The notes under the pieces are model-generated. The model was not told where the DNA came from. It made no database searches and saw only the letters and a program-made list of their open reading frames with translations. A DNA stretch of 46,879 nucleotides from a virus. Every line of letters begins with the position of its first letter. Within the stretch, counting starts at the first letter, position 1. Where the stretch lies: positions 1 through 46,879 of the IMG/VR virus record IMGVR_UViG_3300005253_000246; one strand, written 5' to 3'. Below, in pieces: positions 1-46,879 of the stretch. The position numbers and the translations under genes were made by a program.

Positions 1-77
1 GTAGCGGAGTAGGTGTCCTTGGCGGGACAAATGTTGGAGTAGGCGGTTGTGGTGCAGTCACTCTGGCTGTGGCTCCT
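1..77. repeat. Left-edge repeat, identical to 44887-44963
   Basis: The first 77 bases are identical to 44887-44963, and divergence begins at base 78. Both copies lie in the conserved C-terminal coding part of the adhesin-like genes A1 and A2. An exact repeat ending at a contig edge suggests that assembly stopped in a duplicated region. Confidence 0.9.
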
Positions 78-1264
78 AGTATGGGCTCAAGTCCAGGCAA
101 CTCTATTGGACTGATACCGCCTAAATCTGTCTCCCTAAACTTAGCCGTTACAGCCTCATCTACGGTGCTAAATATTTTCTTGGTTATCTCTGGGCTATCA
201 GCGGCTTCCTTTATACCCCTCTGCTTATCCGTACCTGGTATAGAAGCCCTAGGTCTGGACAGCCACTCAGGAAGTCCAAAGTCTGAAGTGACTTCACCTA
301 AAGCTAGCTCAAGGCTGTAATCTCCTTCTTTCCTATTATAACGGTGGATAAGGTTGGTGACTCTGGTGATGGCTTGAGTTGGAAACGATTGCGCTCCAGC
401 AGTTCCAGCAACAAACGAACTTTCGCTACTATATGATGTACCACCAGCATTGACAGCATATGCCCTAACATAGTATGTTAATCCTTCAGTTAGTAAAGTT
501 AATTCAGATACGAATGTTCCTATAGTTGCCTTAGCTCCTAACTCTGTCTTACTATCAGAAGTATCTGGGGTTGGTAATGTAGACCATACAAGACCATGCT
601 CAGTCACGCTCCCGCTGCCAAGGTCAGTAACAGCACCGTGTCCCCTGGCAGTGGTGGTAACTATATTGGTAATGGCTTGTATAGTTACTGTTGGCGGGTC
701 TATGGTATATATGATAACCAGTTTAGGCCGATAAGCACCTATTGAATACTCACTAGAACGTAAGGATAGCCTTCTTCCCGAACTGTCCTCGCTCTCTGTT
801 TCAAAGCGAACTAGAAATTCAGCATCTATTGAGTTATCATAGGCATCCTGAACAACAGAAAGAACATTAAGGTCCATCCAGTTACCAGCAACACCAGCAA
901 TACCACTACCACCAGCAGGATTAGAAGTTACATAATCACCTCCTGCTGTTGTCCAGTTACTACCAGTTTTGTAGATATTCCAAGTAGCCTCACTTTCCAC
1001 CCAGTCTGTTCTAGTAAGTTTATACGCCCGAACAGTTTCTCCTACTGTCCTAAATGATACGTAAACACGAAGGGACAACGTAGCACTCGTAATTGTAATA
1101 TTACTAGGAAGTGCAGATATATCAAACTCCAATATAGGACGCCGATTTCGGCTAGCATCCATATTTCGAAGGAAAACAAAATCATCAGCGCCATTGTTAG
1201 TAGTCGGGTTCTCTTCCTCAAGATAAGTATCTTTTGCTGCTGGTTGAACTGTTAGCGTTGCCAT
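1..1264 (-). CDS. Adhesin-like virion protein A1, C-terminus cut by the left edge
   Basis: The reading frame opens at an ATG that overlaps the stop of the upstream gene (TAATG) behind an AAGAGGA ribosome binding site and runs off the left edge after about 421 codons. The N-terminal ~200 residues look like a DNRLRE-type beta domain (early QPAAKDTYLEEENP, RRPILEFDIS, then WVESEATWNIYKTGSNW), a module of secreted adhesins. Next is a fibronectin III-like repeat with VTEHGLVW and LTYYVRAYAVN, then a conserved ~130-residue tail ending in a Thr/Pro-rich stretch. That tail is about 90% the same as in the protein at 44771-46222, while the N-terminal domains differ completely. I infer a tail- or capsid-exposed protein whose variable head contacts the host and whose tail attaches it to the particle. 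Confidence 0.8.
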   Translation of the reverse strand, partial: MATLTVQPAAKDTYLEEENPTTNNGADDFVFLRNMDASRNRRPILEFDISALPSNITITSATLSLRVYVSFRTVGETVRAYKLTRTDWVESEATWNIYKTGSNWTTAGGDYVTSNPAGGSGIAGVAGNWMDLNVLSVVQDAYDNSIDAEFLVRFETESEDSSGRRLSLRSSEYSIGAYRPKLVIIYTIDPPTVTIQAITNIVTTTARGHGAVTDLGSGSVTEHGLVWSTLPTPDTSDSKTELGAKATIGTFVSELTLLTEGLTYYVRAYAVNAGGTSYSSESSFVAGTAGAQSFPTQAITRVTNLIHRYNRKEGDYSLELALGEVTSDFGLPEWLSRPRASIPGTDKQRGIKEAADSPEITKKIFSTVDEAVTAKFRETDLGGISPIELPGLEPILGATARVTAPQPPTPTFVPPRTPTPL

Positions 1265-2454
1265 TATGTCCTCTTATCCACAACCTGTACTTTATCATAT
1301 AGCTCCACCCTAGAGTCATGTGGAATTACCAGTCTACCACCCAATATCTCAGACTTCAACTTGGTAAGTATTGCTTCCGCCCTCTTATTAGCATCACCTT
1401 GGGTGGTAATACTACCTGCTTGGAATACCCCTACAATCTCAGTACCACTGCCATACTTGTCTATCTGGTCTTGGTCCTTAGCTGTACCTACAATCAATGG
1501 ATAGCTCGAAGTATTCCACTCACCAGTGTTAGGGTCTTGGTTACATAAAACCACAATGCTGTTGGGTATAAGTAGTATGGTTTTCTCCACATACTCGATA
1601 AACCAATGGGCTTGGTCCGAGTAATAGGTTTCATCCACACCATCAGTAGTCTGAGGATATATGCATTGGAAGGTCTTGGAGTTCTTTGTTCTCAAGTATT
1701 CCTTGGTCATCCATATCAACCTATACAGTAGGGATGCAGCATTTTCGAATGGTAACTTATTTACTATAAATACCGGCTTGAAGTTATCTATGATACCATC
1801 ATCTGGAGGTGTATCCTCTAGTGTCCAACCCAATGCTCCCTCGATAATGAGTTCAATTAGCCCATATACGGTTTTGGTTTTATTAAAAATATTACCATAA
1901 GGCTGACCCTCCAAATCCGAGCCATCCTCTAATATCCAGCCCAATGCTCCCTCGATAATGAGTTCAATTAGCCCATATACGGTTTTGGTTTTATTAAAAA
2001 TATTACCATAAGGCTGACCCTCCAAATCCGAGCCATCCTGTTTACCTGTTATACCAGCAATAACCTTCTGCTCTCTGAGACGCATCCACATACCCTCAGC
2101 ATATATCTGGTAGATACGCTCACCCTGGATGGAGATAATCTGATGTGACTTTACCCAAAGGGTGGCATGGGACACAGTGTCGGTACTGTTACCACCCTGG
2201 TCAGTGGTATCATACCCAGTCTTGATTTCAAATTCTTTACCATCAAGGTCCAGGCTGTCTAAGGAATTATCACGGTTGGACAAACCTATGACAGCCCTCT
2301 CTCGGTATGCTTCCTCATGGTATTCTATATAAAGTAGCCGTGACCAATACTCTGTGCTATTTATATTGATACTTATGTAGGGCTTCCTACCACTAACATT
2401 CTGGGTATCTATTAGGGCTTGTGTAATAGTTCCAGCTGCAGCTGTTCTAGCCAT
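1264..2454 (-). CDS. Hub-like virion protein B1
   Basis: 396 residues, start ATG with an AAGG/AGG-type site, stop overlapping the start of A1 (TAATG). The first ~130 residues read like the beta-rich N-terminus of a baseplate-hub or tail-attachment protein, and the C-terminus ends in a conserved VELYDKVQVVDKRT. I do not recognise a named family with certainty. A second copy (B2) occupies 46222-46879 at about 75% identity over the shared ~180 residues. Residues ~150-220 hold an in-frame tandem duplication of 37 residues (core EGQPYGNIFNKTKTVYGLIE). Gene order B then A is the same at both loci, which suggests the two proteins act together at the tail or vertex. Confidence 0.75.
   Translation of the reverse strand: MARTAAAGTITQALIDTQNVSGRKPYISININSTEYWSRLLYIEYHEEAYRERAVIGLSNRDNSLDSLDLDGKEFEIKTGYDTTDQGGNSTDTVSHATLWVKSHQIISIQGERIYQIYAEGMWMRLREQKVIAGITGKQDGSDLEGQPYGNIFNKTKTVYGLIELIIEGALGWILEDGSDLEGQPYGNIFNKTKTVYGLIELIIEGALGWTLEDTPPDDGIIDNFKPVFIVNKLPFENAASLLYRLIWMTKEYLRTKNSKTFQCIYPQTTDGVDETYYSDQAHWFIEYVEKTILLIPNSIVVLCNQDPNTGEWNTSSYPLIVGTAKDQDQIDKYGSGTEIVGVFQAGSITTQGDANKRAEAILTKLKSEILGGRLVIPHDSRVELYDKVQVVDKRT
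1829..2038. repeat. In-frame 111-bp tandem duplication within gene B1
   Basis: Runs 1829-1927 and 1940-2038 are identical, a period of 111 bp (37 codons). The distal copy, including its flanking codons, matches the B2 allele at 46765-46879 (GWILED), whereas the proximal copy has the B1-specific GWTLED. The junction lies at a short AGGAT microhomology. Either gene conversion between B1 and B2 or a misassembly across this repeat would explain it. Confidence 0.9.
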
Positions 2455-2456
2455 AC

Positions 2457-2666
2457 CTATACCTTATTGAACCTCTCAATAATTTCACAACGCCTTGGTG
2501 TACTCTCATCGTGGTAGCACCTATGGATATTACAGGATGGCTTAATCTCATCTGTAACCTTAGCCTTTTCTACCTGTGCCTTTTTCTTATTAAACAAAAC
2601 ACGTGCTTCTGGCTCGGTATCAAAGTCCTCTTGTGCTCCGTCAAATGCCATTACCCTATATTTCAT
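2457..2666 (-). CDS. Small conserved-looking protein with His/Cys residues (69 aa)
   Basis: I place the start at the ATG at 2666 (MKYRVMAFDG) because GGGGAGGAAG precedes it; the frame is open further upstream but lacks a site. The start overlaps the end of the 29-residue gene upstream. The protein is charged, with a CNIHRCYH segment at about residues 47-54 that could bind metal. Function unknown. It sits between the LamG-like protein and the hub-like protein in the late operon, so a minor virion or assembly role is possible. Confidence 0.6.
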   Translation of the reverse strand: MKYRVMAFDGAQEDFDTEPEARVLFNKKKAQVEKAKVTDEIKPSCNIHRCYHDESTPRRCEIIERFNKV

Positions 2667-2745
2667 CTTCCTCCCCACAATCACAGTGGTAAATGTCCTT
2701 ACCACATTCGGTACAATTTATTCCTTCTTCATCTACTATCCACAT
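2656..2745 (-). CDS. Zinc-ribbon microprotein (29 aa)
   Basis: An ATG overlapping the TAA of the upstream LamG-like gene (TAATG) opens a 29-codon frame reading MWIVDEEGINCTECGKDIYH, followed by CDCGEEDEI. CxxC and CxC pairs could make a small zinc knuckle. Its end overlaps the next gene by 11 nt, the usual coupling here. Very short, so based on tight overlaps and the cysteine pattern only. Confidence 0.5.
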   Translation of the reverse strand: MWIVDEEGINCTECGKDIYHCDCGEEDEI

Positions 2746-3485
2746 TAGTATCTCCCTCTAGTTCGTTGATGAATATAAGTAATCTCAGCAGGGGTCAAAA
2801 TACGATTGTACATCCAACATTCACCAATAAGACCATCCCAAGTCTCACTATTATCAAACTTCGCCCCTATAGTAATGTCCTCACCACTGTCACTTTGGGC
2901 TGTTCCCGTAGGTGTAGCAATTTCGGCAACCGTCACAGATAAGCCATTAACATACATCAAGGGGTTATTATCTGCGCTACCACTATCGTAAGCTATGGCA
3001 ACAAGTGTCCATTGGTTAATAGTAATTTCTACCGAACTTGTCCTCCAGAAACCATCAACACCGTCAAAATACTTAAAGAAACCTAACTTTACGTCACTCC
3101 CCGATTGCTCTGCTACCCTGAAATCGTAGCCTTTATTAAGAGCCTGCTTGTCAAGAATACGCCCATTGGCAGCTTCGCCATCGCTAGCAGGATTTATCCA
3201 AGCCAAGATGGTTCCACCACCACTGAATATATCAGTTATAGAAGGCGCATCTGGAACAGATATTTCGTCATCAAGGGCATCAAAGAAAAAGCCCTTATTT
3301 ACTTTCGTAGCTCCTGAAACAGCACCTATATGACCAAAGGGGTCAACGGACTTAAAGACTGGCCCCCTTATGCTGTTGTGAAAGGCAGGAATATAAAGCT
3401 CACAGCCTCCAGGGATAGGATTATAACTCCAGAGGCTTCTAGCCCTAGGTTGTCTAAGACCTAACACTGTGGGCCTCCAATACAA
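2745..3485 (-). CDS. LamG/concanavalin A-like lectin-fold virion protein
   Basis: 246 residues with a TTG start that overlaps the preceding gene. Residues ~70-240 have the LamG layout: a strand with GTILAWINPAS, then GFWRTSSVEITINQWTLVAIAYD, LMYVNGLSV, a DITIGAKFDNSETWDGLIGE strand and the closing YNRILTPAEITYIHQ. Such domains bind glycans or act as trimeric decorations of phage tails and capsids. Its place in the late operon before the hub/adhesin cassette suggests an exposed binding protein. The first ~45 residues (Pro/Arg-rich, GLRQPRARSLW) may attach it to the particle. Confidence 0.75.
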   Translation of the reverse strand: MYWRPTVLGLRQPRARSLWSYNPIPGGCELYIPAFHNSIRGPVFKSVDPFGHIGAVSGATKVNKGFFFDALDDEISVPDAPSITDIFSGGGTILAWINPASDGEAANGRILDKQALNKGYDFRVAEQSGSDVKLGFFKYFDGVDGFWRTSSVEITINQWTLVAIAYDSGSADNNPLMYVNGLSVTVAEIATPTGTAQSDSGEDITIGAKFDNSETWDGLIGECWMYNRILTPAEITYIHQRTRGRY

Positions 3486-3642
3486 AATCCCTTAACTGAC
3501 TATCCTCAGGTTGTCTTTTGTGGGGAAATCCGGTATAGTATCCTACACCCATAGCTGCCATCTTTTCAATTAACCATCTCCTGTGTGTTGGTATAACTAA
3601 GGGTTCATTAGCAGAGGTAAACCTACCATACAGTGTAATCAA
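3454..3642 (-). CDS. Small structural-operon protein (62 aa)
   Basis: Starts at TTG behind AGGAGGT with short spacing and overlaps the LamG-like gene by 32 nt. The sequence (ITLYGRFTSANEPLVIPTHR then GYYTGFPHKRQPED) has no motif I recognise. The long overlap suggests translational coupling to the LamG-like protein. Confidence 0.5.
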   Translation of the reverse strand: MITLYGRFTSANEPLVIPTHRRWLIEKMAAMGVGYYTGFPHKRQPEDSQLRDFVLEAHSVRS

Positions 3643-3652
3643 TGGACACCTC

Positions 3653-4192
3653 CTACCAGGTTTGAATTGTTTGGTACTTGAATGTAAGCTTCATACCAGA
3701 GGCCTCACCAGTAATGGCATCTCTGGTTATCGCTATGTAATAGAGCCTACCATTAAGGCATTTATACTTGAGTGGGAGATTGCCGACAGTCGAGGTTGTA
3801 ACCTGTGCCTCAGACTCTCCACCCTGGTCCTCCATAGACATATAGTCTATCTTGCCTTGGTAGGAACCTACATCAGCGGTGATTACAGCCGTGTTGGCTG
3901 CATTATCATTCAGTTGGCTGGTAGGTGGTTTATTAAATATGTATTGGGTAACTCTAGGAGTCAAGGCCGTGGTGGATAACATTACTATAGCCTGTTCGAT
4001 GGTGCCTCCACCTTTCTTTCTCCTTGACATGTTTTCAATTACACCATACTGCCCTCCTGAGGCACTAGCTGATAGTACATCCTCAGCGGCATAGTCTGTA
4101 GCACCGGCTAGGATTACCTCGGCCTTACGTTCAAACTCTACAGGCTGTAAGTTAATTAGGAGCTTAAAGGAGCCTATTAATTCCTCTAACAT
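3653..4192 (-). CDS. Putative virion protein (179 aa)
   Basis: ATG start behind AGGAGGT. The protein has a basic SRRKKGGG loop near residue 58 and a beta-rich C-terminus with many Thr/Val (SEAQVTTSTVGNLPLKYKCL). No family recognised. Its position between capsid decoration genes and tail or vertex genes is where head-completion or neck proteins often lie; that is inference from position only. Confidence 0.6.
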   Translation of the reverse strand: MLEELIGSFKLLINLQPVEFERKAEVILAGATDYAAEDVLSASASGGQYGVIENMSRRKKGGGTIEQAIVMLSTTALTPRVTQYIFNKPPTSQLNDNAANTAVITADVGSYQGKIDYMSMEDQGGESEAQVTTSTVGNLPLKYKCLNGRLYYIAITRDAITGEASGMKLTFKYQTIQTW

Positions 4193-4202
4193 TCATTACC
4201 TC

Positions 4203-4727
4203 CTATGTTTCCGTTTCAGAGGATATGTCACCAAGAGCCATCCTCTTCCTAAGTTCTTGTCTCTCCTTGGCTACTGCTTCCTGTACGGATTTCTCTGTCC
4301 ATCCCAGTGAGGGACAATATGGTTCAAGAGGTGGCCACTCACCACTTACATACTTGCTGGATAGTTTCTTAAGGAACCAGGTTACCCTCTGGGATTCATC
4401 GGAGTCATGTTCACAGGTGGAGACAAGAAACCTCCTAACGGCATGGAAGAAGTGCGGCTTTACGGTATTATACCCCTCGAACTCCTCAAAGGTATCCAGT
4501 AGGACATGGCTCATATGCTTCTTAACATTATCCTTGGTTGGTTCCGGATACCTCAACACACTCGTAACTATACACCAGACATCCCATAAGAGGAGTATCC
4601 TGGACAGTAGGCCATTGCCTCTACCAAGACACCCAACAAATCCCTTCACCAGTGGGGCCTTAACCTTGTGGATGAAATATTGCTTCCTCTCAATTAGCAT
4701 GTCTAGGGTTATTTTCGATATTGTCAT
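4203..4727 (-). CDS. Helical protein of the late operon (174 aa)
   Basis: ATG start with an AAGGGG site. Predominantly helical, with the sequences LVKGFVGCLGRGNGLLSRIL and ILLLWDVWCIVTSVLRYPEP forming hydrophobic stretches, then a charged C-terminal coiled region (SVQEAVAKERQELRKRMALG). No domain recognised. Being helical and charged in an otherwise beta-rich structural cluster, it could be a chaperone or connector component; unproven. Confidence 0.55.
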   Translation of the reverse strand: MTISKITLDMLIERKQYFIHKVKAPLVKGFVGCLGRGNGLLSRILLLWDVWCIVTSVLRYPEPTKDNVKKHMSHVLLDTFEEFEGYNTVKPHFFHAVRRFLVSTCEHDSDESQRVTWFLKKLSSKYVSGEWPPLEPYCPSLGWTEKSVQEAVAKERQELRKRMALGDISSETET

Positions 4728-4781
4728 TTTACCCCTTTACCTAAGGGGGTAGGAGGAACTAACCACCTACCCCCTATTAGT

Positions 4782-5420
4782 CTAGGTATCTAACTGTATC
4801 TGGGCTACGACTATGGTGATGTCGAACAAGCCTGTTGGAGAACCGTTTAGACCAACTGGCTCAAAGAAGATACTACTCTTCGGAGGGGCTGAAACTAGCC
4901 CATCTGGTCTAGCCACAACACCTGAGCCTACTGACAGGACATCACTCTGGTCCAGAGTTCTGAAAACTGTCCAGGCTGGCTGAGTACCTATGACTCCTAC
5001 GTTGTTGGCTAAAATGATGTTGGGTTTCTTTGCAGTCCCATCCAGACAAGAAATATCTGCATCGGTATAGTTGGTAGTCTGGGCTGTCTGTGCTCCAACT
5101 CCTACACCCGCTACAATGGATATGCCCAGGCCCATAGAACCACTTGCGGAAGCAATACCCACATGGAGTAATACTATATGGGCACCACCAGCTGGGTTGG
5201 CATTGTATAAGTCCCACTCTGGTGAGGTAGTAGGCATAGCGGCAACTGGAGCCTTGGCTGTGGCACCAGATATGTCGAAGGCAAAGACCCTACCCTGAGC
5301 ACAAAGCATGGCGAAGGGTGGTAGATACTGGGCTATACGAAGGTCACCATCCCTTGAAGCCTTGAGTTCTACCTCCTCGTTGTCTCCACCTGTCCGAATC
5401 GCCTTTATCAAAGTTGGCAT
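4782..5420 (-). CDS. Virion protein paralogue 2 (212 aa)
   Basis: ATG start behind GAGGAGGAG. Same length as, and clearly homologous to, the gene immediately upstream (5453-6091): shared IRTGG(x)4EV(x)LKASRDGDLR near the N-terminus, a central GTHLVLL/GAHIVLL strand, a GVGAQTA segment, SCLDGT, IGTQPAWxVF and the C-terminal VAQIQLDT. The fold looks beta-rich. Two adjacent paralogues after the capsid genes suggest head-fibre, cement or neck components; the family is not recognised. Confidence 0.7.
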   Translation of the reverse strand: MPTLIKAIRTGGDNEEVELKASRDGDLRIAQYLPPFAMLCAQGRVFAFDISGATAKAPVAAMPTTSPEWDLYNANPAGGAHIVLLHVGIASASGSMGLGISIVAGVGVGAQTAQTTNYTDADISCLDGTAKKPNIILANNVGVIGTQPAWTVFRTLDQSDVLSVGSGVVARPDGLVSAPPKSSIFFEPVGLNGSPTGLFDITIVVAQIQLDT

Positions 5421-5452
5421 TTACTCTCCTCCTCTACTTATTTAGTAAGCCC

Positions 5453-6091
5453 CTAAGGTGTGTCAAGCTGTATCTGGGCTACGATGAAGGTAACGTCATA
5501 CTTTGAGGTTGAACCGGCTGGCGATACCACATCAACGAATATCGACCCACTGGGAGGAGCTATGATAAGCCCATCTATACGGGCTACGGCACCAGCACCT
5601 ACCGAAATTGATGCTGTCTGGTCCTTAGCCTCAAAGACTATCCAAGCGGGCTGTGTGCCTACGATTGTTGGGCTGTCTTTAAGGAAAAGGTCAGGAGTCT
5701 TTGACGTACCATCCAGGCAGGTAACATCCACATTACTGTAGTTGGCTGTTACCGCTGTCTGGGCACCTATGCCGGTGGTAGCAATTATGGCTAAACCTAA
5801 GCCCATGGTACCACTCTCAGAGATACAACCTATCTGGAGTAATACCAGATGAGTACCACCACCCGCAGCGGAGTTATAGATACCCCACTTGGGTGCTGTG
5901 CTGGGCATAGCGGTACTTTGCTGTACTGCTGTGGCTCCAGATGTATCAATGGCGAATACCTTACCGGCGGCACACAACATAGCATAGGCTGGTAGGAACT
6001 GTGCTACCCGCAAATCACCATCTCTGGAAGCCTTGACATCCACTTCTTCTGTACTTCCACCTGTTCTAATTGCTCTTATTTTGGTTTGCAT
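5453..6091 (-). CDS. Virion protein paralogue 1 (212 aa)
   Basis: ATG start behind GGAGAGG. Tandem duplicate of the following gene, identical in length (212 aa) with the same motif order (SRDGDLRVAQFLP, GGTHLVLLQIG, GIGAQTA, CLDGTSKTP, VGTQPAWIVF, VAQIQLDT). Beta-rich, no transmembrane segment or signal peptide. Retention of two divergent copies suggests they fill non-equivalent positions in the particle or form a hetero-oligomer. Confidence 0.7.
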   Translation of the reverse strand: MQTKIRAIRTGGSTEEVDVKASRDGDLRVAQFLPAYAMLCAAGKVFAIDTSGATAVQQSTAMPSTAPKWGIYNSAAGGGTHLVLLQIGCISESGTMGLGLAIIATTGIGAQTAVTANYSNVDVTCLDGTSKTPDLFLKDSPTIVGTQPAWIVFEAKDQTASISVGAGAVARIDGLIIAPPSGSIFVDVVSPAGSTSKYDVTFIVAQIQLDTP

Positions 6092-6146
6092 TTCCTCTCC
6101 TTTTATTTTTTAATTTGACTCATAACTCAATGCCAATCAAATTATT

Positions 6147-6341
6147 TTATATAATCTCTACCTCCTGTCCTATGATTATTTCATTAGCCCGGCGGATATA
6201 CTTTAGTTCCTTGAGTTTATCATTTGAGGCATCACTGATATCCACCAGATTGGTACTGTTACTCTCAATTTTGGCCAAGCTATTCTCGGATGGGGTTGAA
6301 AGAACATCAAACTTCAATGTCCGTGATTCTTTCCTAGGCAT
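6147..6341 (-). CDS. Small charged protein (64 aa)
   Basis: ATG start overlapping the stop of the upstream gene (TAATG) behind GAGGAGGAAG. Composition is charged and Ser/Asn-rich (MPRKESRTLKFDVLSTPSEN), with a C-terminal half that reads like an amphipathic helix (KLKELKYIRRANEIIIGQEV). Unknown function in the late operon. A 55-nt AT-rich gap follows with no clear terminator. Confidence 0.55.
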   Translation of the reverse strand: MPRKESRTLKFDVLSTPSENSLAKIESNSTNLVDISDASNDKLKELKYIRRANEIIIGQEVEII

Positions 6342-6526
6342 TAGCTTCCTCCTCTAGGTTGTGGTACAGGAGCACCCTTCTGCCTGGCTTGTTCATGGCA
6401 AGCTGCCATGGCTTGGTCTTGAGGCATACCGCCTCTAACCTCAGCGGATATGCAAGCAGATATGGCCGCACCTATCTGTGCTTTTTTACTGTCCTTACTC
6501 AACCTTTCTATTTCCTGTACGGGCAT
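6341..6526 (-). CDS. Small helical protein (61 aa)
   Basis: ATG start with AAGGGAGA. Contains a helical segment (KKAQIGAAISACISAEVRGG, then DQAMAACHEQARQKG) and a Pro/Arg/Gly tail. The pattern of a short Ala-rich helix with MPQDQAMAACHEQA resembles short phage proteins seen near capsid genes, but I cannot assign a function. Overlaps the next gene by one base. Confidence 0.55.
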   Translation of the reverse strand: MPVQEIERLSKDSKKAQIGAAISACISAEVRGGMPQDQAMAACHEQARQKGAPVPQPRGGS

Positions 6527-6537
6527 TTCTGTCTCCC

Positions 6538-6855
6538 TTAAACATCGTCAAAGTCTGGTTCATGGTAGGAACCACCCATTTGCTCAACTACATAGATGAG
6601 GTGGTCTAGGTCCCAGTCCATACCTCGGTCATCCTTAAACTCCTCATCAAGTATCCCACGCTTCTGTAGGGTTCTGATTAGTACAACTAAAAGATTAGCA
6701 AGGGTAGTGATTGTGGCCACCTGGGTATAATCTAGCCCAGTGGGAATATCAGCAGCCCTAAGCACATCAGCTATAGGGATTTGCTGAGGTGGTCCTGAAT
6801 CCCTTTGGACAATTAAGTATCCAGATTCTATTGTTAAACTGTCAACACCTGGCAT
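6538..6855 (-). CDS. Late-operon protein (105 aa)
   Basis: I start it at the ATG at 6855 (MPGVDSLTIESGYLIVQRDS) because AAGGAGG lies just upstream; the open frame extends further but inside the preceding gene. N-terminal beta strands are followed by a hydrophobic helix (TLANLLVVLIRTLQKRGIL) and an acidic C-terminus. Function unknown; possibly a small head or neck component from its position after the capsid cement genes. Confidence 0.55.
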   Translation of the reverse strand: MPGVDSLTIESGYLIVQRDSGPPQQIPIADVLRAADIPTGLDYTQVATITTLANLLVVLIRTLQKRGILDEEFKDDRGMDWDLDHLIYVVEQMGGSYHEPDFDDV

Positions 6856-6865
6856 TGATTCCTCC

Positions 6866-7324
6866 TTACAAAGTCCAGAATGGCCACGGAGCCAGTAATA
6901 CCTGACAGGTCTTGAAGTTATCCCCACTAACACAGGAAGCATCTACCCGGATGTATCGTTTGAAGGGGACGGTAAATCTCCTCACTACCGTTACTGGGGT
7001 TTCACTACCGATGATGATTCCCTGCGTGGCTCCATTAACCTCAAAGAGGGCTAGGGTTTCTACACCACTACCAAATGCTACAGCATCACTGACCTGGAGT
7101 TTTAGGGTTAGGGCATCATCCGTGTTTAATGCTGTTTCGTCGGCTACGAATATGACAGCTAGGCCATTCTTGGATGTACCACTGACAGCCAGTAGGTCTA
7201 TGACTGCAAAGCCTCCAGAGTTCCTGTTGGTACTGGTTGGAGTACCATAATCATTTGTGACTAGATTGTTAAAAGTCCAATCTAGGGTAGTATCGGCTAA
7301 AACTAAATTTGCATCAAAAGGCAT
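6866..7324 (-). CDS. Bbp16-like capsid cement protein, copy 2 (152 aa)
   Basis: ATG start behind AAGGAGGT. The opening MPFDANLVLADTTLDW, the VIDL(x)5SG strand, a DALTLKLQVSD segment and the closing KRYIRVDAS..FKTCQVLLAPWP match the plan of Bbp16-type capsid decoration proteins (strand, VIDLG, LQxSDD, YlR..Y). It is a shorter paralogue of the next gene upstream. It probably binds the capsid exterior and stabilises the shell. The family assignment is from motif memory, not a search. Confidence 0.65.
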   Translation of the reverse strand: MPFDANLVLADTTLDWTFNNLVTNDYGTPTSTNRNSGGFAVIDLLAVSGTSKNGLAVIFVADETALNTDDALTLKLQVSDAVAFGSGVETLALFEVNGATQGIIIGSETPVTVVRRFTVPFKRYIRVDASCVSGDNFKTCQVLLAPWPFWTL

Positions 7325-7335
7325 TTCATACCTCC

Positions 7336-8022
7336 TTATATTGTCTTGAATGGGTAGGGACTAAGCATTAACTGAGCCTTACCAAAGTTACCACCACTAG
7401 CAGTCCAATTACCTCGTAGATACCTCTTGGTTACACTGAACCCACGGGTAAATGTACCGGGCCCACCAAGTCGTGGTTTGACCTCAACAAAACCTATCTT
7501 AGTCATGTTACCAATTCCAGTAGTACCCGCCCGGACTTCCTCACTAGCATTGTCAAATACATCACCAACAGCATCCATGTTGATTATTAGGTTTGCTACC
7601 TTGCCAACGGTTAATGCGTCTGGGTGCATCCATCGTAAGGTACCAGTATCATTTGTAGACTGCCCAGTCAGAGTACCACCAATATCAGCAGCCACGAAGG
7701 CTGTGGTAACAGTAACACTTATCATCCTAGTGAATGAATATAATGTCGGGAAGCTGGCTATGGTCTCCCAACCAAACCCAAGATTATCAGATTGCTGGAT
7801 GTTAAGTGCCAGGTTAACCTGGTAAGTAGAAGGTGCGCCCGGCAAAGTCAAGGTGGCTGTTAGGTGGATAACACCCTCACTATCACCACGAGGTCTGACC
7901 CTAGAGTTAAGGTCTGCTACCCTAGCACCATCAGAGTTTACAGCTAGGGCGACAGCCACAACTTCTGAACTATCAAGGTCAGCGGTATCATCCCTTAAAA
8001 CTAATTCATTATCAAAAACCAT
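7336..8022 (-). CDS. Bbp16-like capsid cement protein, copy 1 (228 aa)
   Basis: ATG start behind AAGGAGG. The N-terminus MVFDNELVLRDDTADLDSSE and the C-terminus KRYLRGNWTA..FGKAQLMLSPYP align with the shorter paralogue downstream, with an extra ~70-residue beta insertion in the middle (FTRMISVTVTTAFVAADIGG). It lies directly after the major capsid gene, the usual place for decoration proteins. Two size classes of cement protein may occupy different lattice sites. Confidence 0.65.
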   Translation of the reverse strand: MVFDNELVLRDDTADLDSSEVVAVALAVNSDGARVADLNSRVRPRGDSEGVIHLTATLTLPGAPSTYQVNLALNIQQSDNLGFGWETIASFPTLYSFTRMISVTVTTAFVAADIGGTLTGQSTNDTGTLRWMHPDALTVGKVANLIINMDAVGDVFDNASEEVRAGTTGIGNMTKIGFVEVKPRLGGPGTFTRGFSVTKRYLRGNWTASGGNFGKAQLMLSPYPFKTI

Positions 8023-8033
8023 GACACGCCTCC

Positions 8034-9014
8034 TTAACTTGCGTTGGTTGGTATAACACCATACAGCCGGGCAATCGAGTATTGGTCAGCCATCGCTAGA
8101 CCGAGAGGCCAGTCTACCTCGGTTCGGTATATTGGCTTATCCTCTAACAGCCCCTTATCATCGACCTCTAATGGATATTCCTGGATACCCCAAAAGAACT
8201 CACCGATAGCAAATTTAATAAAGTAGATGGATACCTCTGCAGTGCCTCCACCTTTTGTTTCATCCTCGGCGAGTATTTCTGTGGTCTGGTCTGCCGTAAC
8301 TCCAATATCAATTAGCCTGGTATTACCATAAACATCTATTGTCCGGTCAAAGAAATCCTTGGTGGTATCGAGGAGCTTTTCCTTCCTCAATATAGCCCGG
8401 ATAGCTAGGAGTGTATTGGAGTTCATAATAGCAAAGTCTGGGTTGTGGCCCTTAATCTGGTACATAGCCTGGTCGAATTTGTTTAGGAAATTCAGGCTAA
8501 TAGCAGAACTGTTAAGGATACCCTCGGTAGTGCTACCACCTGCTACATCTATGGATTGGCCGGTAAAGCCCTCCGTTACAACATCATCGACCCGCTGTTC
8601 AAGACCCTTAAACTCCTCAGGGTCCGACTCCGGGTTACCGTTAATAAACTTATCATTGAATTTATAGGCCATAGCCTTAGTCATCATAACTTGGTTAATG
8701 GCCCTTGGATTAACACTGGTATTCTTAGCCCTGACTATGGCTTTATCAACATCGAAGAAGGCGCCCATCAGGGATATGTTCTCTACCTTCTGCTCAAGTG
8801 CTGAGGTGCCAACCGAGAAACCGGCGTTTACCTTACGGAAACCAACACTAGGGAGAGTACCCATTCTGATAACGTTGGTAGATAGGGCACCAATAGTCTC
8901 CCAAGGTACTATCTGCATAATGTCTGATTCCATTAGTAGGGTATCAATTACCGACTTCCTACCGGGGTCAGTTTCAATTTTGGATAATTCGACAAGGGTA
9001 AATTCACCTGCCAT
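8034..9014 (-). CDS. Major capsid protein (HK97-fold type)
   Basis: 326 residues, ATG start behind GGAGG. It has features common to phage coat proteins of this length: N-terminal helix MAGEFTLVELSKIETDPGRK, then SDIMQIVPWETIGAL, a VRAKNTSVNPRAINQVMMTK spine-helix region, KFINGNPESDPEEFKGLEQR and a beta-hinge with INQ..MTKAMAYKFND. It is flanked by a scaffold-like gene and cement genes, the canonical capsid cassette. It would assemble into the icosahedral shell around the scaffold. No protease domain is fused to it, so maturation cleavage, if any, would need another enzyme. Confidence 0.85.
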   Translation of the reverse strand: MAGEFTLVELSKIETDPGRKSVIDTLLMESDIMQIVPWETIGALSTNVIRMGTLPSVGFRKVNAGFSVGTSALEQKVENISLMGAFFDVDKAIVRAKNTSVNPRAINQVMMTKAMAYKFNDKFINGNPESDPEEFKGLEQRVDDVVTEGFTGQSIDVAGGSTTEGILNSSAISLNFLNKFDQAMYQIKGHNPDFAIMNSNTLLAIRAILRKEKLLDTTKDFFDRTIDVYGNTRLIDIGVTADQTTEILAEDETKGGGTAEVSIYFIKFAIGEFFWGIQEYPLEVDDKGLLEDKPIYRTEVDWPLGLAMADQYSIARLYGVIPTNAS

Positions 9015-9027
9015 TATCTAGTCCTCC

Positions 9028-9603
9028 TTATTTTTTGGTTGTCTCATAACCTATTGTAGCAAGAGCTAATGGAGTCTTACCCTCCAGGTCTGAGGAAGAG
9101 CTACCTGCACCTCCACCCTTCCCATCATAATTTGCCGGTGCTGGCTTAGCACCTACTAAGATAAGGTTTGCCTCTGTACTTTCCAATTCTCCGAGAGCCA
9201 TGTCTTTTACCTTCTCCGCATCTATCTTGTAGCCATCTACCAGACCTGTACGGACTCTATCGGTGAGCTTAATTAATGCCTCACCACTGGAGGTTTTAAG
9301 TCCAGCCAACTCGGTCTCTAGCTCTCCTACCCTTGTCTTGTGGGTAGCACTTTCCTTACCTTCCTTTTCGGCTACCTCTTTGGCAGCCCGCTCCTGGAGT
9401 ACGGATTGGCGTTCAGTATCGTACTTGGAATTAGCCGTAGCTAACTTAGCCTGTAAGTCTGATACCTCCCTGTCCTTACCCTCAGAGGCACTTTTGATAG
9501 CTCCCAAATCTGATTCCTTCACATACTTGACAGTCTTACCGTCCACCTTAATACCAATAGAACCATCTTGAGCAATATCATCAGCCGTTGCTTCCATAGT
9601 CAT
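9028..9603 (-). CDS. Capsid scaffolding protein
   Basis: 191 residues, ATG start behind AGGAGG, first gene after a likely internal promoter. A short beta N-terminus (GSIGIKVDGKTVKYVKESDL) is followed by ~90 residues of highly charged coiled coil (residues ~45-130, e.g. SDLQAKLATANSKYDTERQS) and a Gly/Ser linker with a small C-terminal capsid-binding-type segment. This architecture immediately upstream of the coat gene is typical of phage scaffolds (compare the DUF4355 type). It should occupy the procapsid interior and leave before packaging. Confidence 0.8.
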   Translation of the reverse strand: MTMEATADDIAQDGSIGIKVDGKTVKYVKESDLGAIKSASEGKDREVSDLQAKLATANSKYDTERQSVLQERAAKEVAEKEGKESATHKTRVGELETELAGLKTSSGEALIKLTDRVRTGLVDGYKIDAEKVKDMALGELESTEANLILVGAKPAPANYDGKGGGAGSSSSDLEGKTPLALATIGYETTKK

Positions 9604-9622
9604 TATAGCCTCCTATCTGTAC

Positions 9623-9649
9623 GTTATCACGAACTACAATGCTTGTCAA
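9623..9649 (-). promoter_or_regulatory. Putative promoter for the scaffold/capsid operon
   Basis: On the minus strand TTGACA (9644-9649) is followed after 15 bases by GATAAC (9623-9628). The -35 lies in the palindrome CTTGACAAG, and the predicted transcript would begin just ahead of the scaffold ribosome binding site. The terminase-side promoter at 21889-21915 has the same geometry. The short spacer makes it weaker than the early promoters. Confidence 0.45.
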
Positions 9650-9677
9650 GTGTATGACAGAAATATATTATTAAATA

Positions 9678-9693
9678 TAACTATACTTATATA
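9678..9693 (+). repeat. Copy of a 16-bp intergenic motif (TAACTATACTTATATA)
   Basis: Exact copy of a 16-mer also found at 29645-29660 (same strand) and 22003-22018 (opposite strand), all in intergenic regions near transcription starts. Here it lies between the giant virion gene and the scaffold promoter. Possible operator. Confidence 0.6.
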
Positions 9694-9700
9694 ACAGAGA

Positions 9701-12700
9701 TTATATTTTCCTACCTGTCTCCCTTGCAATCTGTTTGTATACTTCCTCAGCACCAGGAGCGGTGAAGGCTGAGGTCCTACCCCAATAGAATAGCCAGGCA
9801 TCTAGGTGGGGATTGGCAAACCTGAGAGCTTTCTTGGCACCTGATACTTCGGTTCGGAAACTGGAGATGAGGAGATTACCAGTTTTCTCACTTGTGGTGG
9901 CCTTAATCCCAGCCTGTCTATCCAGCTTTTGTCCAGTACGTTCAAGGAATAGATACTCCTCAATTAACCCCTGTTCCTCATCATTGTAGGTGGAAAGTAT
10001 CGTCTCCCATACTTTGTTGTAGGTTCGGAAATATGTTCTACCTACATCTCTGCGGACTTGCTCCATCCTTGTGGAGTTCTTGGAGAGGAAGTCATCCCAC
10101 TCCTGCTTAAAGTCGTCTGGTATAGCTTCCTCAATGGCCTGACGCTGGGCCCAGAAGTTATCCCAGTCTCGCCGTTTCTCACCTGTTTCTGGTTCAGTCA
10201 TTTCTAATAACTCAATGGAGAAATAGAGATTCATTAGTTCCCTCATTGGATGTAGAACTGGCTGTGGCTGATTAAACTCCCTATAATACTCAGCACGGTT
10301 ATCCAAATCCATGAGGGGAAATTCCTCTACCTTATTATCAATGAACTTCCTCTGGGCGTCATATATATCCAGTAATAAGGAGTTGTAGTCATCTGGCCCA
10401 CGCTGGGCAGAAAGGAACTCCCTCTGTAGTATGAGTTTGGAGTCCTGTAACTGCTCGGTGAATCTGTTTACAGAGTCCCAAGCCAATTCTATTTTGTTGA
10501 GTATCTCCTGCTGCCTACCTGGAAGTAGGGGTCGGATATTACCCACCCATCTATAGTAGTCCATCTCTTTTAATATAGCCTGCTCAGAGGGAGACATACC
10601 ACCTACCATATCCCAGATTCGGTAACCGTGCTGTCTTAACCAATCCTGTTGGTCTATAGTAAAGCCAGTCATTTCCTCTATGACTTTGGAGGCTTCCTCA
10701 TACATCTTATGCTGTTCACCAGTACGCATACGGAATACACCAAACTGTTCAAACCCAGCAGAGTACCAGCCTACCTCTCTCCTAGCATCGGTAAGTAACT
10801 GTTCCTCTTCCTCGGTAAGGTCTACTCCCTCCTGTTGTTTGGAGAATATGAGGGTGCCATCTCCACCACGTCTATTTATCTGGAGTATCTCCATGTACTT
10901 TCTAAATCTATCACCAAACAGGCGGTCTGAAATCCACCTTACTGATTCATTGTCAGGGAATAGGGCTATGAGAATATCCAGTGGTGTCTTGACTAGGGAT
11001 GGTACAGCCTCACCAAATTGCATTTCTACACCACCAAATAAGGCTAGAGGTACTCCTATATGGGCTCCTGGATAGAAACCATAGCGGGAGAGAAAGTCGG
11101 AGAACTCTATTACATCACCTGCTGCCCCTAAGGAATCATAATACTCAGGGTAGTCCCTACGGGCTAATCGGGTTTGGAGTGTACCATATACTGTACCTCT
11201 ACCAAACCCTACATCTACTGAGGTTCCTGGGATGTGAATGTAGCCATAGTCGGTGTTATCTTGCCATCGCTCAAAGGAGGTGAAGGTTCCTGGATGGCGG
11301 ATGAAGGAGCGGGGAAGCCAGAACCAACGCTGGGATTCATATGTATTTCCTGTTGGTAATATAGACCCATTACAATTTACAAACCACGTACCAGACTTAG
11401 TAACAGGACACCATACCTTGCCTTTGTAATGCTCCTTATACATCCTTCTAGTTTCCTTACCAAGGTATGGTTTATGATTAGCCAACAGATTTACCCTATT
11501 ACCATTGACGGTTATAGCCTTACCGAGTAACACAGAAAGTATTTGGAAAGCCTCCATTACGGGACCAGGAGTTTGTTTCCAACAAGAGTTCTCCATATCT
11601 GTATATTCTATATGGGTACTACCCTCAGCCTTAAACATAGCATCCCACATAGCCTCAGCAGATGGTCTATCCAGCCTAGTAACTAGGTTTGGCAGATAAG
11701 TCTTATCGGGACAAATCTCCAATATCCTGTCATTGTCATCATTCTGTACCCTAATAGAATAATCATAACTATTCTCGGTACTGTATCCAGTCCTCTCCCT
11801 CAATATGCCACTAATACCAACCAGCTTCTCAATCTCCAACAGATGTTTGTGGAGAGACTGGTAAATTATCATATGAGGTTTCCTACCATTACCCCTATTT
11901 ATATAACCATCAGTATAAGCCCAACCCAGTATAGCAGCATCCCTAACAGACAAGACACTCTCCTTAGGAAACTCATGTGGCAAGGACCTAGGTATCACAT
12001 CATAACCATCCGTTAGCTGATAACCCCTCTTGATGTGGCTATGCTCACCAGTAAGTTTATCCACAACTAGCCATCTATGGTTAGGAGTAAACTTAATATC
12101 CTTACCTTTAGCTGGTATCACCATCAAGTCATCATCATAGTCAAATACGGCTATGTCCTGAACAGGTTCCCAGTTAGTCACCATAGTATCAGGATTAACC
12201 GTCAGTACATCCTCACCAATAACTAAGTCTGAGTGGTGCTTCCAACCAGTCCTAGTTAATATGGTAGCATACTCAGGCACACACCAGAAAGGGTAGATGG
12301 CTTTCATAATAGAGTCGAAGGCATTGGCGCTGGAGTAATCGGTGAATTCCTTACTATACCAAACAGTGGCTTCATCCATAGCCTGCTGGCGAAGGTCGTT
12401 GTAGTTGGTGAACTCAGGTTTAATCTTCTGAGGTATTGTCTTGATGGGAGGCTTTATTGGATTTTCTATTCTATTCCTTAATACTCCAGCACGGATGATA
12501 AGTTCGGATTCATCAACGGAACCTATGGCCACAACATCAGTAATACGTACTAGGATATTATCTATATCAGGACCAATCCTCTCACGTATTGTTTCAGTCA
12601 GTTGGCTTATCTCATTACTGAGCCTACGTATCTCATCATCCAACTCAGCCTGTCTAGGTACTTTGACATTAGGTTGGGACAGCTCTCCTTGCAGCGTTTT

Positions 12701-15700
12701 AAGTTTGGACCTCAAGTCTTGGAGACGTGGGTCATCAAGTGGTACCTTCCAAGTATCCTGGAAATCAACCGCCGCCTTTCTGCTGCTAGTTATATTAGTA
12801 AATTCCCTCTCAAGAACTTGGGGCCCAGCCTTACCACTACCACGATAAATTCTCATAATACCAGTAGGGTACTTCTCCCTTAGTATCCTCTGGATACCTG
12901 CCAGGTACTCCTTGTTAGTGGTGGCAGTTCTGCCTATTCCCTGTAAAACATCATTGTCAGATGCTTCGAACCATGCTTCGATTAGGTCTCCCATACTCAT
13001 ACGTTTCTCTCCAGGAGCGCCAAACCTCATCTCAACAGGCAAGTCCTCAGGGACAGATGTTTCCTTAGCCAGCTTGGTAACTCTCTTCCTTGTGGCTTCT
13101 AGTAGGGTTGGGTCAAGAACTATTATATCCTTCCCAACATCAGTCCCAAGAACCCTCGCCACAGCCTGCTCCTCAGATACACCACCCCTGATGAGGTCAT
13201 CTACAGCATCCCTAAACGATGCGGTTTCCTTAGCACTAGCAAGTCTTTCACCCAATCCAATATCAGTTTCAGAAAGTAACTCCCTCACCTCCCTGGGAGT
13301 AAACATTACACCCTCTACTGCACTAGCCGTATCATCAAAATACTTACCAATAGCAGCTATCTCCTCATCAGGTAACATCTTACTATTGTGGAGGGAGTGT
13401 AAATCCCTTCTCACAGCCTCTAGTTCCATCTGCTTACCAGTTACCCAACTCATATTCTTTGGGTCAACCTGTAAACTCAAAGCTATTTGGTCATATACCC
13501 TACCAACAGATTCTTTGGTAAAGCCAACATCACCTTGCTTGATGTGAGCCATGATGTAGGAGGTAAACATATCCTTATCATTTTGGGAGGTAAGAACATC
13601 CATCATAGACCTGGATATATCATCTCCTCTGGCTCCAATCAGCTGGGCTACATCTTGGGGAGCTAGGTCTCGGTCTATTACCTTGATGTCTGGTCGTTGT
13701 CTGGGTCTGAGGCCACCTGCTATGTCCAGGTCGTCTATGGCGTTTTTAATCATACCATCAAAGTCAGCCATCTCCACATTGGCAGCATGTTCTCTACCAC
13801 CAACATCACGGAAGAAATCATCCCAAAAATCGTTGGTCTTTAGGTCTGCTGGAGCTACCTCCGCAAAGAAGTCATGGCGCCAGGAGTTTATCTGTTCACC
13901 TAGCTCAGAGGCTCGGAGTCTCTTGGCTGTCTGGAGGTTAAATAGTTGTTCAGCTTTGGATATATAGGCTGGGTTATCCTTATATATAGAAAAACCTCTA
14001 TTAGCCCAGCCCTTTGAAATTATTAAATCTACCATTTCATCCACAACTACAGGGTCTATATCCCGTGAAGTTTGTGCTCCTATATGAACCCCAGGCAACT
14101 CCATTGGTTTACCAGTTACCACCTCCTCAAATGCCTCAGCAAATAACTCATCAAGGTCCATCGAACCTATAGGAGTCTTTAATGAGACTTCTGCCCTTAC
14201 CTCAGGAAATACAGTATGTGCTATCTCATGTGCTATCTCACTATCAAATCTGGTAGGTGATGTTAGCCATAAACTACCTTCACTAATATTAATACTAGCA
14301 CCTTGAGCCTCAGATGCCAACTTTACAGACTTGATTTTGTCACTAAGACGCTTTGGATATGTACTTAGAATATCAGCTACAGCATCTATAGACGGCTGTG
14401 GTATATCACCTTCCCAACTAATCCTACTGGTAATTGTGGCAACATCTACCTCACGTATAGGAGGTTTCATACTTACCCTTATCTTTTCTACCACCCTATC
14501 TATACTAGCCCCAGCCCTTTCAGTAAATAGGGTGATAGAGTCCAGAGTCTTATCTATACTGGCTCTCCTATCGGCAAAGGGTAGTCCCCTAGTTCTTTCT
14601 ACAGCCCTACCTAGTATCTGTTTGGGAGTAGAACCATATATAGACGACATAAAGTTTAGACCATAGATGAGTTGTGCCATCTCCTGTGGGTTTCTTACCT
14701 CAAAGTCTACCAGCAGATTGGCTAGTTGGTCATATTGAACTGAGGCACGTTCGGGTGAGGCTATGAAATCATTCAGTAGAATATCATTGGCTTGTCTGGT
14801 TATATCATCTACGCTGTTTACACCATCCCTAAACAGTACACCATCATCCTGCTGCCTTATAATAAAGTCCCTAACTGGCCTAGGTAAGTCAGGATGCTCC
14901 TTTAATATGTCATTCACCTCACGCCTGATAATCTTGGTTCTGGTAAAGTCACCCTTAGTAGCACGGAGAGCCTCTGGTAGACCATTCATCTTTAGCTCCA
15001 TAGCTGCCTGTTGGACCTCCCTTACCACCCGCTTGTTGGTTACTCCCATTAGTTTATCTGGCCCAGCATGGGTTAATGTATCTAGAGCTTCACCACCAAT
15101 CTCCTTCAATATCCGTGTTGCCTTAGCATCTAGAAAATTACGCCTCATAGCCATATTGATTTGTCCGGGTACACCGACAGCATATTTGAATGCAGTTCTG
15201 CCAAATCCATTAGCCAGACCACCAAGTTGGAGAATCCAATTATTCCAATTAGGGTCGTCAGCACTACGGAGAAAGCCCATAGTCTCTGATATAGACCTCT
15301 CTGATACTATTGATGGCTCATAGCTTACCCCAACCCATTTCCTGGCAAATGATTGGCTACTTCTCAGACCAGGTACTTCTCCACCTAGTAGAGTACGAAT
15401 TATATCCTCAATTACATTCATGGGTCCATACATGGCAAAGGTAAGGTAGGATTCAGCAAAGGTTCTGATTACTACCCGGTCTATACCATTCACCCATGCT
15501 TTCTGAATCCTAAGAGGAACAGTGGTGAGAAGGGTAGAAACCCTGCCCATCTCTTTAAGGGCTAAGGCCACACTACTACTTTCAGCCTTGAGGAAAAGTC
15601 TCCTATTCCTAACCATCAATCCACTACCAGCCTTAGCTACAGTTTTGGATTGGCCAAAAGACCTAGCTCCATTGATAATACCTTGGCTCCTCTCCAATAA

Positions 15701-17422
15701 TATCTTACCAGCAACCACAGAGGTTTTGTTATCAAGATTACCTACCATTATTCTAACCAACTCATCTGCTGCTTCCCTATTGGTCATCAGCTTCTTATTA
15801 CCACCAATCTTAGAGAAGAAGTCCTCAAAGACCCTATCTACATCCGCTATGGTTTGTTTGGTTATCTGTTCAGGAGTGAGGGTAGTACCAAGCCTATCAG
15901 CCCAGACTAGAACTTCCTTCTCAGTTACGGGTACATGTTTGAGGAACTCACGGCCAGCCCTGGTAGTTACATTATCTATTTGTGGATTCTTTAGGGTATA
16001 TTTCACAGCAGCATCAACACCCTCTTGCCACTCCTTCATAGTCATTTGGTAATAGGCCCTACCATAGCGTTGGGTTAGATACTTCTTTACATATTGCCCA
16101 GCCTTTGAGGATGCTATGTTGGCTTGTTGACTTATAGTTTTGGGGAGCCTCCTTACCCCAGCTTTGATTAGGTCGAATGGTAATTCTAGTACATCAGATA
16201 CGCCACGTTCAATAAAGCCTACCCATCTACCTACAGCACCTAGAGGTTTGGCTATCCTGGTAGCTATCCCCCAACCAACATAAGTCAATGGGTCAGTTAA
16301 ACCCTCCATAAGCATATACTTTAATATCCAACTGGCGGCACCTTCACCTGGTGCATCCCATTCTTCCCAAGCATGACCTAGGGCTTGCCAGGTTCCTTCA
16401 TTCCTTTTATATCTCCAGAAGGCAGCCTCTATATCATGTATGCCAAATCCTGCACCCCAAACAAGACCAGCTAATGGGGCAGAAACATGCTCAAAGTATT
16501 TACCTGCAACCTCCAATAGAGCTGTACCTGGTTGTACCACCATCTCTTTCAGCAAATCCACCAGTTGGTAATCAGGCATTTCGGCTATACCAGACTTATA
16601 GGCAGCCAACATATTGTTCCGTTCCTCCCATTCATCTATCAAAGCCTCTGCCTGCTCCCTCAGAAACTCTACAGTTTCCAAATCAGCCTTATCACTTATC
16701 TCCCTACTTTCTATTAAATGGTTTATCCACTCCTCCTCAGACATGACAGATGGTGGAGCTACAGGAGCGGTAATGGAACGAATTATGGCAGACACAGTTA
16801 GGGAGTGTATGGTTTCTGGTGGAACTGTTATCAATGTGGGTGGAGGAACCAGCTCAGGTAACTCTACAGGTTCAGCCTCACTGGCAAGTTCAGGTAATTG
16901 TGGTATATCAGTCAGGGTTTCCACCATGCCGATGATAATATTATCAATTTCATCCAACTCCTCAGATGTAATATTGTCTGGAGGTCTCAACACAGACAGT
17001 AATTCCTCCACTGTGGTAAACTTTCCACCAGATATTACTATAGGAACCTGACTGAACAACCTTGCATAGAAGTCATCACGCTCTATCCCAATGATAACTG
17101 TATCCATCTCCCGCTTCATCTCACCACGGGTTTGTTCTGGGAGGATAAAACCAATACCAGCAATATTGCGGACTACTTTCGGTAATATCTGTAATAGGAG
17201 AGGTACTTCAAACACTCCAGGCACCCCAGGTATACGAGCCGTAAACCTCTCAATGTTAGTACCTAGTTGTTGGAGTCTCTCCTCACCCCTCTGGGCGGAG
17301 AGCATATGTTCCCTGGACCTCTTCTCCCAGCCTTCAATGGTATCCTCAAATCCTGGTGGTTGAGGTGGAGGAGGCCCAAGCTGCTTAGGTGGTTTTGGTC
17401 CTATAGGTAGTAGTTTAGGCAT
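9701..17422 (-). CDS. Giant polyvalent virion protein with zincin-like and ADP-ribosyltransferase domains, split by an intein
   Basis: 2573 residues from the ATG at 17422, which overlaps the portal stop; an upstream in-frame start would lie inside the portal gene. After intein removal the product is 2260 residues. Visible parts: Pro-rich and coiled-coil N-terminus (residues 1-60); a Trp-rich amphipathic region (~340-430); a zincin-like HEIAH motif (1065-1069) with a downstream acidic helix DELFAEAFEE (1091-1100); and an R-S-E ADP-ribosyltransferase signature with YRG Arg1527, TSS 1545-1547 and the E-S-E pair at 1638/1640. The intein is at 1714-2026, and the C-extein (2027-2573) begins with TYESQRWFWLPRSFIRHPG. 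It follows the portal, where MuF-like or internal ejection proteins are encoded. I infer a capsid-internal protein delivered into the host, with the ART domain modifying host targets. Confidence 0.8.
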   Translation of the reverse strand: MPKLLPIGPKPPKQLGPPPPQPPGFEDTIEGWEKRSREHMLSAQRGEERLQQLGTNIERFTARIPGVPGVFEVPLLLQILPKVVRNIAGIGFILPEQTRGEMKREMDTVIIGIERDDFYARLFSQVPIVISGGKFTTVEELLSVLRPPDNITSEELDEIDNIIIGMVETLTDIPQLPELASEAEPVELPELVPPPTLITVPPETIHSLTVSAIIRSITAPVAPPSVMSEEEWINHLIESREISDKADLETVEFLREQAEALIDEWEERNNMLAAYKSGIAEMPDYQLVDLLKEMVVQPGTALLEVAGKYFEHVSAPLAGLVWGAGFGIHDIEAAFWRYKRNEGTWQALGHAWEEWDAPGEGAASWILKYMLMEGLTDPLTYVGWGIATRIAKPLGAVGRWVGFIERGVSDVLELPFDLIKAGVRRLPKTISQQANIASSKAGQYVKKYLTQRYGRAYYQMTMKEWQEGVDAAVKYTLKNPQIDNVTTRAGREFLKHVPVTEKEVLVWADRLGTTLTPEQITKQTIADVDRVFEDFFSKIGGNKKLMTNREAADELVRIMVGNLDNKTSVVAGKILLERSQGIINGARSFGQSKTVAKAGSGLMVRNRRLFLKAESSSVALALKEMGRVSTLLTTVPLRIQKAWVNGIDRVVIRTFAESYLTFAMYGPMNVIEDIIRTLLGGEVPGLRSSQSFARKWVGVSYEPSIVSERSISETMGFLRSADDPNWNNWILQLGGLANGFGRTAFKYAVGVPGQINMAMRRNFLDAKATRILKEIGGEALDTLTHAGPDKLMGVTNKRVVREVQQAAMELKMNGLPEALRATKGDFTRTKIIRREVNDILKEHPDLPRPVRDFIIRQQDDGVLFRDGVNSVDDITRQANDILLNDFIASPERASVQYDQLANLLVDFEVRNPQEMAQLIYGLNFMSSIYGSTPKQILGRAVERTRGLPFADRRASIDKTLDSITLFTERAGASIDRVVEKIRVSMKPPIREVDVATITSRISWEGDIPQPSIDAVADILSTYPKRLSDKIKSVKLASEAQGASINISEGSLWLTSPTRFDSEIAHEIAHTVFPEVRAEVSLKTPIGSMDLDELFAEAFEEVVTGKPMELPGVHIGAQTSRDIDPVVVDEMVDLIISKGWANRGFSIYKDNPAYISKAEQLFNLQTAKRLRASELGEQINSWRHDFFAEVAPADLKTNDFWDDFFRDVGGREHAANVEMADFDGMIKNAIDDLDIAGGLRPRQRPDIKVIDRDLAPQDVAQLIGARGDDISRSMMDVLTSQNDKDMFTSYIMAHIKQGDVGFTKESVGRVYDQIALSLQVDPKNMSWVTGKQMELEAVRRDLHSLHNSKMLPDEEIAAIGKYFDDTASAVEGVMFTPREVRELLSETDIGLGERLASAKETASFRDAVDDLIRGGVSEEQAVARVLGTDVGKDIIVLDPTLLEATRKRVTKLAKETSVPEDLPVEMRFGAPGEKRMSMGDLIEAWFEASDNDVLQGIGRTATTNKEYLAGIQRILREKYPTGIMRIYRGSGKAGPQVLEREFTNITSSRKAAVDFQDTWKVPLDDPRLQDLRSKLKTLQGELSQPNVKVPRQAELDDEIRRLSNEISQLTETIRERIGPDIDNILVRITDVVAIGSVDESELIIRAGVLRNRIENPIKPPIKTIPQKIKPEFTNYNDLRQQAMDEATVWYSKEFTDYSSANAFDSIMKAIYPFWCVPEYATILTRTGWKHHSDLVIGEDVLTVNPDTMVTNWEPVQDIAVFDYDDDLMVIPAKGKDIKFTPNHRWLVVDKLTGEHSHIKRGYQLTDGYDVIPRSLPHEFPKESVLSVRDAAILGWAYTDGYINRGNGRKPHMIIYQSLHKHLLEIEKLVGISGILRERTGYSTENSYDYSIRVQNDDNDRILEICPDKTYLPNLVTRLDRPSAEAMWDAMFKAEGSTHIEYTDMENSCWKQTPGPVMEAFQILSVLLGKAITVNGNRVNLLANHKPYLGKETRRMYKEHYKGKVWCPVTKSGTWFVNCNGSILPTGNTYESQRWFWLPRSFIRHPGTFTSFERWQDNTDYGYIHIPGTSVDVGFGRGTVYGTLQTRLARRDYPEYYDSLGAAGDVIEFSDFLSRYGFYPGAHIGVPLALFGGVEMQFGEAVPSLVKTPLDILIALFPDNESVRWISDRLFGDRFRKYMEILQINRRGGDGTLIFSKQQEGVDLTEEEEQLLTDARREVGWYSAGFEQFGVFRMRTGEQHKMYEEASKVIEEMTGFTIDQQDWLRQHGYRIWDMVGGMSPSEQAILKEMDYYRWVGNIRPLLPGRQQEILNKIELAWDSVNRFTEQLQDSKLILQREFLSAQRGPDDYNSLLLDIYDAQRKFIDNKVEEFPLMDLDNRAEYYREFNQPQPVLHPMRELMNLYFSIELLEMTEPETGEKRRDWDNFWAQRQAIEEAIPDDFKQEWDDFLSKNSTRMEQVRRDVGRTYFRTYNKVWETILSTYNDEEQGLIEEYLFLERTGQKLDRQAGIKATTSEKTGNLLISSFRTEVSGAKKALRFANPHLDAWLFYWGRTSAFTAPGAEEVYKQIARETGRKI
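11345..12283 (-). other. Intein with LAGLIDADG endonuclease (313 aa)
   Basis: In-frame insertion in the giant virion protein. It begins with Cys (CVPEYATILTRTGWKHHSDL, splicing block A); block B is IKFTPNHRWLVV with the TPxHxW histidine. The endonuclease motifs are LGWAYTDGYI and a second AMFKAEGSTH. The C-terminal blocks are VWCPVTKSGTWFVNCNG and the terminal Gly-Asn, followed by Thr as the +1 extein nucleophile. The penultimate residue is Gly rather than the classical His, as in many phage inteins with a TGN end. The insertion point is the YPFW/TYES junction, a conserved-looking extein site. Both catalytic acidic positions (D in TDG, E in AEG) of the endonuclease remain, so homing may be active. 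Confidence 0.93.
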
Positions 17423-19115
17423 TTGTGGCACCCCCTGGAGGTGTAACAGCAGCACCTAGTTCTCTGGATAACTCCTGCTCTATTGGACTGGCACCATTAC
17501 CTCCAGGTGGCTGTACCTGTGGTTGTTGTGCTAATTCCAACTCCGCCTCCTTCTTCTTAGCCAGCTTCTCATACAGTTCTGCGGTAGGGATATCATTAGC
17601 CTCACGGAATAACCTGGCTTGTTCTCTATAACCTATGATAGCACTTACCTTAATAGCATCCGGGTCCATCATAGCATCCTCAGCACGGGTATCGGCTATG
17701 GATTTTAAGGCATTTTTAATCTCAGGGAACATACGGTCAGTTATCCAGGTTACAGGAAGTCTGAACTTAGGGTTCATTATCCTGGCGATGTTGGCTTTTT
17801 GTACCAGTAGGCCGGGAATTTCTACATCCGCATCCACCTCAAATCTCCTATCAAGACGTTCAGGCATATTCTCTGGGAGTTTGAATCCATGCGGCCTAAA
17901 CCTATTCATAAGTATCATATCTATCCAGTAATTGTTCAGGTCAGTTCTCATACCTGCGGTGGAATCTCGATATGGAGTTAGTGTCTGCATGGAGGCTGTT
18001 GCTATGTTGGCTAGGGCTAAGTAGGATATCTGCTGCTGGACATTACCAAATACTGCTGCAGGGAACATACCACGCTGTAGTTCGTTTTGATAGTGGAATA
18101 GAATATTGGTAAGCTCTACAGGAATGGGATTAGATTGTAATGGAGTAACAGAATCACCCTGCCCACCATGTAGGATGGAGCCCCATCTGTCCATCAATTC
18201 CTCAGTAGCTATAGGTGTGTCACCACTAGACAACTCCAACCAATGGGGCTGTGCTGCTGTCCTTGCAGCCTGTTGCATGAATGACCTCATCTTATTGTAG
18301 TTGAGGAGAAGGTCCTCGTCAGTCCCTACAAAGGCTTCACCATAATGTTCCTGCCAAACTTTACCGGTTTTGATGGAACCCATGTCTGGGAGTCCACCAG
18401 CTGGGGAGGTAAAGATGGGTAGAGTACCCAGTTTGGTTAATGCCTTGTCAACTACCGGCTCCTTGACGAATAGACTCTCCATTACCACAGAATTGGTTAC
18501 ATTAGCATCGGCATCAAAGGCCCAGTAGTCATACATGGTAATATCGCCAGTAATTGGCCGTGGATATGTCCAGCCCATAACCTTCAATTTCTTGGCTGAG
18601 GCTACAGGAGATAGTGTATATATATGGGCGTGTTCTACCAAACCATCTGGGCCAAATCCAGGAAAGGAATTGGCTGGGGACCACACCTCAGACCAAATTT
18701 CCTTATCGGTTACCATGGAGAATATTGAATACCAGCCGGTAGCTAGGAGCCAGGAGACAAAATCAAATAGCCAGGACTGTCTACCTATCATACGGTAGCG
18801 TTTCTCCTGGTCTTTCCATCTCCTGGATACATAATCCTCTAGGTAACTGGTGGCAGGAACAAACTCTGGAGGTAGGGTATCAATAGGAATCCTATCAGAT
18901 ATAACCATAGTAGTGAGTAGGTGGCGTGCAAGGTTAAATCCAGTCCTTGGGTCATTGGTAACAACGGACTCCATACCCTCCTGCTCCAATTCATTGTTAA
19001 GCAATAGGATGTTATACCAGTCCTTAAATTTTTTGGTTCTAGTAGACCAGTTACTTTTGAGGGTAACACACCTATCTATTATAAACTGGGGTCTTATAGT
19101 ATGCTTATCAGCCAT
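17415..19115 (-). CDS. Portal protein
   Basis: 566 residues, ATG start behind GGGAGGT, between the large terminase and the giant MuF-position gene. The N-terminal helix-rich part contains SVVTNDPRTGFNLARHLLTT, a portal-type DP.T.F..AR segment. The middle has the clip and wing regions (WYSIFSMVTDKEIWSEVWSP), and the C-terminus ends in a helix-rich crown and a Gln/Pro tail (ELAQQPQVQPPGGNG). It forms the dodecameric DNA entry vertex and docks the terminase. Length and position match portal families; I did not identify a subfamily. Confidence 0.85.
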   Translation of the reverse strand: MADKHTIRPQFIIDRCVTLKSNWSTRTKKFKDWYNILLLNNELEQEGMESVVTNDPRTGFNLARHLLTTMVISDRIPIDTLPPEFVPATSYLEDYVSRRWKDQEKRYRMIGRQSWLFDFVSWLLATGWYSIFSMVTDKEIWSEVWSPANSFPGFGPDGLVEHAHIYTLSPVASAKKLKVMGWTYPRPITGDITMYDYWAFDADANVTNSVVMESLFVKEPVVDKALTKLGTLPIFTSPAGGLPDMGSIKTGKVWQEHYGEAFVGTDEDLLLNYNKMRSFMQQAARTAAQPHWLELSSGDTPIATEELMDRWGSILHGGQGDSVTPLQSNPIPVELTNILFHYQNELQRGMFPAAVFGNVQQQISYLALANIATASMQTLTPYRDSTAGMRTDLNNYWIDMILMNRFRPHGFKLPENMPERLDRRFEVDADVEIPGLLVQKANIARIMNPKFRLPVTWITDRMFPEIKNALKSIADTRAEDAMMDPDAIKVSAIIGYREQARLFREANDIPTAELYEKLAKKKEAELELAQQPQVQPPGGNGASPIEQELSRELGAAVTPPGGATNA

Positions 19116-19124
19116 GATACCTCC

Positions 19125-19163
19125 CTATTTTCTTGGTTTTCTAGGATGTTTTTTCTCTCTCAT
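19125..19163 (-). CDS. Possible basic micro-ORF (12 aa) before the portal
   Basis: ATG preceded by a perfect AAGGAGGT site opens MREKKHPRKPRK and stops directly in front of the portal ribosome binding site. The strong site, the Lys/Arg composition and the exact fit of the gap suggest translation, either as a tiny product or to couple terminase and portal synthesis. Too short to be sure. Confidence 0.35.
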   Translation of the reverse strand: MREKKHPRKPRK

Positions 19164-19165
19164 AG

Positions 19166-20812
19166 CTACCTCCTTAATACACTATGCTTAGGTTTCTTGT
19201 AAGCTTTCTTACCCCAACCAGGTTTCCACCCAGTCCTACCCTGATAACCTCTCGTTACTGGGTTAGGATTATGAACAGCTAGACCTATGGCCAGACAGTC
19301 ATGGATATCATCTAAACCTACAATTTCTAGCTTACCACCAGCTACCCTGAAATGACGTAGTTGCCTTACCAACTCAATATCATGGCACACTAGACTGGAT
19401 AGGGATTTAGTCACCTGCTGCATCATGTAGGGTTTAGTGCTAGATGTGGTGAGCCAACCGGCAACCATAGTAGGTACGTCTTGGATAATATCTTTCCTAA
19501 AATATATGGGTCTACGATTCTTACCTAATACTGATATGGCCAATCCATGGGCATTTGCCTCCCAAACTATTTCTGCTCGGTGGTAGTAATCGGAAATCTT
19601 ACATGCCTTCTCCCAGGTTATCTCTGGACTATACCACCCAGCATCACGGGCACACCAGATGGAGATAGTATTACCTAGGGAATCCTTCTCAAAGGTCATA
19701 ACTCCAATAGCAGACTGGGTTATCTTTTCCTGGCCTGGGTCTATAATTACCAGGTATTGTTTGGTGGGTCTACCCTCCTCAGTTCTTTCTGGTCTGTACC
19801 ATACATTTAGTCCATCTACCTTATACGGTGCTTCATAGCAGGTCTTGGCTATGGACTCTATAAACCCATGGTCATACCACATTTCACCAGTGGAGAGGAA
19901 GCAGGATACATCATCTTCTGGGAATTCTTGTGGAAATAAGGTTCTACTCTCACCCTTTCTCCTAAGGCTCTCCATAACCAGTGTCATCCACCTACGCCAT
20001 CTGATATGAGAGAAGGTGAGGTTATTGGTGAACATCAGTTTTTCCTCATCACCGGAAAGGGGGAACTCCTCCTTGTCTGTTTCTGGTATGGCTTTCTGGA
20101 TTCTTGGGTCTCCTAAATGGATAACATACTCTGGGTGGATAAACCAGGGATAGAAATGGGAGGTAAAGATGGACTTCCCACTCTTGGCTAGTATATACCA
20201 TTCGTGAAACTCATTTTCCTCACCGTTAGGGGTAGAGAAGGAATCAACTGTACCCTCAGGAGGGACTCTGGCCATTGCTGGTGCTATAATATTCTCAGTT
20301 GCTTGTGGGACGTAGAAGGCATGCTCATCCAGTAATAGGTGGTGAATAACCTCTGCCCTACCTGCTGTCTTACTACGGGCAGATGCAATATAGATTGAAC
20401 TCTCACCAACTACCACGCCATTCTCCTTGAACTGGAAAGTCTTTTCATATGTGGAGTTATGGAAAATACTAGGAAAGTCTGGTATCCCTAAGGATGATAA
20501 ATGGTTGTAGAAGAAGGTTACCTTATTTAACAACCGCTCGGTAATGAAATCCTCATAGGCTACCAGGATGGTATTGGTACCAGGGTTAGTCAAAGTATCC
20601 ACCAACCTATTAGCTATTCTCTCGGTGCTGAACCCAATAGAGGAGGGTTTGACCCATATGTCCATCCCAGTTTGGGTGGCATCTACATCAGCTTGGATTG
20701 GATTATAGATAAAAGGAACCCTTCTCCTGGCCTTATTTTCTACCACCAGAAGGGTCTCGATATACTTCCTCTTATTATCTATTAGCTCACGGAAGGTCTG
20801 TTCCGTCGTCAT
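19166..20812 (-). CDS. terL: Terminase large subunit
   Basis: 548 residues, ATG start overlapping the upstream zinc-ribbon gene. The ATPase domain shows a degenerate Walker A region (WVKPSSIGFSTERIANRL, ~residues 53-70), Walker B HHLLLDEHAF (~155-164) and a STPNGEENEFHEWY coupling motif. The nuclease domain shows acidic residues in YLVIIDPGQ, IVWEANAHG and the C-terminal DIHDCLAIGLA. It packages DNA into the procapsid through the portal. A canonical GKS is absent from the P-loop; many phage terminases have altered loops, so the enzyme is probably intact. Confidence 0.9.
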   Translation of the reverse strand: MTTEQTFRELIDNKRKYIETLLVVENKARRRVPFIYNPIQADVDATQTGMDIWVKPSSIGFSTERIANRLVDTLTNPGTNTILVAYEDFITERLLNKVTFFYNHLSSLGIPDFPSIFHNSTYEKTFQFKENGVVVGESSIYIASARSKTAGRAEVIHHLLLDEHAFYVPQATENIIAPAMARVPPEGTVDSFSTPNGEENEFHEWYILAKSGKSIFTSHFYPWFIHPEYVIHLGDPRIQKAIPETDKEEFPLSGDEEKLMFTNNLTFSHIRWRRWMTLVMESLRRKGESRTLFPQEFPEDDVSCFLSTGEMWYDHGFIESIAKTCYEAPYKVDGLNVWYRPERTEEGRPTKQYLVIIDPGQEKITQSAIGVMTFEKDSLGNTISIWCARDAGWYSPEITWEKACKISDYYHRAEIVWEANAHGLAISVLGKNRRPIYFRKDIIQDVPTMVAGWLTTSSTKPYMMQQVTKSLSSLVCHDIELVRQLRHFRVAGGKLEIVGLDDIHDCLAIGLAVHNPNPVTRGYQGRTGWKPGWGKKAYKKPKHSVLRR

Positions 20813-20948
20813 CTTGCTCCTTTAGATATGGTTCAACAGAGTCAAAGGGTGGGATGTTAATGCGTGTACCTAGTTCCTCACTACCACAGGATTCACACTC
20901 ATATTCCTCATCCTTGTTGAAATACCCACAGGTATAGCAAATCCTCAT
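20787..20948 (-). CDS. Zinc-ribbon protein (53 aa) between terminase genes
   Basis: The ATG at 20948 overlaps the stop of the upstream 40-residue gene (ATGA), and the end overlaps terL by 26 nt. It starts MRICYTCGYFNKDEEYECES and continues CGSEELGTRIN: two CxxC pairs, a compact zinc ribbon followed by an acidic tail. Position within the terminase operon suggests a packaging or regulatory accessory; function unknown. Confidence 0.65.
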   Translation of the reverse strand: MRICYTCGYFNKDEEYECESCGSEELGTRINIPPFDSVEPYLKEQDDDGTDLP

Positions 20949-21067
20949 CTGGGTTGCCTCGGTCTATACTTCCTACCTCGTTTGCCAATCCTCATAACAT
21001 TGGCTTTCATAAGGTTTTTTAATCCCGAAATCTTTTGCCTAGTTGAGGCTTTTATTCCTCTTGGCAT
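20945..21067 (-). CDS. Very basic small protein (40 aa)
   Basis: Starts immediately after the stop of the upstream gene and ends with an ATGA overlap into the zinc-ribbon gene. Sequence MPRGIKASTRQKISGLKNLM then KANVMRIGKRGRKYRPRQPR is strongly cationic, consistent with nucleic acid binding. No family recognised. The seamless packing on both sides supports it being real. Confidence 0.55.
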   Translation of the reverse strand: MPRGIKASTRQKISGLKNLMKANVMRIGKRGRKYRPRQPR

Positions 21068-21310
21068 TTATTCTCCCAGCAGGTGGAGTATATCTCCTAT
21101 CTCCAATCCACCAAGGGCACCGGCAGTTATGAGGACTCCCATAATTATATAAATTAGCTTACTGTTCTTGCGGACACGACCATTCTGCTCTCTAATATCC
21201 ATCTTAATTCCCTTCACATCACCAACCAAACCCTTATCATCTGTGCCTGGCACCCCAAACATACCTTGGTGGGTTTCCTGGATTAACCGTTTCTGGGTTT
21301 TTTCTGACAA
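21068..21310 (-). CDS. Single-pass membrane protein with coiled-coil stem (holin/XhlA-like)
   Basis: 80 residues with a TTG start behind AAGGAGGAA. A charged N-terminal half (VKGIKMDIREQNGRVRKNSK) is followed by one hydrophobic segment (LIYIIMGVLITAGALGGLEI, ~residues 51-70) and a short C-terminus. This resembles XhlA/holin-like phage proteins, a soluble coil then one transmembrane helix. No endolysin is recognisable in the window, so a lysis role is only a suggestion. Confidence 0.5.
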   Translation of the reverse strand: MSEKTQKRLIQETHQGMFGVPGTDDKGLVGDVKGIKMDIREQNGRVRKNSKLIYIIMGVLITAGALGGLEIGDILHLLGE

Positions 21311-21328
21311 TGGAATATTCCTCCTTAC

Positions 21329-21868
21329 TTAGTCACCACTATTCATATCCCTACCCTGGGTAATCTCAATTCTCTCCTGTTTAATTTCCATAACCAACTT
21401 GGTGTAGCTAAATGGTGTTTCTGTAGTACCACCACCTAATAGCTGTTTAACTATGGCTAGGGATTGTGGAGTATAGTGTGCCCTTATCTTGCCTAGATAA
21501 TCATTCTCTTCCTTAGTAAGTGTACCACCAATAGCATCTTCATATAGAACCTTAAAGTCCTTTTGCAATACTAGGTGGAAGTTTCGGGTGAATTGCATAT
21601 CCACATATTCTGTGGCAAACTTCTTCCTAAGGTCAGTCATACCCTTAGTATCTAAATGGAAAAAATCAGGGTCAGCATCTCGCCATCTCCTGACTGTCTT
21701 TTCCGACACATCGGCTAATTGGCAGGACTCCCTGACGGAGAAATTACATATCCTCTTGCTCAGATACTCAGCCCTCTTCGCACTGGTGGTATCACCAAAT
21801 CCATCATCTGTTAGCATGGGTAGGAAGGACTTGGCTAAGGAATCGGTTTCTGTGGGATTATCGTTCAT
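21329..21868 (-). CDS. terS: Terminase small subunit
   Basis: 179 residues from the ATG at 21868, chosen because AAGGAG precedes it at 7 nt; an in-frame GTG at 21883 lacks a site and lies at the predicted transcription start. A helix-turn-helix is at RESCQLADVSEKTVRRWRDA (~residues 47-66), followed by helical oligomerisation segments and a polar C-terminus. It is the first gene of the leftward operon, a few genes ahead of terL. It should recognise the packaging site and hand DNA to the large subunit. Confidence 0.75.
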   Translation of the reverse strand: MNDNPTETDSLAKSFLPMLTDDGFGDTTSAKRAEYLSKRICNFSVRESCQLADVSEKTVRRWRDADPDFFHLDTKGMTDLRKKFATEYVDMQFTRNFHLVLQKDFKVLYEDAIGGTLTKEENDYLGKIRAHYTPQSLAIVKQLLGGGTTETPFSYTKLVMEIKQERIEITQGRDMNSGD

Positions 21869-21888
21869 AGTAGTCTCCTTCACTCTAG

Positions 21889-21915
21889 ATTATCATACTA
21901 GACGCTACTTGTCAA
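21889..21915 (-). promoter_or_regulatory. Putative leftward promoter for the terminase operon
   Basis: Minus-strand TTGACA (21910-21915) inside CTTGACAAG, 15-base spacer, GATAAT (21889-21894). The transcript would start about 21882, placing the terS ribosome binding site almost at its 5' end. Same layout as at 9623-9649. Confidence 0.5.
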
Positions 21916-21956
21916 GTCTGAGACTGAGATATATTTACTATATAGCACTTGACAGC

Positions 21957-21985
21957 TTGACAAGTACATCACCATGTGCTATAAT
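21957..21985 (+). promoter_or_regulatory. Consensus rightward early promoter
   Basis: TTGACA (21957-21962), exactly 17 bases, TATAAT (21980-21985), both perfect matches. A second TTGACA begins at 21949. It faces the first early gene and lies in the 174-bp divergent region between the two arms, back to back with the leftward promoter. Confidence 0.85.
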
Positions 21986-22002
21986 AGATATATAAAGTAT
22001 GA

Positions 22003-22018
22003 TATATAAGTATAGTTA
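22003..22018 (-). repeat. Copy of the 16-bp motif, reverse orientation
   Basis: The reverse complement reads TAACTATACTTATATA, identical to 9678-9693 and 29645-29660. Here it lies between the predicted start of the early transcript and the first ribosome binding site, where a bound repressor would block elongation. Confidence 0.6.
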
Positions 22019-22042
22019 GTATATTATTATACCGGAGGTTAA

Positions 22043-22333
22043 ATGAAGAGGTTTACCAGGGTTTTATTAAAGCAGTATGATATGGGAACTTGGCTTGGGA
22101 CATTAAAGAACGTCTTTGGAAAGGCGATGGCTTACCAGACTCCTATAAATGTTTTAATTCAAGCCACGACTTTATTTGCCGTAATAACTTTAAGGCCGAA
22201 ACAGTTCGGGTGGTTGATAGGATGGTTAGAGTTGTGGATGTTTCTTGTTTTTCTTGCTTGTATGCTTTTATTCTTCATGTTATTTGTCTGGAAGGTAGAA
22301 TTACCCTCTTCTTTTTATTATGGTAACCAGTAG
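22043..22333 (+). CDS. Early membrane protein, possibly truncated by an amber codon (96 aa)
   Basis: ATG start behind GGAGGT. One hydrophobic segment near residues 35-50 (INVLIQATTLFAVITL) and a longer Trp/Phe-rich one at ~57-86 (WLIGWLELWMFLVFLACMLL). The frame ends at TAG (22331-22333) but stays open for 36 more codons to a TAA at 22444 that overlaps the next gene. It is the first product of the early operon and would be inserted in the host membrane; superinfection exclusion or host takeover are possible roles, without direct evidence. Confidence 0.6.
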   Translation: MKRFTRVLLKQYDMGTWLGTLKNVFGKAMAYQTPINVLIQATTLFAVITLRPKQFGWLIGWLELWMFLVFLACMLLFFMLFVWKVELPSSFYYGNQ

Positions 22334-22444
22334 GGTTGGAAGCATCACAATCCAATAAGAGCTAAACTTGAGGAGATGGAAGAGAAACATGATGAACAAT
22401 TTAAGGAGTTAATGAGGGAGGTGAGGAAGAATAATGCTAAGTAA
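22334..22444 (+). other. In-frame continuation after the amber stop of the first early gene
   Basis: After TAG the same frame reads GWKHHNPIRAKLEEMEEKHD and on to RKNNAK before TAA. It fills exactly the otherwise empty gap to the next gene and ends with the overlap usual for this genome. The composition is that of an amphipathic cytoplasmic helix. Either a CAG-to-TAG change shortened the gene or the amber codon is read through. Confidence 0.45.
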
Positions 22445-22691
22445 ACAAGAAGAGATAAGGGAAGAATTGGCTATGGTTCTGTGCCATATAGACGGGAAAT
22501 ACTGGAACGACCTTACCTTAGTTGAGGTCGGTGATTATATTAAAAAGACGGAGCGGGTAGCAATAAAGGTAGATAGGGAGTTGCCTGAGAGAATGTTCAT
22601 TGATGGTTATGGTTATCTACAGGACCATTCAGCACAATCAATATTGGATAAATCTGGCCATACAGCATGGGAGAGTTTAATAAAGGAGTAG
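22434..22691 (+). CDS. Small early protein (85 aa)
   Basis: ATG start behind GGGAGG. Soluble and charged (EEIREELAMVLCHIDGKYWN then GDYIKKTERVAIKVDRELPE), with no motif I recognise. Ends at TAG followed by an RBS-less 7-nt gap to a tiny membrane peptide. Early-operon gene of unknown function. Confidence 0.6.
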   Translation: MLSKQEEIREELAMVLCHIDGKYWNDLTLVEVGDYIKKTERVAIKVDRELPERMFIDGYGYLQDHSAQSILDKSGHTAWESLIKE

Positions 22692-22698
22692 ATATATA

Positions 22699-22797
22699 AT
22701 GGATGATATAAATCTTAGAATACTTCTATCAGGAGGGTTTCTCATAATCATAATAGTAATAACAATATTATATATTTTTCCATGTCTTCCATTCTAA
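22699..22797 (+). CDS. Membrane micropeptide (32 aa)
   Basis: ATG frame reading MDDINLRILLSGGFLIIIIV then ITILYIFPCLPF: a single very hydrophobic helix after a short polar head. AAAGGAG lies upstream. Single-pass early peptides of this kind recur in this arm at 28933, 30398 and 35481. Confidence 0.5.
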   Translation: MDDINLRILLSGGFLIIIIVITILYIFPCLPF

Positions 22798-22810
22798 TGG
22801 AGAAATTACT

Positions 22811-23041
22811 ATGACTACCGGTTGGGGATATTATCTTCAAACTCCTGAGCAACGTGATGTAGATGAATTAGGCTCCAAACTATCTGTGGTATTGAACTGC
22901 CCTGTTCACTTCCCTGCTTGGGGTAAAAATATGTTTGAGTGTTTGTGTGGAGTAATATTCCCACTATATATAGTTAAGGGTGGAGATTGGGAGAAGATTA
23001 AGCAGAAACATCTGGAGGAGAAGGAGTTGATTGGGGTATGA
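22811..23041 (+). CDS. Small early protein (76 aa)
   Basis: ATG start behind GGAGAAA. Sequence TTGWGYYLQTPEQRDVDELG has a conserved-looking aromatic N-terminus, then a cysteine pair FECLCG. The stop overlaps the next start (ATGA). Not recognised. Confidence 0.55.
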   Translation: MTTGWGYYLQTPEQRDVDELGSKLSVVLNCPVHFPAWGKNMFECLCGVIFPLYIVKGGDWEKIKQKHLEEKELIGV

Positions 23042-23292
23042 GTGGGGAGAGTTATCCAATATGTTCTGTAATGAGTGATGCTAGTGTATCACCTACAGAT
23101 AGAAATGTAGAGATATGCCTGTCATGTCCACTGGATGATTGTGAGTTGGACAATCCCGGAGAAAATCGGGGGTTATATAATAGACGTAGTATGAATGAAA
23201 TCAGGAAGCTACACCATGAGGGTGTTCATGTTAAGGAACTAGCTACAATGTTTAATAAATCTAGGAAAACCATACAGAGGTATATCAAGTAA
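23038..23292 (+). CDS. HTH protein with N-terminal cysteine cluster (84 aa)
   Basis: ATG overlapping the upstream stop. Residues ~27-36 (CLSCPLDDCE) form a cysteine cluster; the C-terminal 30 residues (IRKLHHEGVHVKELATMFNK SRKTIQRYIK) are a clear resolvase/MarR-type helix-turn-helix. Such short proteins in phage early regions are usually DNA-binding regulators. It is a candidate binder for the repeated operators described here. Confidence 0.65.
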   Translation: MSGESYPICSVMSDASVSPTDRNVEICLSCPLDDCELDNPGENRGLYNRRSMNEIRKLHHEGVHVKELATMFNKSRKTIQRYIK

Positions 23293-23721
23293 ATGCCTAC
23301 CATACCAAATGTATTCATGTACTGGTGCCAGCATAAAGCCAAATGCAGGTGGTGTGAGAAGGATGTAGAGGCCGGCACACCAGTTATAAAGGTTTATTTC
23401 TGGAATAAAGGTAATGAGGAAAAGCGTGGATGGAATGTTAGTAGATATTATCACCCTCAATGTTATATAGAACAGGGTCTGGATTACCTAAAGCTGAATC
23501 CCTACACACCCTATGTAAGAAAGAGGCCGGATAATAACCTAACATCCGAGCAGAAGGAACTAAGATATAAACTGTTAAGGAGGAAGGCCTCCATCGACCA
23601 GAGAAAGAAAAGGTTAAACTCTAGCCATCCATTAGAAACTGCTAGGTTGGATGAGCAGATTTCTAAGATAATGGTAGAGATTACGAAAGTTGGAGGTATA
23701 CCTAAAAGATGGCTGGAGTAA
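23293..23721 (+). CDS. Zinc-finger protein with coiled tail (142 aa)
   Basis: ATG just after the previous stop. Residues ~12-57 hold CQHKAKCRWCEKDVEAGTPV and later YYHPQCYIEQG, a C-x2-C / H-x2-C arrangement like PARP-type or treble-clef fingers. The C-terminal half (residues ~80-135) is a charged helix (LRRKASIDQRKKRLNSSHPL). It probably binds DNA or protein; no specific family is certain. Confidence 0.6.
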   Translation: MPTIPNVFMYWCQHKAKCRWCEKDVEAGTPVIKVYFWNKGNEEKRGWNVSRYYHPQCYIEQGLDYLKLNPYTPYVRKRPDNNLTSEQKELRYKLLRRKASIDQRKKRLNSSHPLETARLDEQISKIMVEITKVGGIPKRWLE

Positions 23722-23969
23722 GTAGAGTGGGTAGCATTGAAAAGATGGATGGCAAATATATTAAATCAGGGAGGTGGAAATGTTCTGATTCACCGACAGG
23801 GGCACACCACTCGCATGAGGTATCCAAGAGTCATGGATATGGACTATTCGTTTGTAAGTATTGTGGATATGTACAGAGATTGCCAACCGACTACGGTACA
23901 GCTATGAGGATGACTATACCAAATAATAGAGAATTGAAGGACCCGATGTTGGACCCTAAGTCATTATAA
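23709..23969 (+). CDS. Small protein with possible zinc site (86 aa)
   Basis: Overlaps the upstream gene by 13 nt. Contains WKCSDSPTGAHHSHEVSKSH and FVCKYCGYVQR, so C, H-H and CxxC ligands are available. Unknown function; the CKYCG pair resembles rubredoxin-type knuckles. Confidence 0.55.
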   Translation: MAGVSRVGSIEKMDGKYIKSGRWKCSDSPTGAHHSHEVSKSHGYGLFVCKYCGYVQRLPTDYGTAMRMTIPNNRELKDPMLDPKSL

Positions 23970-23982
23970 TAAGGAGGAGAAT

Positions 23983-24168
23983 ATGCCCAGAGAAATAGAG
24001 GTAAAAATCGTAGGCCTAGTGAAGGTAGAGGTAAGTTCCAAGAGGACAGTCTATACAATTACCGCCGTGGTTGAGACTGACGGGTGTGATGGTTATATAG
24101 GAATAGAGATGTCCAGATTTACACTAGGTAATGCCTGTCTAACACAGGAGGTAATAGATGGTAAATAA
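23983..24168 (+). CDS. Small beta-rich protein (61 aa)
   Basis: ATG behind AAGGAGGAGAAT. Sequence alternates hydrophobic strands (EIEVKIVGLVKVEVSSKRTV, YTITAVVETDG), consistent with a small beta sheet. Its ribosome binding region (AATAAGGAGGAGAATATG) is repeated exactly ahead of the next gene. Confidence 0.55.
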   Translation: MPREIEVKIVGLVKVEVSSKRTVYTITAVVETDGCDGYIGIEMSRFTLGNACLTQEVIDGK

Positions 24169-24181
24169 TAAGGAGGAGAAT

Positions 24182-24505
24182 ATGGAAGACAAGGAAGAAC
24201 TAAAATTCCCACTATCATTTGACCAATGCCCTAATTGTGGGTCGGAGAGGAAAATAGCTGGTGAGATACTGAAACAGGAAAAGGAGAAAGGCAAAATCTC
24301 ACCGGGAGTTAAGGCTTTCATATCCACAAGTAATTCAGTTATTGCAGATATGGGTAGAACTTGGCTCTCCGCACCTATCATCTCAACCTTCTACGATGTG
24401 TGTGGAGATTGTGGAACCTACTATTGTATCCATGCTGAGTTGGGGATAGCAACACCACAACTTGGTCAACAGCCACCACAAGTTAAAGGATTTGGGGGAA
24501 ACTGA
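24182..24505 (+). CDS. Zinc-ribbon protein (107 aa)
   Basis: Start set at the ATG at 24182 behind AAGGAGGAGAAT; the frame is open slightly upstream without a site. CPNCGS near residue 16 and CGDCGTYYC near residue 74 form a split zinc ribbon around a helical segment. Probably a nucleic-acid or protein binding adaptor; not recognised further. Confidence 0.6.
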   Translation: MEDKEELKFPLSFDQCPNCGSERKIAGEILKQEKEKGKISPGVKAFISTSNSVIADMGRTWLSAPIISTFYDVCGDCGTYYCIHAELGIATPQLGQQPPQVKGFGGN

Positions 24506-24515
24506 GGAGGACAAA

Positions 24516-24701
24516 ATGACAGCAGAGGAAAAACTACAAGAACTCTATAAGAGGGAGAAGGGTGATGAAACTCCAGAACCCACCAACTATGATGTCAATT
24601 TAAGTGGTAGTTGTGGAGTCCATATCGCAGCCGAGGATATTGACCTGGTAGCGGATTTGGTGGTAGAGAGGCTATTTGGAAAGCCCACAAGCATGGGGTA
24701 A
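24516..24701 (+). CDS. Small acidic protein (61 aa)
   Basis: ATG at 24516 behind GAGGAGG. Contains TAEEKLQELYKREKGDETPE then CGVHIAAEDIDLVADLVVER. Last gene of the first early operon before a 659-bp stretch with no convincing gene. Unknown function. Confidence 0.5.
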   Translation: MTAEEKLQELYKREKGDETPEPTNYDVNLSGSCGVHIAAEDIDLVADLVVERLFGKPTSMG

Positions 24702-24775
24702 AATGGTGGACCTCACTGTAGATGTATGGGGTGGTTCTGGTCCAGATTGCTGTACCATGCCAGCATAAGGCTGGC

Positions 24776-24948
24776 GTTATGTAAAGTAACATTTGGTATA
24801 AATGGATAAAATCTCAGAGCCAACATAAAAAAATAATATCCATCTCATAAATAAACCACCCCAGCCCTAGACATTATGTTAAGTGGGTGTTATGTAAAGC
24901 CGGTAGCTGGAGGCGTTATGTCAACCAGCACGGCAACATTATGTCAAG
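24776..24948 (+). repeat. Iteron-like cluster of five RTTATGTMAAG motifs
   Basis: Direct copies at 24776-24786 (GTTATGTAAAG), 24873-24883 (ATTATGTTAAG), 24889-24899 (GTTATGTAAAG), 24915-24925 (GTTATGTCAAC) and 24938-24948 (ATTATGTCAAG), all on one strand. The 16-bp spacing between two of them recurs at 26150/26166. Could be origin iterons or operator sites. Confidence 0.7.
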
Positions 24949-24963
24949 TAGACATGGGCTGGC

Positions 24964-24977
24964 AGAACATTTGTTCT
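24964..24977. promoter_or_regulatory. LexA/DinR-box-like palindrome
   Basis: AGAACATTTGTTCT matches GAAC-N4-GTTC, the SOS operator form of Firmicutes, Actinobacteria and relatives. It lies downstream of the iteron cluster. It may link early functions to the host SOS state. A single 14-bp site could also occur by chance. Confidence 0.4.
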
Positions 24978-25187
24978 AGTATAGGAGAGTAGCACGGATG
25001 TTCTTATCACTGGAGTAAGTATGAAAATAGCAGTACGGGTGAGTAAGAGCTAGTGTGGACGAGCAGGAGCTAGCAGGCTGACTCACAATGACCGCCAGTG
25101 AACTTGACGGATATAGTCCAGCATGTTAGAATGTAGACAGTAAAGGAGCTAGGTACCAACTTATATTTAATTGAGCAGTTAAGGAGC

Positions 25188-25216
25188 TTGACAAAAAGCT
25201 ACCAATATGATATAAT
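25188..25216 (+). promoter_or_regulatory. Consensus promoter for the 206-aa gene
   Basis: TTGACA (25188-25193), 17-base spacer, TATAAT (25211-25216), all perfect. Followed within a few bases by TAGGAGAG and a 9-codon frame, then the monocistronic gene at 25361, which ends in a strong terminator. Confidence 0.85.
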
Positions 25217-25231
25217 ATAATAGGAGAGCGT

Positions 25232-25261
25232 ATGAAACTAGGACATCTAGCCAGGAGCTAG
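25232..25261 (+). CDS. Possible 9-aa leader peptide
   Basis: ATG behind TAGGAGAG at the very start of the predicted transcript reads MKLGHLARS and stops at TAG within an AGGAGCTAG repeat. It could be a translated leader of the strongly expressed gene downstream. Based only on position and ribosome binding site. Confidence 0.25.
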   Translation: MKLGHLARS

Positions 25262-25360
25262 ACCACGGTACAATTGAATAGATGGCTACTATTGGAGTAG
25301 CAAGGTGCTGTAAAGTGGTAACGTTATAGTATCACCAAAATAAAATATTAAGGAGATATT

Positions 25361-25981
25361 ATGGCAGAACAAAAAGAAGCACCCAAGCAGGCACCAACCC
25401 TTGACCAGATTAAGGCTGAGATGCTCCAAGCTATTACGGATGGTAATGACGCCGATGTAGCAAGGTTGGCTAAGTCTATCCAAAAGCATAGTACGGATAT
25501 TGTCAAGGCCGAGGCGGATAAGCAGAAAAAAGAGGGTGAGGCACTAGCCGGTGTCCGTGAGAAATTGGCGGTTGCAATTCACACAGCCATTGGTGACATA
25601 TCCAGCCAGAGACCAGAGCGGGTAGCAAAGGGCGTAGAAGTCCTTGCCGGAATAGAAGATAAGCTGTCTAAGGTCAAGGCTAAGGGCTATACCTTTAAAC
25701 TTGACGAACTGGATGTTCAGTATAAATCGGTAGCCTTGGCGGTTCCAACAGTTAGAAAATCCAGCGGTGGTGGAGGTGGTGGAACCGGTGTAACCGTCCA
25801 AAGCCAGACCGGGTTAAGGAGAGGTGAGCTAATTGAGAAGTTTGGGACTGGTGAAGAAAAAGCCAACATCCAAAAAGCATTTGATGGTGCATCATCCAGT
25901 CCGGGTTCCGCCAAGTGGAGTGCTGAAAAACCAGTGGTTAAGCGGATATTGGCAGACCATCCAGAACTGATAAAACGATAG
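25361..25981 (+). CDS. Independently expressed helical protein (206 aa)
   Basis: ATG behind AAGGAGAT. N-terminal ~100 residues are a Lys/Glu/Ala-rich helical domain (LDQIKAEMLQAITDGNDADV ARLAKSIQKH), then a poly-Gly hinge (SSGGGGGGTG, ~residues 133-142) and a C-terminal ~60-residue charged domain (GLRRGELIEKFGTGEEKANI). No enzyme motif is visible. It has its own perfect promoter and its own intrinsic terminator, unlike every other early gene, so high stand-alone expression is likely. Nucleoid-like, inhibitor or ssDNA-binding roles are all possible; I do not recognise the family. Confidence 0.75.
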   Translation: MAEQKEAPKQAPTLDQIKAEMLQAITDGNDADVARLAKSIQKHSTDIVKAEADKQKKEGEALAGVREKLAVAIHTAIGDISSQRPERVAKGVEVLAGIEDKLSKVKAKGYTFKLDELDVQYKSVALAVPTVRKSSGGGGGGTGVTVQSQTGLRRGELIEKFGTGEEKANIQKAFDGASSSPGSAKWSAEKPVVKRILADHPELIKR

Positions 25982-25988
25982 CCTCCTA

Positions 25989-26034
25989 AGGAATATGGAG
26001 TAGGAATAGTTGCCAACCTACTCCTTATTCTTTT
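25989..26034 (+). terminator. Intrinsic terminator after the 206-aa gene
   Basis: GGAGTAGG (25997-26004) pairs with CCTACTCC (26017-26024), and the stem is extended by AAGGAATAT/TTATTCTT on either side. A T-rich tract follows (26025-26034). It begins 8 nt after the stop codon and is the clearest terminator in the window. Confidence 0.85.
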
Positions 26035-26112
26035 GTGTTTGGAAGTAGGGAAGTTATAGAATGGAGGTAGGGACAGGACGTGGACATTGGAGGACATTCA
26101 GGGACAGGATAC

Positions 26113-26176
26113 ATTATGTAAAGCTGGATTGGAGACTAGAGGAGACTACATTATGTAAAGTCAACATTATGTAAAG
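26113..26176 (+). repeat. Three ATTATGTAAAG motifs upstream of a promoter
   Basis: Identical copies at 26113-26123, 26150-26160 and 26166-26176, the last ending 10 bp before the -35 at 26187. Same motif as at 24776-24948 and 32311-32332. The placement suits an activator or repressor of this promoter. Confidence 0.7.
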
Positions 26177-26186
26177 CTATCAGCTA

Positions 26187-26215
26187 TTGACAAACGCAAC
26201 ACCTTGTGTTATACT
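26187..26215 (+). promoter_or_regulatory. Promoter of the hammerhead-containing operon
   Basis: TTGACA (26187-26192), 17-base spacer, TATACT (26210-26215). Directly preceded by three copies of the ATTATGTAAAG motif. It drives the 25-residue gene, the hammerhead and the genes that follow. Confidence 0.8.
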
Positions 26216-26249
26216 ATAGGTAGACTAAGAATAGAGAGGAGTTAGAAGG

Positions 26250-26327
26250 ATGACTAAATTGTGTGATATGTTCCAGGAGGACAACCCACGCTTTGACAAG
26301 GACCGATTTATTACAGCTTGCCAGTAA
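26250..26327 (+). CDS. Microprotein with a phage-typical FDKDRF motif (25 aa)
   Basis: ATG behind AGAGGAG/AGAAGG. Sequence MTKLCDMFQEDNPRFDKDRF then ITACQ matches short phage proteins that end in NPRFDxDRFxxAC, known mainly as small ORFs of unknown role. Its TAA stop is the first three bases of the hammerhead, so translation reaching the stop would disturb ribozyme folding. Confidence 0.6.
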   Translation: MTKLCDMFQEDNPRFDKDRFITACQ

Positions 26328-26382
26328 CTCGAAACCAGGTGAAAGCCTGGTCGCTAGATAAAGTCTAGCCTGATGAGAGTTA
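26325..26382 (+). ncRNA. Type II hammerhead ribozyme
   Basis: All core elements are present in type II order. Stem II 3' strand TAACTC (26325-26330) is followed by GAAA (26331-26334). Stem III is CCAGG/CCTGG (26335-26339/26346-26350) with a TGAAAG loop. The cleavage triplet GTC ends at 26352, and stem I is GCTAGA/TCTAGC (26353-26358/26364-26369) with loop TAAAG. CTGATGA (26370-26376) and the stem II 5' strand GAGTTA (26377-26382) close the fold. Every stem pairs perfectly and every conserved core base matches. Predicted self-cleavage after 26352 separates the 25-aa cistron from the DUF7007 gene and leaves a new 5' end 47 nt before its start codon. Confidence 0.94.
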
Positions 26383-26399
26383 AGGAGGGTTAAAAGGAA

Positions 26400-26708
26400 A
26401 TGAAGACACCTTGGGGAGAATCAGACAGTCAGGATACACTAGCGCCGGGCATCATAAGCTATGGCACGGCCAGCCACGGGGGCATATGGTTAAGCTCAGA
26501 GAGACAGGACCAGCTACCCGAAGGGATTGACAACTTCTTACACGACCTTCGCTGGTGGGAGGAGGACTGCGACTGGGTTGTACCTTATATCCTATTCAAG
26601 GATGATATTGAGAAGTACGGCCAAGCATATCACTTCACTGAGCATCTAAACGCTGCCTATATCACAGCACGGGACCATCACCCGGAGATTATCGGAGTAA
26701 CGGCCTAG
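26400..26708 (+). CDS. DUF7007-like protein
   Basis: 102 residues, ATG with AAGGAGG 11 nt upstream. It starts KTPWGESDSQDTLAPGIISY, then GTASHGGIWLSSERQDQLPE and WWEEDCDWVVPYILF, the TPWG / ASHGG..LS.ER / EEDCDW pattern of DUF7007 proteins from phages and plasmids. The biochemical role is unknown. It is translated from the 3' product of the hammerhead, which is unusual for a conserved early gene. Confidence 0.75.
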   Translation: MKTPWGESDSQDTLAPGIISYGTASHGGIWLSSERQDQLPEGIDNFLHDLRWWEEDCDWVVPYILFKDDIEKYGQAYHFTEHLNAAYITARDHHPEIIGVTA

Positions 26709-26800
26709 TTAATACCCGGACACGGAGCCGGTCAAGTTGGAGGGCTTACCGGTTCAAGTCCTGGCATTAGCCAGAGAATAATATAATGGAGGGTATGAAG

Positions 26801-26917
26801 ATGAAACAGAGCAGATACATTATACACCTGGTGATGTGGTATATCACTGACCGGATTAACAAGCTGAGATTGCGGCTTGGGTGGCTGTCTTATTGGGATG
26901 TTAAGAATCGTTGGTAG
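26801..26917 (+). CDS. Small basic amphipathic protein (38 aa)
   Basis: The ATG at 26801 sits 7 nt after GGAGGG; another in-frame ATG is at 26795. Reads MKQSRYIIHLVMWYITDRIN then KLRLRLGWLSYWDVKNRW, Trp- and Arg-rich, possibly membrane-associated. The 92-nt gap before it contains a CTGGC-ATTA-GCCAG hairpin (26761-26774). Confidence 0.45.
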   Translation: MKQSRYIIHLVMWYITDRINKLRLRLGWLSYWDVKNRW

Positions 26918-26964
26918 CTAACCTCTTCACTTAGCTCCCCAGTAAAAGTAAGGAGTTGAGATAG

Positions 26965-27012
26965 ATGATGGATGATGACATTAAAAACGGAATATTCCAA
27001 CCAATATACTAG
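26965..27012 (+). CDS. Possible 15-aa leader peptide
   Basis: AAGGAG precedes ATG by 9 nt; the frame reads MMDDDIKNGIFQPIY. Three mutually pairing segments follow (27031-27103), the usual context of a transcription or translation attenuator. Supported only by site and context. Confidence 0.35.
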   Translation: MMDDDIKNGIFQPIY

Positions 27013-27030
27013 CACAATATACTAAAGAAG

Positions 27031-27103
27031 AGGGTTAGTCCTTTCCCCTAGCCCTTCAATCACATCTCACTACAACAAGGGGCTGATTGGGTTGAAGGGT
27101 TAG
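27031..27103 (+). promoter_or_regulatory. Attenuator-like competing hairpins
   Basis: Segment 1 AGGGTTAG (27031-27038) can pair with the first 8 bases of segment 2 CTAGCCCTTCAA (27048-27059). Segment 2 can instead pair over its full 12 bases with segment 3 TTGAAGGGTTAG (27092-27103). Each alternative has one G-U pair. The structures are mutually exclusive and lie between a short leader frame and the next gene. No U-tract follows, so control of translation or message stability is more likely than termination. Confidence 0.45.
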
Positions 27104-27133
27104 TATGAGAGGATTAACAAGGAAGGATTAGAT

Positions 27134-27415
27134 ATGACAACCAACGAGCTAGGTATAGATATAGTATCCAACATACTAGGTGACTTGGTATATGACCGTT
27201 GTATATGTAAAGAAGGATATTCTACCCTAGCCCTACACAAAGGTGGCTCCCATGCCAGGGTGTGGATACATGAGGATGGTAGTGTATGTTATCGCCCTGC
27301 ATTTGAGGTTTATGGTGATATACTGCTGTCTGGGGAAGTGGCGGATATATTATCCAAACATGAAATTAAAACACACCAGATTATTAATTGTCCATATAGG
27401 GAGGATAAGCAATGA
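27134..27415 (+). CDS. Early protein (93 aa)
   Basis: ATG behind AAGGAAGGA. Sequence (TTNELGIDIVSNILGDLVYD) then RVWIHEDGSVCYRPAFEVYG looks like a small alpha/beta protein; no family recognised. Follows the attenuator-like leader and overlaps the next gene (ATGA). Confidence 0.55.
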   Translation: MTTNELGIDIVSNILGDLVYDRCICKEGYSTLALHKGGSHARVWIHEDGSVCYRPAFEVYGDILLSGEVADILSKHEIKTHQIINCPYREDKQ

Positions 27416-27537
27416 AGGATGGTGACCTATTCCTAATCAAGCTCAAGCTCCAGCCACTGGAACTCCAGGTCGAGGAGTGTCTGAGGAAGAGAAGGTTGCT
27501 GGAAGTAATACTGAAAGGAGGAGCCCAATGTGCTTAA
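27412..27537 (+). CDS. Small helical protein (41 aa)
   Basis: Starts with an ATGA overlap and ends 10 nt inside the next gene. Reads MKDGDLFLIKLKLQPLELQV then EECLRKRRLLEVILKGGAQC, Leu-rich and basic at its C-terminal half, consistent with one amphipathic helix. Function unknown. Confidence 0.45.
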   Translation: MKDGDLFLIKLKLQPLELQVEECLRKRRLLEVILKGGAQCA

Positions 27538-27908
27538 CTGTTTTGGATAGGCCAACCCAGCACACACGCAAGAGGATAGGATATAAGGTTGTTACTGAGG
27601 TGTCAGAGGGTAGCTACCGACCTATATATTCCTACGACTATGGTATACTATTTGAGATAGGTAAAGAGGTAAAAGCTGGAGGTTTAGATAGATTGGAGCG
27701 AGTTGGAATATCACTCACTACATATCATCCAGGTTTCCACATCTTCCTTAACAAGTCTGATGCTATTGGATGGGAAAGACACCAAATGTTTGGTGGCCAT
27801 AAGGTAGCCAAGGTATCCTTCCGTGGGGTCATAGCCTCTGGTAGAGAGTTCCCAACACCAGGTCCCATAGTAGTAGCCAAGTACGTAACATTAAAGGAGA
27901 TAGTCTAA
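27528..27908 (+). CDS. Early alpha/beta protein (126 aa)
   Basis: I start it at the ATG at 27528 (MCLTVLDRPTQHTRKRIGYK) because AAAGGAGG precedes it; a GTG 51 nt upstream lacks a site. It contains RIGYKVVTEVSEGSYRPIYS, a YHPGFHIFLNKSDAI segment and VAKVSFRGVIASGREF, resembling a family of small phage/bacterial proteins with a CLT..P...GYKV start and GFH.F....A motif. Biochemical role unknown. Confidence 0.6.
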   Translation: MCLTVLDRPTQHTRKRIGYKVVTEVSEGSYRPIYSYDYGILFEIGKEVKAGGLDRLERVGISLTTYHPGFHIFLNKSDAIGWERHQMFGGHKVAKVSFRGVIASGREFPTPGPIVVAKYVTLKEIV

Positions 27909-28087
27909 TGTCCGAATATACAGTAGGACTGGAGTTCAACCTCCCACCCAAGGACATCAAGCGTGTGGCAGATACCCTACGCAAGGTATCCAAAGAGGTA
28001 GACAGCATCCAGGAGTCAAAGGATACCCAATACGCCGCTGATATCATGGATGAGATATACACCAAGATGGAGGAACAACATGGCTGA
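27908..28087 (+). CDS. Small helical protein (59 aa)
   Basis: ATG overlapping the previous TAA. Reads MSEYTVGLEFNLPPKDIKRV then ADTLRKVSKEVDSIQESKDT, a short strand followed by a charged coiled helix. Ends 8 nt into the next gene. Unknown. Confidence 0.5.
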   Translation: MSEYTVGLEFNLPPKDIKRVADTLRKVSKEVDSIQESKDTQYAADIMDEIYTKMEEQHG

Positions 28088-28259
28088 TATAAATATAACC
28101 CACTCAAACGGTGAGATTACCATTAAGTTTAAACCTGATAGAGGAACCGTATCCAGGTCAGGTAAGACCCTGATAGTAGCCACCACCTCAGGTTTTGTTC
28201 CCGTAGAGGGGACGGACCTTAGGATAAGCCTGAATGTTATTAAACCAAAAGGTAGTTGA
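28080..28259 (+). CDS. Small beta-rich phage protein (59 aa)
   Basis: Start at the ATG at 28080 behind GGAGG. Reads MADINITHSNGEITIKFKPD then SRSGKTLIVATTSGFVPVEG: a small beta sheet of the sort often found in phage early regions. The stop is followed immediately by the pseudoknot RNA at 28265. Confidence 0.55.
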   Translation: MADINITHSNGEITIKFKPDRGTVSRSGKTLIVATTSGFVPVEGTDLRISLNVIKPKGS

Positions 28260-28264
28260 TGTCA

Positions 28265-28331
28265 CCAGTGGGTTTCATCCGGAGGTAGGGTCCCACTGGC
28301 GGTGGTTCACACCGAACTCCACCCTACCTCC
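28265..28331 (+). ncRNA. Intergenic H-type pseudoknot RNA
   Basis: Four perfectly complementary blocks interleave. CCAGTGGG (28265-28272) pairs with CCCACTGG (28292-28299), and GGAGGTAGGGT (28281-28291) pairs with ACCCTACCTCC (28321-28331). The second stem starts where the first ends, so they can stack. The connecting loop contains a further hairpin CGGTG/CACCG (28300-28304/28310-28314). The AAGGAGGG site of the next gene begins 5 nt downstream, which suits a riboswitch or protein-controlled leader. No known class was recognised. Confidence 0.7.
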
Positions 28332-28351
28332 AATAAGGAAGGAGGGACAAT

Positions 28352-28729
28352 ATGTCATACCAAGATGTAAAGGATAAACTACACCACGGACACCGCAAGG
28401 TGGCTAACAATACGTACCTTGCCTATGAGAATGAGTTTCATGGTGACTATGTAATACACCCAATAATCATGAAGCTACATGGCAATGTGGTAGCAAGGTT
28501 TTATCCAGACCACATAGAACTCCACTCTGCTGGATGGCACACAGTTACCACCAGGTCCAGGCTAAACCTGGCCCTTAGGCTGGCAGGTATCCATGGTAGT
28601 ATAAGCCAATATAAATATCAGTGGTACATAGATACCAACCTACTTAACGTGGTGGAGTTTAAGGATGGTATGAAAATCTCCTATACCGGTGAGATACTAA
28701 GCCATCCCCCTATAGAGGTATCAAAATGA
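28352..28729 (+). CDS. Conserved phage-type protein (125 aa) behind the pseudoknot
   Basis: ATG behind AAGGAGGG. Contains IIMKLHGNVVARFYPDHIEL HSAGWHTVTT and RSRLNLALR. The LHGN.(V/I)A....D.I.L.S.GW.T.TT..RLN pattern is shared with widespread small phage proteins of unknown function. It is the gene directly controlled by the upstream pseudoknot, if that structure is regulatory. Confidence 0.65.
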   Translation: MSYQDVKDKLHHGHRKVANNTYLAYENEFHGDYVIHPIIMKLHGNVVARFYPDHIELHSAGWHTVTTRSRLNLALRLAGIHGSISQYKYQWYIDTNLLNVVEFKDGMKISYTGEILSHPPIEVSK

Positions 28730-28902
28730 AAATAGTCTGTGCCTGGTGTGATAAATCCATGGGTGAAAAACCACCACTGTCTGATACCCGTACCACCCAC
28801 GGTATATGTGACCAATGTATCCGAGACTGTGTAATGGAGGATGGAGATGAGTCCAGAGATGGTGATTATTATAAGGGAAATCAGGAGGAGACTCAGAGAT
28901 GA
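28726..28902 (+). CDS. Zinc-ribbon protein (58 aa)
   Basis: ATGA overlap with the upstream gene. Reads MKIVCAWCDKSMGEKPPLSD then GICDQCIRDC: CxxC at 5-8 and 28-31 make a two-knuckle zinc site, with an acidic tail. Likely a small regulatory or adaptor protein. Confidence 0.6.
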   Translation: MKIVCAWCDKSMGEKPPLSDTRTTHGICDQCIRDCVMEDGDESRDGDYYKGNQEETQR

Positions 28903-28932
28903 GGTATCCAACTATGAGGTTGATGTTGTAGA

Positions 28933-29067
28933 ATGGACAAACTCAAGGTATTTCCACCAAAACTAACCATCGTACTGAGAGGTATTATCTATGGACTCCT
29001 ACTCTGGGTCTGGTACAACATCTGCCACTTGATAGGTACAATACTATTAGAAGGAGGAATCAAATGA
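28933..29067 (+). CDS. Single-pass membrane peptide (44 aa)
   Basis: ATG frame MDKLKVFPPKLTIVLRGIIY then GLLLWVWYNICHLIGTILLE: a basic head and one hydrophobic helix. The end overlaps the next gene with ATGA, typical coupling here. No strong ribosome binding site. Confidence 0.45.
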   Translation: MDKLKVFPPKLTIVLRGIIYGLLLWVWYNICHLIGTILLEGGIK

Positions 29068-29240
29068 GAGACAAGACCGATTGGACTAAACCACTGGATA
29101 TGGATGACGACCTGTGTGTGGAGTGTGGTGATACATCAGCCTGTTTTGAGGGTATCAAGCAGAACATTGAGCATGAGGGGTTTGTCCTCACACTTACTTG
29201 CTCAAGTTATACCATATCAAATGAACATACTAAGGATTAA
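29064..29240 (+). CDS. Small cysteine-containing protein (58 aa)
   Basis: Start overlaps the upstream stop; GAAGGAGGAA precedes it. Sequence MRDKTDWTKPLDMDDDLCVE CGDTSACFEGI has CxxC at ~18-21 plus later cysteines (CFEG, LTCSS), so possibly zinc binding. Unknown function. Confidence 0.5.
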   Translation: MRDKTDWTKPLDMDDDLCVECGDTSACFEGIKQNIEHEGFVLTLTCSSYTISNEHTKD

Positions 29241-29263
29241 ATATCACCTTATGGAGGTATTCA

Positions 29264-29467
29264 ATGACAGAGAAGATATTACCCACCTCAACCCTGAATC
29301 TAAAACCAACTCCACGCCAGGTTAGAGCTATAACCCGTATGGCCTCCCAATTAGGAGACCGTACTGGTATAGAGCATACTCCAGTAAACCGGAGGGAAGC
29401 AAGGGACCTTATATTCAGGTTAAGAATACAGTTAAAGGAGGCTAGAAATGGGAAGGAAACCAGTTAA
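29264..29467 (+). CDS. Small phage protein with a TPRQxRAI motif (67 aa)
   Basis: ATG behind GGAGG. Residues ~16-60 (TPRQVRAITRMASQLG and NRREARDLIFRLRIQLKEA) follow a helix-hairpin pattern seen in short phage proteins with TPRQ..AI..M....G and N..EAR.LI..L. DNA binding is plausible from its basic helices. Overlaps the next gene. Confidence 0.55.
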   Translation: MTEKILPTSTLNLKPTPRQVRAITRMASQLGDRTGIEHTPVNRREARDLIFRLRIQLKEARNGKETS

Positions 29468-29630
29468 TCCACCACCACTCACCCTAAAAGAGACAACAAA
29501 AATAGACAGACAACCACTATACACCCACCGCATAGTCACCTGTATCAAGTGTAACCAGTCCGGAGGTATTCTAATCAAGGTAGGTGATAACGAGTACGTA
29601 CATCAGAATCAGTCTGGATGTAATAAGTAG
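29448..29630 (+). CDS. Zinc-knuckle protein (60 aa)
   Basis: ATG behind AAAGGAGG, overlapping the previous gene. Ends with TCIKCNQSGGILIKVGDNEY VHQNQSGC: CxxC ... H ... C, a compact zinc site. Proline-rich N-terminus. Unknown function. Confidence 0.5.
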   Translation: MGRKPVNPPPLTLKETTKIDRQPLYTHRIVTCIKCNQSGGILIKVGDNEYVHQNQSGCNK

Positions 29631-29644
29631 ATATAATATAATAT

Positions 29645-29660
29645 TAACTATACTTATATA
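29645..29660 (+). repeat. Copy of the 16-bp intergenic motif
   Basis: TAACTATACTTATATA, identical to 9678-9693 and to the reverse strand at 22003-22018. Lies 27 nt upstream of the start codon of the next gene in a 57-nt AT-rich gap, so it may be an operator for an internal promoter. Confidence 0.6.
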
Positions 29661-29687
29661 ACATAAAGTACATTTAAGGAGAGTGAT

Positions 29688-29939
29688 ATGGTAAAAGAGA
29701 AGAAGGTAAAAATGACCCAAGAGGAGATGAGGCAGTTAAAGGATATGATTGCAATGAAGGACGGACTAGATGTGGTGATGGAATCCCAGATGAGGGTTGG
29801 CAAGCATATCAAGGATATTGAGTCCTTGTTCTGGGGTGGTATAGCAAAGCGTTTAGGGACTAGCCAAGCTGCTATTAAGGTAGACCTCAAGACAGGCTAT
29901 GTTACCTGGACCGAAGTTGAGACAAAGGATAGTAAGTGA
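29688..29939 (+). CDS. Helical early protein (83 aa)
   Basis: ATG behind AAGGAGAG. Reads MVKEKKVKMTQEEMRQLKDM then SLFWGGIAKRLGTSQAAIKV: charged helix, then a possible helix-turn-helix-like segment. First gene after the third copy of the 16-bp motif. Function unknown. Confidence 0.55.
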   Translation: MVKEKKVKMTQEEMRQLKDMIAMKDGLDVVMESQMRVGKHIKDIESLFWGGIAKRLGTSQAAIKVDLKTGYVTWTEVETKDSK

Positions 29940-30253
29940 CTAATCCAAAAGCCAAGGACTTAATCAATCTACCCATTGAGGAACGAGACAAGCTGTATCA
30001 GTATCCATATACTGGTCCCTATGCTGGTGAGCCTGAGTTATATGAAATCCTACACCTCAAAGAAAGTAGGGAGATATGGGGTATAGACCACCTAGCTATA
30101 TATAAGGACTGTCCAGCCTGTGGTAATACCAAGGCTGAGTGGATACGCCAAGAGTGGGCTATATGCTTTGACTGTCTGATTACCTTCGATGCCTTTGAGA
30201 TGTACTATGACCTAAGTGAGATGGATAAACCAGAAGATTATGAGGAGGAATAA
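29936..30253 (+). CDS. Zinc-ribbon protein (105 aa)
   Basis: GTG start coupled to the upstream stop (GTGA). N-terminal part is acidic and Tyr-rich; residues ~69-90 hold CPACGNTKAEWIRQEWAICF DC, a CxxC-x15-CxxC zinc ribbon. Probably a transcription- or replication-associated adaptor; no specific family. Confidence 0.55.
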   Translation: MTNPKAKDLINLPIEERDKLYQYPYTGPYAGEPELYEILHLKESREIWGIDHLAIYKDCPACGNTKAEWIRQEWAICFDCLITFDAFEMYYDLSEMDKPEDYEEE

Positions 30254-30405
30254 TGGAAGCAGGTACTAATGATAAATACTTACTACTATTTATACCCTGT
30301 AACGGACAATACCTAAGGGACTGGTGGTGTACTGAAACTGACCACCCCTGTCCAGCACTTAATGATGAGGAATGTCCAATAAAGCAGGAACTGGAGGATG
30401 AGTAA
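30253..30405 (+). CDS. Cysteine-rich small protein (50 aa)
   Basis: ATG overlapping the previous TAA (TAATG). Reads MEAGTNDKYLLLFIPCNGQY then CTETDHPCPALNDEECPIKQ: four cysteines spaced as in small zinc or disulfide proteins. Behind GAGGAGG. Unknown. Confidence 0.5.
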   Translation: MEAGTNDKYLLLFIPCNGQYLRDWWCTETDHPCPALNDEECPIKQELEDE

Positions 30406-30493
30406 ATGGACAATACCAATAACAATAGTAACTGTATTTACCCTACTCTACATACTATATCATACCATAATAATTGGATGGGAGATTAAATAA
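30398..30493 (+). CDS. Single-pass membrane peptide (31 aa)
   Basis: ATG with CTGGAGG just upstream, overlapping the previous gene by 8 nt. Reads MSKWTIPITIVTVFTLLYIL then YHTIIIGWEIK: one hydrophobic helix with polar ends. One of several tiny membrane proteins in this arm. Confidence 0.5.
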   Translation: MSKWTIPITIVTVFTLLYILYHTIIIGWEIK

Positions 30494-30528
30494 TTAAAAC
30501 CACACCTAATACCATCCGTACCCAAGCC

Positions 30529-30912
30529 ATGAAGGAGATGGGTATAACCAGCTTCAAACCTAATACCAAGAAGCAGAGGAAGCTGAGGCCTATACCTCAA
30601 CCTACCATAGACTCCAGCCTAAAGACTCCACTCATGAGGTATCTTGAGCTGATACATGGTGAACCCATTGAGCAGATACTTCTATCCGGCTCCCTCTCAG
30701 TGGTAGCTAAGAAATTAGATAATGAGGTGGATACCAGTACCCTGAGTAGGTGGATTAAAAGGCTTAAGCTAAGGTATTCAGTGGATAACCTACCCAACTG
30801 TAATGGATGTAGGAAGTATGGCCCAGCCTGTGAGAGTGGGGTATGCTACCTACTAATTGAGTTGGAGAGGTATGACCTACTGGAGGCTAAGAAGGTTGAG
30901 GTACTTCCTTGA
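30529..30912 (+). CDS. Regulator-like HTH protein with C-terminal zinc cluster (127 aa)
   Basis: Shown from the ATG at 30529, which has no clear site; an ATT codon 36 nt upstream, coupled to the previous stop, is an alternative start. Residues ~55-85 (SLSVVAKKLDNEVDTSTLSR WIKRLKLRY) form a helix-turn-helix. They are followed by NLPNCNGCRKYGPACESGVC, a C-x2-C-x6-C-x4-C cluster, and a C-terminal helix. It probably binds DNA as a transcription regulator; a candidate for the operators in this arm. Confidence 0.6.
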   Translation: MKEMGITSFKPNTKKQRKLRPIPQPTIDSSLKTPLMRYLELIHGEPIEQILLSGSLSVVAKKLDNEVDTSTLSRWIKRLKLRYSVDNLPNCNGCRKYGPACESGVCYLLIELERYDLLEAKKVEVLP

Positions 30913-31679
30913 AAGGACTGACCCTAAATGAGCTTATCCAATGGCGTCCACCCTACCAGGAATGGATTATATCCAACGATATACTCCTCACCCAAGGCAC
31001 CATGTGTATCTATGGAGCAGAAGGAGTTTGGAAATCCATGTTAGTCCTAGATATGACCTTTCGTATAGCCGTAGGTAAGGAGTGGTTTAACTTTAATACC
31101 TTTGCCAGTCCGGTATACAACTTCCAATCCGAGATACCACAGACACCACTCCGCAAACGGGCCATGAAGTATGCCTTAGGTAACAGTCTAGCCTCGGAGA
31201 ATTTCTGGTTATGTTCCGAACTCTACGAAAAAATAGATAAGGGTTGGGGGTATGCAGAATTGGAGAAGGAGATAGTCCGAACCAATCCCAAGGTACTTAT
31301 CATAGATTCCATATACAACTCAATATCAGCCAAATTAGTAGATGACTATGAGGTAGGACTATTCCTAGACCGCATGAATCTGCTTAGGTCCAAATACAAG
31401 CTGGCTATAATATTTGTCCATCATAGCCGACAGGCAGAGCATGGTGAGGGTGAAACCTACCACTACGGTACTGATGAGATGTTTGGGTCATCCAGATTCA
31501 AGAGGTGGTTGGATACCATCATATATGTGGAGCTTACCAATGACAGTGAGCCCTTTGTAGACTTGAAACTAACCTTTGAGAAAACCCGTCATACTGAGGG
31601 TAAGATATTACCCGTAGATATTCAGGTAGATAGGAGAGACCTTACCTTTAGGAGAAAAACTATAATGGGAGGTATATAA
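30909..31679 (+). CDS. RepA-like (AAA_25) ATPase / replicative helicase-type
   Basis: 256 residues with a TTG start overlapping the upstream stop. The P-loop is YGAEGVWKS (residues 35-43), with Trp where GKS-type loops have Gly, as in GxxGxFKS loops of RepA-like ATPases. Walker B is KVLIIDSIYNS, and the sensor region is LAIIFVHHSRQAEHGEGETY followed by GSSRFKRWLDTII. These match the RecA-fold of phage and plasmid RepA or DnaB-like helicases. It lacks a DnaB N-terminal domain. Likely the replicative helicase or its loader, acting with the family A polymerase encoded downstream. Confidence 0.75.
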   Translation: MKGLTLNELIQWRPPYQEWIISNDILLTQGTMCIYGAEGVWKSMLVLDMTFRIAVGKEWFNFNTFASPVYNFQSEIPQTPLRKRAMKYALGNSLASENFWLCSELYEKIDKGWGYAELEKEIVRTNPKVLIIDSIYNSISAKLVDDYEVGLFLDRMNLLRSKYKLAIIFVHHSRQAEHGEGETYHYGTDEMFGSSRFKRWLDTIIYVELTNDSEPFVDLKLTFEKTRHTEGKILPVDIQVDRRDLTFRRKTIMGGI

Positions 31680-32005
31680 TGGACGAGGAGTTGAATAAGA
31701 AGCTCGCAGAGTGGGCAGGAGGTAAATATGAATTTGGACATTGGTGGTTACGGGACTATAATGAACAAACCTGCAATCCTCCCAACTTCACCAAATCTCT
31801 AGATGCCTGCTTTAAGTGGCTAGTACCGAAGTTATTTGAGTTAGGCTATTCTTGTGGAATGATTATAGCAGAGGTGTCATCAAAAGCAAGATACCGCTTT
31901 GTTGTGGATTTAGCCAACACAGAGGTTGGAGTTGAAGCTCAGGATGAAAACCCTGCCCTAGCTTTCTGTCTAGCAATAGAGAAACTAATTGATGGAGGTA
32001 AGTAA
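31679..32005 (+). CDS. Phage ABA-sandwich domain protein (108 aa)
   Basis: ATG behind GGGAGGT. Motif plan SLDACFKWLVPKLFELGYSC then YRFVVDLANT and ENPALAFCLAIEKLIDGG is that of the phage ABA-sandwich family (two-layer fold, D....W..P.L, E.PA.A.CLA). A longer relative is at 34021-34671. Biochemical function of the family is not established. Confidence 0.65.
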   Translation: MDEELNKKLAEWAGGKYEFGHWWLRDYNEQTCNPPNFTKSLDACFKWLVPKLFELGYSCGMIIAEVSSKARYRFVVDLANTEVGVEAQDENPALAFCLAIEKLIDGGK

Positions 32006-32178
32006 TGGTACTACCAGACAAGGACAAAATCATACCAAAGAAGATAACCCTATCCCAAGACGACTTCATTGAGTGGATACTAACTAATACCAAGGAGGAA
32101 TCAGAGTTCAGGATATACCGAAACAAAAACCATACCCTAGTAGGTATAGACGGAGAGTGCAAAAATGACGAGGACTGA
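32005..32178 (+). CDS. Small protein (57 aa)
   Basis: TAATG overlap with the previous gene. Reads MVLPDKDKIIPKKITLSQDD then FIEWILTNTKEESEFRIYRN, ending in GIDGECKNDED. Soluble alpha/beta. No motif recognised. Overlaps the next gene by 14 nt. Confidence 0.5.
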   Translation: MVLPDKDKIIPKKITLSQDDFIEWILTNTKEESEFRIYRNKNHTLVGIDGECKNDED

Positions 32179-32305
32179 CCACATGCCAACGGATACAGAC
32201 TACCATTGTAAAAACTGTGGCCACCACCATTGTAAGATATGCGGTGGATGCCATAGGTTTAAGTGTGGGTGTAAGGTTTATATTAGAAATAGGAAATCTC
32301 CATAA
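32165..32305 (+). CDS. Cys/His-rich microprotein (46 aa)
   Basis: ATG within the end of the upstream gene. Sequence YHCKNCGHHHCKICGGCHRF then KCGCKVY packs eight cysteines and five histidines into ~25 residues, enough for two zinc ions. Basic C-terminus (YIRNRKSP). Probably a nucleic-acid or protein binding zinc protein; family unknown. Confidence 0.55.
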   Translation: MTRTDHMPTDTDYHCKNCGHHHCKICGGCHRFKCGCKVYIRNRKSP

Positions 32306-32310
32306 CTAAC

Positions 32311-32332
32311 ATTATGTTAAACTTTACATAAC
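32311..32332. repeat. Inverted pair of the 11-bp operator motif
   Basis: ATTATGTTAAA (32311-32321) abuts CTTTACATAAC (32322-32332), the reverse complement of GTTATGTAAAG, making a 22-bp imperfect palindrome 8 bp upstream of a -35 box. Same motif as the clusters at 24776 and 26113; here the inverted form fits a dimeric protein. Confidence 0.7.
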
Positions 32333-32340
32333 ATCAACAC

Positions 32341-32369
32341 TTGACAAGCTCACTCCAGTATGTTATGAT
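32341..32369 (+). promoter_or_regulatory. Early promoter upstream of the RHH-like gene
   Basis: TTGACA (32341-32346, within CTTGACAAG), 17-base spacer, TATGAT (32364-32369). The inverted operator lies just upstream. Drives 32407 and the downstream replication genes. Confidence 0.75.
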
Positions 32370-32406
32370 AGTTATGAAAGTCGTGAAATTCTAATCGGAG
32401 GAGGTA

Positions 32407-32562
32407 ATGAATGAAGTCAGGATAGTAACAGACCGGCATTTTGTGGCTCCATTGACTGATGAGGAGTACAAAGATGTTAAGAGGAAGGCGCTAGAGGCCA
32501 ACCTCAAGGTCAAACAGTGGATACAGTCAGCCATATTGGATAAATTAAATAAGGAGGAATAA
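32407..32562 (+). CDS. Ribbon-helix-helix-like small protein (51 aa)
   Basis: ATG behind CGGAGGAGG. A strand-like N-terminus (NEVRIVTDRHFVAPLTDEEY) is followed by KDVKRKALEANLKVKQWIQS AILDKL, the two-helix pattern of Arc/CopG RHH regulators. First gene behind a promoter with an inverted operator, so autoregulation through RTTATGTMAAG is an attractive inference. Confidence 0.55.
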   Translation: MNEVRIVTDRHFVAPLTDEEYKDVKRKALEANLKVKQWIQSAILDKLNKEE

Positions 32563-32566
32563 ATAA

Positions 32567-33307
32567 ATGGCAGACCCAACACCAGTAACACAGGAAGAAG
32601 TATTACAGCAACTGATGGTAAGAGGATTTGAGACAGGGTTCGTGTCTACCCCACTCAGGGATTTCTGGGGTGTACTCAAGTCCATCACCGGCGAGATGAG
32701 GTCAGGTAATAGTGGTCCCTACCTGGTAGCCCTATATAATATGGAAGAGGTAGAGGTACTACCAGGTGGCTCAATAGAGCCTTATGACTCACCAATAGCA
32801 CAGATAGATATACCGGCATCTACCAAAGATAAGAGTAAAATGGGTTACCTTGGTACATCCATTGACAGGATTATAAACGCCGGTCTGGCTCCTGATATAC
32901 CTCAGGCCCAAGCCAAAAATATGGAAAGCCTGATTGGTAAGAAACTCCATTGGCAATTTACCCCTGGTCACCTAATCCCAAACAGAGATGAGGCCGGTGC
33001 ATGGTCCGATAAACCTGCCAGTTGTTGGGTGGTAACTGAGATTGCCGGTGAGGGAGCAGCACCAGTAGCTGCACCTAATGTTGAGGTAGCTCCGGCCCAA
33101 CCATCAGTGAGTGCATCCCAAAAGGCACTGGAACTATTAGATGGTAAGACCATACAACAGTGGCACCAGGTGGTGATGCTGGACCCGGTAGTTAAGCAGG
33201 ATACCAAGTTCCTACAGACTATTATAGATAATTCATTCCTAGCCAGCATGGAGTCAGTGGGTAAGGTAACTAGAGATGAGGGTGGAGTCCACCACGTAGT
33301 TGCCTAG
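32567..33307 (+). CDS. Putative ssDNA-binding or replication accessory protein (246 aa)
   Basis: ATG behind AAGGAGGAA. Residues ~20-150 look like an OB-type beta barrel (FWGVLKSITGEMRSGNSGPY LVALYNMEEVEVL, then LIGKKLHWQFTPGHLIP). An Ala/Pro linker (~160-180) and a C-terminal helical segment (ALELLDGKTIQQWHQVVMLD) follow. The order barrel-linker-tail and the placement ahead of recombination and polymerase genes suggest single-strand binding. The C-terminus lacks the acidic tip of bacterial SSB. Assignment is tentative. Confidence 0.5.
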   Translation: MADPTPVTQEEVLQQLMVRGFETGFVSTPLRDFWGVLKSITGEMRSGNSGPYLVALYNMEEVEVLPGGSIEPYDSPIAQIDIPASTKDKSKMGYLGTSIDRIINAGLAPDIPQAQAKNMESLIGKKLHWQFTPGHLIPNRDEAGAWSDKPASCWVVTEIAGEGAAPVAAPNVEVAPAQPSVSASQKALELLDGKTIQQWHQVVMLDPVVKQDTKFLQTIIDNSFLASMESVGKVTRDEGGVHHVVA

Positions 33308-33315
33308 TCTTTTGA

Positions 33316-33622
33316 ACCAGTCCAAGTGACAGTGGGCTGGTATGAGAAGATTAGTACCTTAAAAATAAGCTGGTGTCCTAACAAGACTTAATTGGCGGAT
33401 GCGGTCTAGACCGATTCAGAGCCAGCAAGTAGCCAGCTACCCGTGAAAACGCTAATGGACTCATGGCGGAGCCAAAGTGTATCGATAGCAGAGGCTCCTA
33501 GCTGGCTAAGCCTGAGCCGAGTAGTTGTTTAATTACATTAAAGGCAGTTGAGGTGAACAGATAATGCTGAACCTTAAAACCAGCTTATCTAGAGGTAAGT
33601 TCTAAGTCTAGTAGGCTCAGGC
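33316..33622 (+). ncRNA. Large structured RNA candidate
   Basis: This ~310-nt gene-free stretch contains several long perfect pairings. ATAAGCTGGT (33365-33374) pairs with ACCAGCTTAT (33579-33588), closing a domain. TAGCCAGCTA (33430-33439) pairs with TAGCTGGCTA (33499-33508). GGAGCC (33468-33473) pairs with GGCTCC (33493-33498), stacked on the previous stem. The palindrome CGGTCTAGACCG lies at 33402-33413. GCCTGAGCC (33510-33518) can pair with GGCTCAGGC (33614-33622) across the closing stem, a pseudoknot. An 8-bp hairpin (33316-33323/33334-33341) precedes it. No tmRNA, RNase P or group I hallmarks are visible. Either a free-standing RNA or a leader for the gene at 33656. Confidence 0.6.
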
Positions 33623-33655
33623 TCCCCTTAGGGGGAATAAGTAAAGGAGGAGAAG

Positions 33656-33919
33656 ATGAAAAGGATAACAAGTAATCCATATCCAATAGCAGTGTCTTTA
33701 GCTGATACCCAATATGATGCACAGAAGGCTTATGACGAGGGAGCCGATGCCCAACTAAAGTCCTGTGAGATACAGCACCTTGAGGAGATGATTGAGTGGA
33801 TTGAGGAAAATACCACTGCTTGTTATAGCCGTGATGTGCCAGATGTTTTATCCCATTATACACTACAATCAAATCCAGTAGAGCTCCTTAAAGACAAACT
33901 AAAGGAGTTGAGGAAATGA
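33656..33919 (+). CDS. Small protein behind the structured RNA (87 aa)
   Basis: ATG behind AAAGGAGG. Reads MKRITSNPYPIAVSLADTQY then KSCEIQHLEEMIEWIEENTT, a helical acidic protein with no recognised domain. Its leader contains the long structured region and a CCCCTTAGGGG hairpin (33624-33634). Overlaps the next gene (ATGA). Confidence 0.55.
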   Translation: MKRITSNPYPIAVSLADTQYDAQKAYDEGADAQLKSCEIQHLEEMIEWIEENTTACYSRDVPDVLSHYTLQSNPVELLKDKLKELRK

Positions 33920-34011
33920 AATGTGGCAACTGTCAGACAACTATGCGCATTATAAACAAGGTCGCCCATTGTTCTAAGTGTGGGAATACAGTTTATATAG
34001 CAAAGACGTAA
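33916..34011 (+). CDS. Minimal zinc ribbon (31 aa)
   Basis: ATGA overlap with the previous gene. Reads MKCGNCQTTMRIINKVAHCS KCGNTVYIAKT: CxxC-x12-CxxC, a complete zinc ribbon with nothing else. Close in pattern to the double-zinc-ribbon knuckles of RNA polymerase-associated proteins, but too short for firm assignment. Confidence 0.6.
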   Translation: MKCGNCQTTMRIINKVAHCSKCGNTVYIAKT

Positions 34012-34020
34012 GGAGTAATT

Positions 34021-34671
34021 ATGACAGAACCAACAAAGGAACAGATGAGAGTGTTCTGGGAGGGGTGTGGGCTAAGGATACACCATATCAAAGATAGTTT
34101 TGCTGTTAAGGAACACTACGAGTTTTGCTTTAATGTAATAGGGGATGGAGTATCAGAAAATTGGGAGGAAGTATGGGCTGGTTTTGATATGTCTGACTTC
34201 CTCACCCTAGACAACCTGTTCAAGTATGCTGTGCCAAAGTTGGGAGTAGGGCTTGACTATATCCAATTTAAGTTCAGGAAAGAGGGATGGCTATGTGTAG
34301 TGAGAGGTGTTGGGCTTGAAAAAAGAGCCTTCTATTATGACGACCCTGCCCTAGCTCTATTCTGGGCACTGGATAAGATAAGGGAAACCAATGAAGAATT
34401 AGAAAAGGAACTAGAGAAAAGAGGAACGGCTGAAATTACCAATGGAATAGTCAACCAAGTAACACAAGCCTTAGATGAGAAAGAAACAGAGGCTACGTAT
34501 ATGGTGTTTGGTGAGGTAAAACATAGGGGTATTATACCCATAGATGAGGCTTGTGCTAACTGTGGCCACTGCTACTTTGTCACTATAAAAGAATGTCAGG
34601 ATAGACAGGGTGGGGATGCCAGGGCTAGAGGTTTCACGAAGGTAATCTGCCCTCAGCAATTTACAGATTAA
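34021..34671 (+). CDS. ABA-sandwich-like protein with C-terminal zinc cluster (216 aa)
   Basis: ATG behind AAGGAG. The segment LTLDNLFKYAVPKLGVGLDY and YYDDPALALFWALDKIRETN correspond to the ABA-sandwich plan of the 108-residue relative at 31679. A coiled linker follows, then CANCGHCYFVTIKECQDRQG and the last cysteine in KVICPQQF, a C-x2-C-x2-C...C set. So it is a fusion of the small phage domain with a metal site. Function unknown. Confidence 0.55.
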   Translation: MTEPTKEQMRVFWEGCGLRIHHIKDSFAVKEHYEFCFNVIGDGVSENWEEVWAGFDMSDFLTLDNLFKYAVPKLGVGLDYIQFKFRKEGWLCVVRGVGLEKRAFYYDDPALALFWALDKIRETNEELEKELEKRGTAEITNGIVNQVTQALDEKETEATYMVFGEVKHRGIIPIDEACANCGHCYFVTIKECQDRQGGDARARGFTKVICPQQFTD

Positions 34672-34681
34672 GGAGAATTAA

Positions 34682-35488
34682 ATGACTGACGAATTAACAC
34701 CAGAGGAAATAAAGAAATATCTTGACGATTACTTAGATGAGATGGGTTGGGTTATAAGTAAAGACGGGATGCAATATGCTTGGCTCAAACAGCTTATCAA
34801 AAGAGTATCCCAACTAGCCAAAGTCCAGAAAGACGAATTAACACCGGAGTTAAGGAATGAACTTGAGGGAATGAAGCCTGAGTATCAGGACAAATTAGCA
34901 GAGTTACTGAGGTTCGCTTCTGATATGGGTGCCTATGGTGACCCTTTTGGAATACTGGCTATTATAAGCCCTACTTCGGGTAGAGTATTGAAGAGTGATA
35001 AAGCCCAACTAGCCAAGAAAGCTGATGTATGCCCTGAATGTGGGGATAAGAGGTTTATTTTTAAGACTGACAAGTTACATCCAGAAGGCACTAATACTTA
35101 TACACTGTCCTGTCCCACCTGTAAAGGCACAGGTAAAGCTGTCCCTAAGTTGAGGGAGAAGATAGCTGAACGCCTATATACAGAATACAGTTACCATGCT
35201 TCCTATAAAAAGTGGGTTGACTTACCCGACAATGAGATAAGGCAAGAATGGTTAGAAAGAGCTAACCAAATCCAAGTCCTCTGTGAGAAAGAGATACGTA
35301 AGGATGAGAGGGAGAGGATAATAGCTATATTTGACAAAAACTTAGCTTTAGCTCCTATTGATAATGCCTACTTTAGGATATTGGCTCAAGATGTTATTGA
35401 GTTCCTAAGAACAGGTAAGACAGCCTCACAAAGAGGACATGAGAATTACGAGAACTATCATAAAGCCCTCAAGGAGAAAGATGACTAA
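34682..35488 (+). CDS. Protein with DnaJ-type zinc motifs (268 aa)
   Basis: ATG behind AAGGAGAA. Acidic helical N-terminal half (TPEEIKKYLDDYLDEMGWVI). VCPECGDKRF near residue 118 and SCPTCKGTGK near residue 144 are a CxxCG / CxxCxGxG pair as in DnaJ zinc domains. A helical C-terminal half follows (ERERIIAIFDKNLALAPIDN). The KDELTPE segment is repeated in the N-terminal third (residues 3-7 and 50-55). No J domain is present, so it is not a full co-chaperone; an adaptor role is possible. Confidence 0.55.
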   Translation: MTDELTPEEIKKYLDDYLDEMGWVISKDGMQYAWLKQLIKRVSQLAKVQKDELTPELRNELEGMKPEYQDKLAELLRFASDMGAYGDPFGILAIISPTSGRVLKSDKAQLAKKADVCPECGDKRFIFKTDKLHPEGTNTYTLSCPTCKGTGKAVPKLREKIAERLYTEYSYHASYKKWVDLPDNEIRQEWLERANQIQVLCEKEIRKDERERIIAIFDKNLALAPIDNAYFRILAQDVIEFLRTGKTASQRGHENYENYHKALKEKDD

Positions 35489-35600
35489 CCAAATACTAAT
35501 CGACATCCAGGTAGCTAAAGAGATATTTGTCACCTTCCTGGTATTTGGAACAATAGCCCTGGCTGCTCTTGTATTCTACATGAATAATAAAGGAGGATAA
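35481..35600 (+). CDS. Single-pass membrane peptide (39 aa)
   Basis: ATG overlapping the previous gene, behind AAGGAG. Reads MTNQILIDIQVAKEIFVTFL then VFGTIALAALVFYMNNKGG: one transmembrane helix with a short cytosolic head. Separates the zinc protein from the nuclease gene. Confidence 0.5.
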   Translation: MTNQILIDIQVAKEIFVTFLVFGTIALAALVFYMNNKGG

Positions 35601-35604
35601 GCAA

Positions 35605-36492
35605 ATGTTGGAATGGTACAAGTGTCCAGATGAAACAATAGTCTCAGTTAAGGATTGTCTAGCCAAGTGTATACAATCGGAACGGTGTCTTACCCTACCT
35701 ACTCTTACTCTCATAGCCCAGGAGAGGAAGTGGACAGGTACTGCATCCACCACACAACTCCTTAACGGTACTATGTACTCCTTCCTTAAGCTAACTCAGC
35801 CCTATACCGTAGACCCAGACAGCATGGCCTTCGCCTTGTTGGGTAGTAAACACCACCAGCAACTCAGTGATGTGGCTAAGACCCTTAACCTGCCTTCTGA
35901 AATACCACTCACTGATGAGGACAGGGACATATTTGACTTACTGGAGCCGGACAATGGTGGCTGGACCCTTACCGATTATAAAACTTGGGGTAGCTTCCGA
36001 GTGGCCAAGTGTCTTGGAATAGTAAAGACAGGCAAACAACCAGACCCAAGTGGTGAGGTATATAAGAGGGCTGGTGCATGGGGAGCGGCTGGTTCACCTA
36101 AGATGATTGATGTATTCCAGCAAGTACCTAGCGAGGCTGATAACTGGGAAACTGAGATGCAACTAAATCGGTATCGCATCATGCTAAAGGAGAGGGGACT
36201 ACAGATAGGTAGGATGCAGATACAGATAACGGTGAGGGATGGAGGCCTGGCTGTGTCTAGGAGTAGGGGTATTGAGAGGAATACCTATATGGTTCCAATC
36301 AAGAGGTTGGAGGATGAGGAAACTAAACGGTATTTCACTACCAAAGCCAACCTGCTGAAAGTAGCACTAGAAGATAAGGGATGGACAAACCCCTGTGATA
36401 ACCGTGAGTGTTGGGATGGAGTCAGATGCAGGGACTACTGTGAGGTAGCATTATTCTGTCCTAAAGGATTGATTGAGCAAGGAGGTAGATAA
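35605..36492 (+). CDS. Cas4/RecB-like PD-(D/E)XK nuclease, possibly Fe-S
   Basis: 295 residues, ATG start just after a GGAGG. The catalytic core is LTDYKTWGSF with Asp124 and Lys126, preceded by acidic residues in the EPDNGG turn, and EMQLNRYRIMLKERG supplies the QxxxY helix. Cysteines near the N-terminus (CPDETIVSVKDCLAKC) and a C-terminal cluster (CDNRECWDGVRCRDYC, then CP) resemble the Fe-S arrangement of Cas4/AddB nucleases. It would process DNA ends during recombination-dependent replication, next to the Sak4-like ATPase whose start overlaps its stop. No CRISPR genes are nearby. Confidence 0.7.
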   Translation: MLEWYKCPDETIVSVKDCLAKCIQSERCLTLPTLTLIAQERKWTGTASTTQLLNGTMYSFLKLTQPYTVDPDSMAFALLGSKHHQQLSDVAKTLNLPSEIPLTDEDRDIFDLLEPDNGGWTLTDYKTWGSFRVAKCLGIVKTGKQPDPSGEVYKRAGAWGAAGSPKMIDVFQQVPSEADNWETEMQLNRYRIMLKERGLQIGRMQIQITVRDGGLAVSRSRGIERNTYMVPIKRLEDEETKRYFTTKANLLKVALEDKGWTNPCDNRECWDGVRCRDYCEVALFCPKGLIEQGGR

Positions 36493-37328
36493 TGATATTC
36501 ATCCTTTGGGGAGAAGATAAGAGTTGTAAGAATACCCTAGCCATGACATTTCCCAAGCCCATGGTGGATATGGAGTTTGACATAGGTGGTCTGACCAGAG
36601 CTAGTAGGAATCTATACAGACCAGCCAGTGATGGTGTGGCTGAACTTAATCTACCCATCAAGGACTGGGTTACCAGTGGCCAGATAAAACTGGAGCAATA
36701 CATCATGCCATTCCAGATTGGCAACTTAGACCCTATTACCAGTATTGTAAGGCCATCCAAAATCATAGTGGGTATGAAGGAGCTATTCTATGAGTTTGCA
36801 GGTAAGTTCATTGGACACCTAAAAGACCCAGACGTTAAAACCATCATGGTAGATACTGGTACGTTGCTCTACGAAACAACCTGTGTTGGATATACACAGG
36901 AGCTACAGGAGAAGCAACTTCCACTCAGACCAGATGGTAAGGGTCAGGATGGTAAAGCCCTCCGGACACAACTACAACCACCCGAATATAGGGAACCCTA
37001 TATCCGCATGAGAGGGTTCGTCTACCAAGCCAAAGCACATGGTAAACATCTGGTTATGACACACCATGCCGCTGATGAGTATGGACTAATGAGGAAGAGT
37101 GATGGAACCTTTGGTCAGGACAAAACCGGTAAGCGTATACTTCACGGCTGGGGCCAACTCGGCGATGGTGCTGATGTGGTAGGCCACACCTACTGGGATG
37201 CTAAGGAGATGAAACCCTACTTCAATGTGGAGTTAGCCGAAGTAAAAGAACTAGAGGGTATGGTCTTTGAGGAGCCTACCTTTAATAAAATAAGCACTGT
37301 AATAAAAATGCTGAGAGGCGAGGAATGA
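36492..37328 (+). CDS. Sak4-like RecA-fold recombination ATPase
   Basis: 278 residues, ATG immediately coupled to the nuclease gene. N-terminal P-loop WGEDKSCKNTLA (residues 6-17) lacks the second glycine but keeps Lys13 and Thr15. AMTFPKPMVDMEFDIGG follows as in AAA_24/Sak4 proteins, and Walker B is TIMVDTGTLLYE. The C-terminal third carries KHLVMTHHAADEYG with a sensor-like His pair. Sak4 proteins anneal or exchange single strands with phage SSB. Paired with the Cas4-like nuclease it forms a plausible exonuclease/recombinase unit. Confidence 0.7.
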   Translation: MIFILWGEDKSCKNTLAMTFPKPMVDMEFDIGGLTRASRNLYRPASDGVAELNLPIKDWVTSGQIKLEQYIMPFQIGNLDPITSIVRPSKIIVGMKELFYEFAGKFIGHLKDPDVKTIMVDTGTLLYETTCVGYTQELQEKQLPLRPDGKGQDGKALRTQLQPPEYREPYIRMRGFVYQAKAHGKHLVMTHHAADEYGLMRKSDGTFGQDKTGKRILHGWGQLGDGADVVGHTYWDAKEMKPYFNVELAEVKELEGMVFEEPTFNKISTVIKMLRGEE

Positions 37329-37615
37329 ATACAGTCATAAGCCAACGTAAGCCAATCCAGTCAAGGTGGTTCCATATAGGTAAAGGATACCTATGCTTTG
37401 CTATTCTTAGACCACCTGCATTTGCTGTTACCATTGAACTTAGGGATAGTAAAGAATCATGGGAAATAGCGGTCTCTATTATCTCCTTTAGTATAGTATA
37501 CCAATGGAATAAGAGAAATACCACTGGTAGTATGTATCTATCAACTAAATCACAGGGATGGAGAAAAAAGCAAGTCGTCAGATTGACGAGAAGCACACTA
37601 AAATCATTTATATGA
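37325..37615 (+). CDS. Early protein (96 aa)
   Basis: ATGA overlap with the ATPase gene. Reads MNTVISQRKPIQSRWFHIGK then GYLCFAILRPPAFAVTIELR: beta-rich start, basic C-terminus (SQGWRKKQVVRLTRSTLKSF). Not recognised. The following 92-nt gap holds three TGTACG copies (37621, 37645, 37656) of unknown meaning. Confidence 0.5.
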   Translation: MNTVISQRKPIQSRWFHIGKGYLCFAILRPPAFAVTIELRDSKESWEIAVSIISFSIVYQWNKRNTTGSMYLSTKSQGWRKKQVVRLTRSTLKSFI

Positions 37616-37707
37616 TGTTCTGTACGCTCAGAAAAAGCAGACGCTGTACGTTGATTGTACGCAGAGCTAGTCACGAATAAGAGCTAAAATTAGGAGTAAT
37701 TCTACAC

Positions 37708-38445
37708 ATGACCATATTTGTGGACACATTTGAGCCAGTCCAGATAGAAGAACTAATAGCCCAGTCTGTACCTACCATCAGGATAACTCTTAACCACAGT
37801 TCACAAGGCATAGCTGATTATTTCTGGTACGCTGTGGATGGACACCGTATCCAGGTTGAGAGGAAACAGATAGATGAGATATTAAGTGGGATGGACAGTG
37901 TAGAGGAACAGCTAAGGAGGGAGTTGGGTAATGGAATTGAGGAAACTATACTACTATATGAAGGAACATGTGAGCCTATACCGGGCCTCAAGTCAGCTAT
38001 ACAGAGTTGGAAGTTGGCTAAGGCAGGGAAAGTTATGGTACCATCCCATAAATACAATGCCAGTTATAGTGGCCTACACGCCTGGCTCTCCCAGTTGGAT
38101 AAGGCTGGTATTACCATTATTCATACCTGTCATTATATTGGAACTGCTATGTGCCTGGTTGCTCTATATAACAACTCCCAGAAACAAGAACATGTAACCC
38201 TTAGGAGATACATCAAGGAGCATATTACTATCAAACCCTACAATGAGCATGTGATTACCCTAATGGGAATTAAGGGAGCCAACATCGGTGAGGAGATAGG
38301 ACTAGCATTGATTGATAGGTTTGGTACAGTATGGTATACCTTATCCCAAGATGAGGACACATTGGCTGAAACTATTATAGGAGGTAAAACTCTTGGCATC
38401 AATAGGGCCAAAAGGATACTGAGGTCTATAGGGAGGACAACATAA
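37708..38445 (+). CDS. ERCC4-type nuclease with helix-hairpin-helix tail
   Basis: 245 residues, ATG behind TAGGAGT. The nuclease motif is VERKQIDEIL with E51-R52-K53 and D56, preceded by FVDTFEP (the D-x-x-E position of XPF/Mus81 nucleases) and followed by ILLYEG and the HAWLSQL segment. The C-terminal ~60 residues (LMGIKGANIGEEIGLALIDR FGTVWYTL) form a helix-hairpin-helix DNA-binding pair. This is the bacterial/phage form of XPF-like enzymes that cut branched DNA. It may act as the phage junction resolvase, since no RuvC- or endonuclease VII-like gene is seen. Confidence 0.8.
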   Translation: MTIFVDTFEPVQIEELIAQSVPTIRITLNHSSQGIADYFWYAVDGHRIQVERKQIDEILSGMDSVEEQLRRELGNGIEETILLYEGTCEPIPGLKSAIQSWKLAKAGKVMVPSHKYNASYSGLHAWLSQLDKAGITIIHTCHYIGTAMCLVALYNNSQKQEHVTLRRYIKEHITIKPYNEHVITLMGIKGANIGEEIGLALIDRFGTVWYTLSQDEDTLAETIIGGKTLGINRAKRILRSIGRTT

Positions 38446-38448
38446 AAA

Positions 38449-38691
38449 ATGTATAGGTTAGATATTTATGTAAATTTTGGTCTTAATGATGAGGAATATG
38501 AAACAGATGAGGAATATGAAACAAAGGAAGAAGCCATTAGAGTGGGCTGGGGAATAATAGACAGTGGCTACTACAGGGAAAGTAGTGATTGGTTAATTTC
38601 CCCACATTATATTAAAAAAATTGTAATTATAGAAATGGAGCAGGAAAATGACACCGAAACTACCAAAGAAAACTCCAAGACAGCTAGCTGA
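38449..38691 (+). CDS. Small acidic protein with a tandem hexapeptide (80 aa)
   Basis: ATG 4 nt after the nuclease stop. The hexapeptide EEYETD is followed by DEEYETKEEA, that is DEEYET twice in tandem (residues ~14-25). A beta-strand segment HYIKKIVIIEME follows. Ends overlapping the next gene by 44 nt. Function unknown; it could be a DNA mimic from its charge. Confidence 0.45.
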   Translation: MYRLDIYVNFGLNDEEYETDEEYETKEEAIRVGWGIIDSGYYRESSDWLISPHYIKKIVIIEMEQENDTETTKENSKTAS

Positions 38692-38836
38692 GGAACATTG
38701 GATGTGGATAGAGGGTATGCTGTTGGAGGAGATGAGGATGAAGATGAAACTGTTTCAGGAAGGATTTATCCATGGATATAAACATGGTAAGGAGGAACAG
38801 AGTGGAGTTTGCACCAGACAGAGAAAGAAACGATAA
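38648..38836 (+). CDS. Small basic/helical protein (62 aa)
   Basis: ATG behind GGAGCAGG, overlapping both neighbours. Reads MTPKLPKKTPRQLAEEHWMW then EGMLLEEMRMKMKLFQEGFI HGYKHGKEEQ, a helical protein whose GFIHGYKHGKE end is common in small phage proteins. Unknown function. Confidence 0.45.
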   Translation: MTPKLPKKTPRQLAEEHWMWIEGMLLEEMRMKMKLFQEGFIHGYKHGKEEQSGVCTRQRKKR

Positions 38837-39596
38837 GGGCTGGATTATTTACCCTTCTGACACAGCGTACAGGAAATCACTATTCCCACCACAGGTGATG
38901 AAGCATCCGGCCAAGATGCAGATGTGGCTGGAGAAGGACATAATAGAATATGTATCCAATCCAGGCGATATAATACTTGACCCATTTGGTGGTACTGGGA
39001 CCCTAATGATAGCCGCACTAATGGGTAGAACAGTCATCCTAATGGATATTGAGGAAAGTTACCATAAACTGCAACAGGAGATACAGTTTACATTAAAGGT
39101 AACTAACCCTGATATGTCCTCAGTAATATTACTCCATGGAGATAACAGGTTCTTACTACCTATACCCTGCAGCCATATTATAACCAGTCCACCATACGCT
39201 GGTGCTATGGATATACGTAAGGTAAGAGAGGGAGAAGAGGGTGATGAATTAGTAGAAGCAGACAGGCAGATGGTGGAATACAGTAAAGATAAAAGGAATA
39301 TCTCCAAACTAAATACCTTCCTCTACAACCAGGCCATGGAGAGAGTATACAAATTATGTTATGAGAGCCTACTACCGGGTGGTACCCTCTCTATAGTTGT
39401 TAAGGATAGGATTGAGAAAGGTAAGAGGGTCTACCTAAGTAAGTGGGTAGACCGGGTATGCAAGAAGATGGGATTCACTGAATATTCTTGGTTTAAGTGG
39501 CAAGCTCCGGGTAGTAGGTTCACCAGTGATAGGAGGGCTAAGGGCCTAGAGACTGTGGATGATGAGGACATAATGATTTATAGGAAGGAGAAGTAA
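38772..39596 (+). CDS. DNA methyltransferase (N4/N6 amino-methylating type)
   Basis: 274 residues, ATG behind AGGAAGGA inside the upstream gene. Motif I is LDPFGGTGTLMIAAL (residues ~69-83) for SAM binding. The catalytic motif IV is ITSPPYAG (~137-144), and the region GGTLSIVVKD corresponds to motif VI-VII. Motif I precedes IV, and the SPPY form is common in N4-cytosine and some N6-adenine enzymes. No cognate restriction gene is present, so it probably protects phage DNA or marks it. The C-terminus (FKWQAPGSRFTSDRRAKGLE) is basic. Confidence 0.85.
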   Translation: MDINMVRRNRVEFAPDRERNDKGWIIYPSDTAYRKSLFPPQVMKHPAKMQMWLEKDIIEYVSNPGDIILDPFGGTGTLMIAALMGRTVILMDIEESYHKLQQEIQFTLKVTNPDMSSVILLHGDNRFLLPIPCSHIITSPPYAGAMDIRKVREGEEGDELVEADRQMVEYSKDKRNISKLNTFLYNQAMERVYKLCYESLLPGGTLSIVVKDRIEKGKRVYLSKWVDRVCKKMGFTEYSWFKWQAPGSRFTSDRRAKGLETVDDEDIMIYRKEK

Positions 39597-39788
39597 ATGA
39601 GCCTGACAGAAATGCTACAAAAGGAACAGGAAATCACCATGCAGTTGGGTGAAATGGAGACCATGGTAGCCAGGAAAATATTTGCTGATTGGTTATCTAA
39701 GGTAGAACTACCGACATATCATACTCTAACTATCAATGCTACTGAGGCTATAAGGGAGTTACTGGTTACTTTGGTAAATGAGTTATAA
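39597..39788 (+). CDS. Small helical protein (63 aa)
   Basis: ATG directly after the methyltransferase stop (TAAATG). Reads MSLTEMLQKEQEITMQLGEM ETMVARKIF, mostly helical with coiled-coil spacing. Unknown; position suggests replication-associated. Confidence 0.5.
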   Translation: MSLTEMLQKEQEITMQLGEMETMVARKIFADWLSKVELPTYHTLTINATEAIRELLVTLVNEL

Positions 39789-39797
39789 GGAGTAGAC

Positions 39798-39992
39798 ATG
39801 AAAATACAACCAGTTGCAATCAACCATATATTAATATATCTGGATAACGGTGAAACATTAGATATAAACGATGGCACACTCACACCAAGCGGTGGCACAT
39901 TAAATATGGTTCTGCCACCACCAACAGACAGGTTTATGGTTGTTAAGGAAAACAATTCCGAACTAATAAAAATTGAGTTCAAAAGGAGATAG
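39798..39992 (+). CDS. Small beta-rich protein (64 aa)
   Basis: ATG behind AAGGAGT. Short strands around GETLDINDGTLTPSGGTLNM and VVKENNSELIKIEFKR. Ends immediately before the polymerase start (the AAAGGAG inside its last codons is the polymerase ribosome binding site). Unknown. Confidence 0.5.
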   Translation: MKIQPVAINHILIYLDNGETLDINDGTLTPSGGTLNMVLPPPTDRFMVVKENNSELIKIEFKRR

Positions 39993-41666
39993 ATGTACTT
40001 CGCTCATGATACCGAATCTCAGTTCTATTACCTTGGTGAGGAACAGCCAGGCCCAAGAGTCCTAAACAAGTGGCTGGTTGATTCACCACCTCATATCATA
40101 GGGCTTGACGTGGAGACTATTTCACTCAAGGAGCGGATAGCTATTGGAATCAGCATAGCACCTGCACCTAATGTTTGTTTCTACTTCCCACTATTTCCAG
40201 TGGAATCTCCTGTTACTCCCTGGAATCTACTTAAAGACCCTAAGGTTATGAAGGTTATCCACAACGCTATCTTCGACCTAAGTGTGCTGGATGAATTTGA
40301 TATAGACCTGGAGAATATAGCTGATACCAATGTTATGTCCAGACTCCTATGCCATAAGTTCAATGGGCTATCTGACCTAGGCTGGGTACATAACATGGAG
40401 GTACATGAGGTTAAGGAACTACTCAAGGAACACAACGCTAAGATAATGCTGGATATGCCTCCGGATGTGGTAGCCAGAAAATGTATGCAGGACTCTATGG
40501 CATCCCTCAAGTTGTATTGGGAGTTTCTACCTCAGACCAACCTGGAATACTTCAATGTGGAAATGCAGACCATACCTATTATGATTAGGATGGCAGATAA
40601 GGGGTTGCTTATAGACCACAAGGTGAGGCAGAGGTTGGAGGTAGAACTAGAGGAGGGTGTGGATGCCTACCAGCTAGCCTGTGAGAAGAGTGAGGCATTC
40701 AACCCTGGTTCACCACAACAGGTGAGTTGGATACTAGCCAAGCGTGGTTCCTATGATGTGTTTGGTAGGTTACCATTCACCAGAGATAAATATGGTAGAA
40801 GTACAGGTAAGCTATCTACAGCCAAAGAAGTATTGCAGAAGATGGTTGACCCACTGGCCCAGCTAGTGTTGAATTACCGAACGGTGAAGTATGTACTCAG
40901 CCACTATGTAGTACCATGGGCCGAGGAAGAAAGAGCTACTACTAGGTACCACCTAGATGCTATCACTGGGAGGCCATCCAGCACTAACCCTAATATGCAG
41001 AATATACCTGGGATAAAATCACCGACAGGGTACAATGCTAGAGCCATGCTGTTACCTGATTCTGGTACTTGGACTGATATGGATTTCTCACAGCTGGAGT
41101 TAAGGATACTTGCCAACCTCTCTCAGGATAGGGAAATGCTACACATATATGAGACCGAGGGAGACATACACCAATACACAGCCGACTTCTTGGGGATACA
41201 GAGGCCACCAGCAAAGAATACAGCCTTTGCTATGATATATGGAGGGACAGACTCAACCATAGCAGAGACGGCCCATGTACCAATCCAGAGAGCTAAACAA
41301 TTAAAGGAAGCATGGTTTAATTTATATCCACAGGCTGGTGACTATATCCAGACCATGCAGGAGGATGTTAAGAGAGGTAGAAATATAGCCACTACCATGT
41401 TTGGTAGGAACATGAGGCTACCGGCAGATGATGAGGAAAGTCTGGATGCCAGACAGAGGAAAAGTATTAACTACCCTATCCAAGGTACTGCTGCGGATAT
41501 ACTCAAGCGTGCCCTGATTCACTGTAGGGATATGGATATTAGGTTACAAGTCCACGATGAGTTACTTATTGATGGGATAGTCCTACCAGATAAGTTCAGT
41601 GGACTAGAGAACATAGCTAAATTCAGGACACCAATAGAAATAAGATATTTGGAGAGGTGGGAATAA
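39993..41666 (+). CDS. Family A DNA polymerase with 3'-5' exonuclease
   Basis: 557 residues, ATG behind AAAAGGAG. The exonuclease domain shows GLDVETIS with Asp39/Glu41, HNAIFDLSVL, and CMQDSMASL near residue 170; the last lacks the usual Tyr, so proofreading may be altered. The polymerase domain shows motif A MDFSQLELRILA with Asp364, motif B RPPAKNTAFAMIYGG with Lys408 and Phe412 (the position-762 equivalent), and motif C LQVHDELLID with Asp522. It is short for the family and has no 5' nuclease domain, typical of phage replicases. It replicates the phage genome with the RepA-like helicase and probable SSB upstream. Confidence 0.95.
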   Translation: MYFAHDTESQFYYLGEEQPGPRVLNKWLVDSPPHIIGLDVETISLKERIAIGISIAPAPNVCFYFPLFPVESPVTPWNLLKDPKVMKVIHNAIFDLSVLDEFDIDLENIADTNVMSRLLCHKFNGLSDLGWVHNMEVHEVKELLKEHNAKIMLDMPPDVVARKCMQDSMASLKLYWEFLPQTNLEYFNVEMQTIPIMIRMADKGLLIDHKVRQRLEVELEEGVDAYQLACEKSEAFNPGSPQQVSWILAKRGSYDVFGRLPFTRDKYGRSTGKLSTAKEVLQKMVDPLAQLVLNYRTVKYVLSHYVVPWAEEERATTRYHLDAITGRPSSTNPNMQNIPGIKSPTGYNARAMLLPDSGTWTDMDFSQLELRILANLSQDREMLHIYETEGDIHQYTADFLGIQRPPAKNTAFAMIYGGTDSTIAETAHVPIQRAKQLKEAWFNLYPQAGDYIQTMQEDVKRGRNIATTMFGRNMRLPADDEESLDARQRKSINYPIQGTAADILKRALIHCRDMDIRLQVHDELLIDGIVLPDKFSGLENIAKFRTPIEIRYLERWE

Positions 41667-41857
41667 TGCAAGAGCTTATTGATAAGGAAGTCCATGTTAT
41701 ATTTAATAGATTAGCCCGAGGAGAACATTATAACGATTACCTCAATGGTGTACTATTGGCAATCACACCCGAAGGTATAAAGATTTCACTCCATGGAGGC
41801 TCACCTGGAGAGTGGTTCCCAATGATAAGTATTAAAAGTGTAAGGGAGAAACTATAA
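41666..41857 (+). CDS. Small protein after the polymerase (63 aa)
   Basis: Start taken at the ATG overlapping the polymerase stop (TAATG) behind GGAGAGG; a GTG slightly upstream is also open. Reads MQELIDKEVHVIFNRLARGE then GVLLAITPEGIKISLHGGSP, an Sm-like or small beta-barrel pattern. Unknown. Confidence 0.5.
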   Translation: MQELIDKEVHVIFNRLARGEHYNDYLNGVLLAITPEGIKISLHGGSPGEWFPMISIKSVREKL

Positions 41858-42052
41858 ATGGGAATGATATATCAGTTTCGTTGTCCAATGCACGGACTAT
41901 TTGAGGTAGAACAGCCAATGCACCAAACCCATGAGGCTTTGTGTTCTATATGCCAATCACCTACATGGAGGGTATATAGCCCACTTGCTCATTATTGGAG
42001 TAATCCCAAACCACTTTATCATAAGGATGGGAGCTACGAGGAGAAGTATTAG
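41858..42052 (+). CDS. FmdB-like zinc-ribbon protein (64 aa)
   Basis: ATG directly after the previous stop. Reads MGMIYQFRCPMHGLFEVEQP then ALCSICQSPTWRVYSPLAHY: C-x2-H ... C-x2-C, the FmdB/regulatory zinc-ribbon plan (Y.F.C..HG.FE......C..C). Last gene of the rightward arm. Its TAG interlocks with the stop of the convergent structural gene, with no terminator between. Confidence 0.65.
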   Translation: MGMIYQFRCPMHGLFEVEQPMHQTHEALCSICQSPTWRVYSPLAHYWSNPKPLYHKDGSYEEKY

Positions 42053-43683
42053 GCAGGTTGTCTCACCGGAACACTAACTATCCTCTTCCTATACTCAGCC
42101 TTGGACTCCAATATCCTGTTAAACTCACCTAACCTAATCTGTGCCTCGGCACGGAACCTATCCGCCAGTAACATATCATTAGCCACAGTCTCCTGGTATT
42201 GACCGGCTTGGGCTATGAAGTCCTCAGCTATACGGTCATAACCTGCTGATTGCTCAACATGGGACCTGAGGTCAGATAGTCTAGCGGCAAACTCCTGGGC
42301 ATAACCTATAGCTGCTTGTGTCCTAACCTGGGCTATAGATACCCAAGCCCTAGCGTAGTCAGAACCTAAGGCAGGAACACTCTCACCATCGTTCAGTTGG
42401 TTTATCAGGTTCTCATATTTCTTCAATGCCTCCTCGGCACTATCAGGGGTGGCAGCACCAAGGTCAGTAGTATCTACCTCATCCAGGTAGGAGTTCATAG
42501 CATCTATGGCAGTAACCATCTTAGTCCTCAGGTTGGCGGCATCATCGGTTATGTCCTTCATCATCTCAGCAGCGTCCTCACCGGAGTTGTTGTCTAAATA
42601 CTGTTTGGCGCTGGTAAGTGCTGTCCTTACACTAGCCAGGTCTGTAACCGACTGGAGTTCATACTGCAAAGCCTCTATCATTAGGGCATACCCAGCTGCA
42701 CCTATAGATATTACTTGGTCTAGGTATTCCGGATAACTACCAGGCCCAGTCTCTGTAGGTGGTCCATGCCTCATCTCATAGTAGATGGCTATATGTTCAC
42801 CATCCAAGAGGGCTTCTTGGGATACACCTGGTCTGGGACTACCTATGGTCATCATGTTTTCCCAGATAGTAAAGGCTGCGGATTGGTCTGGTGTTTTACC
42901 TAACCTATAGAGTACCTTAACTATCCTGGTTACTACCGGCATGATGGCTGATATGTCTATGGACTTCTCGTGCTTATCATAGTTGGCGTAGTAGGTAGTA
43001 CCGGCTACCATGTCGCCACCGGATATAATGTTTATCCGACCGTTAGAGTAGTCCATCTCATAATCATCATCAAGGTCGAATTTGGTTCCTGACTTGCCTG
43101 AGGCTGAATATATACTCTCAGAGCCAGACTCCACAGGGTTGTCTAGCTGCATCCAGACACCAGTGATAACACCATATCCAACACTTATAGTATCACCAGG
43201 ACCATTACCATCTATCTCATTAAGCTCCACCTGGATAATCGACCTAAAGTAAACCTTACCTGTCTGAACTTTACCATTGTACCTATAGAATCTTTCCTCC
43301 CTATATACACCGTCAATGTCTGTACCCTTAATAATTAGGGTCATCCTGGATATACTGTTATTGGCATCAGTTAGTGTTACCTTCAATGGACGTGGTATAT
43401 CAGGGAAAAGATTTGCTATAGTTATTGTGCCACCATCTACCTCATTCTCTATACTTATGGCATTAACCATGCTGGTATCAGACTGTGCTGCTGATGTGGT
43501 AAAGGTATTATCCGTTACCTTATTTCTATAGGTTAGCTCATATATCCTTTCCCTTGGTAAATGCCTACTTAGGTCATCTACAGCCCTATCTATACAGCGG
43601 TTGATTTCTGCTTTGGATATATCAGTATCAAGTACCATCTTTAGGTCAATTATTATCAAAGCCCTAAGTTCAGTTAAGTCCAT
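42049..43683 (-). CDS. Virion protein with connector-like N-terminus and coiled-coil C-terminus (544 aa)
   Basis: ATG behind GGAGGTTAAT. The N-terminal ~60 residues (LRALIIIDLKMVLDTDISKA EINRCIDRAVDDLS) resemble head-tail adaptor helices. Residues ~60-260 are beta-rich, with GRINIISGGDMVAGTTYYAN typical of structural domains. The C-terminal ~200 residues form a long coiled coil (MMKDITDDAANLRTKMVTAI and later). It may be an elongated vertex or tail-fibre-attachment protein. The last gene of the late operon in transcription order. Confidence 0.65.
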   Translation of the reverse strand: MDLTELRALIIIDLKMVLDTDISKAEINRCIDRAVDDLSRHLPRERIYELTYRNKVTDNTFTTSAAQSDTSMVNAISIENEVDGGTITIANLFPDIPRPLKVTLTDANNSISRMTLIIKGTDIDGVYREERFYRYNGKVQTGKVYFRSIIQVELNEIDGNGPGDTISVGYGVITGVWMQLDNPVESGSESIYSASGKSGTKFDLDDDYEMDYSNGRINIISGGDMVAGTTYYANYDKHEKSIDISAIMPVVTRIVKVLYRLGKTPDQSAAFTIWENMMTIGSPRPGVSQEALLDGEHIAIYYEMRHGPPTETGPGSYPEYLDQVISIGAAGYALMIEALQYELQSVTDLASVRTALTSAKQYLDNNSGEDAAEMMKDITDDAANLRTKMVTAIDAMNSYLDEVDTTDLGAATPDSAEEALKKYENLINQLNDGESVPALGSDYARAWVSIAQVRTQAAIGYAQEFAARLSDLRSHVEQSAGYDRIAEDFIAQAGQYQETVANDMLLADRFRAEAQIRLGEFNRILESKAEYRKRIVSVPVRQPA

Positions 43684-43692
43684 ATTAACCTC

Positions 43693-44508
43693 CTAACCAT
43701 TTTCCTCACACCAACCATCAATACGACAGGCAGTATCCATGGCTGCACTAGATACCACTGATACCTTAACATCAGCCTTCGCAGGTACTTGTATAGGTAT
43801 GTCAAGAGGTAGTGGCATAGTACCCACCTGCAAATGTGAAATATCCTTAACATTAAAAACACCTGGTAACAGAAGTCCATGAAAGCTGGATGTTGCTCTC
43901 AGGAAGAACTCCGAAGTCCTGTTAGCTCCAGTAGATATTGCGCCTGTTGCCCACTTGGTTATATAAAAAGTAAGGCCTTTTGGTACTGTCCATACCCCAG
44001 TTAGAGAGGTATTGATACCAGCCCTAATCCTAGTATACTCTACTGTACTATCTGTACTTTCAAGGGTAATGGCACCAGCAGCAACTCCTCCACTACCAAC
44101 AGTCAAGGAGTGCATATTCTGTACCCTCAATATATTAGTAGCCACTGTATTTACTGGATTCTGACCATTCAGGGTAACTATCTCATCCTTCTGTTTATAT
44201 TCATCATCCAGATAGTGTATCATAACCTTTTGGACACCAGACCCAGCAGAGGCATCATCAATACTACCGGACACCACCTCCATCTGGATACCACCAGCAG
44301 CAGGGAATACATAGATTCCGCTAGTTGTACCTTCCCACATATCCTCTAACGAGGTACTGGTATCATCGTTATTTCCTATAATATGTATAGGAACTGCACC
44401 CTTAACTTTGCCTCTCGATACATCAAAGAGGAAGTCACGATTCCTAAACAGTACATCAAAGGACCGCTGCTTACCATCAGAGGTTACGTAATCCACAGGG
44501 GTAGTCAT
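43693..44508 (-). CDS. Putative tail or receptor-interaction structural protein (271 aa)
   Basis: ATG coupled to the upstream stop. Contains IHIIGNNDDTSTSLEDMWEG, then GIYVFPAAGGIQMEVVSGSI DDASAGSGVQKVMIHYLDDE and EIVTLNGQNPVNTVATNILR VQNM. This EDmW.G...Y.FP..a....VS....D..aG.G...V.I..LD....E..E..TLNG pattern recurs in structural proteins of environmental tailed phages. The protein is beta-rich throughout. The exact location in the particle is not known. Confidence 0.65.
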   Translation of the reverse strand: MTTPVDYVTSDGKQRSFDVLFRNRDFLFDVSRGKVKGAVPIHIIGNNDDTSTSLEDMWEGTTSGIYVFPAAGGIQMEVVSGSIDDASAGSGVQKVMIHYLDDEYKQKDEIVTLNGQNPVNTVATNILRVQNMHSLTVGSGGVAAGAITLESTDSTVEYTRIRAGINTSLTGVWTVPKGLTFYITKWATGAISTGANRTSEFFLRATSSFHGLLLPGVFNVKDISHLQVGTMPLPLDIPIQVPAKADVKVSVVSSAAMDTACRIDGWCEENG

Positions 44509-44774
44509 TGTTCCATATCTTCCTTATCTATATTAGCGTTGGATAGACTAGCAAGGTGGAGTCTGGCTAACCTCATCTCGGTGATGAGTTCCCTTAATTC
44601 AATAATCATTTCGGCTAACTTCTCTTCCATTACATCCTCCAATATCCTCTCTACTATATTACGGATATAACCAGGTGGAACACTAACAGTCCTTGAATCT
44701 GCATCCTGAGTAATAGTACTGGCTGGCCTACCCTGTTTCTCAACATAAAATTCTGTTAGCTTCTGGCTGGTCAT
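44505..44774 (-). CDS. Coiled-coil linker protein (89 aa)
   Basis: ATGA overlap with A2 upstream and overlap with the next gene. N-terminal Thr/Ser-rich strands (TITQDADSRTVSVPPGYIRN) are followed by a charged coiled coil (VEEMEEKLAEMI-like, residues ~42-78, with ELRELITEMRLARLHLASLS). Likely a small trimeric stalk or adaptor between the adhesin cassette and the downstream structural genes. Confidence 0.55.
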   Translation of the reverse strand: MTSQKLTEFYVEKQGRPASTITQDADSRTVSVPPGYIRNIVERILEDVMEEKLAEMIIELRELITEMRLARLHLASLSNANIDKEDMEQ

Positions 44775-46222
44775 CTGTTCCCACCATCTAACCTTCTACG
44801 CCACCATGCTGCTACCCATCTAGCATAGCCACTACCAGGACTACCAGCATTTTGCCACTCCCTAAAAGTCGGTTGTCTGTTGGTAGGTAGCGGAGTAGGT
44901 GTCCTTGGCGGGACAAATGTTGGAGTAGGCGGTTGTGGTGCAGTCACTCTGGCTGTGGCTCCTGATATAGGTTCAAGTCCAGGCAACTCTATTGGACTGA
45001 TACCGCCTAAATCTGTCTCCCTAAACTTAGCCGTTACAGCCTCGTCTACGGTACTAAATATTTTCTTGGTTATCTCGGGACTATCGGCTGCTTCCTTTAC
45101 ATCCCTCTGTTTATCCGTATCTGGTATAGAAGCCCTAGGTCTGGACAACCATTCAGGAAGCCCAAAGTCTGAGGTCACCTCACCTAAAGCTAGCTCAAGA
45201 GTGTAGACTCCTTCCTTCCTATTATAACGGTGTATCAAATTAGTAACCCTGGTAATAGCTTGTGATGGATACACTCTGCCACCACCACTCTCCTTTGTTA
45301 CAATCTCTACCTTGCCACCATACACAGCTCCTTGGCTATTGATTGCATAGGCTCTCATGTAATAGTGCTTCCCTGCAGTCAGTCCAGTGAAGAGGGAGTC
45401 AAACGAACCAAGTACAGAGATTGCTCCATTATCTACCTGTTGCCACTCACCACTACCACTATCTGTAGTAGTCGGGTCATCTCCTTGCTCTACCTCATCC
45501 AGAACATGACCATGAGCAGTTACATCCGATGAGCCCAAGCTGGTCATTACTCCTTTACCTGTGGCTGTAGTTATCTCAACATCTGTAGCTGCCTGGGTAG
45601 TCACTGTAAGGTCTGCTGTGGAAACAAAAAGCTCATAATCCTCAGTATAGCCAGTTACTGTACCAGCAATACCACTGTTCCAAGCATTTACAACATAGAT
45701 GTATCTAAAGTCCCTCTTTTCAGTATGGAGATTAAATGCCGCCGTGCCCACTGAAACTGTTCTGGCTGCATCAGAAAAGATGGCACAACTAATCCTACCA
45801 AAACTACCAGTAGACTCATCTCTGAAAATTCTAAGGTAATAAGTTGTATCAAGTGATACATCCACACTGCTGGAATACTTGAAGGAGCCATCTACCTCAA
45901 GTACTTCGATTCTGGGCTGACCTGTAACATCCCTAATCCGCACAAATATAAAGAAGAAGATGTCGGCTTCATAGAGGGTTTTTATAAACCCTATATTATT
46001 TGCTAACATCCAAACAGGAACCTGTGTATTTGTATCCATAGCAGTAACATGAATGGTAAGGTCATGAGTAAAGTCACCATTGAAAAAGTTCACACCCTTA
46101 TCAAAAATAACGTAAGCATCCTCGTTTGTAGATAAGGCAGAGAACACAGACCTACTTGACGATTGTGCAAGCCTACCATTAGGGTCCACCTCAGTATAAG
46201 TTAGAAGGTTCTCTTTAGCCAT
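44771..46222 (-). CDS. Adhesin-like virion protein A2 (483 aa)
   Basis: ATG behind AGGAGAA, overlapping the B2 stop (TAATG). The N-terminal ~200 residues form a concanavalin-like beta sandwich (YVIFDKGVNFFNGDFTHDLT, DTTYYLRIFRDESTGSFGRI). Next is a fibronectin III-like repeat (TTATGKGVMTSLGSSDVTAH GHVLDE, GKHYYMRAYAINSQGAVYGG). The conserved ~150-residue tail begins ITRVTNLIHRYNRKEGVYTL and ends Pro/Thr-rich with a Trp/Arg C-terminus (ARWVAAWWRRRLDGG). The tail matches A1 almost exactly, whereas the head domain is unrelated to the DNRLRE-like head of A1. It is therefore a swapped-head paralogue, probably for a different receptor or surface. Confidence 0.8.
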   Translation of the reverse strand: MAKENLLTYTEVDPNGRLAQSSSRSVFSALSTNEDAYVIFDKGVNFFNGDFTHDLTIHVTAMDTNTQVPVWMLANNIGFIKTLYEADIFFFIFVRIRDVTGQPRIEVLEVDGSFKYSSSVDVSLDTTYYLRIFRDESTGSFGRISCAIFSDAARTVSVGTAAFNLHTEKRDFRYIYVVNAWNSGIAGTVTGYTEDYELFVSTADLTVTTQAATDVEITTATGKGVMTSLGSSDVTAHGHVLDEVEQGDDPTTTDSGSGEWQQVDNGAISVLGSFDSLFTGLTAGKHYYMRAYAINSQGAVYGGKVEIVTKESGGGRVYPSQAITRVTNLIHRYNRKEGVYTLELALGEVTSDFGLPEWLSRPRASIPDTDKQRDVKEAADSPEITKKIFSTVDEAVTAKFRETDLGGISPIELPGLEPISGATARVTAPQPPTPTFVPPRTPTPLPTNRQPTFREWQNAGSPGSGYARWVAAWWRRRLDGGNR

Positions 46223-46879
46223 TAGGTTCTCCTATCCTCAACTGCTACTCTATCATATAGTTCTACCCTAGCATCATGAGGAATAACCAACCTAGCACCC
46301 AGTATCTCAGATTTTAGTTTTGTCATAATGGCTGCTGCCCTATTATCAGCATCAACTTGTTTGGTAATACTACCTGCAAGAAACACCTCTACAATCTCAG
46401 CATATCTATCTATCTGACCCTGGTCTTTAGTTGGAGTACTTACTATCAATGGAAAGCTTGGTGTATTCCAATCACCAGTAACAGGGTCCTGGTTACACAA
46501 TACTACTACATTGTTGGGGATAAGGAGAATAGACTTCTCGGTATGCTCTGTGAACCAATGGGCCTTGTAGGAATAATAAGTCTCATCAATAGAATTATCA
46601 ACCTCAGGAAATATACACTGGAAAGTCTTACCAGTCTTGGGCCTTAGATATTCTTTGGTCATCCATATTAGCCTATACAACAAAGCAGCAGCATTTTCAA
46701 AGGGTAGTTTGTTGACGGTAAATACAGGCTTAAATTTATCTACGATGCCATCGTCTGGAGGAGAATCCTCTAATATCCAGCCCAATGCTCCCTCGATAAT
46801 GAGTTCAATTAGCCCATATACGGTTTTGGTTTTATTAAAAATATTACCATAAGGCTGACCCTCCAAATCCGAGCCATCC
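46222..46879 (-). CDS. Hub-like virion protein B2, N-terminus cut by the right edge
   Basis: Open to the window edge; 218 codons are present. Clearly homologous to residues ~150-396 of B1 (shared PVF.VNKLPFENAA, LYRLIWMTKEYLR, KTFQCI(Y/F)P, SILLIPN..VVLCNQDP, RLVIPHD(S/A)RVELYD). It carries one copy of the 37-residue unit that is duplicated in B1. About 150 N-terminal residues lie outside the window. Confidence 0.75.
   Translation of the reverse strand, partial: DGSDLEGQPYGNIFNKTKTVYGLIELIIEGALGWILEDSPPDDGIVDKFKPVFTVNKLPFENAAALLYRLIWMTKEYLRPKTGKTFQCIFPEVDNSIDETYYSYKAHWFTEHTEKSILLIPNNVVVLCNQDPVTGDWNTPSFPLIVSTPTKDQGQIDRYAEIVEVFLAGSITKQVDADNRAAAIMTKLKSEILGARLVIPHDARVELYDRVAVEDRRT
46765..46879. 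repeat. Right-edge repeat, identical to 1924-2038
   Basis: The last 115 bases equal 1924-2038 exactly and most of 1829-1927. The contig stops inside the repeated unit of the B genes, the mirror of the situation at the left edge. Confidence 0.9.

Follow-up and report, generated by a model that had tools for sequence, protein, structure and literature searches.

The window, a linear IMG/VR-type virus record of 46,879 bp (46.9 kb), carries on its plus strand a promoter, a 25-codon open reading frame (ORF), a hammerhead ribozyme and a gene for a DUF7007 protein, with the following features.

26111..26178 (+): three direct repeats, ACATTATGTAAAG(CT/TC), operator-like, upstream of the promoter; similar repeats occur in the related contig L278
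26187..26215 (+): sigma-70-type promoter, TTGACA-17-TATACT with extended -10; 11/12 consensus matches; conserved in L278
26250..26327 (+): 25-codon ORF, MTKLCDMFQEDNPRFDKDRFITACQ; a C-terminal stub, belonging to the small-protein family DNPRFDxxRFxxAC
26325..26330 (+): 5' strand of stem II, UAACUC, in which the initial UAA is the stop codon of the 25-codon ORF
26331..26333 (+): catalytic core GAA (GAAA when A26334, paired in stem III, is included)
26334..26351 (+): stem III hairpin, ACCAGGU-GAAA-GCCUGGU, from fold and scanner
26352..26353 (+): predicted cleavage site C26352^G26353, from the core alignment, with its position given by hammerhead chemistry
26353..26369 (+): stem I, GCUAGA/UCUAGC, with pentaloop UAAAG; compact 17-nt class
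26370..26376 (+): catalytic core CUGAUGA, from sequence reading and covariance model
26377..26382 (+): 3' strand of stem II, GAGUUA, from fold and scanner
26382..26388 (+): Shine-Dalgarno sequence AAGGAGG for the DUF7007 gene, adjoining stem II, read directly
26400..26708 (+): DUF7007 protein, 102 aa (Pfam PF22653, E 2.9e-23)

Transcription is expected to start near 26222, and the ribozyme lies about 130 nt downstream of the promoter, within the first 131 nt of the transcript. An earlier note on this DNA had placed the ribozyme between two early cistrons, just 5' of the ribosome binding site of the DUF7007 gene. ORF calls, Pfam and reading of the sequence agree with this position, and the strong promoter and the gene strand suggest that the cistrons are early. 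Just 3' of the DUF7007 gene, GGTTCAAGTCCTGGCATTAGCCA at 26754-26776 resembles a tRNA T-arm with a CCA end; neither ARAGORN nor Rfam backed a tRNA there.

The upstream cistron, described in the note as a 25-residue gene, is present as an ORF, but it ends in the C-terminal motif DNPRFDxx[RK]FxxAC and is the C-terminal part of a recurrent phage family, not a unique leader peptide. Proteins with DNPRFDxxRFxxAC are small, mostly 55-150 residues, and common in environmental phages, including two relatives of the window phage (L271 and L284). The 25-codon ORF itself gave no convincing Pfam, NCBIfam or PHROGs match. Proteins ending in DNPRFDxxRFxxACG (loci L157-L276) are widespread, and the examples tried fell into no Pfam, NCBIfam or PHROGs family. 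When 115 DNPRFD ORFs were sampled irrespective of ribozymes, all 15 hammerheads in the 1.13 Mb covered, about 11 of them independent, were on the same strand as the ORF and within 1 kb of it.

Elsewhere in the record, a 2584-aa protein (9701-17455, minus strand) contains an in-frame insertion of 313 residues (residues 1725-2037; 11345-12283, minus strand). The insertion is absent from the relatives L277-L280, whose matches abut at the insertion point; it begins with Cys and ends with Asn-Thr, which is intein-like, and has no Pfam match. The last 115 bases (46765-46879) are identical to the internal segment 1924-2038, and positions 1-300 are 93% identical to 44887-45186. Paralogous modules lie at both ends of the record, and it is probably there that the assembly broke.

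Fold and detection of the ribozyme

Direct reading of the plus strand at 26325-26382 gives UAACUC-GAA-ACCAGGU-GAAA-GCCUGGU-C^GCUAGA-UAAAG-UCUAGC-CUGAUGA-GAGUUA, which is a complete type II hammerhead ribozyme with an intact core. Compared with the core pattern of CUGANGA, GAA, an A15.1-U16.1 pair and an NUH triplet, the site has CUGAUGA, GAAA and the cleavage triplet GUC at 26350-26352, and its stems I and III are closed by loops while stem II is open. Stems I, II and III comprise 7, 6 and 7 bp with G-U counted. The earlier note had all stems perfectly paired; the three stems are intact, but two of the counted pairs are G-U (U26340-G26345 and U26359-G26363) and may belong to the loops. On both strands of the 46,879 bp, a scanner covering the three hammerhead permutations returned the site as the sole strong match, with C26352 as H17, and it returned comparable matches in 0 of 40 Markov-simulated windows. 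The minimum free energy of the site is -22.1 kcal/mol (z = -5.0), and the corresponding structure is exactly the hammerhead fold. The predicted pairing of stem II is about 0.9 or more for transcripts with 3' ends from 26386 to 26420, and drops to 0.3-0.5 at equilibrium with 3' ends at 26440-26520. Between loop I (UAAAG) and the tail after stem II (AGGAGGGUUAAAAGG), where a pseudoknot of at least 4 bp was looked for, the best pairing was 3 bp (UAA/UUA), and the pseudoknot was dropped for that reason.

The Infernal scan with a type II model that the note had proposed gave a divided result. Rfam was silent: no hammerhead family matched 26325-26382 at the gathering threshold or at E<=10, and the site did not reach the gathering threshold of RF02276 Hammerhead_II (37 bits). 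In control scans, Rfam returned 3 matches in seven loci holding about 25 clean hammerheads and 3 matches in twenty loci with dozens of compact hammerheads. The RF02276 model describes a narrow, mainly pseudoknotted class and overlooks a large compact class. In contrast, a covariance model trained on 56 natural compact type II ribozymes, with the window sequence excluded, scored the site at 47.1 bits (E 1.9e-15), and the runner-up in the window reached 9.3 bits. The covariation within the training set is strong but partly circular, as the scanner had required helices when the 56 members were picked; the score of the left-out window sequence is free of this circularity. Taken together, scanner, fold and covariance-model score support the type and the cleavage site after 26352 that the note had assigned. 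A chance resemblance, or an ordinary pair of intercistronic hairpins, would fit with the silence of Rfam, but Rfam misses most clear members of the class, and with the class-specific E value and the absence of matches in simulated sequence, we regard this explanation as extremely improbable.

The compact class and its position at stop codons

Phage type II hammerheads were sampled from IMG/VR by their core pattern, which gave 207 distinct ribozymes, including those of other loci. Sorted by the length of the stem I hairpin, they form two groups. In the pseudoknotted one the hairpin measures about 22-24 nt and loop I can base-pair with a tail of the kind AGGC..; in the compact one it measures 17 nt, made up of six bp and a five-base, UNNNG-like loop. 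The first position of the compact pentaloop is U in 146/149 and the fifth is G in 109/149, proportions that are biased by a second search pattern, which demanded the 17 nt and that U; before this pattern was applied, the compact group already accounted for 31 of 82 ribozymes and nearly all of these had the loop-initial U. The hairpin GCUAGA-UAAAG-UCUAGC of the window belongs to this compact subclass, which is defined in the present analysis. Its loop agrees with the commonest base of the class at four of five positions, and its 6-bp stem II exceeds the 4 bp typical of the class. A start codon and a sequence resembling a ribosome binding site follow the compact ribozymes at a median of 25 nt, and the class is consistently intercistronic. 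In some loci (L301, L322, L327, L332 and L059), four to nine type II hammerheads are arrayed over a few kb, and they seem to occupy the gaps between successive small genes.

The earlier note had stem II starting at the TAA of the 25-codon ORF. This was borne out, and the adjacency is class-wide. With the window excluded, 137 compact ribozymes have an upstream gene, and in 108 of them (79%) its stop codon lies 2-12 nt before GAAA; of 3426 positions drawn at random from these loci, 119 (3.5%) lie 0-12 nt from an upstream stop. The most frequent distance from stop to GAAA is 3 nt (37/137), which is also the value in the window. At junctions flanked by two genes, the median gap is 1.5 nt between upstream gene and stem II and 24.5 nt on the downstream side, against 46 nt at ordinary same-strand junctions in the same loci; these medians are based on rough ORF calls, and some of the loci come from related phages. 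The overlap with the stop codon is a property of the class, not a local oddity. The term 'stop codon' is absent from the text of Perreault et al. (PMC3088659); most of the subscription literature is beyond the reach of text search.

That stem II and GAAA would lie under a ribosome halted at the TAA is geometrically reasonable, and given the class-wide adjacency, control of cleavage by translation is plausible. In such a switch, a ribosome finishing the 25-codon ORF would occupy stem II and GAAA, prevent folding and so preserve the uncut transcript, and poor translation would let the RNA cut. The stop codon inside stem II, the 3-nt spacing shared with the class and the tightness of the upstream gap relative to downstream and ordinary junctions all speak for it. 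However, compact gene packing, or a protective 3' hairpin near the stop codon, would yield the same adjacency, ribosomes dwell at stop codons for a short time, and no conserved regulatory partner was found. A possible competitor of stem II, GAGUUA in the leader (26239-26244), was rejected as a chance occurrence: about 10% of shuffled sequences contain it, and its equilibrium weight vanishes after the transcript passes 26386. We therefore consider the switch unlikely at this locus, and we hold slightly less to the broader proposal that phage type II hammerheads are built onto stop codons so that termination of upstream translation gates self-cleavage. If true, such gating would be a protein-free link from the translation of one early gene to the processing and expression of the next.

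The locus in related phages

No cultured relative of the window was found by blastn against INPHARED, and tblastn with the terminase against cultured phages gave only matches of 22-27% identity. Nine related contigs were found via the terminase. One of these, L278 (86% terminase identity), retains a 206-aa gene, the intergenic repeats and the promoter up to the first start codon; its genes beyond this codon differ from those of the window, and no hammerhead was found in the contig. Since the promoter is kept and the downstream genes differ, the mini-ORF, the ribozyme and the DUF7007 gene make up an exchangeable cassette downstream of a conserved promoter. None of the relatives found has the mini-ORF beside DUF7007. 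An ortholog of the ribozyme was not found at the same site, and because the closest relatives replace the whole cassette, selection on this copy is not measurable. In the four nearest DUF7007 relatives (52-73% identity), no hammerhead pattern was found anywhere in the contigs, so the ribozyme does not travel with DUF7007 and an association between the two was rejected.

The more distant relatives L284 and L286 (67%) contain another type II hammerhead, between genes of 248 aa and 295 aa, each with a homolog in the window. The first base of its stem II (UAAGCC/GGCUUA) immediately follows a TAA stop, and the ribosome binding site of the following gene, whose ATG is at 4323, shares bases with the ribozyme core. 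In L286, this hammerhead (4238-4320) has a long loop III of about 29 nt, and its core CUGAGGAGG also serves as the Shine-Dalgarno sequence of the next gene.

With the cassette missing from the nearest relatives, the upstream ORF being a shortened version of a longer protein family and no pseudoknot present, the ribozyme might be a degraded or slow hammerhead, carried as a functionless passenger in a moron-like cassette behind the conserved early promoter. Against this, the core is intact at every position, as are the three stems, and stem II is longer than is typical of the class. We judge the passenger explanation improbable, more so than either form of translational gating.

Proposed processing of the early transcript and known systems

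The reading we prefer, with a probability of roughly 0.78, is that the site is a functional compact type II hammerhead without the usual pseudoknot that acts as an intercistronic RNA-processing element. The ribozyme would fold as RNA polymerase leaves and cut after C26352. Because stem II is predicted to form once the polymerase has passed 26386, cutting could be co-transcriptional. The upstream product would be a leader of about 130 nt that contains the 25-codon ORF and has the stem III hairpin and a 2',3'-cyclic phosphate at its 3' end. The downstream product would be an early polycistronic mRNA whose 5' end carries a hydroxyl and the stem I hairpin and lies about 47 nt upstream of the DUF7007 start codon. 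Judging from topology, it is the type II permutation that would leave each new end immediately bounded by a hairpin. According to the earlier note, cleavage would split the two cistrons and leave the ribosome binding site on a 5'-hydroxyl RNA with DUF7007. Site and geometry support the split and the place just 5' of the ribosome binding site. Structure, core, class membership and position are established here, and the cutting, the chemistry of the ends and an altered stability or translation are inferred. Without a strong pseudoknot, fast cleavage at low Mg2+ would depend on a putative tertiary contact; this, the lack of an ortholog at the site and the drop in stem II pairing in longer transcripts speak against the preferred reading.

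The gain from such processing would likely be separate fates for the released leader and for an early mRNA lacking a 5'-triphosphate. Where decay begins at 5'-mono- or triphosphate ends, a 5'-hydroxyl with a hairpin should make the mRNA more stable; in a host that has RNase J, the 5'-hydroxyl can serve as an entry point for decay, as for glmS. Since decay routes differ in this way, the sign of the effect on stability would depend on the host. The idea that the DUF7007 ribosome binding site is masked until cleavage was not supported, as its predicted accessibility varied with the chosen 3' end and showed no consistent gain on cleavage.

The glmS ribozyme likewise self-cleaves upstream of a coding region and leaves a 5'-hydroxyl mRNA. 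Its fold is unrelated and it needs GlcN6P, whereas no ligand is implied for the window. Closer to the window are the bacterial and prophage type II hammerheads (Perreault et al. 2011, PMC3088659; RF02276), which have the same stem II-open permutation, CUGANGA/GAAA/GUC, three stems and intergenic sites in phages. In the known type II ribozymes loop I is longer and forms pairs with the 3' tail; in contrast, the window ribozyme has a 6-bp stem I with a pentaloop and falls below the Rfam threshold, and its 6-bp stem II contains the stop codon. The tandem hammerheads that flank ardA and other prophage genes are also intercistronic and would cut polycistronic phage RNA into gene-sized pieces (PMC3088659), whereas the window has a single copy, 130 nt from a promoter and ahead of DUF7007. 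Three tandem bacterial arrangements are reported to self-cleave in vitro, and the A. tumefaciens array to do so in E. coli (PMC3088659). The HHphage variant of haloviruses HF1 and HF2 is also located just 5' of the start codon of an early gene, and its cleavage site is no more than 3 nt from the mapped 5' end of an early transcript (PMC3088659); that variant has a non-canonical core in an archaeal virus, unlike the canonical core of the window.

The purpose of bacterial and phage hammerheads has been described as unknown or open (PMC6155905; PMC10085705). The finding that the stop codon most often precedes GAAA by 3 nt, and that a start codon and ribosome binding site come shortly after the ribozyme, turns a vague association into specific questions, namely whether upstream translation gates cleavage and whether hairpin-bounded ends alter the stability of early phage mRNA. 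The window ribozyme belongs to a known kind and not to a new one, and what it adds to the known type II hammerheads is a compact class overlooked by Rfam with a strict placement at stop codons.
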